Positions 1 to 45,343 of a stretch of 45,343 nucleotides of DNA are shown one piece after another. The DNA lies in NCBI GenBank assembly GCA_903887175.1, contig CAISOV010000122.1, forward strand, positions 1 to 45,343. Reading direction: 5' to 3'. How positions within the stretch are numbered: the stretch's first letter is position 1; every line of letters begins with the position of its first letter. The position numbers and the translations under genes were made by a program. This DNA comes from an uncultured Micrococcales bacterium. GTDB taxonomy: Bacteria > Actinomycetota > Actinomycetes > Actinomycetales > Microbacteriaceae. The notes below the pieces were generated by a model, which made no database searches, was not told the DNA's origin, and saw only the letters and a list, made by a program, of their open reading frames with translations.

Positions 1-1
1 A

Positions 2-3000
2 GCTACCTATCGTGCGACTGACCTGTGGGGCCGCAGTGGCCAGGGCAGTGTTTCGGTGACTGTATTGTTGCCTGCTAAGCCTGTTGTGACTGCTTCTTCA
101 ACAACCGTCAACTACAACACCGGTGCATCGTTTATGCCATTCGTAAGCGGAACAATGAACCAAACTGGTTCTGCTTGCCTAGTTGATGGTGACAACTGTG
201 TTACTGAGTTGGTTGTTGCTGGCAAGGGTACCTTCGATGTTCTTGAAGATGGCAGTGTTACTTTCATTCCACTTGCGACCTTCGCCGGAGACCTTGCTTG
301 GGTCACCTATCGTGCGACTGATTTCTGGGGCCAGACTGGTGAGAACACCATCGCGGTTACAGTTTCATTGCCGGTAGCACCAATCGTTTCTCCTGTGAAC
401 GTAACTGTTGACTACAACACCGGCACAATCCTTGTTCCACTAATTGAGAGTCCAACCAACTTCGGTGTGTGGCCGTGCCTAGTTTCGGGCAATGACTGTG
501 TGTCTGAAGTCGTAGTAGCTGGCAAGGGTACGTTCACTGTTCTTGAAGATGGCAGCGTTAGCTTCACTCCGCTACCAGGCTTCGCAGGTGGCATCGCTTG
601 GGTGACCTACCGTGCCTATGACCCATGGGGACAATACGGCCAGAACACTCTTTCGGTGAATGTCGCACTATTGGCAGCGCCAAACGTTGACGTGACTCGC
701 GTAACAACTGATTACAACGAGCCAATCAACGTGAAGCCAACTGTTGACACAGACAAGATCGATGAAAGTCGCGACTGCCTAGTCACTCGTGCTGGCTGTG
801 TAACTCACCAAGAAGTAGCCGGCAAGGGCAGCTTCGATGTTCAATCAGATGGCAGTGTTACATTTACTCCACTTGACACCTATGGCGGTGGCACAATCTG
901 CACCACCTATCGCGTGTATGACATTTGGGGCCAGCACGGCCAGAGCCAGGTCTGTGTAACAGTCTTGACTCCAGCTGCGCCGGTTGTCGATTCTCTAGAG
1001 CAGACCATCGAATACAACACCACTACAGATGTCACTCCAAACGTTGTCGGTTACAAGATTCTTGGCAACCAGGCTTGCATCGTTTCAGGCCTGCACTGCT
1101 TCAGAACCTTCACGGTTGCTGGCGAAGGCACCTTCACTGTGCTTGAAGACGGTACCCTATTGTTTGCACCGGTTGATACCTTTGCCGACGACAGTGTGAC
1201 CGTGACCTACCGTGCGTATGACATGTGGGGTCAGTTCGGCCAGAACACCGTAAAGGTGATTGTTTCGCTACCAGACGCTCCAGCTGTTGATCCAGCCGAA
1301 GTAACCGTTGACTACAACACAGTAGCCAGCGTCACTCCTTCGGTTTCAGGTGCTCACATTCAGGTCTCACTGGCTTGTCTAGTTAGCGGCAGCACTTGCG
1401 TCAAGCAAATCGTTGTTACTGGCAAGGGAACCTTCAACGTTCTAGACGACGGCAGTGTAACCTTCACGCCACTTGACACATTCGCAGGCGATAGCGTCAC
1501 TGCTACCTACCGCGCGACTGACTTCAAGGGCCAGACTGGCGAAAACACTGTTCTCGTTCACGTTCGACTACCTGATGCTCCAGTTGTAACTGGTGACAGC
1601 GACACAGTTAGCTACAACACTGTCTCAACTCTGACACCAGGTGTTTCTGGAACCAAGATTCAGCTTTCAAGTGCTTGCTTGATTGATGGAGGCAGCTGCG
1701 TGAAGCAACTTGTGGTTGTCGGCAAGGGTACGTTCCGTGTTCTAAACAGCGGATATGTAACCTTTACTCCGCTCACCACATTCGCTGGAACTGTTTCTGG
1801 AATCACCTACTGTGTTTCAGATCTCTTCGAACAGACTGACTGCGCAGAGCTATCTGTGACTGTCAACGAGCCGGCTGCACTAGTTGTTGCACCTAAGACT
1901 GTAAACGTGCAGTACCAAACCGCAACAACCTTTGCACCGACCGTTACTGGCTTGGCTATCGACTACTCAACGGCTTGTGTTGTTGACCCTGTGGGCAGCC
2001 AGTGCAAGACCAGCGTTACTGTTGATGCTGTTGGAACCTGGAACGTTGACACCACAAACGGTCACGTAACGTTTACTCCGGCAGATGGCTACATGGGCAC
2101 CTCGACAATCGAGTACCGTGTATCGAACATCTTCGGCAACGAGTCAAGCAACATCATGACCGTGAACGTCTCGGGCACCGCAACGTTGAACGGTGTGGTC
2201 TGGCTAGATCTCAACCACAACGGCATTCAAGACACCGGCGAGCCTGTTCTAGCCGGAATTCTTGTGACAGCCGGTAACACCCAGCCAGAAAACGTGGGCC
2301 CTGCTAGCACTAACAGCTACAGCGTTAGAACTGACAGTGACGGCCGTTATTCGTTCGAAGTTGTGCCAGGTAACTACGAGGTAAAGGCTTACTTGAACTC
2401 AAGCTATCTTTACACCTCAACTTCGAAAGACCCTGACACCAAGCAGGTTGAATCAACTAGCACTTGGGTTGCTACGGCCGCGGCAGTAAGCAACACAGCA
2501 AATGAAACCAACTTTGCTGCTGGTGGTAACGGTGCGATTGACGGAACAGCAGTGTTCACCAGCGGTGCGGCAGTGCCAAAGGCAACTGTCAGCTGTATCT
2601 GGTCGGGCTTCGACGGTGTTCTTGGAACAAGCGACGATGTTGTGATCACCGCGACTGCTGATGCCAACGGAAAGTTCTCGTTGACGGGTATTCCTGGTGG
2701 AAAGTTCCAGTGTGGCGGTAAGGACCCTAAGTCGGGTGTAGCTGCTGCAAAGGCCGTTGTCACGGTGAAGGGAACCTCGAACGCTAAAGCCAAGCCGGTC
2801 AAGACACCAGTTGTGTTGCCGATCAAGGTTCGCGGAAAGTTCACCTTTATCGTCAACAACTTCGCGGCTGGCTCACCAGCAGTTACTAAGGCGATCAAGG
2901 ACCGCATCACATACTTTGTAAAGAAGTACAAGATGGCGACCATGGTTAGCGTTGAAGGCTTCACTCAGGGCCCAACAGTTCTGAAGGTTGACTACAAGCT

Positions 3001-3139
3001 GTCGCTTGACCGCGCAAAGAACGCACTTGCAATCATCAAGTCGATCAATGCAAAGATCAAGCTGATCAGCATTAAGAACGTTCAAGAGAACAAGATTGGC
3101 TCGTCAGTGCGTCGTGTGAGAATCACGTTGTACTGGTAA
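2..3139 (+). CDS. Giant repeat surface protein, C-terminal part (fibril-type repeats, SdrD-like B domains, OmpA-like domain)
   Basis: The frame is open from the first bases, so the true start lies upstream; 1045 residues are visible. A half unit is followed by seven ~100-residue units (residues 25 to ~726), each with a YNT-like motif, a Cys pair, GKGTF, DGSVTFTP and YRAxDxWGQ, resembling CshA-type fibril/Ig-like repeats. Next comes an SdrD/Cna-B-like domain (from ~725) with a calcium-type loop (DLNHNGIQDTGEP), then a second shorter B-like domain (~844-905). Residues ~940-1045 look like an OmpA-type peptidoglycan-binding domain, with LSLDRA and a final RRVRITL. There is no LPXTG motif, so I infer non-covalent wall attachment through the OmpA-like domain. 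The role is probably adhesin or surface layer. It ends at a strong terminator and faces the glycan locus. Family placement is by motif only. Confidence 0.85.
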   Translation, partial: ATYRATDLWGRSGQGSVSVTVLLPAKPVVTASSTTVNYNTGASFMPFVSGTMNQTGSACLVDGDNCVTELVVAGKGTFDVLEDGSVTFIPLATFAGDLAWVTYRATDFWGQTGENTIAVTVSLPVAPIVSPVNVTVDYNTGTILVPLIESPTNFGVWPCLVSGNDCVSEVVVAGKGTFTVLEDGSVSFTPLPGFAGGIAWVTYRAYDPWGQYGQNTLSVNVALLAAPNVDVTRVTTDYNEPINVKPTVDTDKIDESRDCLVTRAGCVTHQEVAGKGSFDVQSDGSVTFTPLDTYGGGTICTTYRVYDIWGQHGQSQVCVTVLTPAAPVVDSLEQTIEYNTTTDVTPNVVGYKILGNQACIVSGLHCFRTFTVAGEGTFTVLEDGTLLFAPVDTFADDSVTVTYRAYDMWGQFGQNTVKVIVSLPDAPAVDPAEVTVDYNTVASVTPSVSGAHIQVSLACLVSGSTCVKQIVVTGKGTFNVLDDGSVTFTPLDTFAGDSVTATYRATDFKGQTGENTVLVHVRLPDAPVVTGDSDTVSYNTVSTLTPGVSGTKIQLSSACLIDGGSCVKQLVVVGKGTFRVLNSGYVTFTPLTTFAGTVSGITYCVSDLFEQTDCAELSVTVNEPAALVVAPKTVNVQYQTATTFAPTVTGLAIDYSTACVVDPVGSQCKTSVTVDAVGTWNVDTTNGHVTFTPADGYMGTSTIEYRVSNIFGNESSNIMTVNVSGTATLNGVVWLDLNHNGIQDTGEPVLAGILVTAGNTQPENVGPASTNSYSVRTDSDGRYSFEVVPGNYEVKAYLNSSYLYTSTSKDPDTKQVESTSTWVATAAAVSNTANETNFAAGGNGAIDGTAVFTSGAAVPKATVSCIWSGFDGVLGTSDDVVITATADANGKFSLTGIPGGKFQCGGKDPKSGVAAAKAVVTVKGTSNAKAKPVKTPVVLPIKVRGKFTFIVNNFAAGSPAVTKAIKDRITYFVKKYKMATMVSVEGFTQGPTVLKVDYKLSLDRAKNALAIIKSINAKIKLISIKNVQENKIGSSVRRVRITLYW
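74..2179 (+). repeat. Seven in-frame tandem coding repeats of 300 bp
   Basis: Units start at 74, 374, 674, 974, 1274, 1574 and 1874. The anchor ending in CTACAACAC (or a variant) closes at 120, 420, 720, 1020, 1320, 1620 and 1920, so there is not one indel over six successive periods. Only unit 7 has two extra codons, between its two cysteines. Units differ by many substitutions, so this is an old array held in register rather than a recent expansion. Confidence 0.9.
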
Positions 3140-3152
3140 AAATCTAGTAAGC

Positions 3153-3189
3153 AAAAAGGGCCTCTATCTAAGCGATAGGGGCCCTTTTT
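3153..3189. terminator. Bidirectional intrinsic terminator
   Basis: Arms at 3153-3168 and 3174-3189 form a 16-bp stem with one G-U-type mismatch and a 5-nt loop. The stem carries A-runs on the left and T-runs on the right, so it gives a U-tract on both strands. It sits between the convergent surface-protein gene and the glycerophosphotransferase-like gene. Confidence 0.85.
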
Positions 3190-3199
3190 CAATTGCAAA

Positions 3200-4576
3200 C
3201 TAGTCGGTTCGGGGTTCGCGCCCGGGTTGGTCCTCCCACGCAACCTCACTAATCGTTGCTGGGTTCACCAGCGGTGAGCCGGTCTGAAAGTCCTGCAAAA
3301 TGTCATTGAGAATAGCCTGAGCAACGCCACCAGGGTTCGGGTCGATTTGGGTCTGTAACTTAGCCAGGTTAGCAATGTGAGCCGCGCTAGGTGAAGCAGC
3401 CATTTTCGACACCTGTGCCAAGTCGAGACTTGCGTCAAGACCCGATTTGATGAACCGCTCGAACTGCGCCATATCGGTAATTCTGTGGTTCGCGGCAGCC
3501 GCTAACTCGCCCAACGTGTTGAATTGCCAATGATTAGGGTTCTCTAGGAACACGGCAGCCTTCGAGGTTATGAGGGGATACTCAGCTAAGAACGAAATGC
3601 CGTCTGTTAGTAACAAATCTGTTGATGCGAACTGCTTCACGAAGCTTGCCTTGAGGTTTATCTTGGTGTTCGCGAGCTGATTCCATTCGCTAAGCCATTG
3701 GTCTAAGACGCTTGACTTGATTACTTTGCGTTCGGCGAGTGTTCCAAAAAGGAAAGGGTGCGGTCTAAGAATGAACTGCACATTTGGGTATTTTTTTGCC
3801 AGCTGAAGCATCTGCTTATAACTTTGCACAAACATGCCGAAGTTCAACCATTTGGCCGAATAACTGTGATGTGGTGCCCAGAGCACCTTGAGGTCGAACG
3901 GTTGTTTCACCGGCAAACTACCCGCGCGGGCCAGACGCCTCTCGGCCTTCGCTGCTAGTTTCGCGCGCACTTCGATGTAATGCGCGCGAAGCGAGTCGAG
4001 TTTCGCCGAGCCTGTGAACCGCACCCTGTTTGAACCCCGTTGCGTTAAGGCAAATGCGTCTTTGGTGGCTTGGTCTTGAACGAAGACAAGCGAAGCCAAT
4101 TGGTGCACCCGTTGGGTGTAAAGGTGAGTTGCCACTTGCCGCGCATCGACCTCGTCGGCCCCTTCATTTTCGTTTACGAGTGGTGCCAAAAAATAGGGCG
4201 TGTACAGAATCTTGGTGAAGGTTACCAACGAATCTGGTCTGAAGGCAGGTTGATAGTTGCGTTGCCACGGGTAATTCAAAAAAACATAATCTGGCGTTAG
4301 TGCTTTTAGCTCTAATAGACTCTGCCACGAGTCTTCGTAATTCAGCCTCTGGTGGGCAACGCCTTGGCGTTTCAGAAACTTGTGAACTCTCTTTTCGCCA
4401 CCATAGCCTGAATCGCCCGTGAGTTTGCGGGGAACACTAACAACGATTGGCTCGAACGCGGGGCTGTTGAGCATGGCTTGATAAACCTGAGAGAGGGAAT
4501 CCCACGCCTCGAAATAGAACAGCAAAAAGACGACGCGAATCGGCCTTAGCGTGCTGGGTTGCGAAGAGTTGCGCAC
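3200..4576 (-). CDS. CDP-glycerol glycerophosphotransferase-like protein (TagB/TagF family)
   Basis: 458 residues, GTG start. The C-terminal half has the GT-B-like signature of CDP-glycerol:polyglycerophosphate transferases: APHHSYS (234-240), RPHP (271-274) and TDGISFLAEYP (324-334). In this family such residues bind the CDP moiety and transfer glycerol phosphate to wall teichoic or capsular polymers at the cytoplasmic membrane face. The gene begins 5 bp after the galU stop, so the two are almost certainly co-transcribed. It could instead transfer a different phospho-alditol or sugar; the acceptor cannot be read from sequence. It ends at the shared terminator. Confidence 0.7.
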   Translation of the reverse strand: MRNSSQPSTLRPIRVVFLLFYFEAWDSLSQVYQAMLNSPAFEPIVVSVPRKLTGDSGYGGEKRVHKFLKRQGVAHQRLNYEDSWQSLLELKALTPDYVFLNYPWQRNYQPAFRPDSLVTFTKILYTPYFLAPLVNENEGADEVDARQVATHLYTQRVHQLASLVFVQDQATKDAFALTQRGSNRVRFTGSAKLDSLRAHYIEVRAKLAAKAERRLARAGSLPVKQPFDLKVLWAPHHSYSAKWLNFGMFVQSYKQMLQLAKKYPNVQFILRPHPFLFGTLAERKVIKSSVLDQWLSEWNQLANTKINLKASFVKQFASTDLLLTDGISFLAEYPLITSKAAVFLENPNHWQFNTLGELAAAANHRITDMAQFERFIKSGLDASLDLAQVSKMAASPSAAHIANLAKLQTQIDPNPGGVAQAILNDILQDFQTGSPLVNPATISEVAWEDQPGREPRTD

Positions 4577-4581
4577 ATTGC

Positions 4582-5493
4582 CTAGAGGGTTGACGTGAAC
4601 TCTTTGAGCCAGCTGCGCAGGTCGCTGCCTAGATCTTCGCGGTCTACGGCAATTCGCAAAGTCGCCTTAATGTAGTCGAGCTTGTCGCCTGTGTCGTATC
4701 GGCGACCCCTGAAAATCACGCCCATAACTCCACCAGCGATATCAGGTTTTGCGACAGCCATTGCAAGCCCATCGGTTAGTTGAATCTCGCCACCGCGGCC
4801 TTCTGGGGTGGCTTCGAGAATCTCAAAAATCTCGTGACGCAAAACATAGCGACCGATTACTGCCAAGTTCGATGGCGCGTCTTCACGTTTCGGTTTCTCA
4901 ACCAGCCCGGTTACTTTAACGACATCGGGGTCGTCAGTCAGTTCAACAGAAGCGCAACCATACATGTGAATTGTCTCTGCTGGAACCTCCATCAGAGCAA
5001 TTACGCTGTAACCCGTAGCTTCGTGAACCTCAATCATTTTGGGCAACACACTGTCTCGGGCATCGATGATGTCGTCACCGAGCAAAACCGCAAAGCTGTG
5101 CTCTGCAACATGGCTTTTGCCGCGCAAAACAGCATGCCCTAGCCCGTGAGGGTCGCCTTGGCGCGTGTAGTGAATGTCTGCCAGTTGGTTTGAGGCAAGT
5201 ACTTGCTCAAGTTTGCCGTGGTCACCTTTTTTGTCGAGGGTGTATTCAAGTTCAGCTACTCGGTCAAAGTGGTTTTCAAGAGTGTTTTTGTTTCGACCGG
5301 TGATCATCAAAATATCGTTCAGACCCGCGCTAACCGCCTCTTCAACAACGTATTGAATGGCTGGCTTGTCGACAATTGGCAACATCTCTTTTGGCATTGC
5401 CTTGGTGGCAGGCAAAAACCTGGTTCCAAGACCCGCTACCGGAATAACGGCCTTTGTTACCTTGAACGGATTGCTCTTCTTCGCATCAGTCAT
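4582..5493 (-). CDS. galU: UTP-glucose-1-phosphate uridylyltransferase
   Basis: 303 residues, the usual bacterial GalU length. It makes UDP-glucose from UTP and glucose-1-phosphate in the cytosol. The nucleotide-binding signature GLGTRFLPATKAMPKEMLP spans residues 21-39, followed by VDKPAIQYVVEEA; the internal VEKP motif and a C-terminal YDTGDK are also present. The ATG start lacks a Shine-Dalgarno sequence but has TAGGCT six bases upstream, so the mRNA is probably leaderless. UDP-glucose would feed the UDP-glucose dehydrogenase at 22549-23877 and the glycosyltransferases of this locus. The glycerophosphotransferase-like gene follows by 5 bp. Confidence 0.95.
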   Translation of the reverse strand: MTDAKKSNPFKVTKAVIPVAGLGTRFLPATKAMPKEMLPIVDKPAIQYVVEEAVSAGLNDILMITGRNKNTLENHFDRVAELEYTLDKKGDHGKLEQVLASNQLADIHYTRQGDPHGLGHAVLRGKSHVAEHSFAVLLGDDIIDARDSVLPKMIEVHEATGYSVIALMEVPAETIHMYGCASVELTDDPDVVKVTGLVEKPKREDAPSNLAVIGRYVLRHEIFEILEATPEGRGGEIQLTDGLAMAVAKPDIAGGVMGVIFRGRRYDTGDKLDYIKATLRIAVDREDLGSDLRSWLKEFTSTL

Positions 5494-5499
5494 GACTTA

Positions 5500-5505
5500 A
5501 GCCTA
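5500..5505 (-). promoter_or_regulatory. Putative leaderless -10 box for galU
   Basis: TAGGCT on the minus strand lies 6 nt before the galU ATG, with no purine-rich ribosome site between. TAGGCT is also the -10 hexamer proposed here for rpoB and rpsL. The -35 region is not convincing. Confidence 0.5.
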
Positions 5506-5522
5506 GCGAGATTCTAAGTTTT

Positions 5523-6467
5523 CTATTCGGCTTTTGTGCGACCAAAAATCGCCCGAGCGCCCATAGCGGTGCCAAGAAACACGACATCTAAAATGATGCT
5601 GAAAATTCGCAGCAGCACCACTGTTAGAGCCGCGGCCGCTGGGCTAATCACATAGGCGAGGAACACTGCCATGAGCTCTTGCACACCCAAACCCGCTGGG
5701 GCGAACACGGCCAACATGCTGGCCGCACTAAAGAAGTTTGAAACACCTATTACAAAGAAAACATTTGAGAGCGAAAGGTGCGGGTCGATCGCTGCGGCGA
5801 TGCAAAAAACCTGCATTCCGCTGAGCACCGAAGTTACAGAGAACGCCACAAGACCACGCGCGATAGTGGCCAGACTCGGCAGGCTGTCAGCATCGATGTT
5901 AGCTTTTCGAACTTTGCGGTATCCAAACTGTAAAACGCGGTTAAAAATGGGCGGATACACCGACACCAACCCTATGAGAGCAGCGACGATCAGAGCAGGA
6001 ATAACCCACCAACCCAGGGCCTGAATGTTTGGATCGAATGCCAGCAAAATCACTGCCGAAATTAGAATCGAAATGATTTGAAGCACGCCTTCGAGAAAAC
6101 TGCTAACCCCGAGTTTGGTTGCTGACACTCCGATCTTGGTTGCAAAATATATTTTGCCTAGAATCCAGGTGACACCGCCGGGAATGTAGCGACCCAGCCA
6201 TGATTTGGCATAAACCGCGATTAGTTCAAAACGCAGGTGTGCAACGTTGGCGCCAAGGCGCTTGAGCAGGAACATCCAGATAAATGAGTACCAATAGCGC
6301 TGAACCAGCGCGAGTGCGGCAGCCAGAACAACCCAAGCCCAGTTCAGTTTGTCTAGGTGAACTTGATCCCAATGGATGCTTCGCACATAAAACACCGCAC
6401 CAATCACTAGCGCAAGATAAAAAACGGGTGCAAAGAATTTGGTCACTAAAGACTTAAGGTTGGCCAC
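5523..6467 (-). CDS. Flippase-like integral membrane protein (LPG synthase TM-domain/UPF0104 family)
   Basis: 314 residues, GTG start, with about eight hydrophobic segments. The pattern RYIPGGVTWILGK near residue 93 and the late glycine-rich FAPAGLGVQE segment are typical of the lysylphosphatidylglycerol-synthase transmembrane family (YbhN/AglD-like), without the catalytic cytosolic domain. Such proteins are often found in glycan loci and are suspected to flip lipid-linked intermediates; that role is inference here. It lies 29 bp upstream of galU on the same strand, but galU appears to have its own promoter. Confidence 0.75.
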   Translation of the reverse strand: MANLKSLVTKFFAPVFYLALVIGAVFYVRSIHWDQVHLDKLNWAWVVLAAALALVQRYWYSFIWMFLLKRLGANVAHLRFELIAVYAKSWLGRYIPGGVTWILGKIYFATKIGVSATKLGVSSFLEGVLQIISILISAVILLAFDPNIQALGWWVIPALIVAALIGLVSVYPPIFNRVLQFGYRKVRKANIDADSLPSLATIARGLVAFSVTSVLSGMQVFCIAAAIDPHLSLSNVFFVIGVSNFFSAASMLAVFAPAGLGVQELMAVFLAYVISPAAAALTVVLLRIFSIILDVVFLGTAMGARAIFGRTKAE

Positions 6468-6473
6468 GCTCTA

Positions 6474-6479
6474 AAATTA
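6474..6479 (-). promoter_or_regulatory. Putative leaderless -10 box for the flippase-like gene
   Basis: TAATTT on the minus strand lies 6 nt before the GTG start at 6467, with no Shine-Dalgarno sequence between them. No good -35 element is visible. Confidence 0.4.
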
Positions 6480-6526
6480 CACTAGAGGGTCGATTCGCGG
6501 CCCCAGTTGCGAAGGGTTTATGCACT

Positions 6527-7963
6527 TTGAATGCAACACCGCTTGACCTTGCAACTTTTTGGGGCAAGTTTCTTGAAACCGAGAAACGCACTCGGGCACT
6601 TTCAAAACGATTTGGCACGATTCAGCTTTATGCGCTGCAACGCACCCGCATTTTTTATGCCATTGCTGAGCAGCTTGGGCTTTTTGATAACCCTCACCCG
6701 CATTTCAATCGTGATGAGCTGAGTGCAGATATTCCGCCAATCACCCACTTAGACGGTTTGTCGCCTGCAAACGCCGTTGTAGTGCCCTTTAGACGCCGCG
6801 TTGGGGGCTCAGAACCTTATAGCGACGTCATTCGTCATCGCCTGCTTGCTGCGGGCGAGTCGGTGCGTGTGATCGACTTTTTGCCTTCAACTGATGAGTC
6901 GGGCAGTTTTACCCCGAATGCGGCTGATGAGTTAGACCTCGAGCGGCTAAAAGCGTTCTTTGCGACCTCAAAGGCCACCCAAGTTGCTCGAATCATGAAA
7001 TTCAGCAGTCGAAGACCTCAAGTTCAGGCCTGGCAAAAGCTAATTGGTGAATTTGAAACCGCCTTTGGCATCAAGCTCGAAAAGTTTCAAAAATACCCGC
7101 AGTGGTTAGTTCGGCGTACATTGGCTGAGCGCATGGGTTTTGCCGAACTTTTTCGCAAACTTGGCACAAAAGATCTTTATGTCGTGAATGCCTATAGCGA
7201 GCCGTCAATAGTTTTGGGGGCCCATCGGGCAGGTGTCAAAGTTCACGAGATTCAACACGGCTTCATTTCGGCATTTCACCCTGCCTATAGCTTTGGCTTG
7301 CCGTCAGAGTCAAAAAAATCAAAGTCAGTGCGTGGCCCAAAGCTTGACGCAGCCGCAGACACGATTTTGACTTGGGGAGGTTACTGGGGCAGCAAAGTCA
7401 TGCTTGCCAGAGGTACACAACTCAAGGTTTCAGGGCCTAGCGCACCTTTTCAAGAATATCGCCAAAAAGCGCTCGCCGAGAACCGCATCATTGCCAAACA
7501 GGTGCTTTTCACCTCGCAGGGCGCAATAGCCAATGAGCTTTTTGCGGCAGCGCTCAAAACAGCCGCCGCTCTGCCAGATTACAAAGTGATCTATCGGCTT
7601 CACCCAAACGAGGCACTAGAAGATTTCGAGGCTGCTTTGGCTGAGGCCACCAAGAAAGCCAAAGCAGTCGGTGCAACTGTGCCAAAAAACTTTAGCCTCA
7701 GCCATCGCGACCCTATTTTTCTTGATTTGGTATCACGCAGCGAGTTTTTGATTGGAGCTTTTTCAACCACCCTGTTTGAGGGCATTGCGCTTGGCTGCAA
7801 AGTTTTAGTGCTGCCCATCAGTGGCTACCAAAATGTGCAACCCGCAATTGACGCCGGTGACATTACGCTTATAACTAGCCTCGATGAACTGCCCAAGGCG
7901 CTGGTTGCGGCTCGCAGGGCAGAGCATCCTGAGAAATATTATGCGAAAGAAGATCATGCCTGA
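6527..7963 (+). CDS. Capsule-type GT-B transferase, candidate nonulosonyltransferase
   Basis: 478 residues. The TTG start is chosen because GAAGGG lies about 10 bases upstream; nearby ATGs are out of frame. The C-terminal half resembles capsular/sialyl transferase-like GT-B proteins: HEIQHGFISAFHPAY from residue 240, YRLHPNE (H359-P360), and a late IGAFSTTLFEGIALG motif that would hold the nucleotide-sugar phosphate. The N-terminal 200 residues are unrecognised. Its stop overlaps the neuB start by 8 bp, so the two are translationally coupled. The simplest reading is that this enzyme uses the CMP-nonulosonate that NeuB leads to; this is inferred from context only. Confidence 0.65.
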   Translation: MNATPLDLATFWGKFLETEKRTRALSKRFGTIQLYALQRTRIFYAIAEQLGLFDNPHPHFNRDELSADIPPITHLDGLSPANAVVVPFRRRVGGSEPYSDVIRHRLLAAGESVRVIDFLPSTDESGSFTPNAADELDLERLKAFFATSKATQVARIMKFSSRRPQVQAWQKLIGEFETAFGIKLEKFQKYPQWLVRRTLAERMGFAELFRKLGTKDLYVVNAYSEPSIVLGAHRAGVKVHEIQHGFISAFHPAYSFGLPSESKKSKSVRGPKLDAAADTILTWGGYWGSKVMLARGTQLKVSGPSAPFQEYRQKALAENRIIAKQVLFTSQGAIANELFAAALKTAAALPDYKVIYRLHPNEALEDFEAALAEATKKAKAVGATVPKNFSLSHRDPIFLDLVSRSEFLIGAFSTTLFEGIALGCKVLVLPISGYQNVQPAIDAGDITLITSLDELPKALVAARRAEHPEKYYAKEDHA

Positions 7964-9026
7964 TTTGTTTGATTTCGAAGTCAATGGCCGTGTTTTTGGC
8001 TATTTGAACCCATATTTGATTGCTGAGATTGGCGTGAACCACGAAGGTTCACTTGATCGTGCCAAACAAATGATTGACCAGGTCGCTCGCGCCGGCGGGC
8101 ACGCAGCCAAGTTTCAGACCTACAAGGCAGCTACCCTCGCGGCCAAAACCACCAGCCCCGCTTATTGGGATCAAACCAAAGAAGCAACCAGCAGCCAATA
8201 TGAGCTTTTTCAGCGTTGGGACAACTTTGGCCCGGCCGAATACGCCGAGCTCGCTGACCACTGCAAGGCACAGGGGATCGACTTTTTGTCGACACCATTT
8301 GATCTAGAGGCAGTTGACATGCTCACCCCGCTGATGCCTGTGACAAAGGTCGCTTCGGCAGATCTCACCAACATTCCGCTGTTGCGCAAAATCGGCGCGA
8401 CTGGCGCCACCGTTGTGATGTCTTGCGGCGCCTCAGATCTTGCTGAAATTGCTCGCAGTCTTGACGTGCTGCTAACAGCCGGCGCCAAAAGTGTGACACT
8501 TTTGCACTGCATCTTGAATTACCCCACACCACGCGAGCATGCTCAGCTGGCCCAAATCAAAGTTTTGCAAGAGCAGTTTGGCAGCCGAGTAGCCATCGGC
8601 TATAGCGACCATGTTCGCCCCGAAGACGATGGTGCTTTGCCGACACTAGAAATCGCTAGCCTATTTGGTGCTCGGGTAATCGAAAAGCACTTCACCGATA
8701 ACAAGCAAGGTGTGGGCAATGACCACTACCACGCCATGAACGAAGCTGACCTGCGAGCGTTTGTTGATAAGTTGGCCCTTTATCGCACCCTCTATGGCAA
8801 ACGTGAACACAGCCTTGATGCCCAGTCGGCTGCTATCAACAATGCCAGACGCCGTGTCATTGCAGTGCGTGACTTAGCAGTTGGTCACACGGTTGCCGCT
8901 GATGACCTGATCGCTTTGCGCAGCAACATAGGCATTGAAATTGCCAGCTGGGATCAAGTCGTTGGTCGCACGGTAATCGCACCGATTGCCGCCGACATGC
9001 CACTCGAGTGGAATCAGCTGGGCTAA
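7956..9026 (+). CDS. neuB: NeuB/PseI/SpsE-type nonulosonic acid synthase
   Basis: 356 residues from the ATG at 7956, chosen because AAAGAAG precedes it and it overlaps the upstream stop; an in-frame ATG at 7941 is also possible. It condenses phosphoenolpyruvate with a 6-carbon amino sugar to make a 9-carbon nonulosonic acid. Visible are AEIGVNHEG (23-31), KFQTYKA (52-58), the barrel motifs SADLTNIPLL, GYSDH and EKHFT, and a C-terminal antifreeze-like (SAF) domain starting near RRVIAVRDL. Whether the product is sialic, legionaminic or pseudaminic acid cannot be settled; a PseG-like partner on the opposite strand favours a bacillosamine- or altrose-type precursor. The last 4 bp overlap the convergent partner gene. 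Confidence 0.9.
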   Translation: MPDLFDFEVNGRVFGYLNPYLIAEIGVNHEGSLDRAKQMIDQVARAGGHAAKFQTYKAATLAAKTTSPAYWDQTKEATSSQYELFQRWDNFGPAEYAELADHCKAQGIDFLSTPFDLEAVDMLTPLMPVTKVASADLTNIPLLRKIGATGATVVMSCGASDLAEIARSLDVLLTAGAKSVTLLHCILNYPTPREHAQLAQIKVLQEQFGSRVAIGYSDHVRPEDDGALPTLEIASLFGARVIEKHFTDNKQGVGNDHYHAMNEADLRAFVDKLALYRTLYGKREHSLDAQSAAINNARRRVIAVRDLAVGHTVAADDLIALRSNIGIEIASWDQVVGRTVIAPIAADMPLEWNQLG

Positions 9027-10660
9027 AGACCCAGCTTGCGCATAATGCGCGCCACAATCGAGGTGTTATTTCGGCCGGCGGTTGCACTTAGCGCACGATC
9101 GTGCAGCGTGCGCCGCAGTTCGGCGTCATCGCAAAGTTTATTGATGTGTGCGCCTAAGGTTTCTGTGCTTACCAGCGACCCCAGCCCCATCATGATCACA
9201 CCGTTGTTCACTGTTGTGTGGGTGTGAGTTAGCTCTTTGGCGTTTTGCGCCAAACACAGTGTAGGCACACCAATGCAACTCAGTTCGGTGATGGTTCGCC
9301 CCGCTGAAGAAATCGCGATGTCGGCTTTGGCCATAAGCGAGGGCATGTTTTTAACATTTGACAGAATTTGCAGGTCAAGACTGCTGTACTTAGCAGGGTC
9401 AACCAAGCTGGCACCCAGGCCACGCACCAGCGTTACTCGGCCTTTGAAAGCGATGCTCTGTAACGCCTCGAGCGCTTTGATGGCCAAATTTGAGGGGTCT
9501 GTGCCACCGAAAAGCAGCAAAATGTCTTCGACTGTGTCACGAAATTTTGTTTTGCGAGGCAGGCTTTCGAAGCTCGGCGCCAAGATCGAGTTTTGAACAC
9601 CGGTCAGTTGACGGTCGGCAGGCACCCGAGGGTTTTCATAAAGATCAGCAACTAAAAGGTTTGCTTGCTCTGCGCCCGAGCCCAAGTCTTCAAAAGTCAC
9701 TATTTTGGAGTGCTCGCCCAATAGTGCAACAAACTCTTGATGGGTATCAAGTTGATCGAGCACAATCAGGTCAGCACGAGTTTTTCGGGCAAGGTTCAGA
9801 AACGCCAGTTCGTCTTCGACTGTTTCGACTCTAAAAGGGTATTCCTGAAAAAAACCTACGCCCAGAGGTTTGTCGACACTCAAAACGATGGTTATTTCAT
9901 GTCGAGCTAGAGCATAGGCCAGTGCTAAAGTGCGATAGGCGTGCCCCATTCCAAGCTCGCGCGCTGCATCGGTGCGCAACAGAATGCGACGCCGAGTTGC
10001 CAAATGCTCAGCTATGGCCCAGTCAGCGAACGTGTCAATGTCAAGCGCCTCGCCCTCTGGCACTTCAATTAGGCGAATCGGTTCAACAATGCGGGTCTCA
10101 AATTTGACCACGTCGCCAATACGAGCGCCAATGATTGCGCCAGATTCACGAAAATGCGGTGGCAGTTGCTGTCGATTCACTCGTGCTGCGTAATCGGGGC
10201 GCGGGTTGCCGCCCTCATCTAGTCGCCATGCGAGGTGTCTGTCATCAATCACAGTTATTACCGAACCGGCGCCGTCGGCAAAAGCCTTCATGGCTTCACG
10301 CACCCGGGTGCCTGTGATGAACGGGCAGGTGGGTTGCATCGTTAGAAGCACGTCGGCGTCGGTTGCACCCAGCTCACGCAGAAAAGGTATGGTTCGAACC
10401 ATAACTTGATCGAGAGTGGCTTTGCCTGTGGTTTTTTCTTCGCGGGTGACAACAGCACCGTAGTGCAGCGAAATCTCTTCGATTTCGTCGTCATCGGTAA
10501 TCACGGCAACCCGCCCAGGCAAAGTTGAAGCCAAGGCGGTTTTAATGGTGCGTGCTATTAGAGGTTCGCCGCCAAGCAGTCTGACGTTTTTGCGAGGAAC
10601 CCCGGTTGATCCACCGCGAGCTGGAATGACAATAAATGGCTTTGCCAGCGACGATGCCAT
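9023..10660 (-). CDS. Fused CMP-nonulosonate cytidylyltransferase / PseG-like (SpsF-SpsG type) protein
   Basis: 545 residues from the ATG at 10660; a longer TTG start at 10696 would intrude into the upstream gene. Residues 1-222 are a NeuA/PseF/SpsF-type cytidylyltransferase: ARGGSTGVPRKN (14-25), MQPTCPF (108-114) and the metal-site motif ALDIDTFADW near 205-214. Residues 225-545 match PseG/SpsG-type UDP-sugar hydrolases or GT28-like enzymes: LLRTDAARELGMGH with the expected catalytic His240, a GGTDPSN phosphate loop, and a late TELSCIGVPTLCLAQN donor-site motif. The protein would thus join two non-adjacent steps, UDP release from the precursor and CMP activation of the product. It is the last gene of the 13707-9023 operon and lies 4 bp after the GT2. 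Confidence 0.85.
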   Translation of the reverse strand: MASSLAKPFIVIPARGGSTGVPRKNVRLLGGEPLIARTIKTALASTLPGRVAVITDDDEIEEISLHYGAVVTREEKTTGKATLDQVMVRTIPFLRELGATDADVLLTMQPTCPFITGTRVREAMKAFADGAGSVITVIDDRHLAWRLDEGGNPRPDYAARVNRQQLPPHFRESGAIIGARIGDVVKFETRIVEPIRLIEVPEGEALDIDTFADWAIAEHLATRRRILLRTDAARELGMGHAYRTLALAYALARHEITIVLSVDKPLGVGFFQEYPFRVETVEDELAFLNLARKTRADLIVLDQLDTHQEFVALLGEHSKIVTFEDLGSGAEQANLLVADLYENPRVPADRQLTGVQNSILAPSFESLPRKTKFRDTVEDILLLFGGTDPSNLAIKALEALQSIAFKGRVTLVRGLGASLVDPAKYSSLDLQILSNVKNMPSLMAKADIAISSAGRTITELSCIGVPTLCLAQNAKELTHTHTTVNNGVIMMGLGSLVSTETLGAHINKLCDDAELRRTLHDRALSATAGRNNTSIVARIMRKLGL

Positions 10661-10664
10661 TTGG

Positions 10665-11639
10665 CTACTTGCGTTCGCGATAAATCTTAGGCTCAACGCC
10701 TACGTGCAGCTCAATCTCACGCACGCGGTGCAGTGTCTTGGTGGTTAGCGAGCGAACCGAGTTGATTGAGTCGGCGATGATGCCGAACAAGAACACCTGA
10801 ACGCCTGAGATGGCCAAAACTGCGCCCAGAATGGTTGACTGCAGGTGCTGGTGCGGGTGGCCTGCAAATGCGTCAATCAGCCATGGAGTCCAAGCGCCAA
10901 GAGCCAGAATCAAAAGTGTGAAACCTACCGGCACAAAAAGGTGCATTGGGCGATACTGCACATAAATGCGCATCATGGTCATGCCGTTTCTGCGAACGTA
11001 TTTCCAGGTTGATCCAAAGAGGCGGCTCGGGCGCACACTGTCGTTGCGTTTTACTGGCACGTTGGTCAAGGCCAAAGAAGCGTCGTCGACCTGAATGAGG
11101 CTTTCGATTGTGTAGGTGAATTTAGTCACCAAGTTAATCTGCAGGGCTGCATCGCGGCTAAAGGCGCGAAAACCGCTGGTTGCATCGTGAACGTTGGTGC
11201 CCGAGAACTGCTGCACCACACGGGTTCCGAAACGCTGCAAAACGCGCTTTAGAGGCGAGAACTCTGAAACCTTGCGGGTGTCGCGGTCACCAACCACAAC
11301 ATCGGCACGACCTTCGACGATTTCTGCTACTAGCGCCGGAATCGCTGAGGCGTCGTATTGATTGTCGGCATCAGTGTTGACGATGATATCGGCGCCAAGC
11401 TTTAGGGCTGCGTCGATGCCTGCCTGAAAAGCCGAAGCAAGACCTTGGTTGTGTGAAAAGCGCACGACATAGTCAACTCCATTGGCAAGAGCAACCTCGG
11501 TGGTGTTGTCGGTCGAACCATCGTCGATTACCAACCATTTGACCTCGTCGATGCCAGGCAACTCGCGAGGTAGCTCCTTGAGTGTCGCCGGCAAAAACTC
11601 TGACTCGTTGAGGCATGGAATCTGAATGAATACTTTCAA
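10665..11639 (-). CDS. GT2 glycosyltransferase, polyprenyl-phosphate sugar synthase-like
   Basis: 324 residues. An N-terminal GT-A domain has VIDDGSTDNT (37-46) and a DxD-type NTDADNQY (88-95), and the later SGFRAFSRD segment is typical of DPM1/GtrB-like enzymes. Two transmembrane helices follow (roughly 230-255 and 263-288). This architecture usually loads a sugar from a nucleotide donor onto undecaprenyl phosphate at the cytoplasmic face. The polytopic gene 4 bp upstream (11643-13091) could be the matching extracytoplasmic transferase. The sugar is unknown. Confidence 0.85.
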   Translation of the reverse strand: MKVFIQIPCLNESEFLPATLKELPRELPGIDEVKWLVIDDGSTDNTTEVALANGVDYVVRFSHNQGLASAFQAGIDAALKLGADIIVNTDADNQYDASAIPALVAEIVEGRADVVVGDRDTRKVSEFSPLKRVLQRFGTRVVQQFSGTNVHDATSGFRAFSRDAALQINLVTKFTYTIESLIQVDDASLALTNVPVKRNDSVRPSRLFGSTWKYVRRNGMTMMRIYVQYRPMHLFVPVGFTLLILALGAWTPWLIDAFAGHPHQHLQSTILGAVLAISGVQVFLFGIIADSINSVRSLTTKTLHRVREIELHVGVEPKIYRERK

Positions 11640-11642
11640 GGG

Positions 11643-13091
11643 TTACTCGCCTTTGTTCTTTGCGCCTAGGCGCTGCCAAATTTTTTCGTTTTGTATCAAA
11701 CCAACAGCAACTGTTATTACGAAGATACCAAAAGTCTGAATCCACATGCGGTTCAAACTGTCTGACCAGCCCACACGCCCAAGATCTGGGTGCCCAAACT
11801 GGCCGCCGTCTAGCATTTTCGAAATTAATGAGCCAACAACCAACATTACCGAAATCATTAGCAGGTAGCGGAACTCGGGCGACCATCGGCTGAACAGAGC
11901 GAGCAGCAAAAGCAACGCCAACCCAGCAAACATGAGGCCCCAGCCGCCCGAACCAAGCGATTTGGTTGAAAAGTTGAAAAACAAATTATAAACAAGGGCT
12001 CTGTGACCACGGCTGAAGTCGCTGTGCCATTTGACCTCGGCCGCAGCAAAAACTACGAGCAGGCCGATGAATCCGATAAAAAAGATTCTGAATCGCAGCC
12101 AGTCAAACCATTTAATAATCGGCAGCAAACCGGCGCCAACCAAAATCATCATAAAGACGACCCATGGCATGCCGTTGGGAATCAGATAAGAGTTGTAGGT
12201 AGCCTGCCAAATGGCAAACGATGTGGTGAGCGAGGCGATCACGATTGCGGCCTTGTATCGACTCACAAACCGCAGCGAAATCACAGGCAGAATCGCAATG
12301 GCCATAATGGCAATGCCTTCGGCTCGGGTTGAGGTTGCAACATAAACGCCTGCACAAAGCGCCACAAGGTGCGCGTTAGAGAGCACTTTGTCGCGCAACG
12401 CCAAAACCGAGACGCCCACCGTAATGATTAGGCCAACGGCAAAAAGGGTGTGGCCGTTTATATAGAAGATCGCTCGCAGCGGCATTGTTGCGGTGAAACC
12501 CACCAAAACTAAAACTGCCCCTACAAAATAGGTGCGACTGCGGGGCTGGCTCTTCACGAGCTCCCAAACCACCCAAGCTAGGGCGCAGACCATCGCAAAG
12601 AAAATATACGGAGTCATGCCTGTTAGCCATTGATCTTGAGGGCCGAGCGCTAATAGCAGCGGATACGCGAAGCCGCGCTTGAGTGGCGTGTGACCATCAA
12701 GAATGTTCATGTCGCCACTTTTTTGCATTAGGTGCGAAACCGCGAGAATCCAATAGCTATCGCCGTGGCGTGTGCCGATGATGCCCAGAATGCGAGTGGC
12801 AAAAACGCCCAGGAGGCCGGCAGCGACGGCCACAATCACTGGTCGATAGAGCCCCACTCGCGCTTTGAGTGCGGCAACAACTATGGTGCCTGCCAACAAA
12901 ACATAAAAGGCGCCTGCAGAATATTCGCGAAGACTAAACATGTTGCAGGTTGAAAAAATCAGAATTCGAGCCGTCGAAGCCAATAGCAGGCCGGTTGGAA
13001 TAGCGAGCAACGTTGACCGGGCGCCGATCAACCAAGCACCTGAAACGCTGCCGACGGCTATCAGAGTGAGTACCAGAATTTCATTAAGCAT
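11643..13091 (-). CDS. Polytopic membrane protein, GT-C-like, unrecognised
   Basis: 482 residues with about eleven or twelve hydrophobic segments. I do not recognise a named family. An early extracytoplasmic-looking loop contains RHGDSYW (D111) and then a polar stretch up to KRG near 140; an acidic residue in the first large loop is a feature of GT-C glycosyltransferases that use polyprenyl-phosphate sugars. It overlaps the upstream exported protein gene by 8 bp and sits 3 bp before the GT2, so the three are one operon. A GtrB/GtrC-like division of labour with that GT2 is inference. A plain polymer ligase or transporter remains possible. Confidence 0.6.
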   Translation of the reverse strand: MLNEILVLTLIAVGSVSGAWLIGARSTLLAIPTGLLLASTARILIFSTCNMFSLREYSAGAFYVLLAGTIVVAALKARVGLYRPVIVAVAAGLLGVFATRILGIIGTRHGDSYWILAVSHLMQKSGDMNILDGHTPLKRGFAYPLLLALGPQDQWLTGMTPYIFFAMVCALAWVVWELVKSQPRSRTYFVGAVLVLVGFTATMPLRAIFYINGHTLFAVGLIITVGVSVLALRDKVLSNAHLVALCAGVYVATSTRAEGIAIMAIAILPVISLRFVSRYKAAIVIASLTTSFAIWQATYNSYLIPNGMPWVVFMMILVGAGLLPIIKWFDWLRFRIFFIGFIGLLVVFAAAEVKWHSDFSRGHRALVYNLFFNFSTKSLGSGGWGLMFAGLALLLLLALFSRWSPEFRYLLMISVMLVVGSLISKMLDGGQFGHPDLGRVGWSDSLNRMWIQTFGIFVITVAVGLIQNEKIWQRLGAKNKGE

Positions 13092-13707
13092 GGGCCGCCG
13101 CCTTAATTAGTTCGTTGAACAGGCTTTGTTCGATAAGAGCAAAGTCCGATTCTCGCAACCGCACAGCAACGAAGGTTACGTCGTCGTGGCGGTGAGTTTG
13201 AAGTGGGTCCCAATACAAGCCGAGGGTGCAGTTGTGTTCGACCAATGGTGCGCAGTGAACGTTCATGTAACCCTGGCCTGAAGGCAACCACTGGCGATAC
13301 TTTAAGATGCCTTCACGAGTCAAAACTTTTGTGTTATTTTTCGGTGCGGCGAAATAGACGTTTCGATAGTCAAGTGGATAACTTGTGTAGTCAGCTGTGG
13401 CGTGATTAAAGATGCTGACGATTTCTGATTGAACTCCGAAACCTTGAACCTGGGGGTTAACCACGCCTTTAGGCACGGTGAGATCGTTTTTAACATCAAC
13501 CAGGTGAACCGATTTGAAATAGTTCGAAAGCACCAGCGGAGCATTCTCAACCCAAGCAGAATCGCCGATGTAATGGTTGACTCGGAACTCTGCATTTTGG
13601 TGGGTGAACGGCCTGGCACCAGTCTTGAGTGAATAGGCATTACCGGCTAAGACACCCAGGCAAATCAAAACGATTGCTAAGAATCGCCAGTTCTTTAACC
13701 TATTCAT
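13084..13707 (-). CDS. Small exported or membrane-anchored protein of unknown function
   Basis: 207 residues. One hydrophobic segment at residues 9-27, after a basic NRLKNWR start, gives an uncleaved anchor or signal peptide, so the rest is probably outside the membrane. Two cysteines lie close together in the C-terminal third (VHCAPLVEHNC) and could form a disulfide. I recognise no family. The ATG has a good AAGGAG ribosome site (13716-13721), unlike many first genes here. It is the first gene of an operon with the polytopic protein, the GT2 and the fused nonulosonate enzyme, so a part in the same extracytoplasmic glycan step is likely. Confidence 0.65.
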   Translation of the reverse strand: MNRLKNWRFLAIVLICLGVLAGNAYSLKTGARPFTHQNAEFRVNHYIGDSAWVENAPLVLSNYFKSVHLVDVKNDLTVPKGVVNPQVQGFGVQSEIVSIFNHATADYTSYPLDYRNVYFAAPKNNTKVLTREGILKYRQWLPSGQGYMNVHCAPLVEHNCTLGLYWDPLQTHRHDDVTFVAVRLRESDFALIEQSLFNELIKAAAHA

Positions 13708-13768
13708 TGCGAATGCTCCTTAAAAAGCTTTGCCCTTGGTGCTTTTTACAAAAACCACGGCTTAAATC

Positions 13769-13774
13769 AGCATA
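13769..13774 (-). promoter_or_regulatory. Possible -10 box for the 13707-9023 operon
   Basis: TATGCT on the minus strand lies in the 144-bp gap upstream of the small exported protein gene, about 60 nt before its ATG. The -35 region is weak. The gap otherwise holds only a small GCTGC-AAAT-GCAGC hairpin without a U-tract. Confidence 0.3.
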
Positions 13775-13851
13775 AATGACGGGGGGCGCTTCTTGGCAGA
13801 GCCCACCCGCGCAGTCTGCAGTTTTGTTTGGCTGCATTTGCAGCTTACTGG

Positions 13852-15849
13852 TCATTTTGCCGCCGCCGGGGCAGCTGAAAGACCACCCAAAGCCTTCAGA
13901 ATCGAGCTTTCGAGCCGGTGCTCTAACGTCATTGAAAAGGTTGCCGAAATGTGGCTGTCGTCGCGATAAACCACGTTGTTATCAATCACGGGCGGGCAAA
14001 AGTCTTTTTGGCAGTAGGCATCGGTGTAATCAGCGTAGGTAACTCCGGGCAAGCCCTTGATCGCTGGGGCCATTGGGTCGGCAGGCGTCATCGCGTGAGA
14101 CTTCGACAGGCCGCAGCTTGTGGCGGCACTTGGCCCGGCGGCTTCAACGCAAGCGACAAAAGTTGCTAATGGCTTTGGGTTGTCGAGAATCACCATCCAT
14201 TTGTCACCGCGGGCAACCAGACGCTGCACCTCGGTCTTATAGGCCGCCGCAGAAGAAGCGAAATTGCCAGTCACAAATGATGAGGTTGAATTGATGATCA
14301 GGTCAAACTTCGGCTGAGTCGCTATGAATGCTTCAAGTTTCTGGTTCCATGACTTACAACTGATGTGAGCTACTGCGCTTGGCAAAGTCGCGGCGTCGGC
14401 TAGCGGGCAAGCGCTCTTTGATGCAACTAGCAGCCTCCAGTGGTGGGCAAGCGCGAGCGCCTCAATCGGGTCATAGTATTGGCGCGTGTGCGAATCGCCA
14501 AATAGACCAATCAGCACTTTGCCGTTAGAGTCGCCCTTCACGCAGTAGCTGAAATCAAAGTCGTTCTTTTGCACACGGCAAACGCTGTGTTCAATTTTCG
14601 GATAATCTTTGCCCACCTTAGAAATCGGCGGGTTTAGGTGAGTGTCGCTCCAACTCGCATCAACTTGGGTTTGTGCGAACAGGGATCCGCCCAAAGCCAA
14701 GCCGATGACGGACAGCATCGCAACAGCGGCTGTTACTAGTTGGGTGCTGCTTCGCTTCTTTGCAAGCGACCCGAATCGAATGGGGTCTTCGACAAATTGC
14801 TTTGACAGCCAAGCAAGCACGAGAGCCACGCCGATGATTGCGATGCGATCGTTGGTGGTTAGGTTCTGGTGCAAAACCCATGGCGCCAAAATAATGAGCG
14901 GCCAGTGCCAAAGATAAAGCGAATACGATATGTCACCCAAAAATTTGAGTGGCCAAAATTTGAAAACCCACCATGGCGCCAAATGGCTTCGAGAATCGCC
15001 ACCGAGCAAAAATGCCATCGCGCCGACAGTTGGCACAGCTGCCCAGTATCCGGGGAACGCCGTGTGGGCATTGAATTTGAGCAAACCATAAGCCATTAGT
15101 GCCAGGCCTACCCAAAGCAGTGCGGCTTTTAAGTGGCGGTTTAGCTCACGAGAGCTGAAAATAACGGCTACTAGAGCACCGCCGGCAAACTCCCAGGCTC
15201 TGGTGAAAGTGCTGAAATAAGCAAGCTCGGGTTCGGTGGTTGTGAGATAAACCGAATAAGCCAAGCTGCCTACAAAAATGAGCCACAAACCTGCGCTGAT
15301 TGCGAATTTGACACTGAGTTTGCCAACCAATTCTTTAGCTCGGGTTAGCAGCAGCAAAAGGCCCAGAATTAGTGGCCAAAATACATAGAACTGTTCTTCA
15401 ACAGACAATGACCAAAAGTGCAAAAACGGCGAATCAGCGGTGTTGGCTTGCAAATAATCGGTTGCCTTGCCGGCTAGCACCCAGTTTTGAACGTAACTAA
15501 CCGAACCGGTGATTTCATCGACAAAACCGAGATACCAGAGCGGTGGCACAAAGATCAGAATCACAACAATTGTGACGGCAATCACCAAAAGCGAAGCCGG
15601 CAAGAGTCGCCGCGCTCGCCGTGCCCAAAACTGTGAAAATTTCACACGACCGGTGGCTTCGACCTCGCGCCATAACTGACCGGTTATTAGAAAACCAGAA
15701 ATTACAAAAAAGATGTCGACGCCAATAAAGCCACCTTTAAAGTGGGTTGGCCAAAGGTGATATGCGAAAACTGAAGTGATCGCTAAGGCTCGCAGAGCTT
15801 GAATGTCTGCTCTTGCGGCTGCGAGTCTGGGCTCACCGCGCAATTTCAC
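13852..15849 (-). CDS. Acyltransferase-3 (OafA/YrhL type) with C-terminal SGNH domain, copy 2
   Basis: 665 residues, GTG start overlapping the upstream paralog's stop by 4 bp. The N-terminal part has about ten membrane helices and the acyltransferase-3 signature: RADIQALRALAI, His31 in YHLWP, GVDIFFVISGFLITGQLW and SLSVEEQFYVFWP. The C-terminal extracytoplasmic SGNH domain has GDSH (G451-H454) and the second catalytic block DDSH (630-633). In this family the membrane part moves an acyl group across the membrane and the SGNH domain places it, usually O-acetyl, on a cell-surface sugar. Substrate unknown. Full length, with both catalytic blocks intact. Confidence 0.9.
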   Translation of the reverse strand: MKLRGEPRLAAARADIQALRALAITSVFAYHLWPTHFKGGFIGVDIFFVISGFLITGQLWREVEATGRVKFSQFWARRARRLLPASLLVIAVTIVVILIFVPPLWYLGFVDEITGSVSYVQNWVLAGKATDYLQANTADSPFLHFWSLSVEEQFYVFWPLILGLLLLLTRAKELVGKLSVKFAISAGLWLIFVGSLAYSVYLTTTEPELAYFSTFTRAWEFAGGALVAVIFSSRELNRHLKAALLWVGLALMAYGLLKFNAHTAFPGYWAAVPTVGAMAFLLGGDSRSHLAPWWVFKFWPLKFLGDISYSLYLWHWPLIILAPWVLHQNLTTNDRIAIIGVALVLAWLSKQFVEDPIRFGSLAKKRSSTQLVTAAVAMLSVIGLALGGSLFAQTQVDASWSDTHLNPPISKVGKDYPKIEHSVCRVQKNDFDFSYCVKGDSNGKVLIGLFGDSHTRQYYDPIEALALAHHWRLLVASKSACPLADAATLPSAVAHISCKSWNQKLEAFIATQPKFDLIINSTSSFVTGNFASSAAAYKTEVQRLVARGDKWMVILDNPKPLATFVACVEAAGPSAATSCGLSKSHAMTPADPMAPAIKGLPGVTYADYTDAYCQKDFCPPVIDNNVVYRDDSHISATFSMTLEHRLESSILKALGGLSAAPAAAK

Positions 15850-17840
15850 TTCAAAAACTCCTTGGGCAAAACTGCTTCAAATGCCGGCCGCAGCGTTGCC
15901 GCAAACGTGTTGGTTAGGTGGCTGTGGTCACGATAGACGATTATGTTGCGAATCACCGGTGAACAAATTTGCGTGCAATAGATGTCGGTGAAATCTGCGA
16001 TGGTAACCCCGGACAGACCTTGAATTGCCGCGGGCAGATGATCTGCGGGGGTAAGACCAACCTTTCTCGGCACCGAACAAAACTTTGCCACTTGCCTTTG
16101 GTGGGCTTCGATGCAGGCCAAAAAGTTTTCTTGAGGTTTTGTGTTGTCGAGCACATGCAGCCACCTAGAACCTCGCGCAAGTTGGCTCATGACCAGGTCT
16201 TTGAATCTCGGCGCTGCACTTCGAATGCCAGAGGTGACCCAGGTTGAAGAAGCTGAAATGATCAGGTCAAACTTTTTGTGCCCTGCCAGGTAGCTTTTTA
16301 GACTTTTCTGCCAGTTGACGCAGGTTTCGTTTTCTTTGGTGCTGGCGCCAACGCCGGGCGACAGTGGCGGGCAGGCAGATTTTGAAATTACCGTGATCTT
16401 CCAGCGGTTTGCCTTGCCAATAGCTTCGAGCGGGGTGAAGTACTCGCGAATGTGCGAGTCGCCAATCATGGCAACTGAGATTATTCCTTTAGGGTCGCCA
16501 AAGTTGCAGGTCAAAAACGCATCTTGCTTAGTTGTCACTCCGCATTTTTGCTTGTCGATGGCAGGAATATCTTTTGGCACATCAGCCAATAGAGGGGTGA
16601 ATTCCTTTGCAGCGTAGCTGTGCTTCAGCACATAAGTGGTGCGAGTGCCCATCATCGACGAAGAGTAGACAACTGCCACGACCGCAACCAGTGCGATGAG
16701 CAGCTGAATGTAGTTGTTGCGGCGGCTGAGCCAACCAAACCGCACTGGGTCTTCGATGAAACGCTTCGAAAGAAAGGCCAGCACAACAGCAACCAGCAAA
16801 ACCAGCGGCCAAAAGCCAGCGTTGAATTTTTGACCGTACCAAATTGGCACCAACACTAGAAGCGGCCAGTGCCAAAGGTAGAGCGAATAAGAAATGTCAC
16901 CCAAAGTTTGCACCGGTGCCCATTTGAGCCACCAGCGAGGCATTAGGCGGTGTTCAGATTCGCCACCAAAGATGGCCAGCATTGCGCCGACAGTGGGCAC
17001 GGCCGCCCAAAAACTCGGAAAAGGTGTGTCGCTGGTAAACCAGAAGATGCTTGTCAACATCAGAGCGACGCCGGTGAAGAACCAAATGAAGCTGCGTGAT
17101 TTCGGTTCTGAAACCTTCACCAAACGTTGGTCAAAGACAATGGCGACCAGAGCCCCACCAGCGAATTCCCAGGCGCGCGTAAAAGTGCTGAAATAGGCGA
17201 CTGCCTGGTCAGCTTCGGTGAGCTGAACCGAAGCCCACAAACTCGCGACCACGATGAGGCCAAGCAGGCCGGCGGCGATCCAAGAACGAGCCTTAATGGA
17301 GGTTCGCAAACCTAGGCTAACCAACAAGACCAGCCCAACTAGAAGCGGCCAAAAAATATAGTATTGCTCTTCAACCGAAAGCGACCAAAAGTGTTGAAAG
17401 GGCGAAAGCGAGCTAATGTTTTGCTGCAAATAGTCGGTCGATTTGAAAATCATCAACCAGTTTTGCCAATAGGTGGCAGAGGCCGAAGCCTCGTCAAAAA
17501 TCAACATCGACCTTGTGCTTGGCATGAACGCAAGCGATGCCAGAGCGGTCAACACAATAACTAAAAGTGAGACCGGCAATAAGCGCCTAGCTCGTCTGGC
17601 CCAAAACTGAGCAAACTTGACTTTGCCATCTGCTTGAACTTGACGCCACAACTGGCCTGTGATCAAATAACCCGAAATTACAAAAAAGATGTCAACGCCG
17701 ACAAAACCACCCGTGGCGGCATTAGGCCAAAAATGGAACACTACAACGCTGAGAATCGCCAAAGCTCTTAGGGCCTGGATGTCTGCACGAATTGCGCCGT
17801 GACCAGGCCGAATTGAGCCAAGTTGGGAGCTTTCGGGCAT
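15846..17840 (-). CDS. Acyltransferase-3 (OafA/YrhL type) with C-terminal SGNH domain, copy 1
   Basis: 664 residues and the same architecture as the next gene: RADIQALRALAIL, His36 in FHFWP, GVDIFFVISGYLITGQLW, SLSVEEQYYIFWP, then SGNH with GDSH (460-463) and DHSH (638-641). It is clearly a tandem paralog, yet the two differ across most of their length, most strongly in the SGNH half, so the duplication is old and acceptor or acyl specificity may have diverged. The ATG has TAAACT six bases upstream and no ribosome site, so it is probably leaderless. Start regions of this gene and the divergent GT2 gene are only about 25 bp apart. Confidence 0.9.
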   Translation of the reverse strand: MPESSQLGSIRPGHGAIRADIQALRALAILSVVVFHFWPNAATGGFVGVDIFFVISGYLITGQLWRQVQADGKVKFAQFWARRARRLLPVSLLVIVLTALASLAFMPSTRSMLIFDEASASATYWQNWLMIFKSTDYLQQNISSLSPFQHFWSLSVEEQYYIFWPLLVGLVLLVSLGLRTSIKARSWIAAGLLGLIVVASLWASVQLTEADQAVAYFSTFTRAWEFAGGALVAIVFDQRLVKVSEPKSRSFIWFFTGVALMLTSIFWFTSDTPFPSFWAAVPTVGAMLAIFGGESEHRLMPRWWLKWAPVQTLGDISYSLYLWHWPLLVLVPIWYGQKFNAGFWPLVLLVAVVLAFLSKRFIEDPVRFGWLSRRNNYIQLLIALVAVVAVVYSSSMMGTRTTYVLKHSYAAKEFTPLLADVPKDIPAIDKQKCGVTTKQDAFLTCNFGDPKGIISVAMIGDSHIREYFTPLEAIGKANRWKITVISKSACPPLSPGVGASTKENETCVNWQKSLKSYLAGHKKFDLIISASSTWVTSGIRSAAPRFKDLVMSQLARGSRWLHVLDNTKPQENFLACIEAHQRQVAKFCSVPRKVGLTPADHLPAAIQGLSGVTIADFTDIYCTQICSPVIRNIIVYRDHSHLTNTFAATLRPAFEAVLPKEFLK

Positions 17841-17846
17841 GAAACA

Positions 17847-17852
17847 AGTTTA
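17847..17852 (-). promoter_or_regulatory. Putative leaderless -10 box for the tandem acyltransferases
   Basis: TAAACT on the minus strand lies 6 nt before the ATG at 17840, with no Shine-Dalgarno sequence. It shares a 25-bp gap with the divergent gene starting at 17866. Confidence 0.5.
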
Positions 17853-17865
17853 ATTGGTTATAACC

Positions 17866-19869
17866 ATGACAAACCTCAGCATTTCAAACTCACCGGTAGG
17901 CGCTCGTCGCTATCACCGAAGCAAACGTTTGATGTTTTTGTTTGCATCGCTGCGCACCCGATCGCTAATGGCACGAAACGAACTCGCTGAAATCGCACTC
18001 GGTTCAGCGCTCAGTTTTGTTGAGTTGAGTGACCGTGTTAAAGCAGAGCTGCTTGAAAAAAGCGATGTGTCAAACCTGGGCGCGCTGAGAGATCTTGCTT
18101 GGTTGCTCAGCAACCAGACTATTCACGAATCTGATTTAGCCGCTGCCGCGCAAATCTATGACTGGGTGATTGCAAATTATTCTTGGCGGCGAATGCCACA
18201 CATGCACCGGGTGGCTTATGCGTTGTGTGCGCTTCGGCTGGCAAGGGTCGAAAATGCACGGGCCGCGGTTGCAACTGGCAGCTTTGGTCGACGCATTAAA
18301 TGGTCTATTGCAATCGAACGCTTCTTACCTAAAGTTTTCGCGACTACTCGCGTGCAGCAAATCAGCGAAGCGATGAATTACCTCTTTATGTTTGGCCGCG
18401 ACTATTCATTGCCACTGGAGTTTTTGCAGGTCGATGTTGCAAACCCGTTTAGAGGCATAGCAACGCATGATATCGACTTGCGCCTAGCTGAGGACGATTC
18501 GCAAAATTGGCTGAAGCGTTTCAACGCTGTTCTGCTCGGCGACCGACTCGCGCCGATTTCGCTGCTAAAAACTGCGCCGAGCGAGGCCTTGGCCGCACCT
18601 TTTGAAAGACTGGCAGCCACCGCAGTTCTTAAGCCAGAGGCCGCAACCCGCATCGTCGGCCCGCTGGTAACCGTGGTCGTGAGCACATTTCGGCCCAACG
18701 AACACGTCTTCACCTCAGTCAATTCGATTTTGGCGCAAACCTACCAAAACCTAGAGGTGCTAGTAATAGACGATGCCTCGCCTTTAAGTTTTGATTCGGT
18801 GTTGCAAAAAGTAGCCGCTCTTGACCCTCGAGTCAAAGTGCTGCGGCAAAGCACAAACGGGGGAACCTACCGTATTCGCAATCGTGCCCTCGACGAGGCA
18901 CTTGGCGAACTCATTACTTTTCAAGACAGCGACGACTGGATGCACCCGATGCGTCTCGAATTGCAAGTTGCCCAGCTGCTAACGAACCCCAAGTCGGTTG
19001 CGAATATTTCGATGTCAACTCGTTTGACCGAGCGGCTCGAGGCAGCTGAATCGGGTCGTCGATTGCGCATCGGCATTTGCGAACCGGCCCTGTTGTTTTG
19101 GCGCGAAAAAGTGCGCGAGAAAATCGGCTATTTCGACACTGTTCGCAAAGGCGGCGACACAGAATATCGCCGCCGCCTCGAGCGCGCTTTTGCCACCGAT
19201 GTGGCCATGGTGATGCCTTGGAAAATCTTGACAATTCAACGTGCCGACAACGGCGGTCTCACACAAGGCGAACTTGGTTTCAGGTGGATCACCGAGTTTC
19301 GAACCCAATATCGTGACAGCTATCTTTATTGGCACCGCTCGGCTGGCAAAGCTGTCGGTTGGCGAATTGAAAGAACTGAACAGCGAACATTTTTTGCGCC
19401 CCGCCAGACCAGGCTTGCTGGTGCTGAAGCCAGATCGCCACAGAACTTCAACCTTGTGATTGCTGCAAATCTGCGCGACCCAATCAATGCCGCAGCTGCG
19501 CTGGCCAAAACCAAGGCAGCTTTAGCAGGCGGTCTTAGCGTGGGCCTTTTTCAGGTGAACAGTTTGTATCCGCTGCATCTTTCAAGAGCGATTAGCGCCG
19601 ACGTGCTCGAAATGTTGAACTCAAGCGATGTCGAACTGGTTCAGCCGCATTTCGAACTGCAAGTTGGCAAGCTCGAATTGTTGGCACCAAATGCCTGGTT
19701 GAGCTCGTGGGCCGCCGAAAAGTTTGCGTGGCGGGTGGCTGAAGTTTGGCCGATAGCGCCGGTTGATGCCAGCGAGAGTTTTTTGCTGAACGGCAACAAT
19801 CTTGCTGGTGAACTAGCTCGCCAACTCAGCCAAACGTTTGGCTCGGCCGCGCTTGTAGTAGCCAGCTAA
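17866..19869 (+). CDS. Multidomain protein with central GT2 glycosyltransferase domain
   Basis: 667 residues from the ATG at 17866; an in-frame TTG at 17854 and later ATGs are possible and no ribosome site decides. Residues ~265-480 are a GT2 (GT-A) domain: VTVVVSTFRP, VIDDAS, GGTYRIRN and the DxD motif QDSDDW (about 354-357). The N-terminal ~260 residues are helical-looking with AxxA-type patterns and may be a protein-contact domain; the C-terminal ~160 residues are unrecognised. No membrane helix is evident, so it should be cytosolic. It stands alone on the plus strand inside the glycan locus and runs into the convergent GT2 with a 10-bp gap. Confidence 0.75.
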   Translation: MTNLSISNSPVGARRYHRSKRLMFLFASLRTRSLMARNELAEIALGSALSFVELSDRVKAELLEKSDVSNLGALRDLAWLLSNQTIHESDLAAAAQIYDWVIANYSWRRMPHMHRVAYALCALRLARVENARAAVATGSFGRRIKWSIAIERFLPKVFATTRVQQISEAMNYLFMFGRDYSLPLEFLQVDVANPFRGIATHDIDLRLAEDDSQNWLKRFNAVLLGDRLAPISLLKTAPSEALAAPFERLAATAVLKPEAATRIVGPLVTVVVSTFRPNEHVFTSVNSILAQTYQNLEVLVIDDASPLSFDSVLQKVAALDPRVKVLRQSTNGGTYRIRNRALDEALGELITFQDSDDWMHPMRLELQVAQLLTNPKSVANISMSTRLTERLEAAESGRRLRIGICEPALLFWREKVREKIGYFDTVRKGGDTEYRRRLERAFATDVAMVMPWKILTIQRADNGGLTQGELGFRWITEFRTQYRDSYLYWHRSAGKAVGWRIERTEQRTFFAPRQTRLAGAEARSPQNFNLVIAANLRDPINAAAALAKTKAALAGGLSVGLFQVNSLYPLHLSRAISADVLEMLNSSDVELVQPHFELQVGKLELLAPNAWLSSWAAEKFAWRVAEVWPIAPVDASESFLLNGNNLAGELARQLSQTFGSAALVVAS

Positions 19870-19879
19870 GTTGTTCAAA

Positions 19880-20923
19880 CTACTTTTTGGTTGGCCACGG
19901 CAAATAGCTCGTCAAAAACCCTGCGCCCCACCAAATATGCATTGTCGGCAAAACCGCAAATAGGGCGGCACGGGTCTTTAGGTCAAGGTTTATTTTTGGC
20001 TTGGCGGCAGCTGTGACTGCAATGAGTGCGACGCAAAGCAAATATGCCGAGAGCGGGGCAAAACCAAGTTGCAGCAATGGGGCGGCATTGGAGTTGGCGA
20101 ACGCAGTTAGGCCCAAAACGCCAAGCACAATGCCAGCGGCACTCAGCAAAACCAATAGCGGTGGCGCAAAGTAGCGCAGATTAGCCTTGCCAGGCTTTTG
20201 TCGCACCAGCTGCCCGCGCCAAAAACCGGTGTCAAAAAACTGTTTAGCAAGGCTCGACCAATTTGAGCGCGGGTGATATTCCACCTCGAGTCGAGGGTCA
20301 AACCAAACGGTGTGGCCAGCTTCGCGCAGGCGAAGGTTGAGTTGCCAATCTTGCCCGCGCAAAATGGATTCGTCGAACCCGCCAATTTCGACCAGAACGT
20401 CACGGCGAAACACTCCAAGATAAACCGAGTCGGCTGGTCCGGCCGCTGCACCGACGTGAAAAGCGCCACCGCCAAGCCCGAATCGACTCATGTAGGCCCA
20501 TGCCACAGCACTTTGAAAAGCTGCCTCGCCGACAGCGCGCATTAGACCGCCAACGTTAGCGGCGCCCGTCGCATTCAGAATCTGAACCGCCAGTTCGGCG
20601 TATCCATTTGAAAGTTTGCTGTGAGCGTCGACGCGAATCACAACATCGTTGCTAGCTTTAGCAATCGCTGCGTTTAGCCCGCCCGATGTGGTGCCCGAAG
20701 AGTTGGTGACCAAAGAGATTTTTTGGCCATTAGATGCACCTTCAGCCACCAGCGTCTCGGCAATCGCATTCGTTTTGTCGGTCGAAGGCCCAAGAGCCAA
20801 AACAACTTCAACCGGCCCGCTGTATTTTTGCTCAAAAATGCTTTCGACGGCGGTGCGCAGGTATCGCTCTTCGTTCAGCACCGGCATTACAAAGCTGACG
20901 CTGCGCAAAGTAGCGCTAGTCAT
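19880..20923 (-). CDS. GT2 glycosyltransferase with C-terminal membrane helices (ExoA-like)
   Basis: 347 residues. The GT-A domain shows FVMPVLNEERYL (11-22), a DxH metal motif (D99-A-H101) in place of the usual DxD, GGFDES and the acceptor-side RGQDWQLNLRLREAGH. Three or so hydrophobic segments occupy the last ~100 residues. This matches succinoglycan ExoA-type transferases, which extend a lipid-linked oligosaccharide at the membrane. The start overlaps the ATPase gene's stop by 8 bp; it closes the operon of dehydrogenase, permease, ATPase and transferase. Confidence 0.85.
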   Translation of the reverse strand: MTSATLRSVSFVMPVLNEERYLRTAVESIFEQKYSGPVEVVLALGPSTDKTNAIAETLVAEGASNGQKISLVTNSSGTTSGGLNAAIAKASNDVVIRVDAHSKLSNGYAELAVQILNATGAANVGGLMRAVGEAAFQSAVAWAYMSRFGLGGGAFHVGAAAGPADSVYLGVFRRDVLVEIGGFDESILRGQDWQLNLRLREAGHTVWFDPRLEVEYHPRSNWSSLAKQFFDTGFWRGQLVRQKPGKANLRYFAPPLLVLLSAAGIVLGVLGLTAFANSNAAPLLQLGFAPLSAYLLCVALIAVTAAAKPKINLDLKTRAALFAVLPTMHIWWGAGFLTSYLPWPTKK

Positions 20924-21698
20924 CTAGAGGCGCCCCGACGAATGCCGCGTATGCCTCGCAGACTTCGCGAGCGGAGGCATCCATCACAATCAGACCTTTG
21001 TCGAGCCAAATTGCCCGGTTGCAGGTGTCAAGAATCGATTTCATCGAGTGGCTCACCAAAAACACTGAACCGGCGCCTGCGGCCAGCTCGCGCATGCGGG
21101 CTTCGCTGCGTTTGCGAAAGTCACTGTCACCAACGGCCAAGGCTTCGTCGATAATCAAAATGTCGTGCTCGCGTGCGGCGGCGATGGCGAACTTTAGGCG
21201 TTCGACCATTCCCGACGAATACGTGCTCATTGGCAGGTCGATGAACTCGCGCAGCCCAGAAAAGTCGACGATTGCATCGAACTTGGCGGTGACCTCAGCT
21301 TTGGTCATGCCAAGCGCCAAACCGCCCAAAATAACATTTTTTTCGCCAGATAACTCGCGGATCATCGCTGCGCCAACGCCCAGAAACGATGGTCGCGAAC
21401 TGGCATAAACCGCGCCAGAGTCAATTGGCAAAAGACCTGAGATTGCATTCATCAGGGTGCTCTTGCCCGACCCGTTAGTGCCGATCACACCGATGCTGTC
21501 GCCTTCATAAGCGACAAGGCTGACTCCGCGAATAGCCTCAACCTCGCGCAGTTTGCCACTTCGCTTGACGCGAGCGGTTGATGCTGTGATTTTCTTGCCG
21601 CTAGCAAAAACTCGATAGGTCACAACCACATTGTCGACAATCACGACAGTTTTGCGATCAACTACAGGCGTTGAATTCTCAATCGGTGTTTTAGACAT
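20916..21698 (-). CDS. ABC-2 polysaccharide exporter ATPase (Wzt/TagH type)
   Basis: 260 residues from the ATG at 21698, which overlaps the permease stop by 8 bp; in-frame starts at 21707 and 21743 are less economical. Walker A is GTNGSGKST (73-81), the signature loop is the degenerate YSSGM (160-164) usual for glycan exporters, Walker B is ILIIDE (180-185), and the switch His lies in LVSHS. There is no C-terminal carbohydrate-binding extension of the Wzt O9a kind, so substrate recognition probably does not depend on a terminal cap. It pairs with the adjacent permease to export a lipid-linked polymer. Confidence 0.9.
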   Translation of the reverse strand: MSKTPIENSTPVVDRKTVVIVDNVVVTYRVFASGKKITASTARVKRSGKLREVEAIRGVSLVAYEGDSIGVIGTNGSGKSTLMNAISGLLPIDSGAVYASSRPSFLGVGAAMIRELSGEKNVILGGLALGMTKAEVTAKFDAIVDFSGLREFIDLPMSTYSSGMVERLKFAIAAAREHDILIIDEALAVGDSDFRKRSEARMRELAAGAGSVFLVSHSMKSILDTCNRAIWLDKGLIVMDASAREVCEAYAAFVGAPLDD

Positions 21699-22539
21699 TT
21701 CGACCATATTTTTCTTCAGCACGCCAAAAATAGATGAACCCAAGGGTTAGCGATGCTAAAGCCCAAAGGGCACCCAACCCCCACTGATAGAGGTCGTAGC
21801 TATAACCAGTAACCAGTGAACCGCGTGCTATTGCCAAATAAACGTGAATTGGGTTCGACTCGAGAATCGGGTTCAAAATCGGGTGGCCGGCGGCAAGTTT
21901 GTCGACCGAAAAGAAAATACCTGAGCTGTAAAAAGCTACTCGGGTAATAAACGGCACTAGCTGATTCAGGTCAGCAAAGTGCACAGTCAAGCGAGCGGCC
22001 ACCATAGCCAGGCCAGCGCTAAAGCAAGACATTAAGACCAGATCGGGCACAATCAAGAACCAGTTGAATGTGATTGGCTCACCCAGAGCCACCAGCGCCA
22101 CAAGCATGAGACCCGTTAGCGGCACGATTCGGTACACGTTTGAGATGACTGCCGAGGCGGGCAGTAGCGCTCGCGGAAAATTAAGTGACCGAACCAAGCT
22201 TGCGTTGGCGGTAATCGACTTTGCTCCGTCAGCAAAAGAGCCGGCAACAAATTGAAATAGCACAATGCCAGTAATCAAATAAGGCAAGAAATTTGCAGGG
22301 CGCGTGTTACCGAGCACTAAACCGAATATCAAACCGTAAACCATGATTTGCAAAGCTGGCACAAGAACTAACCAGGCTACCCCGAGCGAAGATTTTGCCG
22401 TGCTGGCCTGCAGGTTGAAGCGAGCCAAAGTGTATGCAAAAGTGCGACGCTGCCAGCTCTCGCGAATGTATTCGCGAAGCCTGGGCCTCTCACCAATTCG
22501 CTGCAGCTTGTTTTCGGCTACCTGCTCGGCAATGCTCAA
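21691..22539 (-). CDS. ABC-2 polysaccharide exporter permease (Wzm/TagG type)
   Basis: 282 residues, TTG start 9 bp after the dehydrogenase stop, with AAGGTAAAA serving as ribosome site over that stop. It has six hydrophobic segments and the family pattern: an amphipathic N-terminal WQRRTFAYTLARFNL, then LGVAWLVLVPALQ and a late GLxxARLTVHFADLNQLVPF stretch. Together with the following ATPase it should move a polyprenyl-linked glycan across the membrane. The order dehydrogenase-permease-ATPase-GT2 argues for export of an acidic, uronic-acid-containing polymer. Confidence 0.9.
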   Translation of the reverse strand: MSIAEQVAENKLQRIGERPRLREYIRESWQRRTFAYTLARFNLQASTAKSSLGVAWLVLVPALQIMVYGLIFGLVLGNTRPANFLPYLITGIVLFQFVAGSFADGAKSITANASLVRSLNFPRALLPASAVISNVYRIVPLTGLMLVALVALGEPITFNWFLIVPDLVLMSCFSAGLAMVAARLTVHFADLNQLVPFITRVAFYSSGIFFSVDKLAAGHPILNPILESNPIHVYLAIARGSLVTGYSYDLYQWGLGALWALASLTLGFIYFWRAEEKYGRNV

Positions 22540-22548
22540 AGTTTTACC

Positions 22549-23877
22549 TTAGTTAGCTGCTGCGTGAACGTTGCGGCCAAGGGCAATAACTCGCCACCCG
22601 GCATTTTGCCAATCGGCAACCGGCAAAGCGTTGCGACCTTCGATTAGCAAACGGTTAGCAACAACCGCGCCGATGTGTGCTGGGTTAAGTTCGCGATATT
22701 CTCGCCACTCAGTTGCCAAAACCACCGCTTCGGCACCTTGTGCAGCTGCCAACAGGTCTTGTTCGGTGTCGAACTCAGGGTGTTGAGCATTGACATTCTC
22801 AAGCGAGATCGGGTCGTGAATCATCACGTTTGCGCCGGCTGCCAAAAGCAATTTGGCTACCGCAATGGCTGGGCTGTCGCGCAGGTCGTCACTGTCTGGC
22901 TTAAATGCTGCACCGAGCACCAAAACCTTTTTGCCACTCAGGCTGCCAAGCTCGCTCTGGGCGATTTCAACCACGCGGTTGCGGCGACGCAGGTTAACCT
23001 GGTCAACGTCTTCAAGAAAGTCAACGGCTGAGCCAACGCCAAGCTGTTCAGCGCGAGCCATGAAGGCACGAATGTCTTTAGGCAAGCAACCGCCACCAAA
23101 ACCGATGCCGTTACGCAAGAACTTGTTGCCGATGCGTTCGTCGTAGCCAATTGCCTCAGCCAACTTAACTGCATCTGCACCTGAAACTTCAGCGATTTCG
23201 GCCATCGCGTTGATGAATGAAATCTTGGTTGCCAAGAATGAGTTTGCGGCCACCTTGACCAGTTCGGCGGTTGGAATATCCGTGACCAAAAATGGGGTGC
23301 CTAGATCGGTGATTGGTTCATAAACTTTGCGAAGCAACTCTTCGCTGCGCTCGTCATTCACGCCGATCACGATGCGGTCGGGGCGAAGTGAATCTTCAAG
23401 TGCGGTGCCTTCGCGCAAGAACTCGGGGTTCCAGGCTAGGTGAGGCACAAAGCCGACTTTGGCGGCCAACGCTGCCGTCAGCTCAGCGGCGGTGCCCACT
23501 GGCACGGTTGATTTACCTGCAATGACTGCGTCTTCGCGCAGATAAGGTGCCAAGGCGTCAATGGCCGCGTGAAGGTACTCGGTGTTTGCTGCGTAGCTGC
23601 CTGGCAACTGTGGTGTGCCTACGCACAAGAAGTGCATGTCGGCTTCAAAAGACTCTTCGTCGTGGTTCTCTTTGAACTTGATGTTGCCCTTTTCGAGCAC
23701 CTTTTGCAAAGCTTCTGGCAGCCCTGGTTCGTGGAACGGGATCAATCCGTTTTGTAGGTCGCCCAAACGCTTAGGGTTTGGTTCGATGCCGATAACCTCG
23801 TGCCCAAGCTCAGCCATCGCGATTGCGTGGGTTGCGCCGAGGTAGCCGAGTCCGATAACAGTAATTTTCATGGCCAT
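22549..23877 (-). CDS. ugd: UDP-glucose 6-dehydrogenase family protein
   Basis: 442 residues from the ATG at 23877, preferred because a TAAACT box sits 8 nt upstream; the ATG at 23871 would remove two residues. The NAD-binding GLGYLG motif is followed by KSTVPVGT and NPEFLREG, and the catalytic cysteine is in GFGGGCLPKD, as in two-fold NAD-dependent sugar-6-dehydrogenases. It would oxidise UDP-glucose from GalU to UDP-glucuronate. GDP-mannose or UDP-HexNAc dehydrogenases share these motifs, so the substrate is inferred from galU being nearby. It is first in the exporter operon. Confidence 0.85.
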   Translation of the reverse strand: MAMKITVIGLGYLGATHAIAMAELGHEVIGIEPNPKRLGDLQNGLIPFHEPGLPEALQKVLEKGNIKFKENHDEESFEADMHFLCVGTPQLPGSYAANTEYLHAAIDALAPYLREDAVIAGKSTVPVGTAAELTAALAAKVGFVPHLAWNPEFLREGTALEDSLRPDRIVIGVNDERSEELLRKVYEPITDLGTPFLVTDIPTAELVKVAANSFLATKISFINAMAEIAEVSGADAVKLAEAIGYDERIGNKFLRNGIGFGGGCLPKDIRAFMARAEQLGVGSAVDFLEDVDQVNLRRRNRVVEIAQSELGSLSGKKVLVLGAAFKPDSDDLRDSPAIAVAKLLLAAGANVMIHDPISLENVNAQHPEFDTEQDLLAAAQGAEAVVLATEWREYRELNPAHIGAVVANRLLIEGRNALPVADWQNAGWRVIALGRNVHAAAN

Positions 23878-23885
23878 AAGCCAAA

Positions 23886-23891
23886 AGTTTA
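23886..23891 (-). promoter_or_regulatory. Putative leaderless -10 box for the exporter operon
   Basis: TAAACT on the minus strand lies 8 nt before the ATG at 23877. It is divergent from the plus-strand box at 23924. Confidence 0.4.
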
Positions 23892-23923
23892 CCGCCTGAT
23901 AGCAACAAAGGGCATTACTTGGG

Positions 23924-23929
23924 TAGCCT
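23924..23929 (+). promoter_or_regulatory. Putative leaderless -10 box for the 23936 gene
   Basis: TAGCCT lies exactly 6 nt before the ATG at 23936 with no purine-rich ribosome site. It probably drives the small membrane protein, nucS and the Nramp-related gene as one unit, since their coding regions overlap. Confidence 0.45.
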
Positions 23930-23935
23930 TGTGGC

Positions 23936-24448
23936 ATGGCAAGCAAATACAACTATCAGCCACACCCGCATGTCGAAACTCGCAAAACCAGGGGCCCAGC
24001 GACTTCTCGCAACGTGCACAAAGGCAAAACCCAAGTCAACACAAGACTGGCTAAGTTCAACAACATCTTGGGTTTTCGAATCACGAAATCTATCGGCACC
24101 ATGTGGGCGGCCTACATTTTTTGTGCATTGTCGCTAGTTAGCTTGCCGTCGGTCATAACAAGTGGCAACGCGGTTACGATTGTGGCTTGGATCGCGCAAA
24201 CTTTTTTGCAGTTGGTGCTTTTGCCGATCATCATTGTGGGGCAAAACATTCAAGCTGAATCTTCTGATGCCCGCGCAATTGCCACTTATGAAGATGCCGG
24301 AGCGATTCTTGAAGAGTCTAAAGAGATTCAAAATCACCTTGCTACCCAAGATCAGGCGCTCAGCGAATTGATCGACAAGGTGGGGGTGCTTGAAGCGAAG
24401 CTGCTTGCAGGCCAAAACCAAAAGGGCACTTCTCAGGCTAAAGACTGA
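23936..24448 (+). CDS. Small two-helix membrane protein (actinobacterial DUF1003-like)
   Basis: 170 residues. A basic N-terminus (1-50) is followed by two membrane helices, about 54-74 and 80-102, ending in [14 protein letters not shown], and then a charged helical tail with coiled-coil character (115-160). The helix pair is like small conserved actinobacterial membrane proteins related to DUF1003; function unknown. The stop overlaps the nucS start by one base (TGATG), so it is co-transcribed with nucS. A functional link with mismatch repair is not implied by anything in the sequence. Confidence 0.65.
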
Positions 24449-25143
24449 TGCGCATTTTCATCATGGACTGCTCGGTTGACTACACCGGGCGATTGAGTGC
24501 ACATTTGCCTCGTGCCAAGCGACTGCTAATGCAAAAAAATGACGGCAGTGTGCTGATTCACAGCGATTCTGGCAGTTTCAAACCCCTTAACTGGATGAAC
24601 CCCCCTTGCACGGTCACGGTTGAACCACCTAGTGAGTTTCACGTTGCACTTGGTGTCACCGAGGTTTGGCGGGTTGCGCAGTCGAAGACTTCTGACATTC
24701 TTTTTGTCAACGTTTTTGAGATTCACGAGAGCATCGAGCATGACCTTGGGGTTGACCCTGGGCTGATCAAAGATGGTGTTGAGGCTCACCTGCAAGAGTT
24801 GCTCGCGGCTCAGCTGCACTTTGCGGGCGAAGGTTTGACTTTGATCCGTCGTGAATATTTCACGGCGATTGGCCCAGTTGACATTTTGGCTAGTGATGTT
24901 CGCGGTGGCACGGTTGCGATTGAGCTAAAGCGCCGTGGCGATATTGACGGTGTCGAGCAACTAACGCGCTATCTCGAGCTGCTCAACCGCGACCCTTTGC
25001 TGGCCCCAGTTCGTGGAGTTTTTGCAGCGCAAGAAATCAAGCCGCAGGCTAAGACTCTGGCTGAAGACCGCGGCATCGAATGCGTCACGCTTGATTATGA
25101 CGAGCTTCGTGGGCTTGATCTTGCTGAGGGTCGTTTGTTTTGA
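24448..25143 (+). CDS. nucS: Mismatch-specific endonuclease NucS (EndoMS)
   Basis: 231 residues. NucS cuts both strands at mismatches and replaces MutS/MutL in most actinobacteria and some archaea. The N-terminal DNA-binding and dimerisation domain contains LNWMNPPCT. The RecB-like nuclease domain has D145 in GPVDILASD, then E159 and K161 in AIELKRRG, with the 14- and 2-residue spacing known for the family, and QLTRYLEL after it. The extreme C-terminus, EGRLF, fits the sliding-clamp-binding tail. The Nramp-related gene starts inside its stop codon. Full length and intact. Confidence 0.93.
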
Positions 25144-26483
25144 CCAAACGAAACGCGCCGGGGCGGTTGCCTATGCAATCTGATATTGAAATGTCTGAAC
25201 CAAACGCTTTGCAGGGCCCTGAAGAGCCGGTGGGCACGCGCCGTCATCATGCGATTCGACACGCCATTACATCGAAGGGATACTTCAATCGACTGGGCCC
25301 AGGCATCGTTACTGGCGCAGCCGATGATGACCCTTCGGGCATCGGCACCTATTCACAAGCCGGGGCGGCCGCTGGCTATGGACTGCTTTGGTCGGCGCCG
25401 TGGTTGTTGCCTCTAGCTTTTGCAACACAAGAGGCCTGCGCTCGCCTTGCTTTGGTTACTGGTCAGGGGCTAGCCGCGATCATCAAGGCTCGCATGCCGC
25501 GCTGGGTTTTGGTGATGGCGGTTTTGTTGGTTTCAATCGCTAACACGGTGAACATTGCCGCTGATTTAGCCTCGATGGCTGCCGCGCTTCGACTAATCGT
25601 TCCGATTGATCAAGTTGTTGGTGTGGTGGCCTTTGCGTTGCTGATTGCCGCCGCAGAAATTTTGGTGCCCTATCACCGCTATGCGCGTTATCTCAGGTGG
25701 CTTTGTTTATCGTTGCTGGCCTATGTAGCGGTGCTTTTTGTTGCGCAAGTCGATTGGACCCAAGTTCAAAATGCTACGTTTGCACCTCAAATAGATTTCA
25801 ACAAAGCCACTTTTGAGCTGCTGATTGCGCTCGCTGGCACCACGATTTCGCCCTATTTGTTCTTTTGGCAAGCTGCCGAAGAAGTTGAAGAAAGCGACGG
25901 CATAGTTGACCACGGGCACATTCGTGCGATGCGCGGCGATGTGTTCTCGGGAATGCTCACCGGAGTATTCATCATGTTTGCCATCATGGCGACAACGGCC
26001 GCAACTCTGCACACCCAGGGAATCCTGACCATCAACTCAGCCGAAGACGCAGCCACTGCGCTGACCCCAATCGCCGGCAAGTTCGCGGGTTTGCTATTTT
26101 TGCTCGGCATCTTGGGCGTCGGTTTACTGAGCATTCCAGTGCTCGCTGGCTCAACCGCTTATGCCGTGGCAGAAACTTTTGGTTGGCGCGAAAGCCTCGA
26201 GCTAAAGCCATTGCAGGCGCGAGCGTTTTATGCAGTGATCATTGCATCAATGGGTCTCGCCTTAGCGCTAAACCTTTTAGGCATTCCGCCGATGTATTTC
26301 TTGTTTTTGGCAGCAGTTCTCAATGGCCTGAGTGCGCCGATATTGATGTTGATTGTTTGGTTTTTGGCGCGCAACAAGAAGATTCTTGGCAAGTGGGTTT
26401 CGCCGATTTGGTCGCAAACACTTTTGGCGGTTGCAACTCTGGCGATGTTTAGCCTGCCAGTCTTTTGGTTCATCGCTAAGTAA
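25140..26483 (+). CDS. Nramp-related divalent metal transporter with non-canonical metal site
   Basis: 447 residues from a TTG overlapping the nucS stop; an ATG at 25173 is a reasonable alternative. It has about eleven hydrophobic segments and the SLC11/Nramp fold pattern. In helix 1 the classical DPGN is DPSG (64-67), so the metal-ligand Asn is Gly. In helix 6 the classical A-x-x-M before PH is T234-T-I-S237 before PY, so the soft Met ligand is gone. From what is known of Nramp-related magnesium transporters, loss of Asn and Met goes with transport of a hard ion such as Mg2+ rather than Mn2+/Fe2+. The ion here is inferred. Confidence 0.85.
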
Positions 26484-26565
26484 CCGGCTGAGTTCTTCGA
26501 ACGTTCAACCAGAGTCGCCAAAAAGAGCGGGGAATACTTTTGTCAAGGTGTGGTTTACTTAACTT

Positions 26566-27141
26566 ATGAATAAAACAGCCATCACAGCCGCCCCGATTCT
26601 TCCAGTACTAGCCGAGCGTTGGTCACCACGCTCATACGACACGGCACACGAGGTTAGCCAACACGAGCTCACAAGCATTCTTGAAGCAGCTCGCTGGGCG
26701 CCTTCGGCCAACAACGGCCAACCTTGGCGCTTTTCAGTAGCGACTCGCGGCAGCGAATTGCACGAAAAAGTCGCTGCTGGCCTAAATGGCTTCAACGGCT
26801 CATGGGCGCCGAGCGCATCAGCCCTGATCGTGGTTTCAGTTTTAAAAACCCACGCCGACGGCAGCGAATACAAGAGCGCTCACTATGACGCCGGTCTTGC
26901 GGTTGCCAACCTGACCATTCAGGCTCAAGAGCTTGGCTTGCACACTCACCAAATGATGGGCATCGAGCACGCCACAATTCACCAGAACCTTGGTCTCGAC
27001 GACAACCTGGCCGTTCTTCTTGTGGTCAGTGTTGGCAAGGTCGCTGCAGCCGACCAGCTGACTGGCCCAGCTTATGAGCGCGAGATTCAGCCACGAGTGC
27101 GTCACGCTCTCGACGAGATCGTTCTGCACGGCAAGCCTTAA
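26566..27141 (+). CDS. Nitroreductase family oxidoreductase
   Basis: 191 residues, the usual length for this FMN-dependent family. RSY (22-24) and APSANNGQPWRF (45-56) form the FMN-phosphate and isoalloxazine contacts; a second FMN-side region is AHYDAGLAVANLTIQAQELGL. Such enzymes reduce nitro groups, quinones or flavins with NAD(P)H in the cytosol; the substrate is unknown. No clear ribosome site precedes the ATG and no convincing -10 box is at the leaderless spacing. It stands between the Nramp-related gene and the DedA gene, separated from each by short gaps. Confidence 0.88.
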   Translation: MNKTAITAAPILPVLAERWSPRSYDTAHEVSQHELTSILEAARWAPSANNGQPWRFSVATRGSELHEKVAAGLNGFNGSWAPSASALIVVSVLKTHADGSEYKSAHYDAGLAVANLTIQAQELGLHTHQMMGIEHATIHQNLGLDDNLAVLLVVSVGKVAAADQLTGPAYEREIQPRVRHALDEIVLHGKP

Positions 27142-27149
27142 TCGCCACA

Positions 27150-27155
27150 TAAACT
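27150..27155 (+). promoter_or_regulatory. Putative leaderless -10 box for the DedA gene
   Basis: TAAACT lies 6 nt before the GTG at 27162 and 8 nt after the nitroreductase stop. This supports the GTG as the start. Confidence 0.4.
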
Positions 27156-27161
27156 TGCCTA

Positions 27162-27797
27162 GTGCACGCAAACTTTCATAACTCAATCTCGCAAGAGATA
27201 ACCACTTGGTACCCGCACTTGGGTGCCTGGGTTTTTTACCTAGTGGTGTGGGGTTTGGTGTTTGCGGGCACCGGCTTGTTCATAGGCGCTTTCGTGCCAT
27301 TTGTAACCGGTGACTCGCTGGTATTCGCCGCTGGTCTCGTGGCGGCAACCACTGGCGACGTAAACATTTGGCTGATGGCAATTGGCATCGGCTTTGCGGC
27401 TTGGCTAGGCGATCAGGTCGGCTACACCCTGGGCCGGCACTTTGGCAGACCCTATTTAGAAAAGCGAAACGGTCGCTGGATCAAAGCCGGCATCGCAAAA
27501 TCTGAGGCATTTTATGAGCGCTGGGGGTGGGCAGCTGTTGTCGTGGGCCGATTTATTCCTTGGGCTCGAGTATTCGTTCCGCCAATCGCAGGAATCGCCA
27601 AGATGAACTACTACAAATTTTTCTCATCAAACTTGCTCGGGGCAGTGGTTTGGGGTTGCGGGCTCAGTGTTACCGGCTACTTCGCCGCACACAACCCTGC
27701 ATTAGAAAAAGCCTCATATGTGATTGCCGGTGCGTTCATTGCCGGTTCAGTTGTGGTCGGCATTCGCAGCTGGCTAAAAAACCGCAAGGCTGCTTAA
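27162..27797 (+). CDS. DedA family membrane protein
   Basis: 211 residues, GTG start. DedA proteins (SNARE-associated/VTT fold) are thought to scramble or flip polyprenyl-phosphate or phospholipids and help keep the proton motive force. The family motifs are clear: FVPFVTGDSLVFAAGLVA (about 44-61), GDQVGYTLGRHFGRP (83-97) and GRFIPWARVFVPPIAGIAKM (129-148), with about four or five membrane segments and a basic C-terminus. It faces the convergent kinase gene with a 38-bp gap that shows no terminator. Confidence 0.9.
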   Translation: MHANFHNSISQEITTWYPHLGAWVFYLVVWGLVFAGTGLFIGAFVPFVTGDSLVFAAGLVAATTGDVNIWLMAIGIGFAAWLGDQVGYTLGRHFGRPYLEKRNGRWIKAGIAKSEAFYERWGWAAVVVGRFIPWARVFVPPIAGIAKMNYYKFFSSNLLGAVVWGCGLSVTGYFAAHNPALEKASYVIAGAFIAGSVVVGIRSWLKNRKAA

Positions 27798-27835
27798 GTA
27801 GCAATAGCCTTAGGCGAACTTCGATTCGGTTGCAG

Positions 27836-28423
27836 CTAATTTCGGCCCACCAGGTCGGCAATGGCATCCGATTTTTCACGGGCATAGAAATCTTCTTCTT
27901 GAGCGGCCCAAATTGGCCAAAAAGTTGAGTGTGATTCAGGCTCGCGGGCATTCCAACGCTGTTGTCTGACTTCGGCGTCGGCGTCGATCCAGATTGTTAG
28001 GTTGGCGAGCTCTGCACTAGCGCCGCTAAGCGAGCCACAACCTTCGACAATCAACGGGGTGCCGCCTTCAAATTCGCGCCACGCACCAGTGCGGGCACCC
28101 GAAACCCAGTCGAACTCCTGCCAGCTGGCAGTCTTGCCGGCCTTGATGATCGCAAGAATCATTCTGGTCAAATAGTCGCTGCCCGCCTGCAGACCGGTCC
28201 AGCCGTCATAGAGGTCATCCATATGAATTATGCGCGGGGCAGTTTCGCCCTGCTGAAAGAACCGATTCTGCAGCGACTTGGCAAAAGTAGTTTTGCCGCT
28301 GCCAGAACGACCGTCAATCAAAACGATTGGCGTTGGGTTGCCTTTGTCGATATTTTCAAAAAGTTGCGTCGTTGCAATATCGAGCACTTCATTGAGCGAC
28401 AAAGGGTTACGCGAGTTAGTCAC
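27836..28423 (-). CDS. P-loop nucleoside/uridine kinase-like ATPase
   Basis: 195 residues, GTG start. Walker A is GRSGSGKT (38-45); HMDDLYDGW looks like the substrate-binding acidic region of uridine kinase/phosphoribulokinase-like enzymes; IVEGCGSL is the Walker-B-like strand; and RQQRWNAREP provides the lid arginines. Proteins of this type in actinobacteria are usually annotated as uridine-kinase-like or AAA ATPases; the substrate is not known. An 8-bp inverted repeat separates it from the regulator gene upstream. Confidence 0.75.
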   Translation of the reverse strand: MTNSRNPLSLNEVLDIATTQLFENIDKGNPTPIVLIDGRSGSGKTTFAKSLQNRFFQQGETAPRIIHMDDLYDGWTGLQAGSDYLTRMILAIIKAGKTASWQEFDWVSGARTGAWREFEGGTPLIVEGCGSLSGASAELANLTIWIDADAEVRQQRWNAREPESHSTFWPIWAAQEEDFYAREKSDAIADLVGRN

Positions 28424-28449
28424 GCCTTTATATAAGCAGTAATAAAGGC
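28424..28449. repeat. Perfect 8-bp inverted repeat between regulator and kinase genes
   Basis: GCCTTTAT (28424-28431) and ATAAAGGC (28442-28449) flank 10 nt. It fills the gap between the regulator stop (28451) and the kinase GTG (28423), both on the minus strand. No U-tract follows, so it may be an operator or weak terminator; TTATAT within it is also placed as a leaderless -10 box for the kinase. Confidence 0.5.
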
Positions 28450-28450
28450 T

Positions 28451-29125
28451 TTAGCCCTCAACCAAAACATCAGGGTGCTCGTCAAAACGGTAGCCACCGC
28501 CGCGAATCGTGCGAATGATGTCTTCATAACCCGCGATTTTGGCACGCAGGCGTCGCACGTGCACGTCAATAGTTCGGTCATTAGGGGCTTCGGCTTCATC
28601 GTCGGCCCAAACTGCGTCAACCAATTCACGGCGGGTGATGGTCTCGCCCTGATTATCTATTAGATAGCTCACAAGTTCGAACTCTTTTTGAGTCAGCTCG
28701 GCATTCTTGCCATTGGTGAAAACTTTTTTGCGGTTAAGGTCAACTACGATGCCTTTGGCCGCTTGGCCTTCGATGGTGCCGGCAATCTTGGCCAAAGTCT
28801 TTGGGTCACGAAGCGCAGCGCGAACAACGTCAACCGGGCGACCGCCAGAGCCAACCGGCGCCAGCGCAACGGCGGCATAGGTTTCGTTAGCGGCTGCAGG
28901 CACAAGTTCTGCAAAAGTTCTGCGCAGAGCAGCAGCGATCTCGACAAGTGCGGTGCCAGCAGCAGCTGCGGTGGCCTCATCAATGCCGACATACAGAGCA
29001 AAGCCGCGGGCTTCGGTCTCTGGCACCAAGGTTAGGTGTGGCTGCGAAGCATTGGGGGTTGAAGTCGAAGAGTTAGCAGCAACCTGTTGAGCTGCGCGAA
29101 ATGAGTTTAGGTGGGTGATTGCCAT
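28451..29125 (-). CDS. OmpR/PhoB-type winged-helix transcriptional regulator lacking a receiver domain
   Basis: 224 residues. The C-terminal ~100 residues are a Trans_reg_C winged helix: LTQKEFELVSYLIDNQGETITRRELVDAVW, the recognition-helix region DRTIDVHVRRLRAKI, and the wing RTIRGGGYRF. The N-terminal ~115 residues do not resemble a CheY-like receiver: there is no acidic pocket and no phospho-accepting Asp in context, and the stretch is Ala-rich. It probably senses something other than a histidine kinase. The ATG has a good AAGGA site (29133-29137). An unusual nested inverted repeat lies 84 nt upstream. Confidence 0.85.
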   Translation of the reverse strand: MAITHLNSFRAAQQVAANSSTSTPNASQPHLTLVPETEARGFALYVGIDEATAAAAGTALVEIAAALRRTFAELVPAAANETYAAVALAPVGSGGRPVDVVRAALRDPKTLAKIAGTIEGQAAKGIVVDLNRKKVFTNGKNAELTQKEFELVSYLIDNQGETITRRELVDAVWADDEAEAPNDRTIDVHVRRLRAKIAGYEDIIRTIRGGGYRFDEHPDVLVEG

Positions 29126-29208
29126 TTTGAAATCCTTTGAATGTGTCTGCGAAGTTTGAGTTTTGTTTGAGGCAAACGCGCAAAGCGGCCTCTGTGGCTG
29201 GGGTGTTG

Positions 29209-29261
29209 GTGTCTTTAGCTAACGCGTTGCCAAGATTTGGCTAGGGGTTTGTTAGCGACAC
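29209..29261. promoter_or_regulatory. Nested inverted repeat upstream of the winged-helix regulator
   Basis: This lies in a 283-bp gap (29126-29408) with no recognised gene. The inner hairpin is GCCAA-GAT-TTGGC (29229-29241). It is bracketed by GCTAAC (29218-29223) and GTTAGC (29251-29256), and those by GTGTC (29209-29213) and GACAC (29257-29261). It could be an operator cluster for autoregulation or a structured 5' leader on the minus strand. A separate GTTTG-AGG-CAAAC hairpin lies at 29165-29177. Confidence 0.45.
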
Positions 29262-29408
29262 ATTCGCATACACATCATGGCGCACATCATTGCAGAGCGG
29301 CCTTGGGTCGCCTCCGACAATGAGATTGAGTTGCGCAATGAGTTCATAGGCAAAATCTTAGGCCATGCCGCGCGGTCGGTCAAACCGAATTGGCCCAGAT
29401 TTTGAAAT

Positions 29409-30044
29409 TTATTCAGCTAAGCCATAGAGGCGATCGCCGGCGTCGCCAAGACCCGGAACAATGTATCCGAGTTCATTAAGGTGACTGTCGAGTGCGCCTA
29501 AAACAACGCGCACGTCCTTGCCAGCCATGGCAGCCTCAAGGTTTGCCAAACCTTCGGGTGCGCCAAGCAAACAAATAGCTGTTACCTCAGTTGCACCGCG
29601 TTCGAGAACATAGTTAATCGAGTCAATCAAAGTGCCGCCGGTGGCCAACATCGGGTCGATGATATAAACCTGACGGCCACTCAAATCATCGGGCAACCGG
29701 TTGGCATAGGTGAAAGGCTGCAGCGTCTCTTCATTGCGTTTGATGCCCAAAAACCCAACTTCAGCGGTTGGCAACAACTTGACCATGCCCTCGAGCATTC
29801 CAAGACCAGCCCTCAGCACAGGCACCACTAGCGGGCGGGGCACACTTAACCGCACACCCTCAGCTCTCGCCACCGGAGTCTGCACCTGCACCTTGTCAAC
29901 ACGCACATCGCGAGTTGCTTCATAGGCGAGCAAAGTGACGAGCTCTTCAACCAGCTGACGAAACACCGGCGAAGGAGTCTTAACGTCACGCAAAACGGTG
30001 AGCTTGTGGGTGATGAGCGGGTGGTCGGCAATGTGAACGTGCAT
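29409..30044 (-). CDS. upp: Uracil phosphoribosyltransferase
   Basis: 211 residues, full length. It salvages uracil to UMP with PRPP in the cytosol. The PRPP-binding loop [12 protein letters not shown] spans residues 127-138, and [10 protein letters not shown] and a C-terminal [11 protein letters not shown] (uracil-binding region) are in place. The ATG at 30044 has TAGATT six bases upstream and no ribosome site, consistent with a leaderless mRNA. It is divergent from tadA, with 48 bp between start codons. Confidence 0.95.
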
Positions 30045-30050
30045 GAGTTA

Positions 30051-30056
30051 AATCTA
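30051..30056 (-). promoter_or_regulatory. Putative leaderless -10 box for upp
   Basis: TAGATT on the minus strand lies exactly 6 nt before the upp ATG. It lies back to back with the tadA box at 30080-30085. Confidence 0.45.
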
Positions 30057-30079
30057 TGCCCTGCAATGCAACCAATGGC

Positions 30080-30085
30080 TAACCT
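30080..30085 (+). promoter_or_regulatory. Putative leaderless -10 box for tadA
   Basis: TAACCT lies 7 nt before the ATG at 30093. This supports that ATG over upstream in-frame candidates. Confidence 0.45.
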
Positions 30086-30092
30086 TTTAACT

Positions 30093-30569
30093 ATGAATCT
30101 TCAGGCCCAGCAGAGCGCGATGCGCTTGGCGCTCGCCGAAGCCCAAAAAGCCATCGATGCTTCGGCTGATGTGCCGGTAGGCGCGGTGCTGCTTGGCCCC
30201 GATGGCGATGTGGTGGCGGTGGGTCGAAACGAACGCGAGTTGCACAGTGACCCAACAGCCCACGCCGAAATCGTCGCGATTCGCTCGGCCACTCAAGCCC
30301 GGGGTGATTGGCGTCTCGAAGACACCACTTTGGTTGTAACTCTTGAACCATGTGTGATGTGTGCTGGCGCAATTGTTGCCGCCCGAATTGGTCGAGTGAT
30401 TTTTGGGGCCTGGGATTCCCCCGCGGGCGCCTCAGGTTCGCTTTATGACATCTTGCGCGATTCCCGTTTGGGCAAGCCGGTTGAAGTTTATGGGGGAGTC
30501 TTAGCCGACGAAGCCAACCTGCAGCTGCGCGAGTTTTTTGTTCAGCGCAGAATGTCTGGCTCTATATAG
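30093..30569 (+). CDS. tadA: tRNA-specific adenosine deaminase
   Basis: 158 residues from the ATG at 30093; longer readings would run back over the upp start. TadA converts A34 to inosine in tRNA-Arg(ACG). The zinc site is H57-A-E59 and P86-C87-V-M-C90, with the catalytic Glu59, and DVPVGAV and the C-terminal EFFVQRR helix are as expected. The last 28 bp overlap the convergent CDF gene. Confidence 0.93.
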   Translation: MNLQAQQSAMRLALAEAQKAIDASADVPVGAVLLGPDGDVVAVGRNERELHSDPTAHAEIVAIRSATQARGDWRLEDTTLVVTLEPCVMCAGAIVAARIGRVIFGAWDSPAGASGSLYDILRDSRLGKPVEVYGGVLADEANLQLREFFVQRRMSGSI

Positions 30570-31450
30570 ATCACACGGGTCGCAGGCACCGCAGCCCGAA
30601 CCGCAGCTTCTGCTGCGTCGATTGCCCGAGCAACATCAGCGGCCGAGTCACCTGCGCTCACGGCAATCTTGGCGCCGAGCAGTAGTTCATCTGGCCCCAA
30701 ATAAAGGGTCTTCATGTGAATGACGCTTTTTACACCGGCCGAGTTTTCGAGCGCCGCCCGAATTTTGGAGTGATCTTCTGGTGTGGCACCTTCACCAATG
30801 AGCAGGCTCGAAGTTTCGATGCCTAACACAACTGCCACGAGCACAAGCAAACCGCCGATAGCCAATGTTCCTATGGCGTCAAACACTGAGTTTTTTGTTG
30901 CAACGGTCAAGCCAACGCCCGCGAATGCAATCACCAAGCCGGCCAGCGCTGCAATGTCTTCGAGCATCACGATTGGCAGTTCGGGCGATTTAGCGTGGCG
31001 AATGAACTGCGCCAAACTTTGAGTGCCACGCTGCTCTTTAGCCTCGCGCAGGGCTGTTCGCAGGCTGAGGCTTTCGAGCACTATAGACACGGCCAAAACG
31101 GTGAGAGGCAACCAAGCCGCCTCGAGTTCGTGCGGCTCGCTTAGTTTGCTAACACCTTCATAAATCGAGAAAAGTCCACCCACGCTGAAAAGCACAATTG
31201 AAACGATGAACGCATAAATGTAGCGTTGGCGCCCATAACCAAACGGATGGCTTTCGCTAGCCTCACGACGGCTGCGTTTGCCACCAACCAACAACAAAAC
31301 TTGGTTGCCAGAGTCTGCAAAGCTGTGAATGCCTTCGGCAAGCATCGATGCTGAGCCCGAAATTGCGGCCGCAACAAACTTGGTCGCAGCTATTCCAATG
31401 TTGGCAATAAGTGCCGCAAAAATAGCTTTCGATGAACCCTCAGTGCTCAC
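30542..31450 (-). CDS. Cation diffusion facilitator (CDF) family efflux protein
   Basis: 302 residues, GTG start with a strong AGGAGG site 4 bases upstream. Six membrane helices are expected. Helix 2 has the metal-site motif AEGIHSFADSGNQ (H42, D46), and helix 5 has a matching acidic motif in MLEDIAALAG. A cytosolic C-terminal dimerisation domain ends at IYIEPDILR. The HxxxD form favours Zn2+-type efflux, and the sequence pattern is nearest to the ZnT9-like/ZitB-related branch. The terminal 28 bp overlap tadA on the other strand, so the mRNAs are antisense at their ends. Confidence 0.85.
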   Translation of the reverse strand: MSTEGSSKAIFAALIANIGIAATKFVAAAISGSASMLAEGIHSFADSGNQVLLLVGGKRSRREASESHPFGYGRQRYIYAFIVSIVLFSVGGLFSIYEGVSKLSEPHELEAAWLPLTVLAVSIVLESLSLRTALREAKEQRGTQSLAQFIRHAKSPELPIVMLEDIAALAGLVIAFAGVGLTVATKNSVFDAIGTLAIGGLLVLVAVVLGIETSSLLIGEGATPEDHSKIRAALENSAGVKSVIHMKTLYLGPDELLLGAKIAVSAGDSAADVARAIDAAEAAVRAAVPATRVIYIEPDILR

Positions 31451-31480
31451 GCAAACCTCCTATGTAGTAATCTACTTGAC

Positions 31481-31570
31481 GGTGACGTGTCCGAGCGGCC
31501 GAAGGTGCAACTCTCGAAAAGTTGTGTGGGTTAACGCCCACCGTGGGTTCAAATCCCACCGTCACCGCCA
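31481..31570 (+). tRNA. tRNA-Ser(CGA)
   Basis: 90 nt with encoded CCA. Acceptor GGTGACG (31481-31487) pairs with CGTCACC before the GCCA end. The anticodon stem CAACT/AGTTG encloses CTCGAAA, giving anticodon CGA. A long variable arm follows, as in all serine tRNAs, and the T arm is GTGGG-TTCAAAT-CCCAC. A TAATCT hexamer 7 nt upstream (31468-31473) is a possible -10 box, which would leave almost no 5' leader. Confidence 0.95.
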
Positions 31571-31581
31571 TCGAATTCTAA

Positions 31582-31611
31582 AAAAAGCCAGTGCCTGCGC
31601 ACTGGCTTTTT
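31582..31611 (+). terminator. Intrinsic terminator after tRNA-Ser
   Basis: A perfect stem of 13 bp (31582-31594 with 31599-31611), including the A/T flanks, has a CTGC loop and a closing T-run. It lies 11 nt after the tRNA. Confidence 0.88.
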
Positions 31612-31668
31612 GGTTCGCTGGCGACTCCGGCGGTGTCATTACCTCCCGTCGAGTTAATAACCGTGCTG

Positions 31669-31746
31669 GGTGATTGGGCGGTCTCGCTTCAACCATGCGC
31701 TGACGCGCATGGTTGTGTGCTCGGGTTCAAATCCCACCGTCACCGC
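31669..31746 (+). pseudogene. tRNA-Ser 3'-end duplicate with an internal hairpin (tRNA relic or attachment site)
   Basis: Bases 31723-31746 repeat 31545-31568 of tRNA-Ser without mismatch (24 nt: T loop, T-stem 3' side, acceptor 3' strand). The 5' side GGTGATT (31669-31675) can still pair with most of the acceptor strand, but the T stem is broken on its 5' side, no CCA follows, and the middle is an 11-bp perfect hairpin (31690-31700 with 31705-31715) without an anticodon loop. So it is not a working tRNA. It could be the scar of an element that integrated at the tRNA 3' end, or a partial duplication. No integrase is in the window. Confidence 0.55.
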
Positions 31747-31790
31747 GAGGCCCGAGCGTGGCGATAGCCTCGGTGGCCGAAGGCGGTTTT

Positions 31791-31819
31791 TTGTTTCGCA
31801 GAACCGCTTGACATATACT
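31791..31819 (+). promoter_or_regulatory. Leaderless promoter of the DHA2 exporter gene
   Basis: TTGTTT (31791-31796), 17 nt, then TATACT (31814-31819), 7 nt before the ATG at 31827. No ribosome site is present. It is the best-formed -35/-10 pair among the leaderless genes. Upstream, CGAGGC (31746-31751) and GCCTCG (31767-31772) form a stem. Confidence 0.65.
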
Positions 31820-31826
31820 TGCGCGC

Positions 31827-33242
31827 ATGACTCCTTCAGCAGTTGCTGCTTATAAATATCGTTGGCTCGTTCTTGTTGTTGTGCTTGTAGCCGAGATCAT
31901 GGATCTTTTTGACGCAACGATTGTGAACGTTGCCGGGCCGACTTTGGCCCAGAAGCTCGGTGCTTCGAACTCAGACTTGCAGTGGGTGATCGGCGGTTAT
32001 GCGCTTGCCCTGGGTTCTGGCTTGATTTTGGGCGGCCGTCTTGGCGACCGTTTTGGTCGTCGCAACATGTTCTTGTTTGGCCTTGCGGGTTTCACTTTGG
32101 CCTCGTTGCTTTGCGCAATGGCTCCGGCAATCGGTGCGCTGATTGTCTTGCGTTTCGTCCAAGGTTTCTTGGGTGCAATGTTGTTGCCTCAGGGTTTTGG
32201 TTTGATTCGCGAGACTTTTCCTCCGCAAGACTTTGGCAAGGCATTCGCAGCTTATGGCCCGGCGTTTGGTCTCGGCGGAATCATCGGCCCGGTCATTGGC
32301 GGTTTCATTATTCAGGCAAACATCGCGGGTCTGGGTTGGCGCGCAACCTTTTTGGTCAACCTGCCGATTGGCTTGGTTGCCCTAGTTTTGGCTTACCTTT
32401 ATCTGCCAAAGTCTGAGGCTGACAAGTCAATCAAGATTGACCTCGTCGGGGCCCTGCTGGTGATTCTTGCGAGCGGCTTGCTGGTTTACCCGCTTATTAA
32501 GGGTCAGGATGCCGGCTGGCCGCTTTGGACCTACCTGATGTTGGCTGCTTCGGTTGCGGTGTTCTTTATTTTTGCATGGATGGAGCGCGTTACCGCACGC
32601 CGCGGCGGAACCCCGCTGATCGACGCGAGCATTTTCAAAAAGAGTGCCTACACAATGGGCCTGGCAGGTCTTGGTCTTTATTTCGCGGGTTTCACAGGCA
32701 TCTATTTGATTCTTTCGCTGTTTTTGCAGTTCGGCGAAAAGTTCTCGTCGGCTGACGCTGGCCTCGGCAACATTCCAATAGCGCTTGGTTCGGCAATCGG
32801 CGGCACCATCAGCGGCGCGTTTTTGGCCGAAAAAATCGGTGGTCGTTTCACTTTGCAGATCGGTGCCGCGGTTCAGCTTGTTGGTGTTGCAATGATGTGG
32901 TTGGCTGTGCCATCGCTGAGCAACTTTTCGATCTGGCAACTGGTGCCGGCTCTTGTGGTTTCGGGCATCGGCACGGGTCTGATTGCTGCACCAATCTTTG
33001 ACACCGTTCTTTCGACCGTTGAACCACAGCAAAGCGGTTCAGCCAGCGGAGTGCTCTCGGCTGTTCAATCGGTGATGTCTTCGGTTGGCGTTGCGGTGTT
33101 TGGCACGGTGTTCTTTCACTTTGCAACGCTGGGCCAGGCTGACGCTGGTTTTCGCAACGCTCTGATAGTTCAGCTTGTGCTTATCGGCCTGTTTGTAGCG
33201 GTGACTTCGGTTTTGCCGAAGCGCTCAGAGAGCTTCTCTTAG
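31827..33242 (+). CDS. MFS multidrug exporter, DHA2 (14-helix, EmrB/QacA type)
   Basis: 471 residues. Helix 1 carries DLFDATIVNVA (motif D1); LQWVIGGYAL (51-60) follows; GGRLGDRFGRR (69-79) is MFS motif A; RFVQGFLGAMLLPQG and GPAFGLGGIIGPVIGG (motif C, antiporter signature) come next. Length and hydrophobic pattern fit 14 helices. It should be a proton-coupled drug exporter in the cytoplasmic membrane; the substrate is unknown. No adjacent regulator gene is present, and its promoter lies just after the tRNA relic. Confidence 0.88.
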   Translation: MTPSAVAAYKYRWLVLVVVLVAEIMDLFDATIVNVAGPTLAQKLGASNSDLQWVIGGYALALGSGLILGGRLGDRFGRRNMFLFGLAGFTLASLLCAMAPAIGALIVLRFVQGFLGAMLLPQGFGLIRETFPPQDFGKAFAAYGPAFGLGGIIGPVIGGFIIQANIAGLGWRATFLVNLPIGLVALVLAYLYLPKSEADKSIKIDLVGALLVILASGLLVYPLIKGQDAGWPLWTYLMLAASVAVFFIFAWMERVTARRGGTPLIDASIFKKSAYTMGLAGLGLYFAGFTGIYLILSLFLQFGEKFSSADAGLGNIPIALGSAIGGTISGAFLAEKIGGRFTLQIGAAVQLVGVAMMWLAVPSLSNFSIWQLVPALVVSGIGTGLIAAPIFDTVLSTVEPQQSGSASGVLSAVQSVMSSVGVAVFGTVFFHFATLGQADAGFRNALIVQLVLIGLFVAVTSVLPKRSESFS

Positions 33243-33259
33243 AAACTTGGTTATGACAA

Positions 33260-33607
33260 ATGGCAAAGATTGAACTGACCGCCGATGAGCTTCGGGTGCA
33301 GCTGTCGGTTGGCGAAAAGGCGGCTGCGCTTCGCGGCGATGTCTTGGTGCCGCGCGCGCAGGTGGCGGCAGCGCAAATCGTGCCAACCAACTTCTGGCGC
33401 GGGCTGGGTTTGCGCGTGCCTGGCACTGGCCTGCCGCCCTTCATCGTCGCGGGCACCTACCTCAAAAAGGGCGACAAAGCTTTCGTCAGCTATTTCAAAG
33501 GGCAGACCCCGGTCGAAATCAAACTCAGTGGTGGCCGGTTTACCCGTCTGATCATCGGCTTGGATGACCTGCCGGCAGCCGAGGCCATCGTCAAAGCCCT
33601 CGCCTAA
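33260..33607 (+). CDS. Small soluble protein of unknown function
   Basis: 115 residues with no signal peptide or membrane helix. An alternating strand pattern (IELTADELRVQLSV, VEIKLSGG, FTRLIIGLDD) and a short C-terminal helix suggest a small beta-rich fold, perhaps PH-like. I do not recognise a defined family, though proteins like this occur in actinobacteria. It begins 17 bp after the exporter stop and is probably co-transcribed with it; no clear ribosome site is seen before the ATG. Confidence 0.6.
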   Translation: MAKIELTADELRVQLSVGEKAAALRGDVLVPRAQVAAAQIVPTNFWRGLGLRVPGTGLPPFIVAGTYLKKGDKAFVSYFKGQTPVEIKLSGGRFTRLIIGLDDLPAAEAIVKALA

Positions 33608-33695
33608 CGAAAAAACCTAGGCCGAGCAGCCTCTCATCCGAGCAAAAATCGGTTTATACCCTAGAAACGCTGAACTTTCTCAAATTCGCAAGAAA

Positions 33696-33728
33696 TTGTT
33701 TACAACAACGGCTAAATCGTTATAGGCT
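33696..33728 (+). promoter_or_regulatory. Promoter of rpoBC
   Basis: TTGTTTACA (33696-33704) provides a -35 element, and TAGGCT (33723-33728) is the -10 element at 18 nt from TTTACA. The predicted leader is about 130 nt. The same -10 hexamer serves rpsL and probably galU. No rplJ/rplL genes precede rpoB within this window. Confidence 0.6.
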
Positions 33729-33756
33729 AGTGGTTTGCTCCCAAACACCCCGCCCT

Positions 33757-33795
33757 CATATTGTGGTTGGCGCGTGTGCCCGCATATTGTGGCGG
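33757..33795 (+). repeat. Direct repeat and hairpin in the rpoB leader
   Basis: CATATTGTGG occurs at 33757-33766 and 33783-33792, 26 bp apart. The second copy is framed by CCGC (33780-33783) and GCGG (33792-33795), which can form a small stem. Both are inside the predicted 5' leader of rpoB. Confidence 0.45.
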
Positions 33796-33862
33796 CACCG
33801 GTTTAAGGGTCGCGATCTTCCATTCACTCACCTAACAGAGTTATGCCCTTGGAGGGATTTTC

Positions 33863-36800
33863 TTGGCTGCGAAAAACGCATCAAAAAACCAGAAGAACGA
33901 CCGCTTGGCCCAGCGCCTTTCATTTGCGAAAGTGCAAGAGCCAATTGATATTCCAGACTTGCTAAGCCTGCAGACCGAGAGCTTTGACTGGCTCGTTGGC
34001 GCACCGGCTTGGCGCGCAATCGCTGGACCAACCGCCCGAACCGGCCTCGAAGAAATCTTTGAAGAGATTTCGCCAATCGAAGATGCGGCTAACTCAACGC
34101 AAGACGCCAAGATGGGTCTGACCTTTGGTGAGCCTGAGCTTTTCGACCCGAGCTACACTCCTGACGAGTGCAAGACCAAGGGCAAGAGCTACACCCAGCC
34201 GCTCTATATCAAGGCTGAGTTCACTAACTACCTAACCGGTGAGATCAAGTCTCAGACCGTGTTCATGGGTGATTTTCCGGTTATGACCGAAAAAGGCACC
34301 TTCATCATCAACGGCACCGAGCGTGTTGTTGTTTCACAGTTGGTTCGCTCACCTGGTGTTTACTTCTCGGTTTCGACCAACACCACAGGTAACCTCGACG
34401 TTCGCAACAACAAGGCTCAGATCATTCCGAGCCGCGGTTCATACCTCGAGTTCTTGACCGAGTGGGTTCGCGACGACCGCAAGCCAATCGCTCGCTTTGG
34501 TCAGCCAATCATTCAGGTTCAGGTCGACCGCAAGACCAAGGTTTCAGCAACCATCTTCTTGAAGGCTCTTGGCCTAAGCAAAGAGCAAATCGTTGAAGAG
34601 TTTGCCGACATCAAGAACGCCGTTACCTCAGGTGCTCAGGGTTGGGAATTCGACGTAGACCTTATTCACAACACTTTGGCTTATGACGAATCAAAGGTTT
34701 TCGCTAACCCAATCGTTACCCGCGAAGACGCCTTGCGCGAGTTGTATCGCAAGGTTCGCGGCGAGACTGCTGGTGCCGAGGTTGCAGATGCTTGGCTGAA
34801 GTCGACCTATTTTGAAGCTAAGCGTTACAACTTGGCTCGCGTGGGTCGCCACAAGTTAAACCGCAAGCTTCAGATCAACGAACCAATCGAGACCAACACC
34901 CTAACCGTCAACGACGTAGTGGCTACTTTGAAGTACCTACTTTTGTTCGACCAGGGCATTGCAAACCAGTCAGCTCAGTCGAACACTCGCGTTGAGTTCC
35001 CAGTGAAAATGGCCGGCAACCCAGTGAAGATTGCTGTTAGCGCCGACGACATCGACGATTTCAGCAACCGCCGCATTCGTTCGGTTGGTGAATTGATTCA
35101 GAACCAGGTTCGCATCGGCCTCAGCCGCATGGAGCGCGTGGTTCGTGAGCGCATGTCGACTCAAGATATTGAAGCGATTACTCCTCAGACTCTGATTAAC
35201 CTGCGCCCAGTTGTGTCGGCTATCAAAGAGTTCTTTGGTGCGAGCCAGCTTTCACAGTTCATGGACCAAAACAACCCACTTGCTGGCCTTGCCCACAAGC
35301 GTCGCCTTTCGGCCCTGGGCCCTGGCGGTATCGCTCGTGAGCGCGCCCAAATGGAGGTTCGTGACGTTCACCCTTCTCACTACGGTCGCATGTGTCCGGT
35401 TGAAACCCCTGAAGGCCCAAACATTGGTCTTATCGGTTCGCTAACTGCCTACGCACGCATCAACGCTTTCGGTTTCATCGAGACTCCTTACAACAAGGTT
35501 GTAAACGGCAAAGTCTCAGGCAAGATCGAATACTTAGATGCAGCCGCTGAGCAGGGCAAGACCATTGCTGGCGCTGACGTGCCTTTGAACGCTGACAAGA
35601 CTTTCGCTAACAAGAAAGTATTCGCTCGCTTTATGGGCGATGTTGTCGAAGTTGACAAAGAAGACGTTGACTTTCTAGACATCTCACCTCGCCAGTTGGC
35701 TTCGGTTTCAACCTCGTTGATTCCGTTCCTTGAGCACGATGACTCGTCACGTGCACTTATGGGTGCCAACATGCAGCGTCAGGCTGTTCCGCTGCTTCGC
35801 AGCGAGGCTCCTTATGTGGGCACCGGCATGGAGCGCGTTGCAGCTATGGACTCAGGCGCAGTTTTGATCAACGAGACCGCTGGTGTGGTTGAAGAAGTTT
35901 CAGCTGACATCATCGTGATCGCTCAAGACGCAGGCGGCACCAAGACTTATGAACTTCGCAAGTTCGACCGTTCAAACCAGGGCACTGCAATCAACCAGCG
36001 CGTTATCGTGCAGGTTGGTCAGCGCATTGAAGCTGGCGAGGCACTGGCAGATGGCCCGTCAACCGACAACGGTGAATTGGCTCTAGGCAAGAACCTTCTC
36101 GTGGCGTTTATGCCATGGGAGGGCCACAACTTCGAAGACGCGATCATCTTGAGCCAGAACCTGGTTAAAGAAGACACTTTGAGCTCGATTCACATCGAAG
36201 AATACGAAGTGGATGCTCGCGACACCAAGCTCGGCAAAGAAGAAATCACCGCCGACCTTCCAAACGTTTCGCAAGAAGCTTTGGCTCAGCTCGACGAGCG
36301 CGGAATCATTCGCATCGGTGCCGAGGTTCGCCCTGGCGACATTCTCGTGGGCAAGGTAACACCTAAGGGTGAGACCGAGCTTTCAGCCGAAGAGCGTTTG
36401 CTTCGCGCAATCTTCAACGAGAAGAGCCGCGAAGTTCGCGACACCTCGCTCAAGGTTCCTCACGGCGAACAGGGCACCGTCATTGGTGTCAAGGTGTTCG
36501 ACATTGAGGCTGGCGACGACGAACTTGGCACTGGCGTAAACCAGAAGGTTGTTGTTCACATCGCTCAGAAGCGCAAGATTACCGAGGGTGACAAGCTTGC
36601 TGGTCGCCACGGTAACAAAGGTGTTATTTCAAAGATTCTGCCGGTCGAAGACATGCCGTTTATGGCTGACGGAACCCCGGTTGACGTTGTTTTGAACCCA
36701 CTGGGTATTCCTGGTCGAATGAACTTCGGTCAGATTCTAGAAACCCACCTCGGATGGATCGCTAAGCAGGGCTGGAAGGTCGAGGGCGTTGCCGCTTGGG

Positions 36801-37474
36801 CTAACACTCTTGTTGCAGAAATGCGCGAGGCTGCCCCTGGCACAAAGGTTGCAACTCCGATTTTCGATGGTGCTTCAAAAGACGAAATCGTTGGCTTGCT
36901 CGACTCAACTTTGCCTAACCGCGACGGTGAGCGTCTAGTCAAGAAGACCGGTAAAACGCAGTTGTTCGATGGCCGTTCGGGTGAACCGTTCCCAGAAGAC
37001 ATCTCGGTTGGTTACATGTACATCTTGAAGCTTCACCACTTGGTTGACGACAAGATTCACGCTCGTTCGACAGGCCCTTACAGCATGATTACCCAGCAGC
37101 CGTTGGGTGGTAAAGCTCAGTTCGGTGGTCAGCGATTTGGTGAGATGGAAGTTTGGGCTCTGCAGGCATACGGTGCTGCACACACCCTTCAAGAACTTCT
37201 CACAATCAAGTCAGATGACATTACTGGTCGTGTTCGCACCTACGAGGCAATCGTTCGTGGCGAGAACATTCAGGCACCTGGCATTCCAGAGTCGTTCCGT
37301 GTTCTTGCAAAAGAAATGCAGTCGCTAGCTCTAAACGTTGAGGTTCTCAACGCAGCTGGTCAGACCGTGAACCTGAAAGATGATTTCGAATCAGATCGCG
37401 CCGCCGAAGAACTCGGCATCAACTTGTCACGCAACGAGAACTTCTCAGTTGACTCTGAGTTTTCAGAGTTCTAA
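33863..37474 (+). CDS. rpoB: RNA polymerase beta subunit
   Basis: 1203 residues. The TTG start is set by GGAGGG at 33851-33856, six bases upstream; the only nearby ATG (33843) is out of frame. The rifampicin pocket spans about 459-485 and carries the sensitive-type residues D468, H478 and S483 (E. coli D516, H526, S531). The catalytic-side segments [33 protein letters not shown] and [15 protein letters not shown] are standard. It is followed after 27 bp by rpoC. Nothing in beta is as divergent as in its partner. Confidence 0.97.
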
Positions 37475-37501
37475 GAGTTTTCGAAAGGTTAAGGAATAAT
37501 C

Positions 37502-40500
37502 ATGGAAGTTGAATCATTCGACGCCCTACGAGTTGGTCTAGCCACCTCTGACGACATTCGTTCATGGTCAAACGGCGAGGTAAAAAAGCCAGAGACCATT
37601 AACTACCGCACGTTGAAGCCTGAAAAAGACGGCCTTTTCTGCGAAAAGATCTTTGGCCCTACCAAAGACTGGGAGTGCTCGTGCGGAAAGTACAAGCGCA
37701 ACCGTTTCAAGGGAATCGTTTGTGAGCGTTGTGGCGTAGAAGTCACAAAGAGCTCGGTTCGCCGTGAGCGCATGGGTCACATCGAGCTAGCCGCACCGGT
37801 TACTCACATTTGGTACTTCAAGGGTGTTCCAAGCCGCCTGGGTTACCTTTTGGCGATGGCTCCGAAAGACCTTGAGAAGATCATTTATTTCGCGGCCTAC
37901 CGCGTTATGAAGGTTCGCGAGACCGACAAGTCGATGGACGCACTTCTCATTAAAGAAGACTATGTTGCACGTGTTCGTGCACTTTGGAACGGCCGTCACG
38001 AAGAGATGATGGCAGTTGCTCAGGCAGAGTTCGATGCACTTGGCGAAAAGGGTCTAACTCTTGAGCCTTCAATCAAGTTCTGGGAGGCACCACTTTGGGT
38101 TGACGCCGCGTTTGCTAAGAACGTTGAGCAGCTCATCGATGCCGAAGAAAAGAACCCTGAGGGTTTCTGGGGCAAGAAGGCCCTGGCTAACAACGCCGGC
38201 GCCAACGAGAAGGCCAGCACCACTTCTGAAGAAGAGGGCGAAGACGCACCTGTAGTTCGCACCGCGGCCGAAGAGAAAGCTATTAAGCAGCTCATCTCTG
38301 AGTTCAAGAAGAAGACCGACAAGATTGTTCGCGAATATGCTCGCATCGAACGCCCAACTAACCTGCAGAAAGAGCAGTTGGCTTGGCGTTTGTTCCTGAC
38401 TCTAAAGCCAGGCGACCTAATTCAGAATGACGTCATCTTTGACCACTTCGACTACTGCTTCAGCGAATACTTCGAAACCTCAATTGGTGCCGAAGCCGTT
38501 CAGCAGGTTCTAGCCGAGTTCGACCTTGACGGCGCTGCCGCAGAGCTTCGCGAGCAGATTGCAAACTTCAAAGGTTCAAAGCAGACTCAGGCAATCAAGC
38601 GCCTCAAGGTTGTGCAGTCGTTCATCAGCTCAAGCACTCCACCGACCTCAATGGTTCTAGACGTTCTGCCAGTCTTGCCACCAGAGATTCGTCCGATGGT
38701 TCAGCTTGACGGTGGCCGATTCGCTACCTCAGACCTAAACGATCTTTACCGTCGTGTGATTAACCGCAACAACCGTCTAAAGCGCTTCATCGACCTCGGT
38801 GCTGTGCCAAAGACCATTTTGAACAACGAAAAGCGCATGCTTCAAGAAGCTGTTGACGCGTTGTTCGACAACGGTCGTCGTGGCCGTGCTGTAACAGGCA
38901 CCGGAAACCGCGCTTTGAAGTCTTTGAGCGACTTGCTCAAGGGCAAGCAGGGTCGATTCCGCCAGAACCTTCTGGGCAAGCGCGTTGACTACTCAGGTCG
39001 TTCGGTTATCGTTGTTGGTCCGCAGCTCAAGTTGCACCAGTGTGGTCTGCCGAAGCTAATGGCTCTCGAGCTATTCAAGCCTTTCGTTATGAAGCGTCTT
39101 GTCGACCTTGGTCTAGCTCAGAACATCAAGAGCGCAAAGCGCATGGTTGAACGCAGCCGCCCACAGGTTTGGGGTGTTCTCGAAGAAGTTATTCGCGAGC
39201 GTCCGGTGCTGCTTAACCGTGCACCTACCCTTCACCGTCTAGGCATTCAGGCTTTCGAGCCGCTTTTGGTTGAAGGCAAGGCTATTCAGCTTCACCCGCT
39301 CGTTTGTACTGCGTTCAACGCTGACTTCGACGGTGACCAGATGGCAGTTCACTTGCCGCTATCGGTTGAAGCTCAGGCTGAAGCTCGCATCTTGATGCTC
39401 GCTTCGAACAACATCTTGAAGCCTTCAGATGGCCGCCCAGTAGCTGTGCCGACTCAAGACATGATCATTGGTCTGTATCACATGACCACTCTTAAAGAGG
39501 GTGCTGTTGGCGAAGGCAAGGTCTTCGGATCAATCGCCGAAGCTCAGCTGGCCTATGACGCTCGCGTCGATGGCAAGTCGATTCTTGACCTTCAGGCTCT
39601 AATCAAGATTCGTCTAAACGGCGAACTTCGCGAGACCACTTTTGGTCGCGCGCTGTTCAACGCGACGCTTCCGGTTGGTTATGAATACCAAGAGCGCCAG
39701 GTTGGCAAAAAAGAAATCGGCCAGATCGTTACCGCTCTGGTTGAAGGCTTTAGCCGCACCGAGGTTGCTCAAGCACTTGACCGCATCAAAGACGCCGGTT
39801 TCTATTGGGCAACTCGCTCAGGCGTTTCAATGTCGATCTCAGACGCTAACTTCGACTCTGGTGAGTTCGAGACCAAGCGTGCCAAGATGATCATCTCGGC
39901 TGAGGCAGAGCACACCAAGATTCAAGAGGCATTCGACTCTGGTCTTAAGAGCGACCTTGAGCGCCGCGACGAACTTGGCTCATTGTGGTTCAAGCGCACC
40001 AACGAGATTCAAGACCTGCTTCAGAACTCGATTCCGGCAGACAACGCCATCTCAAAGATGGTTAACTCTGGCGCTCGAGGCAACTGGCTGCAGATTCGTT
40101 CGATTGTTGGTATGCGTGGCCCAGTTGCCACCTCATCAGGTGACTTTGCGCCGATGCCAGTGAAAGGCAACTACCTTCTAGGTCTAACCGCAAACGAGTA
40201 CTTCATCAATGCCACAGGTGCCCGAAAGGGCAACGCTGACACCGCGATGAAGACTGCTGCTGCGGGTTATCTAACCCGTCGTCTGGTTGACGTTGCACAA
40301 GACGTAATCGTTCGCGAAGAAGACTGTGGCACCACTCGTGGCCTTGAAAAAGACCTTCTAGACGCAGACCAGGTTGAGCTTTCAATCTTGGCTCGTTGCC
40401 TAGTTGAAGACATCAAGGTTGGCAAAGAAGTTCTAGCTGTTGCCGGTCAGGTTGTCGACACCAAGCTTGTAAACAAGCTAAAAGACGCCGGCCTCGAGGT

Positions 40501-41734
40501 TGTCAACGTTCGTTCAGTGCTCACCTGTGAGTCACAGACCGGCGTTTGCGCCAAGTGCTACGGCACCTCGTTGGCTACCGGTGACGCAGTTGACCTCGGC
40601 GAGGCCATCGGCATCATCGCTGCTCAGTCAATCGGTGAGCCAGGTACACAGCTAACAATGCGTACCTTCCACACCGGTGGTGCTGCCTCGAACGCTAAGA
40701 AGCAGACCATTTTGAAGTCAATCGGTGGTCAGAAGGTTCGTGTTGAGCGCCTGATTTCTTATGACATCACTCAGGGTCTAAACGGTGTTACCGACCTTCT
40801 CGAAGCCCGTGTAGGTTGGCGCCAAGCTGGCAAGGTTGCTGTTATGGCATTCTGGCCGGGCAAGGTTGACATCGTTGAGGTTCCAACCGCTTCTGGCGCA
40901 AGCAAGTTCGACGTTTATGTTCGCCCAATCGGCGAAGCTGCCGAAAAAGAGGCTGAAGCTACAGCGAATGCCTACTCGTTCAGCCGCACCACTTCGAAGA
41001 CCTTCAAGAAGTTGTCACCGTATTCGCCTATCACCTCTGTGGTAAGCCGCGATGACCTACTTGTTGAAATCGGCGAAGAAGTCAAGGCTGGCGACTACCT
41101 GGTTGACGGAACCCCGATTCCTCACGAAGTTCTAATGGTTAAGGGTGCGCGCGAAGCTGCAGCCGAAATCATCCGTGGTGTTCAGGCTATCTATGGTTCA
41201 CAGGGTGTGCCTCTGCACGACAAGCACCTTGAGGTCATTGTTCGTCAGATGCTCGGCAAGGTTACAGTTATCGAAAGTGGCGACACCGAGATGCTTCCTG
41301 GTGAGATCATCGACCGCAACCGCTTCACTGCAGCTAACCGCGAAGCAGTCAAGAACGGCAAGAAGCCAGCTTCAGCTCGTCAAGAAGTTATGGGCATGAC
41401 CCGTGCTTCGTTGGCTGCTCAGTCATGGTTGTCAGCAGCATCGTTCCAAGAGACCACCCGAGTTCTAACTCAGGCAGCTCTAGACCGTCGCGAAGACAAG
41501 CTAGTTGGCCTAAAAGAGAACGTGATCATCGGCAAGCTGATTCCTGCGGGAACCGGTTTGAAGCAGTATCGCAACATCTCAGTCGAGGCAACCGAAGCAG
41601 CCAAGAACGAGAAGTATCCAAACCGAATTTGGGCAGAACCAATCGAAACCCCAGAAGCTCTTGCTGCTGACGCGTTTAGTGCGGTCAACCTGTTCTCATC
41701 AACTTCACTCGAAGCTTATTCAGGCGACGAGTAA
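37502..41734 (+). CDS. rpoC: RNA polymerase beta' subunit, with divergent bridge helix and trigger loop
   Basis: 1410 residues, longer than the roughly 1300 usual in actinobacteria. AAGGA lies 6 nt before the ATG. The N-terminal zinc ribbon is C59, C61, C74, C77; the catalytic NADFDGDQ starts at N606; the second zinc site is C942, C1009, C1016, C1019. Three things are odd. There is an acidic low-complexity stretch at about 212-262. The bridge helix reads [18 protein letters not shown] (906-923), where nearly all bacteria have GARKGLADTALxTAxSGY. The trigger loop MRTFHTGG (1053-1060) is followed by about 22 extra residues before DITQGL, and the usual GLPRVxELFEAR is [12 protein letters not shown]. 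The frame is intact and the C-terminus is typical of Microbacteriaceae. Confidence 0.96.
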
Positions 41735-41744
41735 AGAATTCCAT

Positions 41745-41774
41745 TTGACCCATCGGAGCGTCTTGCAGTAGGCT
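41745..41774 (+). promoter_or_regulatory. Promoter of rpsL-rpsG
   Basis: TTGACC (41745-41750), 18 nt, then TAGGCT (41769-41774). It starts 11 nt after the rpoC stop, so the ribosomal genes have their own promoter. The predicted leader is about 127 nt. Confidence 0.65.
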
Positions 41775-41865
41775 TGCATCAGCGTGTGCTAAGTAACACG
41801 CAGATGCCCTAGCTAGCGAACACGCTCCGGTGGGCCACCGAACTTTAGAAACGCCAAAATGGCGT
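41754..41865 (+). promoter_or_regulatory. Structured rpsL leader with several inverted repeats
   Basis: CGGAGCGT (41754-41761) pairs with ACGCTCCG (41822-41829). Inside lies an extended hairpin (41776-41787 with 41796-41807; one A-A mismatch) with outer arms GCATC/GATGC and inner arms GCGTGT/ACACGC. Then come GGTG-GGC-CACC (41829-41839) and ACGCCA-AAA-TGGCGT (41851-41865). The latter two lie fully in the leader; the first repeat straddles the promoter. Confidence 0.5.
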
Positions 41866-41907
41866 ATCAAAGCTTGCAAATTAGTAACATCCGAACAAGG
41901 AGAAGCA

Positions 41908-42279
41908 GTGCCAACAATTCAGCAGTTGGTCCGCAAGGGACGCACGGCAAAGGTCAGCAAGACCAAGACCCCTGCGCTTAAGGCCAGCCCACAGCGCCGC
42001 GGCGTTTGCACCCGTGTGTACACAACCACACCTAAGAAGCCGAACTCGGCTCTTCGCAAGGTTGCACGTGTCAAGCTAAGCAACGGTATCGAAGTTACCG
42101 CCTACATTCCTGGTGAGGGCCACAACCTTCAGGAGCACTCAATGGTGCTCGTGCGCGGTGGCCGTGTTAAAGACCTACCAGGTGTCCGTTACAAGATCGT
42201 CCGCGGTGCTCTAGACACCCAGGCAGTTAAAAACCGTAAACAGGCTCGTAGCCAATACGGTGCAAAGAAGGGTAAGTAA
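41908..42279 (+). CDS. rpsL: 30S ribosomal protein S12
   Basis: 123 residues. The GTG at 41908 is the start, as AAGGAG (41897-41902) precedes it and the family begins [11 protein letters not shown]; a longer in-frame reading from 41830 has no support. S12 sits at the decoding centre. [10 protein letters not shown] and [10 protein letters not shown] carry the two lysines (K43/K88 in E. coli) whose mutation gives streptomycin resistance; both are wild type. The stop overlaps the rpsG start by one base. Confidence 0.97.
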
Positions 42280-42749
42280 TGCCTCGCAAAGGTCCAGTAT
42301 CAAAGCGCCCGGTCGTAGCCGACCCAGTTTATGGCTCACCTGTCGTTTCACAGCTAGTAAACAAGATCTTGCTTGACGGCAAGAAGAGCTTGGCTGAGCA
42401 GATTGTTTATGGCGCCCTTGAGGGTGCCAAGAACAAGAGCGGTGCCGAGGCTGTTGTTTTGCTAAAGAAGGCTCTAGACAACGTGCGTCCAACCGTTGAG
42501 GTTCGTTCACGCCGCGTTGGTGGCTCGACCTACCAGGTTCCAATCGAAGTTAAGGCACACCGTGCCAACACTTTGGCTATGCGCTGGTTGGTTAGCTACG
42601 CAAAAGCTCGTCGCGAAAAGACCATGACCGAGCGTCTAATGAACGAAATTCTTGACGCTTCAAACGGTCTAGGCGCTGCTGTAAAGCGTCGCGAAGACAC
42701 CCACAAGATGGCTGAATCAAACAAGGCTTTCGCCCACTACCGCTGGTAG
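42279..42749 (+). CDS. rpsG: 30S ribosomal protein S7
   Basis: 156 residues, full length. It is the primary 16S rRNA-binding protein of the 30S head. [21 protein letters not shown] and [15 protein letters not shown] match the family. Translation is coupled to rpsL through TAATG. A terminator-like hairpin follows 10 nt after its stop. In other bacteria S7 represses the str operon mRNA; no such site can be asserted here. Confidence 0.97.
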
Positions 42750-42759
42750 CAGGCACATG

Positions 42760-42810
42760 CATCCGCTTGTTAACTTTGTGTTTAGCAAGCGGATGTATTT
42801 TTCTTTTTTA
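42760..42810 (+). terminator. Terminator-like hairpin between rpsG and fusA
   Basis: CATCCGCTTG (42760-42769) and CAAGCGGATG (42786-42795) form a perfect 10-bp stem with a 16-nt loop, followed by TATTTTTCTTTTTT. It would terminate or attenuate rpsL-rpsG transcripts before fusA, where only 35 nt remain before the fusA GTG. Confidence 0.8.
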
Positions 42811-42845
42811 GGCTTCATTAACCAAATAACACTCGGAGGAATCCC

Positions 42846-44948
42846 GTGGCACAAGACGTGCTTACCGACCTGAACAAGGTTCGCAACATTGGCATCATGG
42901 CTCACATTGACGCCGGCAAGACCACCACTACTGAGCGCATCTTGTTCTACACAGGTATTACTCACAAGATTGGTGAAGTGCACGATGGCGCAGCCACCAT
43001 GGACTGGATGGAACAAGAGCAAGAGCGTGGCATCACGATCACCTCAGCTGCAACCACCTGTTTCTGGAACAAAAACCAGATCAACATCATCGACACCCCG
43101 GGCCACGTTGACTTCACCGTTGAAGTAGAGCGTTCGCTTCGAGTGCTTGACGGTGCCGTTGCTGTTTTCGACGGCAAAGAGGGTGTTGAGCCTCAGTCAG
43201 AGACCGTATGGCGTCAGGCTGACAAATATGACGTTCCTCGCATCTGTTTCGTAAACAAGATGGACAAGCTGGGCGCTGACTTCTATTTCACCGTAGACAC
43301 CATCATCAACCGTCTTGGTGCAAAGCCACTTGTTATTCAGTTGCCAATCGGCGCAGAGAGCACCTTCGCCGGTGTTGTTGACCTAGTCGAAATGCGTGCC
43401 CTAACCTGGCGCGGCGACGTTGAAATGGGCGCAAAGTACGAAGTTGAGCCGATTCCGGCTGACCTTGTTGACAAGGCCAACGAGTACCGCACATTGCTTC
43501 TTGAGGCAGTTGCTGAAACCGATGAGCAGCTAATGGAGAAATACTTCGCAGGCGAAGAACTCACCGTTGCCGAGATCAAGGGCGCAATTCGCCACTTGAC
43601 CATCAACTCGATCATGTACCCGATTCTTTGTGGCTCAGCCTTCAAGAACAAGGGTGTTCAGCCTATGCTCGACGCAGTTATCGACTACCTACCAAGCCCG
43701 CTTGACGTTGCATCAGTTGAAGGTGGCGACCCGCGTGACGAAGAAATTCGACTAACCCGCGAACCGTCATCAACCGCTCCTTTCGCAGCTCTAGCTTTCA
43801 AGGTTATGACTCACCCGTTCTTCGGCCGCTTGACTTACATTCGTGTTTATTCAGGCGCAGCTAACCAGGGTGACCAGGTCATTAACTCGACTAAGGGCAA
43901 AAAAGAGCGCATCGGCAAGTTGTTCCAGATGCACGCCAACAAAGAGAACCCGGTTGAGTCTGTAACCGCTGGCCACATTTATGCAGCCATCGGCCTAAAA
44001 GACACCACCACAGGTGACACTCTTTGTGACCCAGACAACCAAATTGTTCTTGAGTCAATGACGTTCCCAGAGCCAGTTATCTCGGTTGCCATTGAGCCAA
44101 AGACCAAGGGCGACCAAGAGAAGCTAGGCCTTGCAATTCAGAAGCTAGCTGAAGAAGACCCGACTTTCCGCGTTGAGCACGACCACGAGACCGGCCAGAC
44201 CGTGATCTCGGGCATGGGCGAGCTTCACCTAGACATTCTGGTTGACCGCATGCGTCGCGAGTTCAAGGTTGAGGCAAACGTTGGCAAGCCACAGGTTGCC
44301 TACCGCGAAACCATTCGCCGCACCGTAGACAAATATGACTACACCCACAAGAAGCAGACCGGTGGTTCTGGTCAGTTCGCCAAGATTCAGATCAAGCTTG
44401 AGCCGATGGAAGTTGACGGCGACAAGACTTATGAGTTCGTTAACGCTGTAACCGGTGGTCGTGTTCCTCGCGAATACATCCCGAGCGTTGACGCTGGAAT
44501 CCAAGACGCCATGCAGGTTGGAACCCTTGCGGGTTACCCAATGGTAGGCGTCAAGGCTTCGCTACTTGACGGCCAGTACCACGACGTTGACTCGTCTGAA
44601 ATGGCGTTTAAGATTGCCGGATCGATTGCCTTCAAAGAGGCATCACGTCTAGCAAACCCTGTACTACTCGAGCCGTTGATGGCCGTCGAAGTGCGCACCC
44701 CTGAAGAATACATGGGCGACGTAATCGGTGACCTAAACTCTCGTCGTGGTCAGATTCAGTCGATGGATGACGCCTCTGGCGTTAAGGTCGTTCGCGCCCT
44801 TGTTCCATTGTCAGAAATGTTCGGTTATGTCGGTGACCTACGCTCGAAGACTTCGGGTCGTGCGGTCTATTCGATGACCTTCGAAACCTATGCTGAGGTT
44901 CCAAAGGCTGTCGCTGATGCAATCGTTCAGAAGGCCAAAGGCGAGTAG
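42846..44948 (+). CDS. fusA: Translation elongation factor G
   Basis: 700 residues, GTG start with GGAGGA 5-6 bases upstream. It translocates tRNA-mRNA on the ribosome with GTP hydrolysis. G1 is AHIDAGKT (19-26), then the switch I region [11 protein letters not shown]3 DTPGHVDF and G4 NKMD. Domains II to V are complete, with the domain IV tip region and the C-terminal [15 protein letters not shown]. It probably receives read-through from rpsG, reduced by the hairpin between them. Confidence 0.97.
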
Positions 44949-44952
44949 TAGT

Positions 44953-44982
44953 TTTACTTCGACCGCTCAAACCTAGTAATAT
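44953..44982 (+). promoter_or_regulatory. Possible promoter of tuf
   Basis: TTTACT (44953-44958), 18 nt, then TAATAT (44977-44982), just after the fusA stop and about 75 nt before the tuf ATG. The match is modest; co-transcription with fusA is equally possible. Confidence 0.3.
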
Positions 44983-45058
44983 CAAAATTCTGTAAATCCC
45001 AATCTCTTCGGGCAAGACCTGTCCGATGATTTACTACGAGTCCTGAGGAGGACCCATC

Positions 45059-45343
45059 ATGGCTAAGGCGAAATTCGAGCGCACCAAGCCGCACGTCAAC
45101 ATCGGTACTATCGGTCACGTTGACCACGGTAAGACCACTTTGACTGCTGCTATCACCAAGGTGCTTCACGACAAGTATCCAACCCTAAACACTGCGTCAG
45201 CGTTTGACCAGATCGACAACTCGCCTGAAGAAAAGCAGCGCGGTATTACGATCAACATCTCACACGTTGAGTACCAGACCGAGAAGCGCCACTACGCACA
45301 CGTAGACGCTCCAGGCCACGACGACTACATCAAGAACATGATC
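45059..45343 (+). CDS. tuf: Translation elongation factor Tu, N-terminal part (runs off the window)
   Basis: The first 95 residues are present. GAGGAGG (45045-45051) precedes the ATG. G1 is GHVDHGKT (19-26) and the switch I end is QRGITI. The G3 region reads [12 protein letters not shown], where EF-Tu almost always has Ala (DxPGHADY) directly after the catalytic histidine. The rest of the gene lies beyond the window edge. The position after fusA is standard. Confidence 0.95.

What the first reader, a model, noticed from the sequence alone, without database searches (positions are those of the whole stretch)
7956..10660. Fused cytidylyltransferase-PseG gene facing neuB tail to tail
NeuB on the plus strand and a two-domain SpsF/SpsG-like protein on the minus strand overlap by 4 bp. 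The fusion joins the enzyme acting just before NeuB with the one acting just after it, so NeuB would work between the two domains of one polypeptide, which suggests substrate channelling. The genes for making the amino-sugar precursor (PseB/C/H or Leg equivalents) are not in the window.
Basis: partly seen in the sequence, partly recalled or inferred. Interest (0 to 1): 0.6.

Follow-up and report, generated by a model that had tools for sequence, protein, structure and literature searches.

The report
Compact two-gene nonulosonic acid pathway
A small-genome actinobacterium carries two touching genes that together look able to free a sugar, turn it into a sialic-acid-like nine-carbon acid and activate it, in a genome where none of the usual preparatory enzymes that were looked for was found, so it may use an undescribed short route.

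Summary
In detail: neuB (7956-9026, +) and a 545-aa fusion (9023-10660, -) overlap tail to tail by 4 bp. The fusion is a CMP-nonulosonate synthetase (residues 1-222) joined to a PseG-like GT-B domain (224-545). 'PseG' is misleading. I found the fusion in 16 actinobacterial genomes, with NeuB within about 2.2 kb each time. PseB lies near 0 of 15 complete fused loci but 19 of 21 ordinary PseG loci. Ten of the 16 genomes, three of them at least 97% complete, have no PseC-type aminotransferase. Seven, all one genus, also lack Epimerase_2 (NeuC/WecB) and GlcNAc 2-epimerase. The fused PseG halves form one clade that keeps the putative catalytic His but has its own sugar-side signature. The synthetase half lacks the Pse-type residues and resembles a solved CMP-Kdn synthetase at the 5-substituent pocket.

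Best reading: a two-gene, three-activity module. The PseG-like domain frees a hexose from a common nucleotide sugar, NeuB condenses it with PEP, and the N-terminal domain makes the CMP-sugar. The product is most likely Kdn-like, not pseudaminic or legionaminic acid. Substrate and product are inferred, channelling is untested, and a transferase role for the GT-B half remains open.

The parts
7956..9026 (+). neuB: nonulosonate synthase (NeuB barrel + SAF domain), 356 aa
   Evidence: PF03102 227 bits, SAF 38 bits; the only PF03102 match in the genome; barrel motifs kept; nearer the NeuB_NnaB model (275) than PseI (213), both under cut-off
9995..10660 (-). N-terminal domain of the fusion (residues 1-222): CMP-nonulosonate synthetase
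   Evidence: CTP_transf_3 57.5 bits; best PDB sequence hit 9t4z, titled CMP-Kdn synthetase; VIA Z 25.3 to 9t4z, 26.3 to V. cholerae NeuA
9023..9991 (-). C-terminal domain of the fusion (residues 224-545): PseG-like GT-B domain, probably a nucleotide-sugar hydrolase, own subfamily
   Evidence: TIGR03590 110 bits; VIA Z 23.8 to PseG-UDP 3hbn, 26.8 to MurG 3s2u; fused halves one clade, 99/96 support
6527..7963 (+). GT-B fold protein whose stop codon overlaps the neuB start (ATG 7956, TGA 7961-7963); candidate nonulosonate or capsule glycosyltransferase
   Evidence: no Pfam hit; weak TIGR04396 27 bits; model pLDDT 84 matches GT-B folds including a bacterial polysialyltransferase and 2-epimerases; relatives in 5 of 12 fused loci compared
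10665..11639 (-). GT2 glycosyltransferase directly upstream of the fusion, same strand
   Evidence: PF00535 84 bits; 4 nt between its stop and the ATG at 10660
22549..23952 (-). UDP-glucose 6-dehydrogenase-like gene of the same surface-glycan region
   Evidence: TIGR03026 419 bits, TuaD 333 bits (below its cut-off)

Best explanation
The fusion and NeuB form a two-gene, three-activity pathway to a CMP-nonulosonic acid that bypasses the pseudaminic/legionaminic precursor enzymes. Proposed order: (1) the C-terminal PseG-like domain hydrolyses a common nucleotide sugar and frees an unphosphorylated sugar with the manno configuration at C2; (2) NeuB condenses it with PEP into a nine-carbon acid; (3) the N-terminal domain activates it with CTP. 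The product is most likely Kdn or another acid with a hydroxyl rather than an acetamido group at C5, for which the released sugar would be mannose. Shown: gene structure, domain identity, constant pairing with NeuB, one clade of fused PseG halves, absence of PseB/PseC nearby and of PseC in ten genomes, retention or replacement of the named residues. Inferred: each reaction, the substrate, the product, transfer to a surface glycan, and any channelling between the domains.
For: Pairing: in 12 fused loci compared all-against-all (L046, L047, L059 left out; 4 of the 12 from the window clade) only NeuB recurs in all 12; no other sense partner exceeds 5. Precursor genes near the locus (tblastn, above 150 bits): PseB 0 of 15 fused against 19 of 21 ordinary PseG loci; PseC 0 of 15 against 16 of 21 (loci are not independent, so the Fisher p of 2.4e-8 is only a guide). 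Whole genomes: 10 of 16 fused genomes have no PseC hit above 28 bits, among them G293 (99% complete), G724 (99%) and G829 (97%). The two fused genomes with a PseC above cut-off (G649, G794) have it in a separate ordinary pse cluster. Positive control: G265, same genus, has a full cluster with separate PseF and PseG (PseB 499, PseC 421, PseI 468 bits). Synthetase half: F192 column Arg in 12 of 15 fused and in the CMP-Kdn synthetase 9t4z, 0 of 10 NeuA-like synthetases from pse loci; K142 column Trp in 15 of 15 versus Arg in those 10. In N. meningitidis NeuA, Tyr179/Phe192/Phe193 form the N-acetyl pocket and Kdn is about 5000-fold poorer (PMC2901514 passages). PseG half: His17 column His 15 of 15; Tyr78 column Leu 15 of 15 (Tyr in 16 of 21 ordinary); Arg455 15 of 15 against 0 of 21.
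Against: No biochemistry. The substrate is deduced from absences and from alignment columns beside a gapped loop. Three of 15 fused rows lack the Arg (Lys, Leu, Met). The eight HAD-type actinobacterial rows also show Arg there but as Arg-Phe-Phe, so their pairing is ambiguous and I do not count them; Trp, Gln and Arg at the other columns are shared with the mouse Neu5Ac enzyme. The genomes lacking all three searched precursor families are one genus, and most are incomplete MAGs. NanE, importers and GDP-mannose genes were not searched; PseB was searched genome-wide only in the window genome. NeuB keeps the Arg314 position that I recall (unchecked) as contacting the N-acetyl group, and its best NCBIfam model is N-acetylneuraminate synthase (below cut-off). 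In the NeuB tree one ordinary locus with PseB and PseC (L107) groups with the fused partners (98/95). The His also lies in a GxGH motif that I recall from MurG, so it does not prove hydrolysis. L150 has a DegT aminotransferase (281 bits; 121 bits to PseC, under my threshold) and an epimerase next to the fused pair.
Confidence: 0.42

Rival explanations
1. Neu5Ac variant: the PseG-like domain (or the GT-B protein at 6527-7963) has become a hydrolysing UDP-GlcNAc 2-epimerase that gives ManNAc, so the pair makes CMP-Neu5Ac.
For: NeuB nearest to NeuB_NnaB; UDP-GlcNAc is universal (general knowledge); both GT-B proteins match UDP-GlcNAc 2-epimerase folds among many others; neither PF02350 nor PF07221 nor DegT in 7 of 16 fused genomes, so ManNAc would need a new source.
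Against: The N-acetyl pocket of the synthetase half is changed (PMC2901514); the 6527-7963 protein has relatives in only 5 of 12 fused loci compared; a shared GT-B fold shows no function.
Confidence: 0.22
2. The GT-B half is a transferase, not a hydrolase: a synthetase-transferase fusion in which the CMP-sugar made by the N-terminal domain, or a UDP-sugar, is transferred by the C-terminal domain. NeuB would draw its sugar from general metabolism.
For: MurG is structurally slightly closer (Z 26.8 over 304 residues) than PseG (Z 23.8 over 260); PF04101 is a GT28 domain; the PseG Tyr and Asn-Gln motifs are replaced.
Against: By sequence PseG scores 110 bits and MurG 27, and the other three fused proteins scanned score 94-127 for PseG; the only constant partner is NeuB.
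Confidence: 0.16
3. Ordinary Pse/Leg pathway with the precursor genes elsewhere in the genome or in assembly gaps.
For: PseG/PseF are the best NCBIfam labels; the window genome is 92.5% complete; six of 16 fused genomes do have some DegT aminotransferase.
Against: Ten of 16 fused genomes have none, three of them at least 97% complete; the synthetase lacks the Pse-type Arg/Tyr/Ser pattern; NeuB lacks the usual PseI letters; fused PseG halves form their own clade.
Confidence: 0.1
4. Scavenging: the free sugar comes from outside and the PseG-like domain only clears a nucleotide-sugar by-product or is vestigial.
For: Importers were not searched; MFS and ABC genes exist in the window.
Against: 34 positions of the PseG half are identical in all 15 fused proteins, which are as little as 27% identical overall, so the domain is under constraint.
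Confidence: 0.05

Closest known systems
Pseudaminic acid pathway enzymes PseG-PseI-PseF (C. jejuni; also in G265 of the same genus, L062)
   Same: Same three reaction types: NDP-sugar hydrolysis, PEP condensation, CTP activation; pseF and pseG are adjacent separate genes in the three named records opened (L113, L114, L115)
   Different: No PseB/PseC nearby; hydrolase and synthetase in one polypeptide; Pse-type specificity residues absent in the synthetase half; own PseG subfamily
B. subtilis SpsC-SpsD-SpsE-SpsG-SpsF legionaminic pathway (PMC7439481, passages read)
   Same: SpsG stands between precursor synthesis and the synthase SpsE, outside Pse synthesis, on UDP-linked sugars; that SpsG is PseG-related fits the TIGR03590 control match in B. 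subtilis
   Different: Needs SpsM dehydratase, SpsC and SpsD; SpsF and SpsG are separate proteins
Synthetase-HAD fusion beside NeuB, the common form in this order (25 of 29 loci inspected show the HAD-like tail)
   Same: CMP-nonulosonate synthetase fused to a third activity, several beside a NeuB; same Trp at the K142 column
   Different: Third domain is a HAD-type hydrolase (PF08282 in the two scanned), which would fit a 9-phosphate route; the two NeuB scanned lack SAF. That it makes Kdn is my guess; S. coelicolor wall teichulosonic acid contains Kdn (PMC7831098 passage), but I did not link the genes
CMP-Kdn synthetase PpNeuA (9t4z), and the P. parvum Kdn route (PMC6200933 passages); that 9t4z is from P. 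parvum is my assumption
   Same: Closest solved relative of the synthetase half by sequence, same Arg at the pocket
   Different: The P. parvum route starts from Man-6-P and its synthase rejects free mannose; no PseG-like domain in 9t4z
Serratia marcescens KL1/KL2 Kdn capsule (PMC9000132 passages)
   Same: In the passages seen, neuA and neuB are the sialic acid genes of the locus, and Kdn is the main product (about 20:1 over Neu5Ac)
   Different: There NeuB, not NeuA, carries an extra domain (sugar phosphate isomerase/epimerase, COG1082)

Membership tests
PseG, UDP-6-deoxy-AltdiNAc hydrolase (TIGR03590) | Score above the equivalog cut-off 153.55 bits | tested here: not met
   110.4 bits; three other fused proteins scanned 93.8, 126.6 and 122.8
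PseG, UDP-6-deoxy-AltdiNAc hydrolase (TIGR03590) | Histidine at His17 of C. jejuni PseG (its role as general base is recalled, not read here) | tested here: met
   H240 in 15 of 15 fused and 21 of 21 ordinary rows
PseG, UDP-6-deoxy-AltdiNAc hydrolase (TIGR03590) | Tyr of the D-x-Y motif and Gln of the Asn-Gln motif seen in ordinary PseG | tested here: not met
   Leu 15 of 15 versus Tyr 16 of 21; Glu 14 of 15 (Asp 1) versus Gln 19 of 21
PseG, UDP-6-deoxy-AltdiNAc hydrolase (TIGR03590) | Hydrolysis of the UDP-diacetamido sugar | not testable with these tools
   needs an enzyme assay
PseF, CMP-Pse synthetase (TIGR03584) | Score above cut-off 205.7 and Pse-type residues (Arg at K142, Tyr/Leu at Q104, Ser at R165) | tested here: not met
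   86.1 bits; Trp 15 of 15, Gln 15 of 15, Arg 14 of 15 fused versus Arg, Tyr/Leu, Ser in 10 of 10 NeuA-like Pse-locus rows (7 rows of another PseF type and one truncated row not counted)
CMP-nonulosonate synthetase superfamily (NeuA) | CTP_transf_3 domain and active-site Arg12, Lys21, Gln104, Arg165, Asp209, Asp211 equivalents | tested here: met
   57.5 bits; residues present in the window protein; in L150 the Arg165 and Asp positions are changed
NeuB nonulosonate synthase (PF03102) | NeuB barrel, SAF domain and barrel motifs | tested here: met
   227 and 38 bits; Lys-x-Gln and Ser-Asp-His kept in 14 of 14 fused partners aligned
PseI or NnaB equivalogs | Score above equivalog cut-off | tested here: not met
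   PseI 213 of 340 needed; NeuB_NnaB 275 of 400 needed
Pseudaminic acid pathway | PseB and PseC present | tested here: not met
   PseC/DegT absent from the window genome and nine other fused genomes; PseB absent from the window genome and from 15 of 15 fused loci; six fused genomes do have a DegT aminotransferase
Sialic acid (Neu5Ac) pathway | NeuC-type or other 2-epimerase for ManNAc | tested here: inconclusive
   PF02350 and PF07221 absent from the window genome but one or both present in some other fused genomes; NanE not searched
Kdn pathway | Synthetase pocket lacking the N-acetyl-binding residues | tested here: inconclusive
   Arg at the F192 column in 12 of 15 fused and in 9t4z, no aromatic residue at the pair in any of 15; consistent with Kdn, but the loop is gapped and mutagenesis is lacking
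Kdn pathway | Mannose or Man-6-P as the condensed sugar | not testable with these tools
   needs an assay

The most novel reading that the evidence does not exclude
A de novo CMP-Kdn route in two genes: the PseG-like domain is a GDP-mannose (or other NDP-mannose) hydrolase that feeds unphosphorylated mannose to NeuB, which makes Kdn for the synthetase domain of the same polypeptide. It would replace the Man-6-P, Kdn-9-P and phosphatase logic by nucleotide-sugar hydrolysis, with NeuB working between the two active sites of one protein.
Probability: 0.25. Interest if true: 0.75.

Novelty: new variant of a known kind. Interest (0 to 1): 0.6.

Why it matters
If true, PseG-family proteins are not tied to pseudaminic or legionaminic acid, and a genome can make an activated nine-carbon acid from a common nucleotide sugar with two genes. 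Annotation that reads 'PseF/PseG' would predict the wrong sugar for these actinobacteria. The fusion offers a direct test of channelling around NeuB, and a compact two-gene source of an activated nonulosonic acid would be useful for making glycans. It also shows two different hydrolases (HAD type, PseG type) joined to the same kind of synthetase in related bacteria.

Tried and rejected
Sequencing error or frameshift joining two genes: rejected, 15 complete fused proteins from 15 genomes.

Same fusion in plasmids or phages: not seen. Of the six plasmid records covering at least 80% of the query I opened three (Acinetobacter, Parabacteroides, Sinorhizobium): separate adjacent genes inside pse clusters. 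The other three were not opened. The one phage hit covers 37%.

Fusion as the common form in the order: rejected. In one search, 59 of 248 genomes matched, but only the window genome over the full length; the others match the synthetase half (one, L025, to residue 298). Of the other 58, 29 loci were inspected: 25 have a HAD-like tail (DFDGVHT), one runs on into NeuB, three have no tail.

One dehydrogenase type feeding the pathway: rejected. The neighbouring nucleotide-sugar dehydrogenases score best with different models (TuaD in the window, UDP-ManNAc dehydrogenase in L056/L060, TviB in L100, all below those models' cut-offs).

Viral origin: the viral-contig scan gave three half-length relatives only; PHROGs gave nothing for three window proteins.

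The 6527-7963 protein by profile against the PDB: only weak hits to alpha-actinin and troponin (E 0.02 or more). Its fold searches give GT-B proteins of many functions and no decision.

Literature: searches listed no paper whose title or abstract start describes a fused CMP-synthetase/PseG protein or a PseB/PseC-less PseG-NeuB pair. Searches showed only part of their hits (15 of 545, 10 of 64,894, 12 of 29) and 85 was off topic; one found nothing. I read passages, not whole papers, of PMC7439481, PMC7591256, PMC9000132, PMC7831098, PMC13214540, PMC2901514 and PMC6200933. The library is open-access only; the C. jejuni PseG structure paper is not held, so its residue roles are recalled.

Numbering slip: my printed NmNeuA numbers above about 150 are one too high (printed 193 is F192, printed 166 is R165); the report uses corrected numbers, and rests on the printed sequence strings.

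Rows dropped or chosen: 7 of 17 ordinary synthetase rows belong to another type (like L062 PseF) that does not align at these columns, the truncated L155 row was left out (also from the tree), and the 10 other actinobacterial NeuA rows (8 HAD-type, 2 without tail) were picked. The 21 ordinary PseG loci are 12, G265, three named plasmid records and five that I chose from the half-length matches; one of them, L153, is itself a PseF-PseG fusion of another type. NeuB was missing or cut in L059, L099, L104, L105 and L106.

Full report
OBSERVATION. The window is contig C122 of a 1.41-Mb genome in 130 contigs (92.5% complete). Its nearest named relatives are Microbacteriaceae/Micrococcales MAGs. neuB runs 7956-9026 on the plus strand and the fusion 9023-10660 on the minus strand, sharing 4 bp. 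The reading frame upstream of neuB (6527-7963) overlaps the start of neuB by 8 bp, and the fusion ATG follows the stop of a GT2 gene after 4 nt. This NeuB is the only PF03102 match in the genome.

DOMAINS. Residues 10-128 match CTP_transf_3 and 381-512 the GT28 C-terminal domain. NCBIfam gives PseF over 11-220 and PseG over 225-473, both clearly under the equivalog cut-offs. An AlphaFold2 model from 15 fused proteins (mean pLDDT 88.8, pTM 0.79) aligns its first 224 residues with NeuA-type synthetases (VIA Z 22.6-26.3) and 224-545 with GT-B proteins, MurG 3s2u first (Z 26.8, rmsd 2.8, 304 residues), PseG 3hbn Z 23.8 (rmsd 3.0, 260 residues). Structure alone therefore does not choose between hydrolase and transferase; sequence favours PseG (110 against 27 bits for MurG).

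RELATIVES. The PseG half was found in 10 of 67 genus genomes: the window's own, seven close relatives (66-92% identity, one cut by the contig end), one at 30% that is also fused (G293), and one (G265) that is unfused. In a phylum sample TIGR03590 matched 14 of 396 genomes; three of these, the window's own, G649 and G410, have the fused gene. In the class of G649, a profile of the fused proteins gave six full-length fusions among 38 matching genomes of 296; their scores (377-773 bits) stand far above the half-length matches (155 or less). The peptide-pattern scan of genome contigs found four fused records among seven loci. In all, 15 complete fusions and one truncated one, every one in the window's phylum; other phyla were tested only.

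NEIGHBOURHOODS. NeuB lies within about 2.2 kb of the fusion in every fused locus, touching or close in most; in L056, L057, L058 and L059 ORFs lie between. All-against-all comparison of 12 fused loci found NeuB in 12 of 12; the next sense partners, a GT2 gene, the 6527-7963 family and a nucleotide-sugar dehydrogenase, reach 5 of 12. PseB lies near 0 of 15 fused and 19 of 21 ordinary PseG loci; the two ordinary loci without it are a contig-start and a 3.5-kb stretch (L108, L110). One fused stretch (L059) is only 4.2 kb. G649 and G794 carry both an ordinary pse cluster and a fused locus. The same genus also has a complete cluster with separate PseF and PseG in G265, which shows that the searches can see PseB and PseC in such genomes.

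WHOLE GENOMES. PseC (TIGR03588), which also picks up other DegT aminotransferases, gives nothing above 28 bits in 10 of 16 fused genomes: G000, G268, G274, G283, G291, G293, G295, G297, G724, G829; the other six (G299, G410, G649, G736, G750, G794) have at least one full-length DegT hit. The Pfam DegT model agrees for the genus: of nine fused genus genomes only G299 has a full-length hit. PF02350 (NeuC/WecB) is over cut-off in one of those nine (G295; G293 shows only 19.8 bits, inside the fusion itself), weak in G829 (31 bits), and strong in G410, G649, G724, G736, G750 and G794. PF07221 (GlcNAc 2-epimerase) is present in 3 of 16 (G829, G750, G794). Thus G000, G268, G274, G283, G291, G293 and G297 lack all three; G293 is 99% complete, the others 66-93%. 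PseB was searched genome-wide only in the window genome (45 bits at best against a cut-off of 408).

TREES. The fused PseG halves are one side of a branch (99/96; 100% of 200 bootstrap trees), their NeuB partners too with less support (88/76), and the synthetase halves with less again (77/71). Roots are arbitrary. One ordinary NeuB, from L107, joins the fused partners at the next branch (98/95), so that NeuB type is not exclusive to fused loci. The position of G293 differs between trees (NeuB with the window clade, PseG and synthetase halves with G410), so parts may have been exchanged.

RESIDUES, SYNTHETASE HALF. Arg12, Lys21, Gln104, Arg165 and the two metal Asp equivalents are kept in the window protein. 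At the K142 column all 15 fused proteins have Trp, as do the mouse enzyme and 9t4z, while 10 of 10 NeuA-like synthetases from ordinary pse loci and the solved Aeromonas CMP-Pse synthetase have Arg. At the F192 column 12 of 15 fused proteins have Arg, like the CMP-Kdn synthetase 9t4z (title); the Neu5Ac enzymes have Phe or Leu there and none of the 10 Pse-locus rows has Arg. The loop is gapped, so the exact pairing may be off by one, but no fused row has an aromatic residue at the pair. The eight HAD-type rows read Arg-Phe-Phe and are ambiguous. The Neisseria study concludes that three hydrophobic residues are needed for preferring Neu5Ac over Kdn (PMC2901514, passage). The CMP-Kdn synthetase of P. 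parvum does not make CMP-Neu5Ac (PMC6200933, passage).

RESIDUES, PSEG HALF. The His of GxGH is invariant in all 36 rows. Against ordinary PseG the fused subfamily has D-x-L in place of D-x-Y, E-D-x-G, an extra Arg455, (Lys/Arg)-Glu in place of Asn-Gln (one row has Asp for Glu), and His479. The pocket looks more charged, which would suit a hydroxylated sugar better than a diacetamido-6-deoxy sugar; this is inference. The roles of His17, Tyr78 and Asn255 in C. jejuni PseG are recalled, not read.

NEUB. The 14 fused partners aligned keep K-x-Q, S-D-H, E-K-H and the C-terminal Arg. Most show (N/D)DHYH and HC-x-L-x-YPT where most ordinary PseI show other letters; L102 (fused) and L107 (ordinary) are intermediate. 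These do not tell ManNAc from mannose.

A PARALLEL. In the same order the usual form is a synthetase with a HAD-like tail (25 of 29 loci inspected), several beside a NeuB; two such pairs were scanned and showed PF08282 and no SAF domain. That would fit a 9-phosphate route. The fused PseG form would do the equivalent from a nucleotide sugar. This comparison is mine and untested.

CONCLUSION. The gene fusion is real, and it is spread over several families of the phylum. The function given by the annotation (pseudaminic acid) fails the tests that could be made; a compact route to another nonulosonic acid fits best, with Kdn the leading candidate. Transferase activity of the GT-B half and a Neu5Ac route remain open.

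Noticed in passing
L153 2818-4569 (genome G737): An independent fusion: a different type of PseF joined to PseG (583 aa), in a stretch that does hold PseB; so the two enzymes seem to have been fused more than once.
   Followed up: partly
L007-L035 (29 loci of the 58 other genomes of the order matched): 25 of 29 synthetases carry a HAD-like tail and several sit beside a NeuB; the two NeuB scanned lack the SAF domain. In L014 synthetase and NeuB hits lie in one 576-aa open frame.
   Followed up: partly
L062 3841-9269 (genome G265, same genus): A complete classical pseudaminic cluster with separate PseF and PseG in the same genus: the surface-sugar locus seems to differ between species.
   Followed up: partly
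window 10665-11639 against L047/L063: The GT2 gene is 97.5% identical to its relative there, while the fusion is 86% and the other window genes with relatives on that contig are 45-91%; unusually conserved for its place.
   Followed up: no
L056 12680-13942 and L060 4129-5391: UDP-ManNAc dehydrogenase-like genes directly upstream of the fusion in genomes where no UDP-GlcNAc 2-epimerase (PF02350) was found; their substrate is unexplained.
   Followed up: no
L150 5958-12721 (genome G794): A thiamine-pyrophosphate enzyme, a DegT aminotransferase (281 bits) and an epimerase flank the fused gene and its NeuB, the one fused locus where I found an aminotransferase close by.
   Followed up: no
L107 9635-16535 (genome G366): An ordinary locus with PseB and PseC whose NeuB groups with the fused partners rather than with PseI.
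   Followed up: no
window 13852-17840: Two adjacent related acyltransferase-SGNH proteins (PF01757 + PF19040), possibly O-acylating the surface glycan.
   Followed up: no
window 56-3139: Large CshA-type repeat adhesin next to the glycan region.
   Followed up: no
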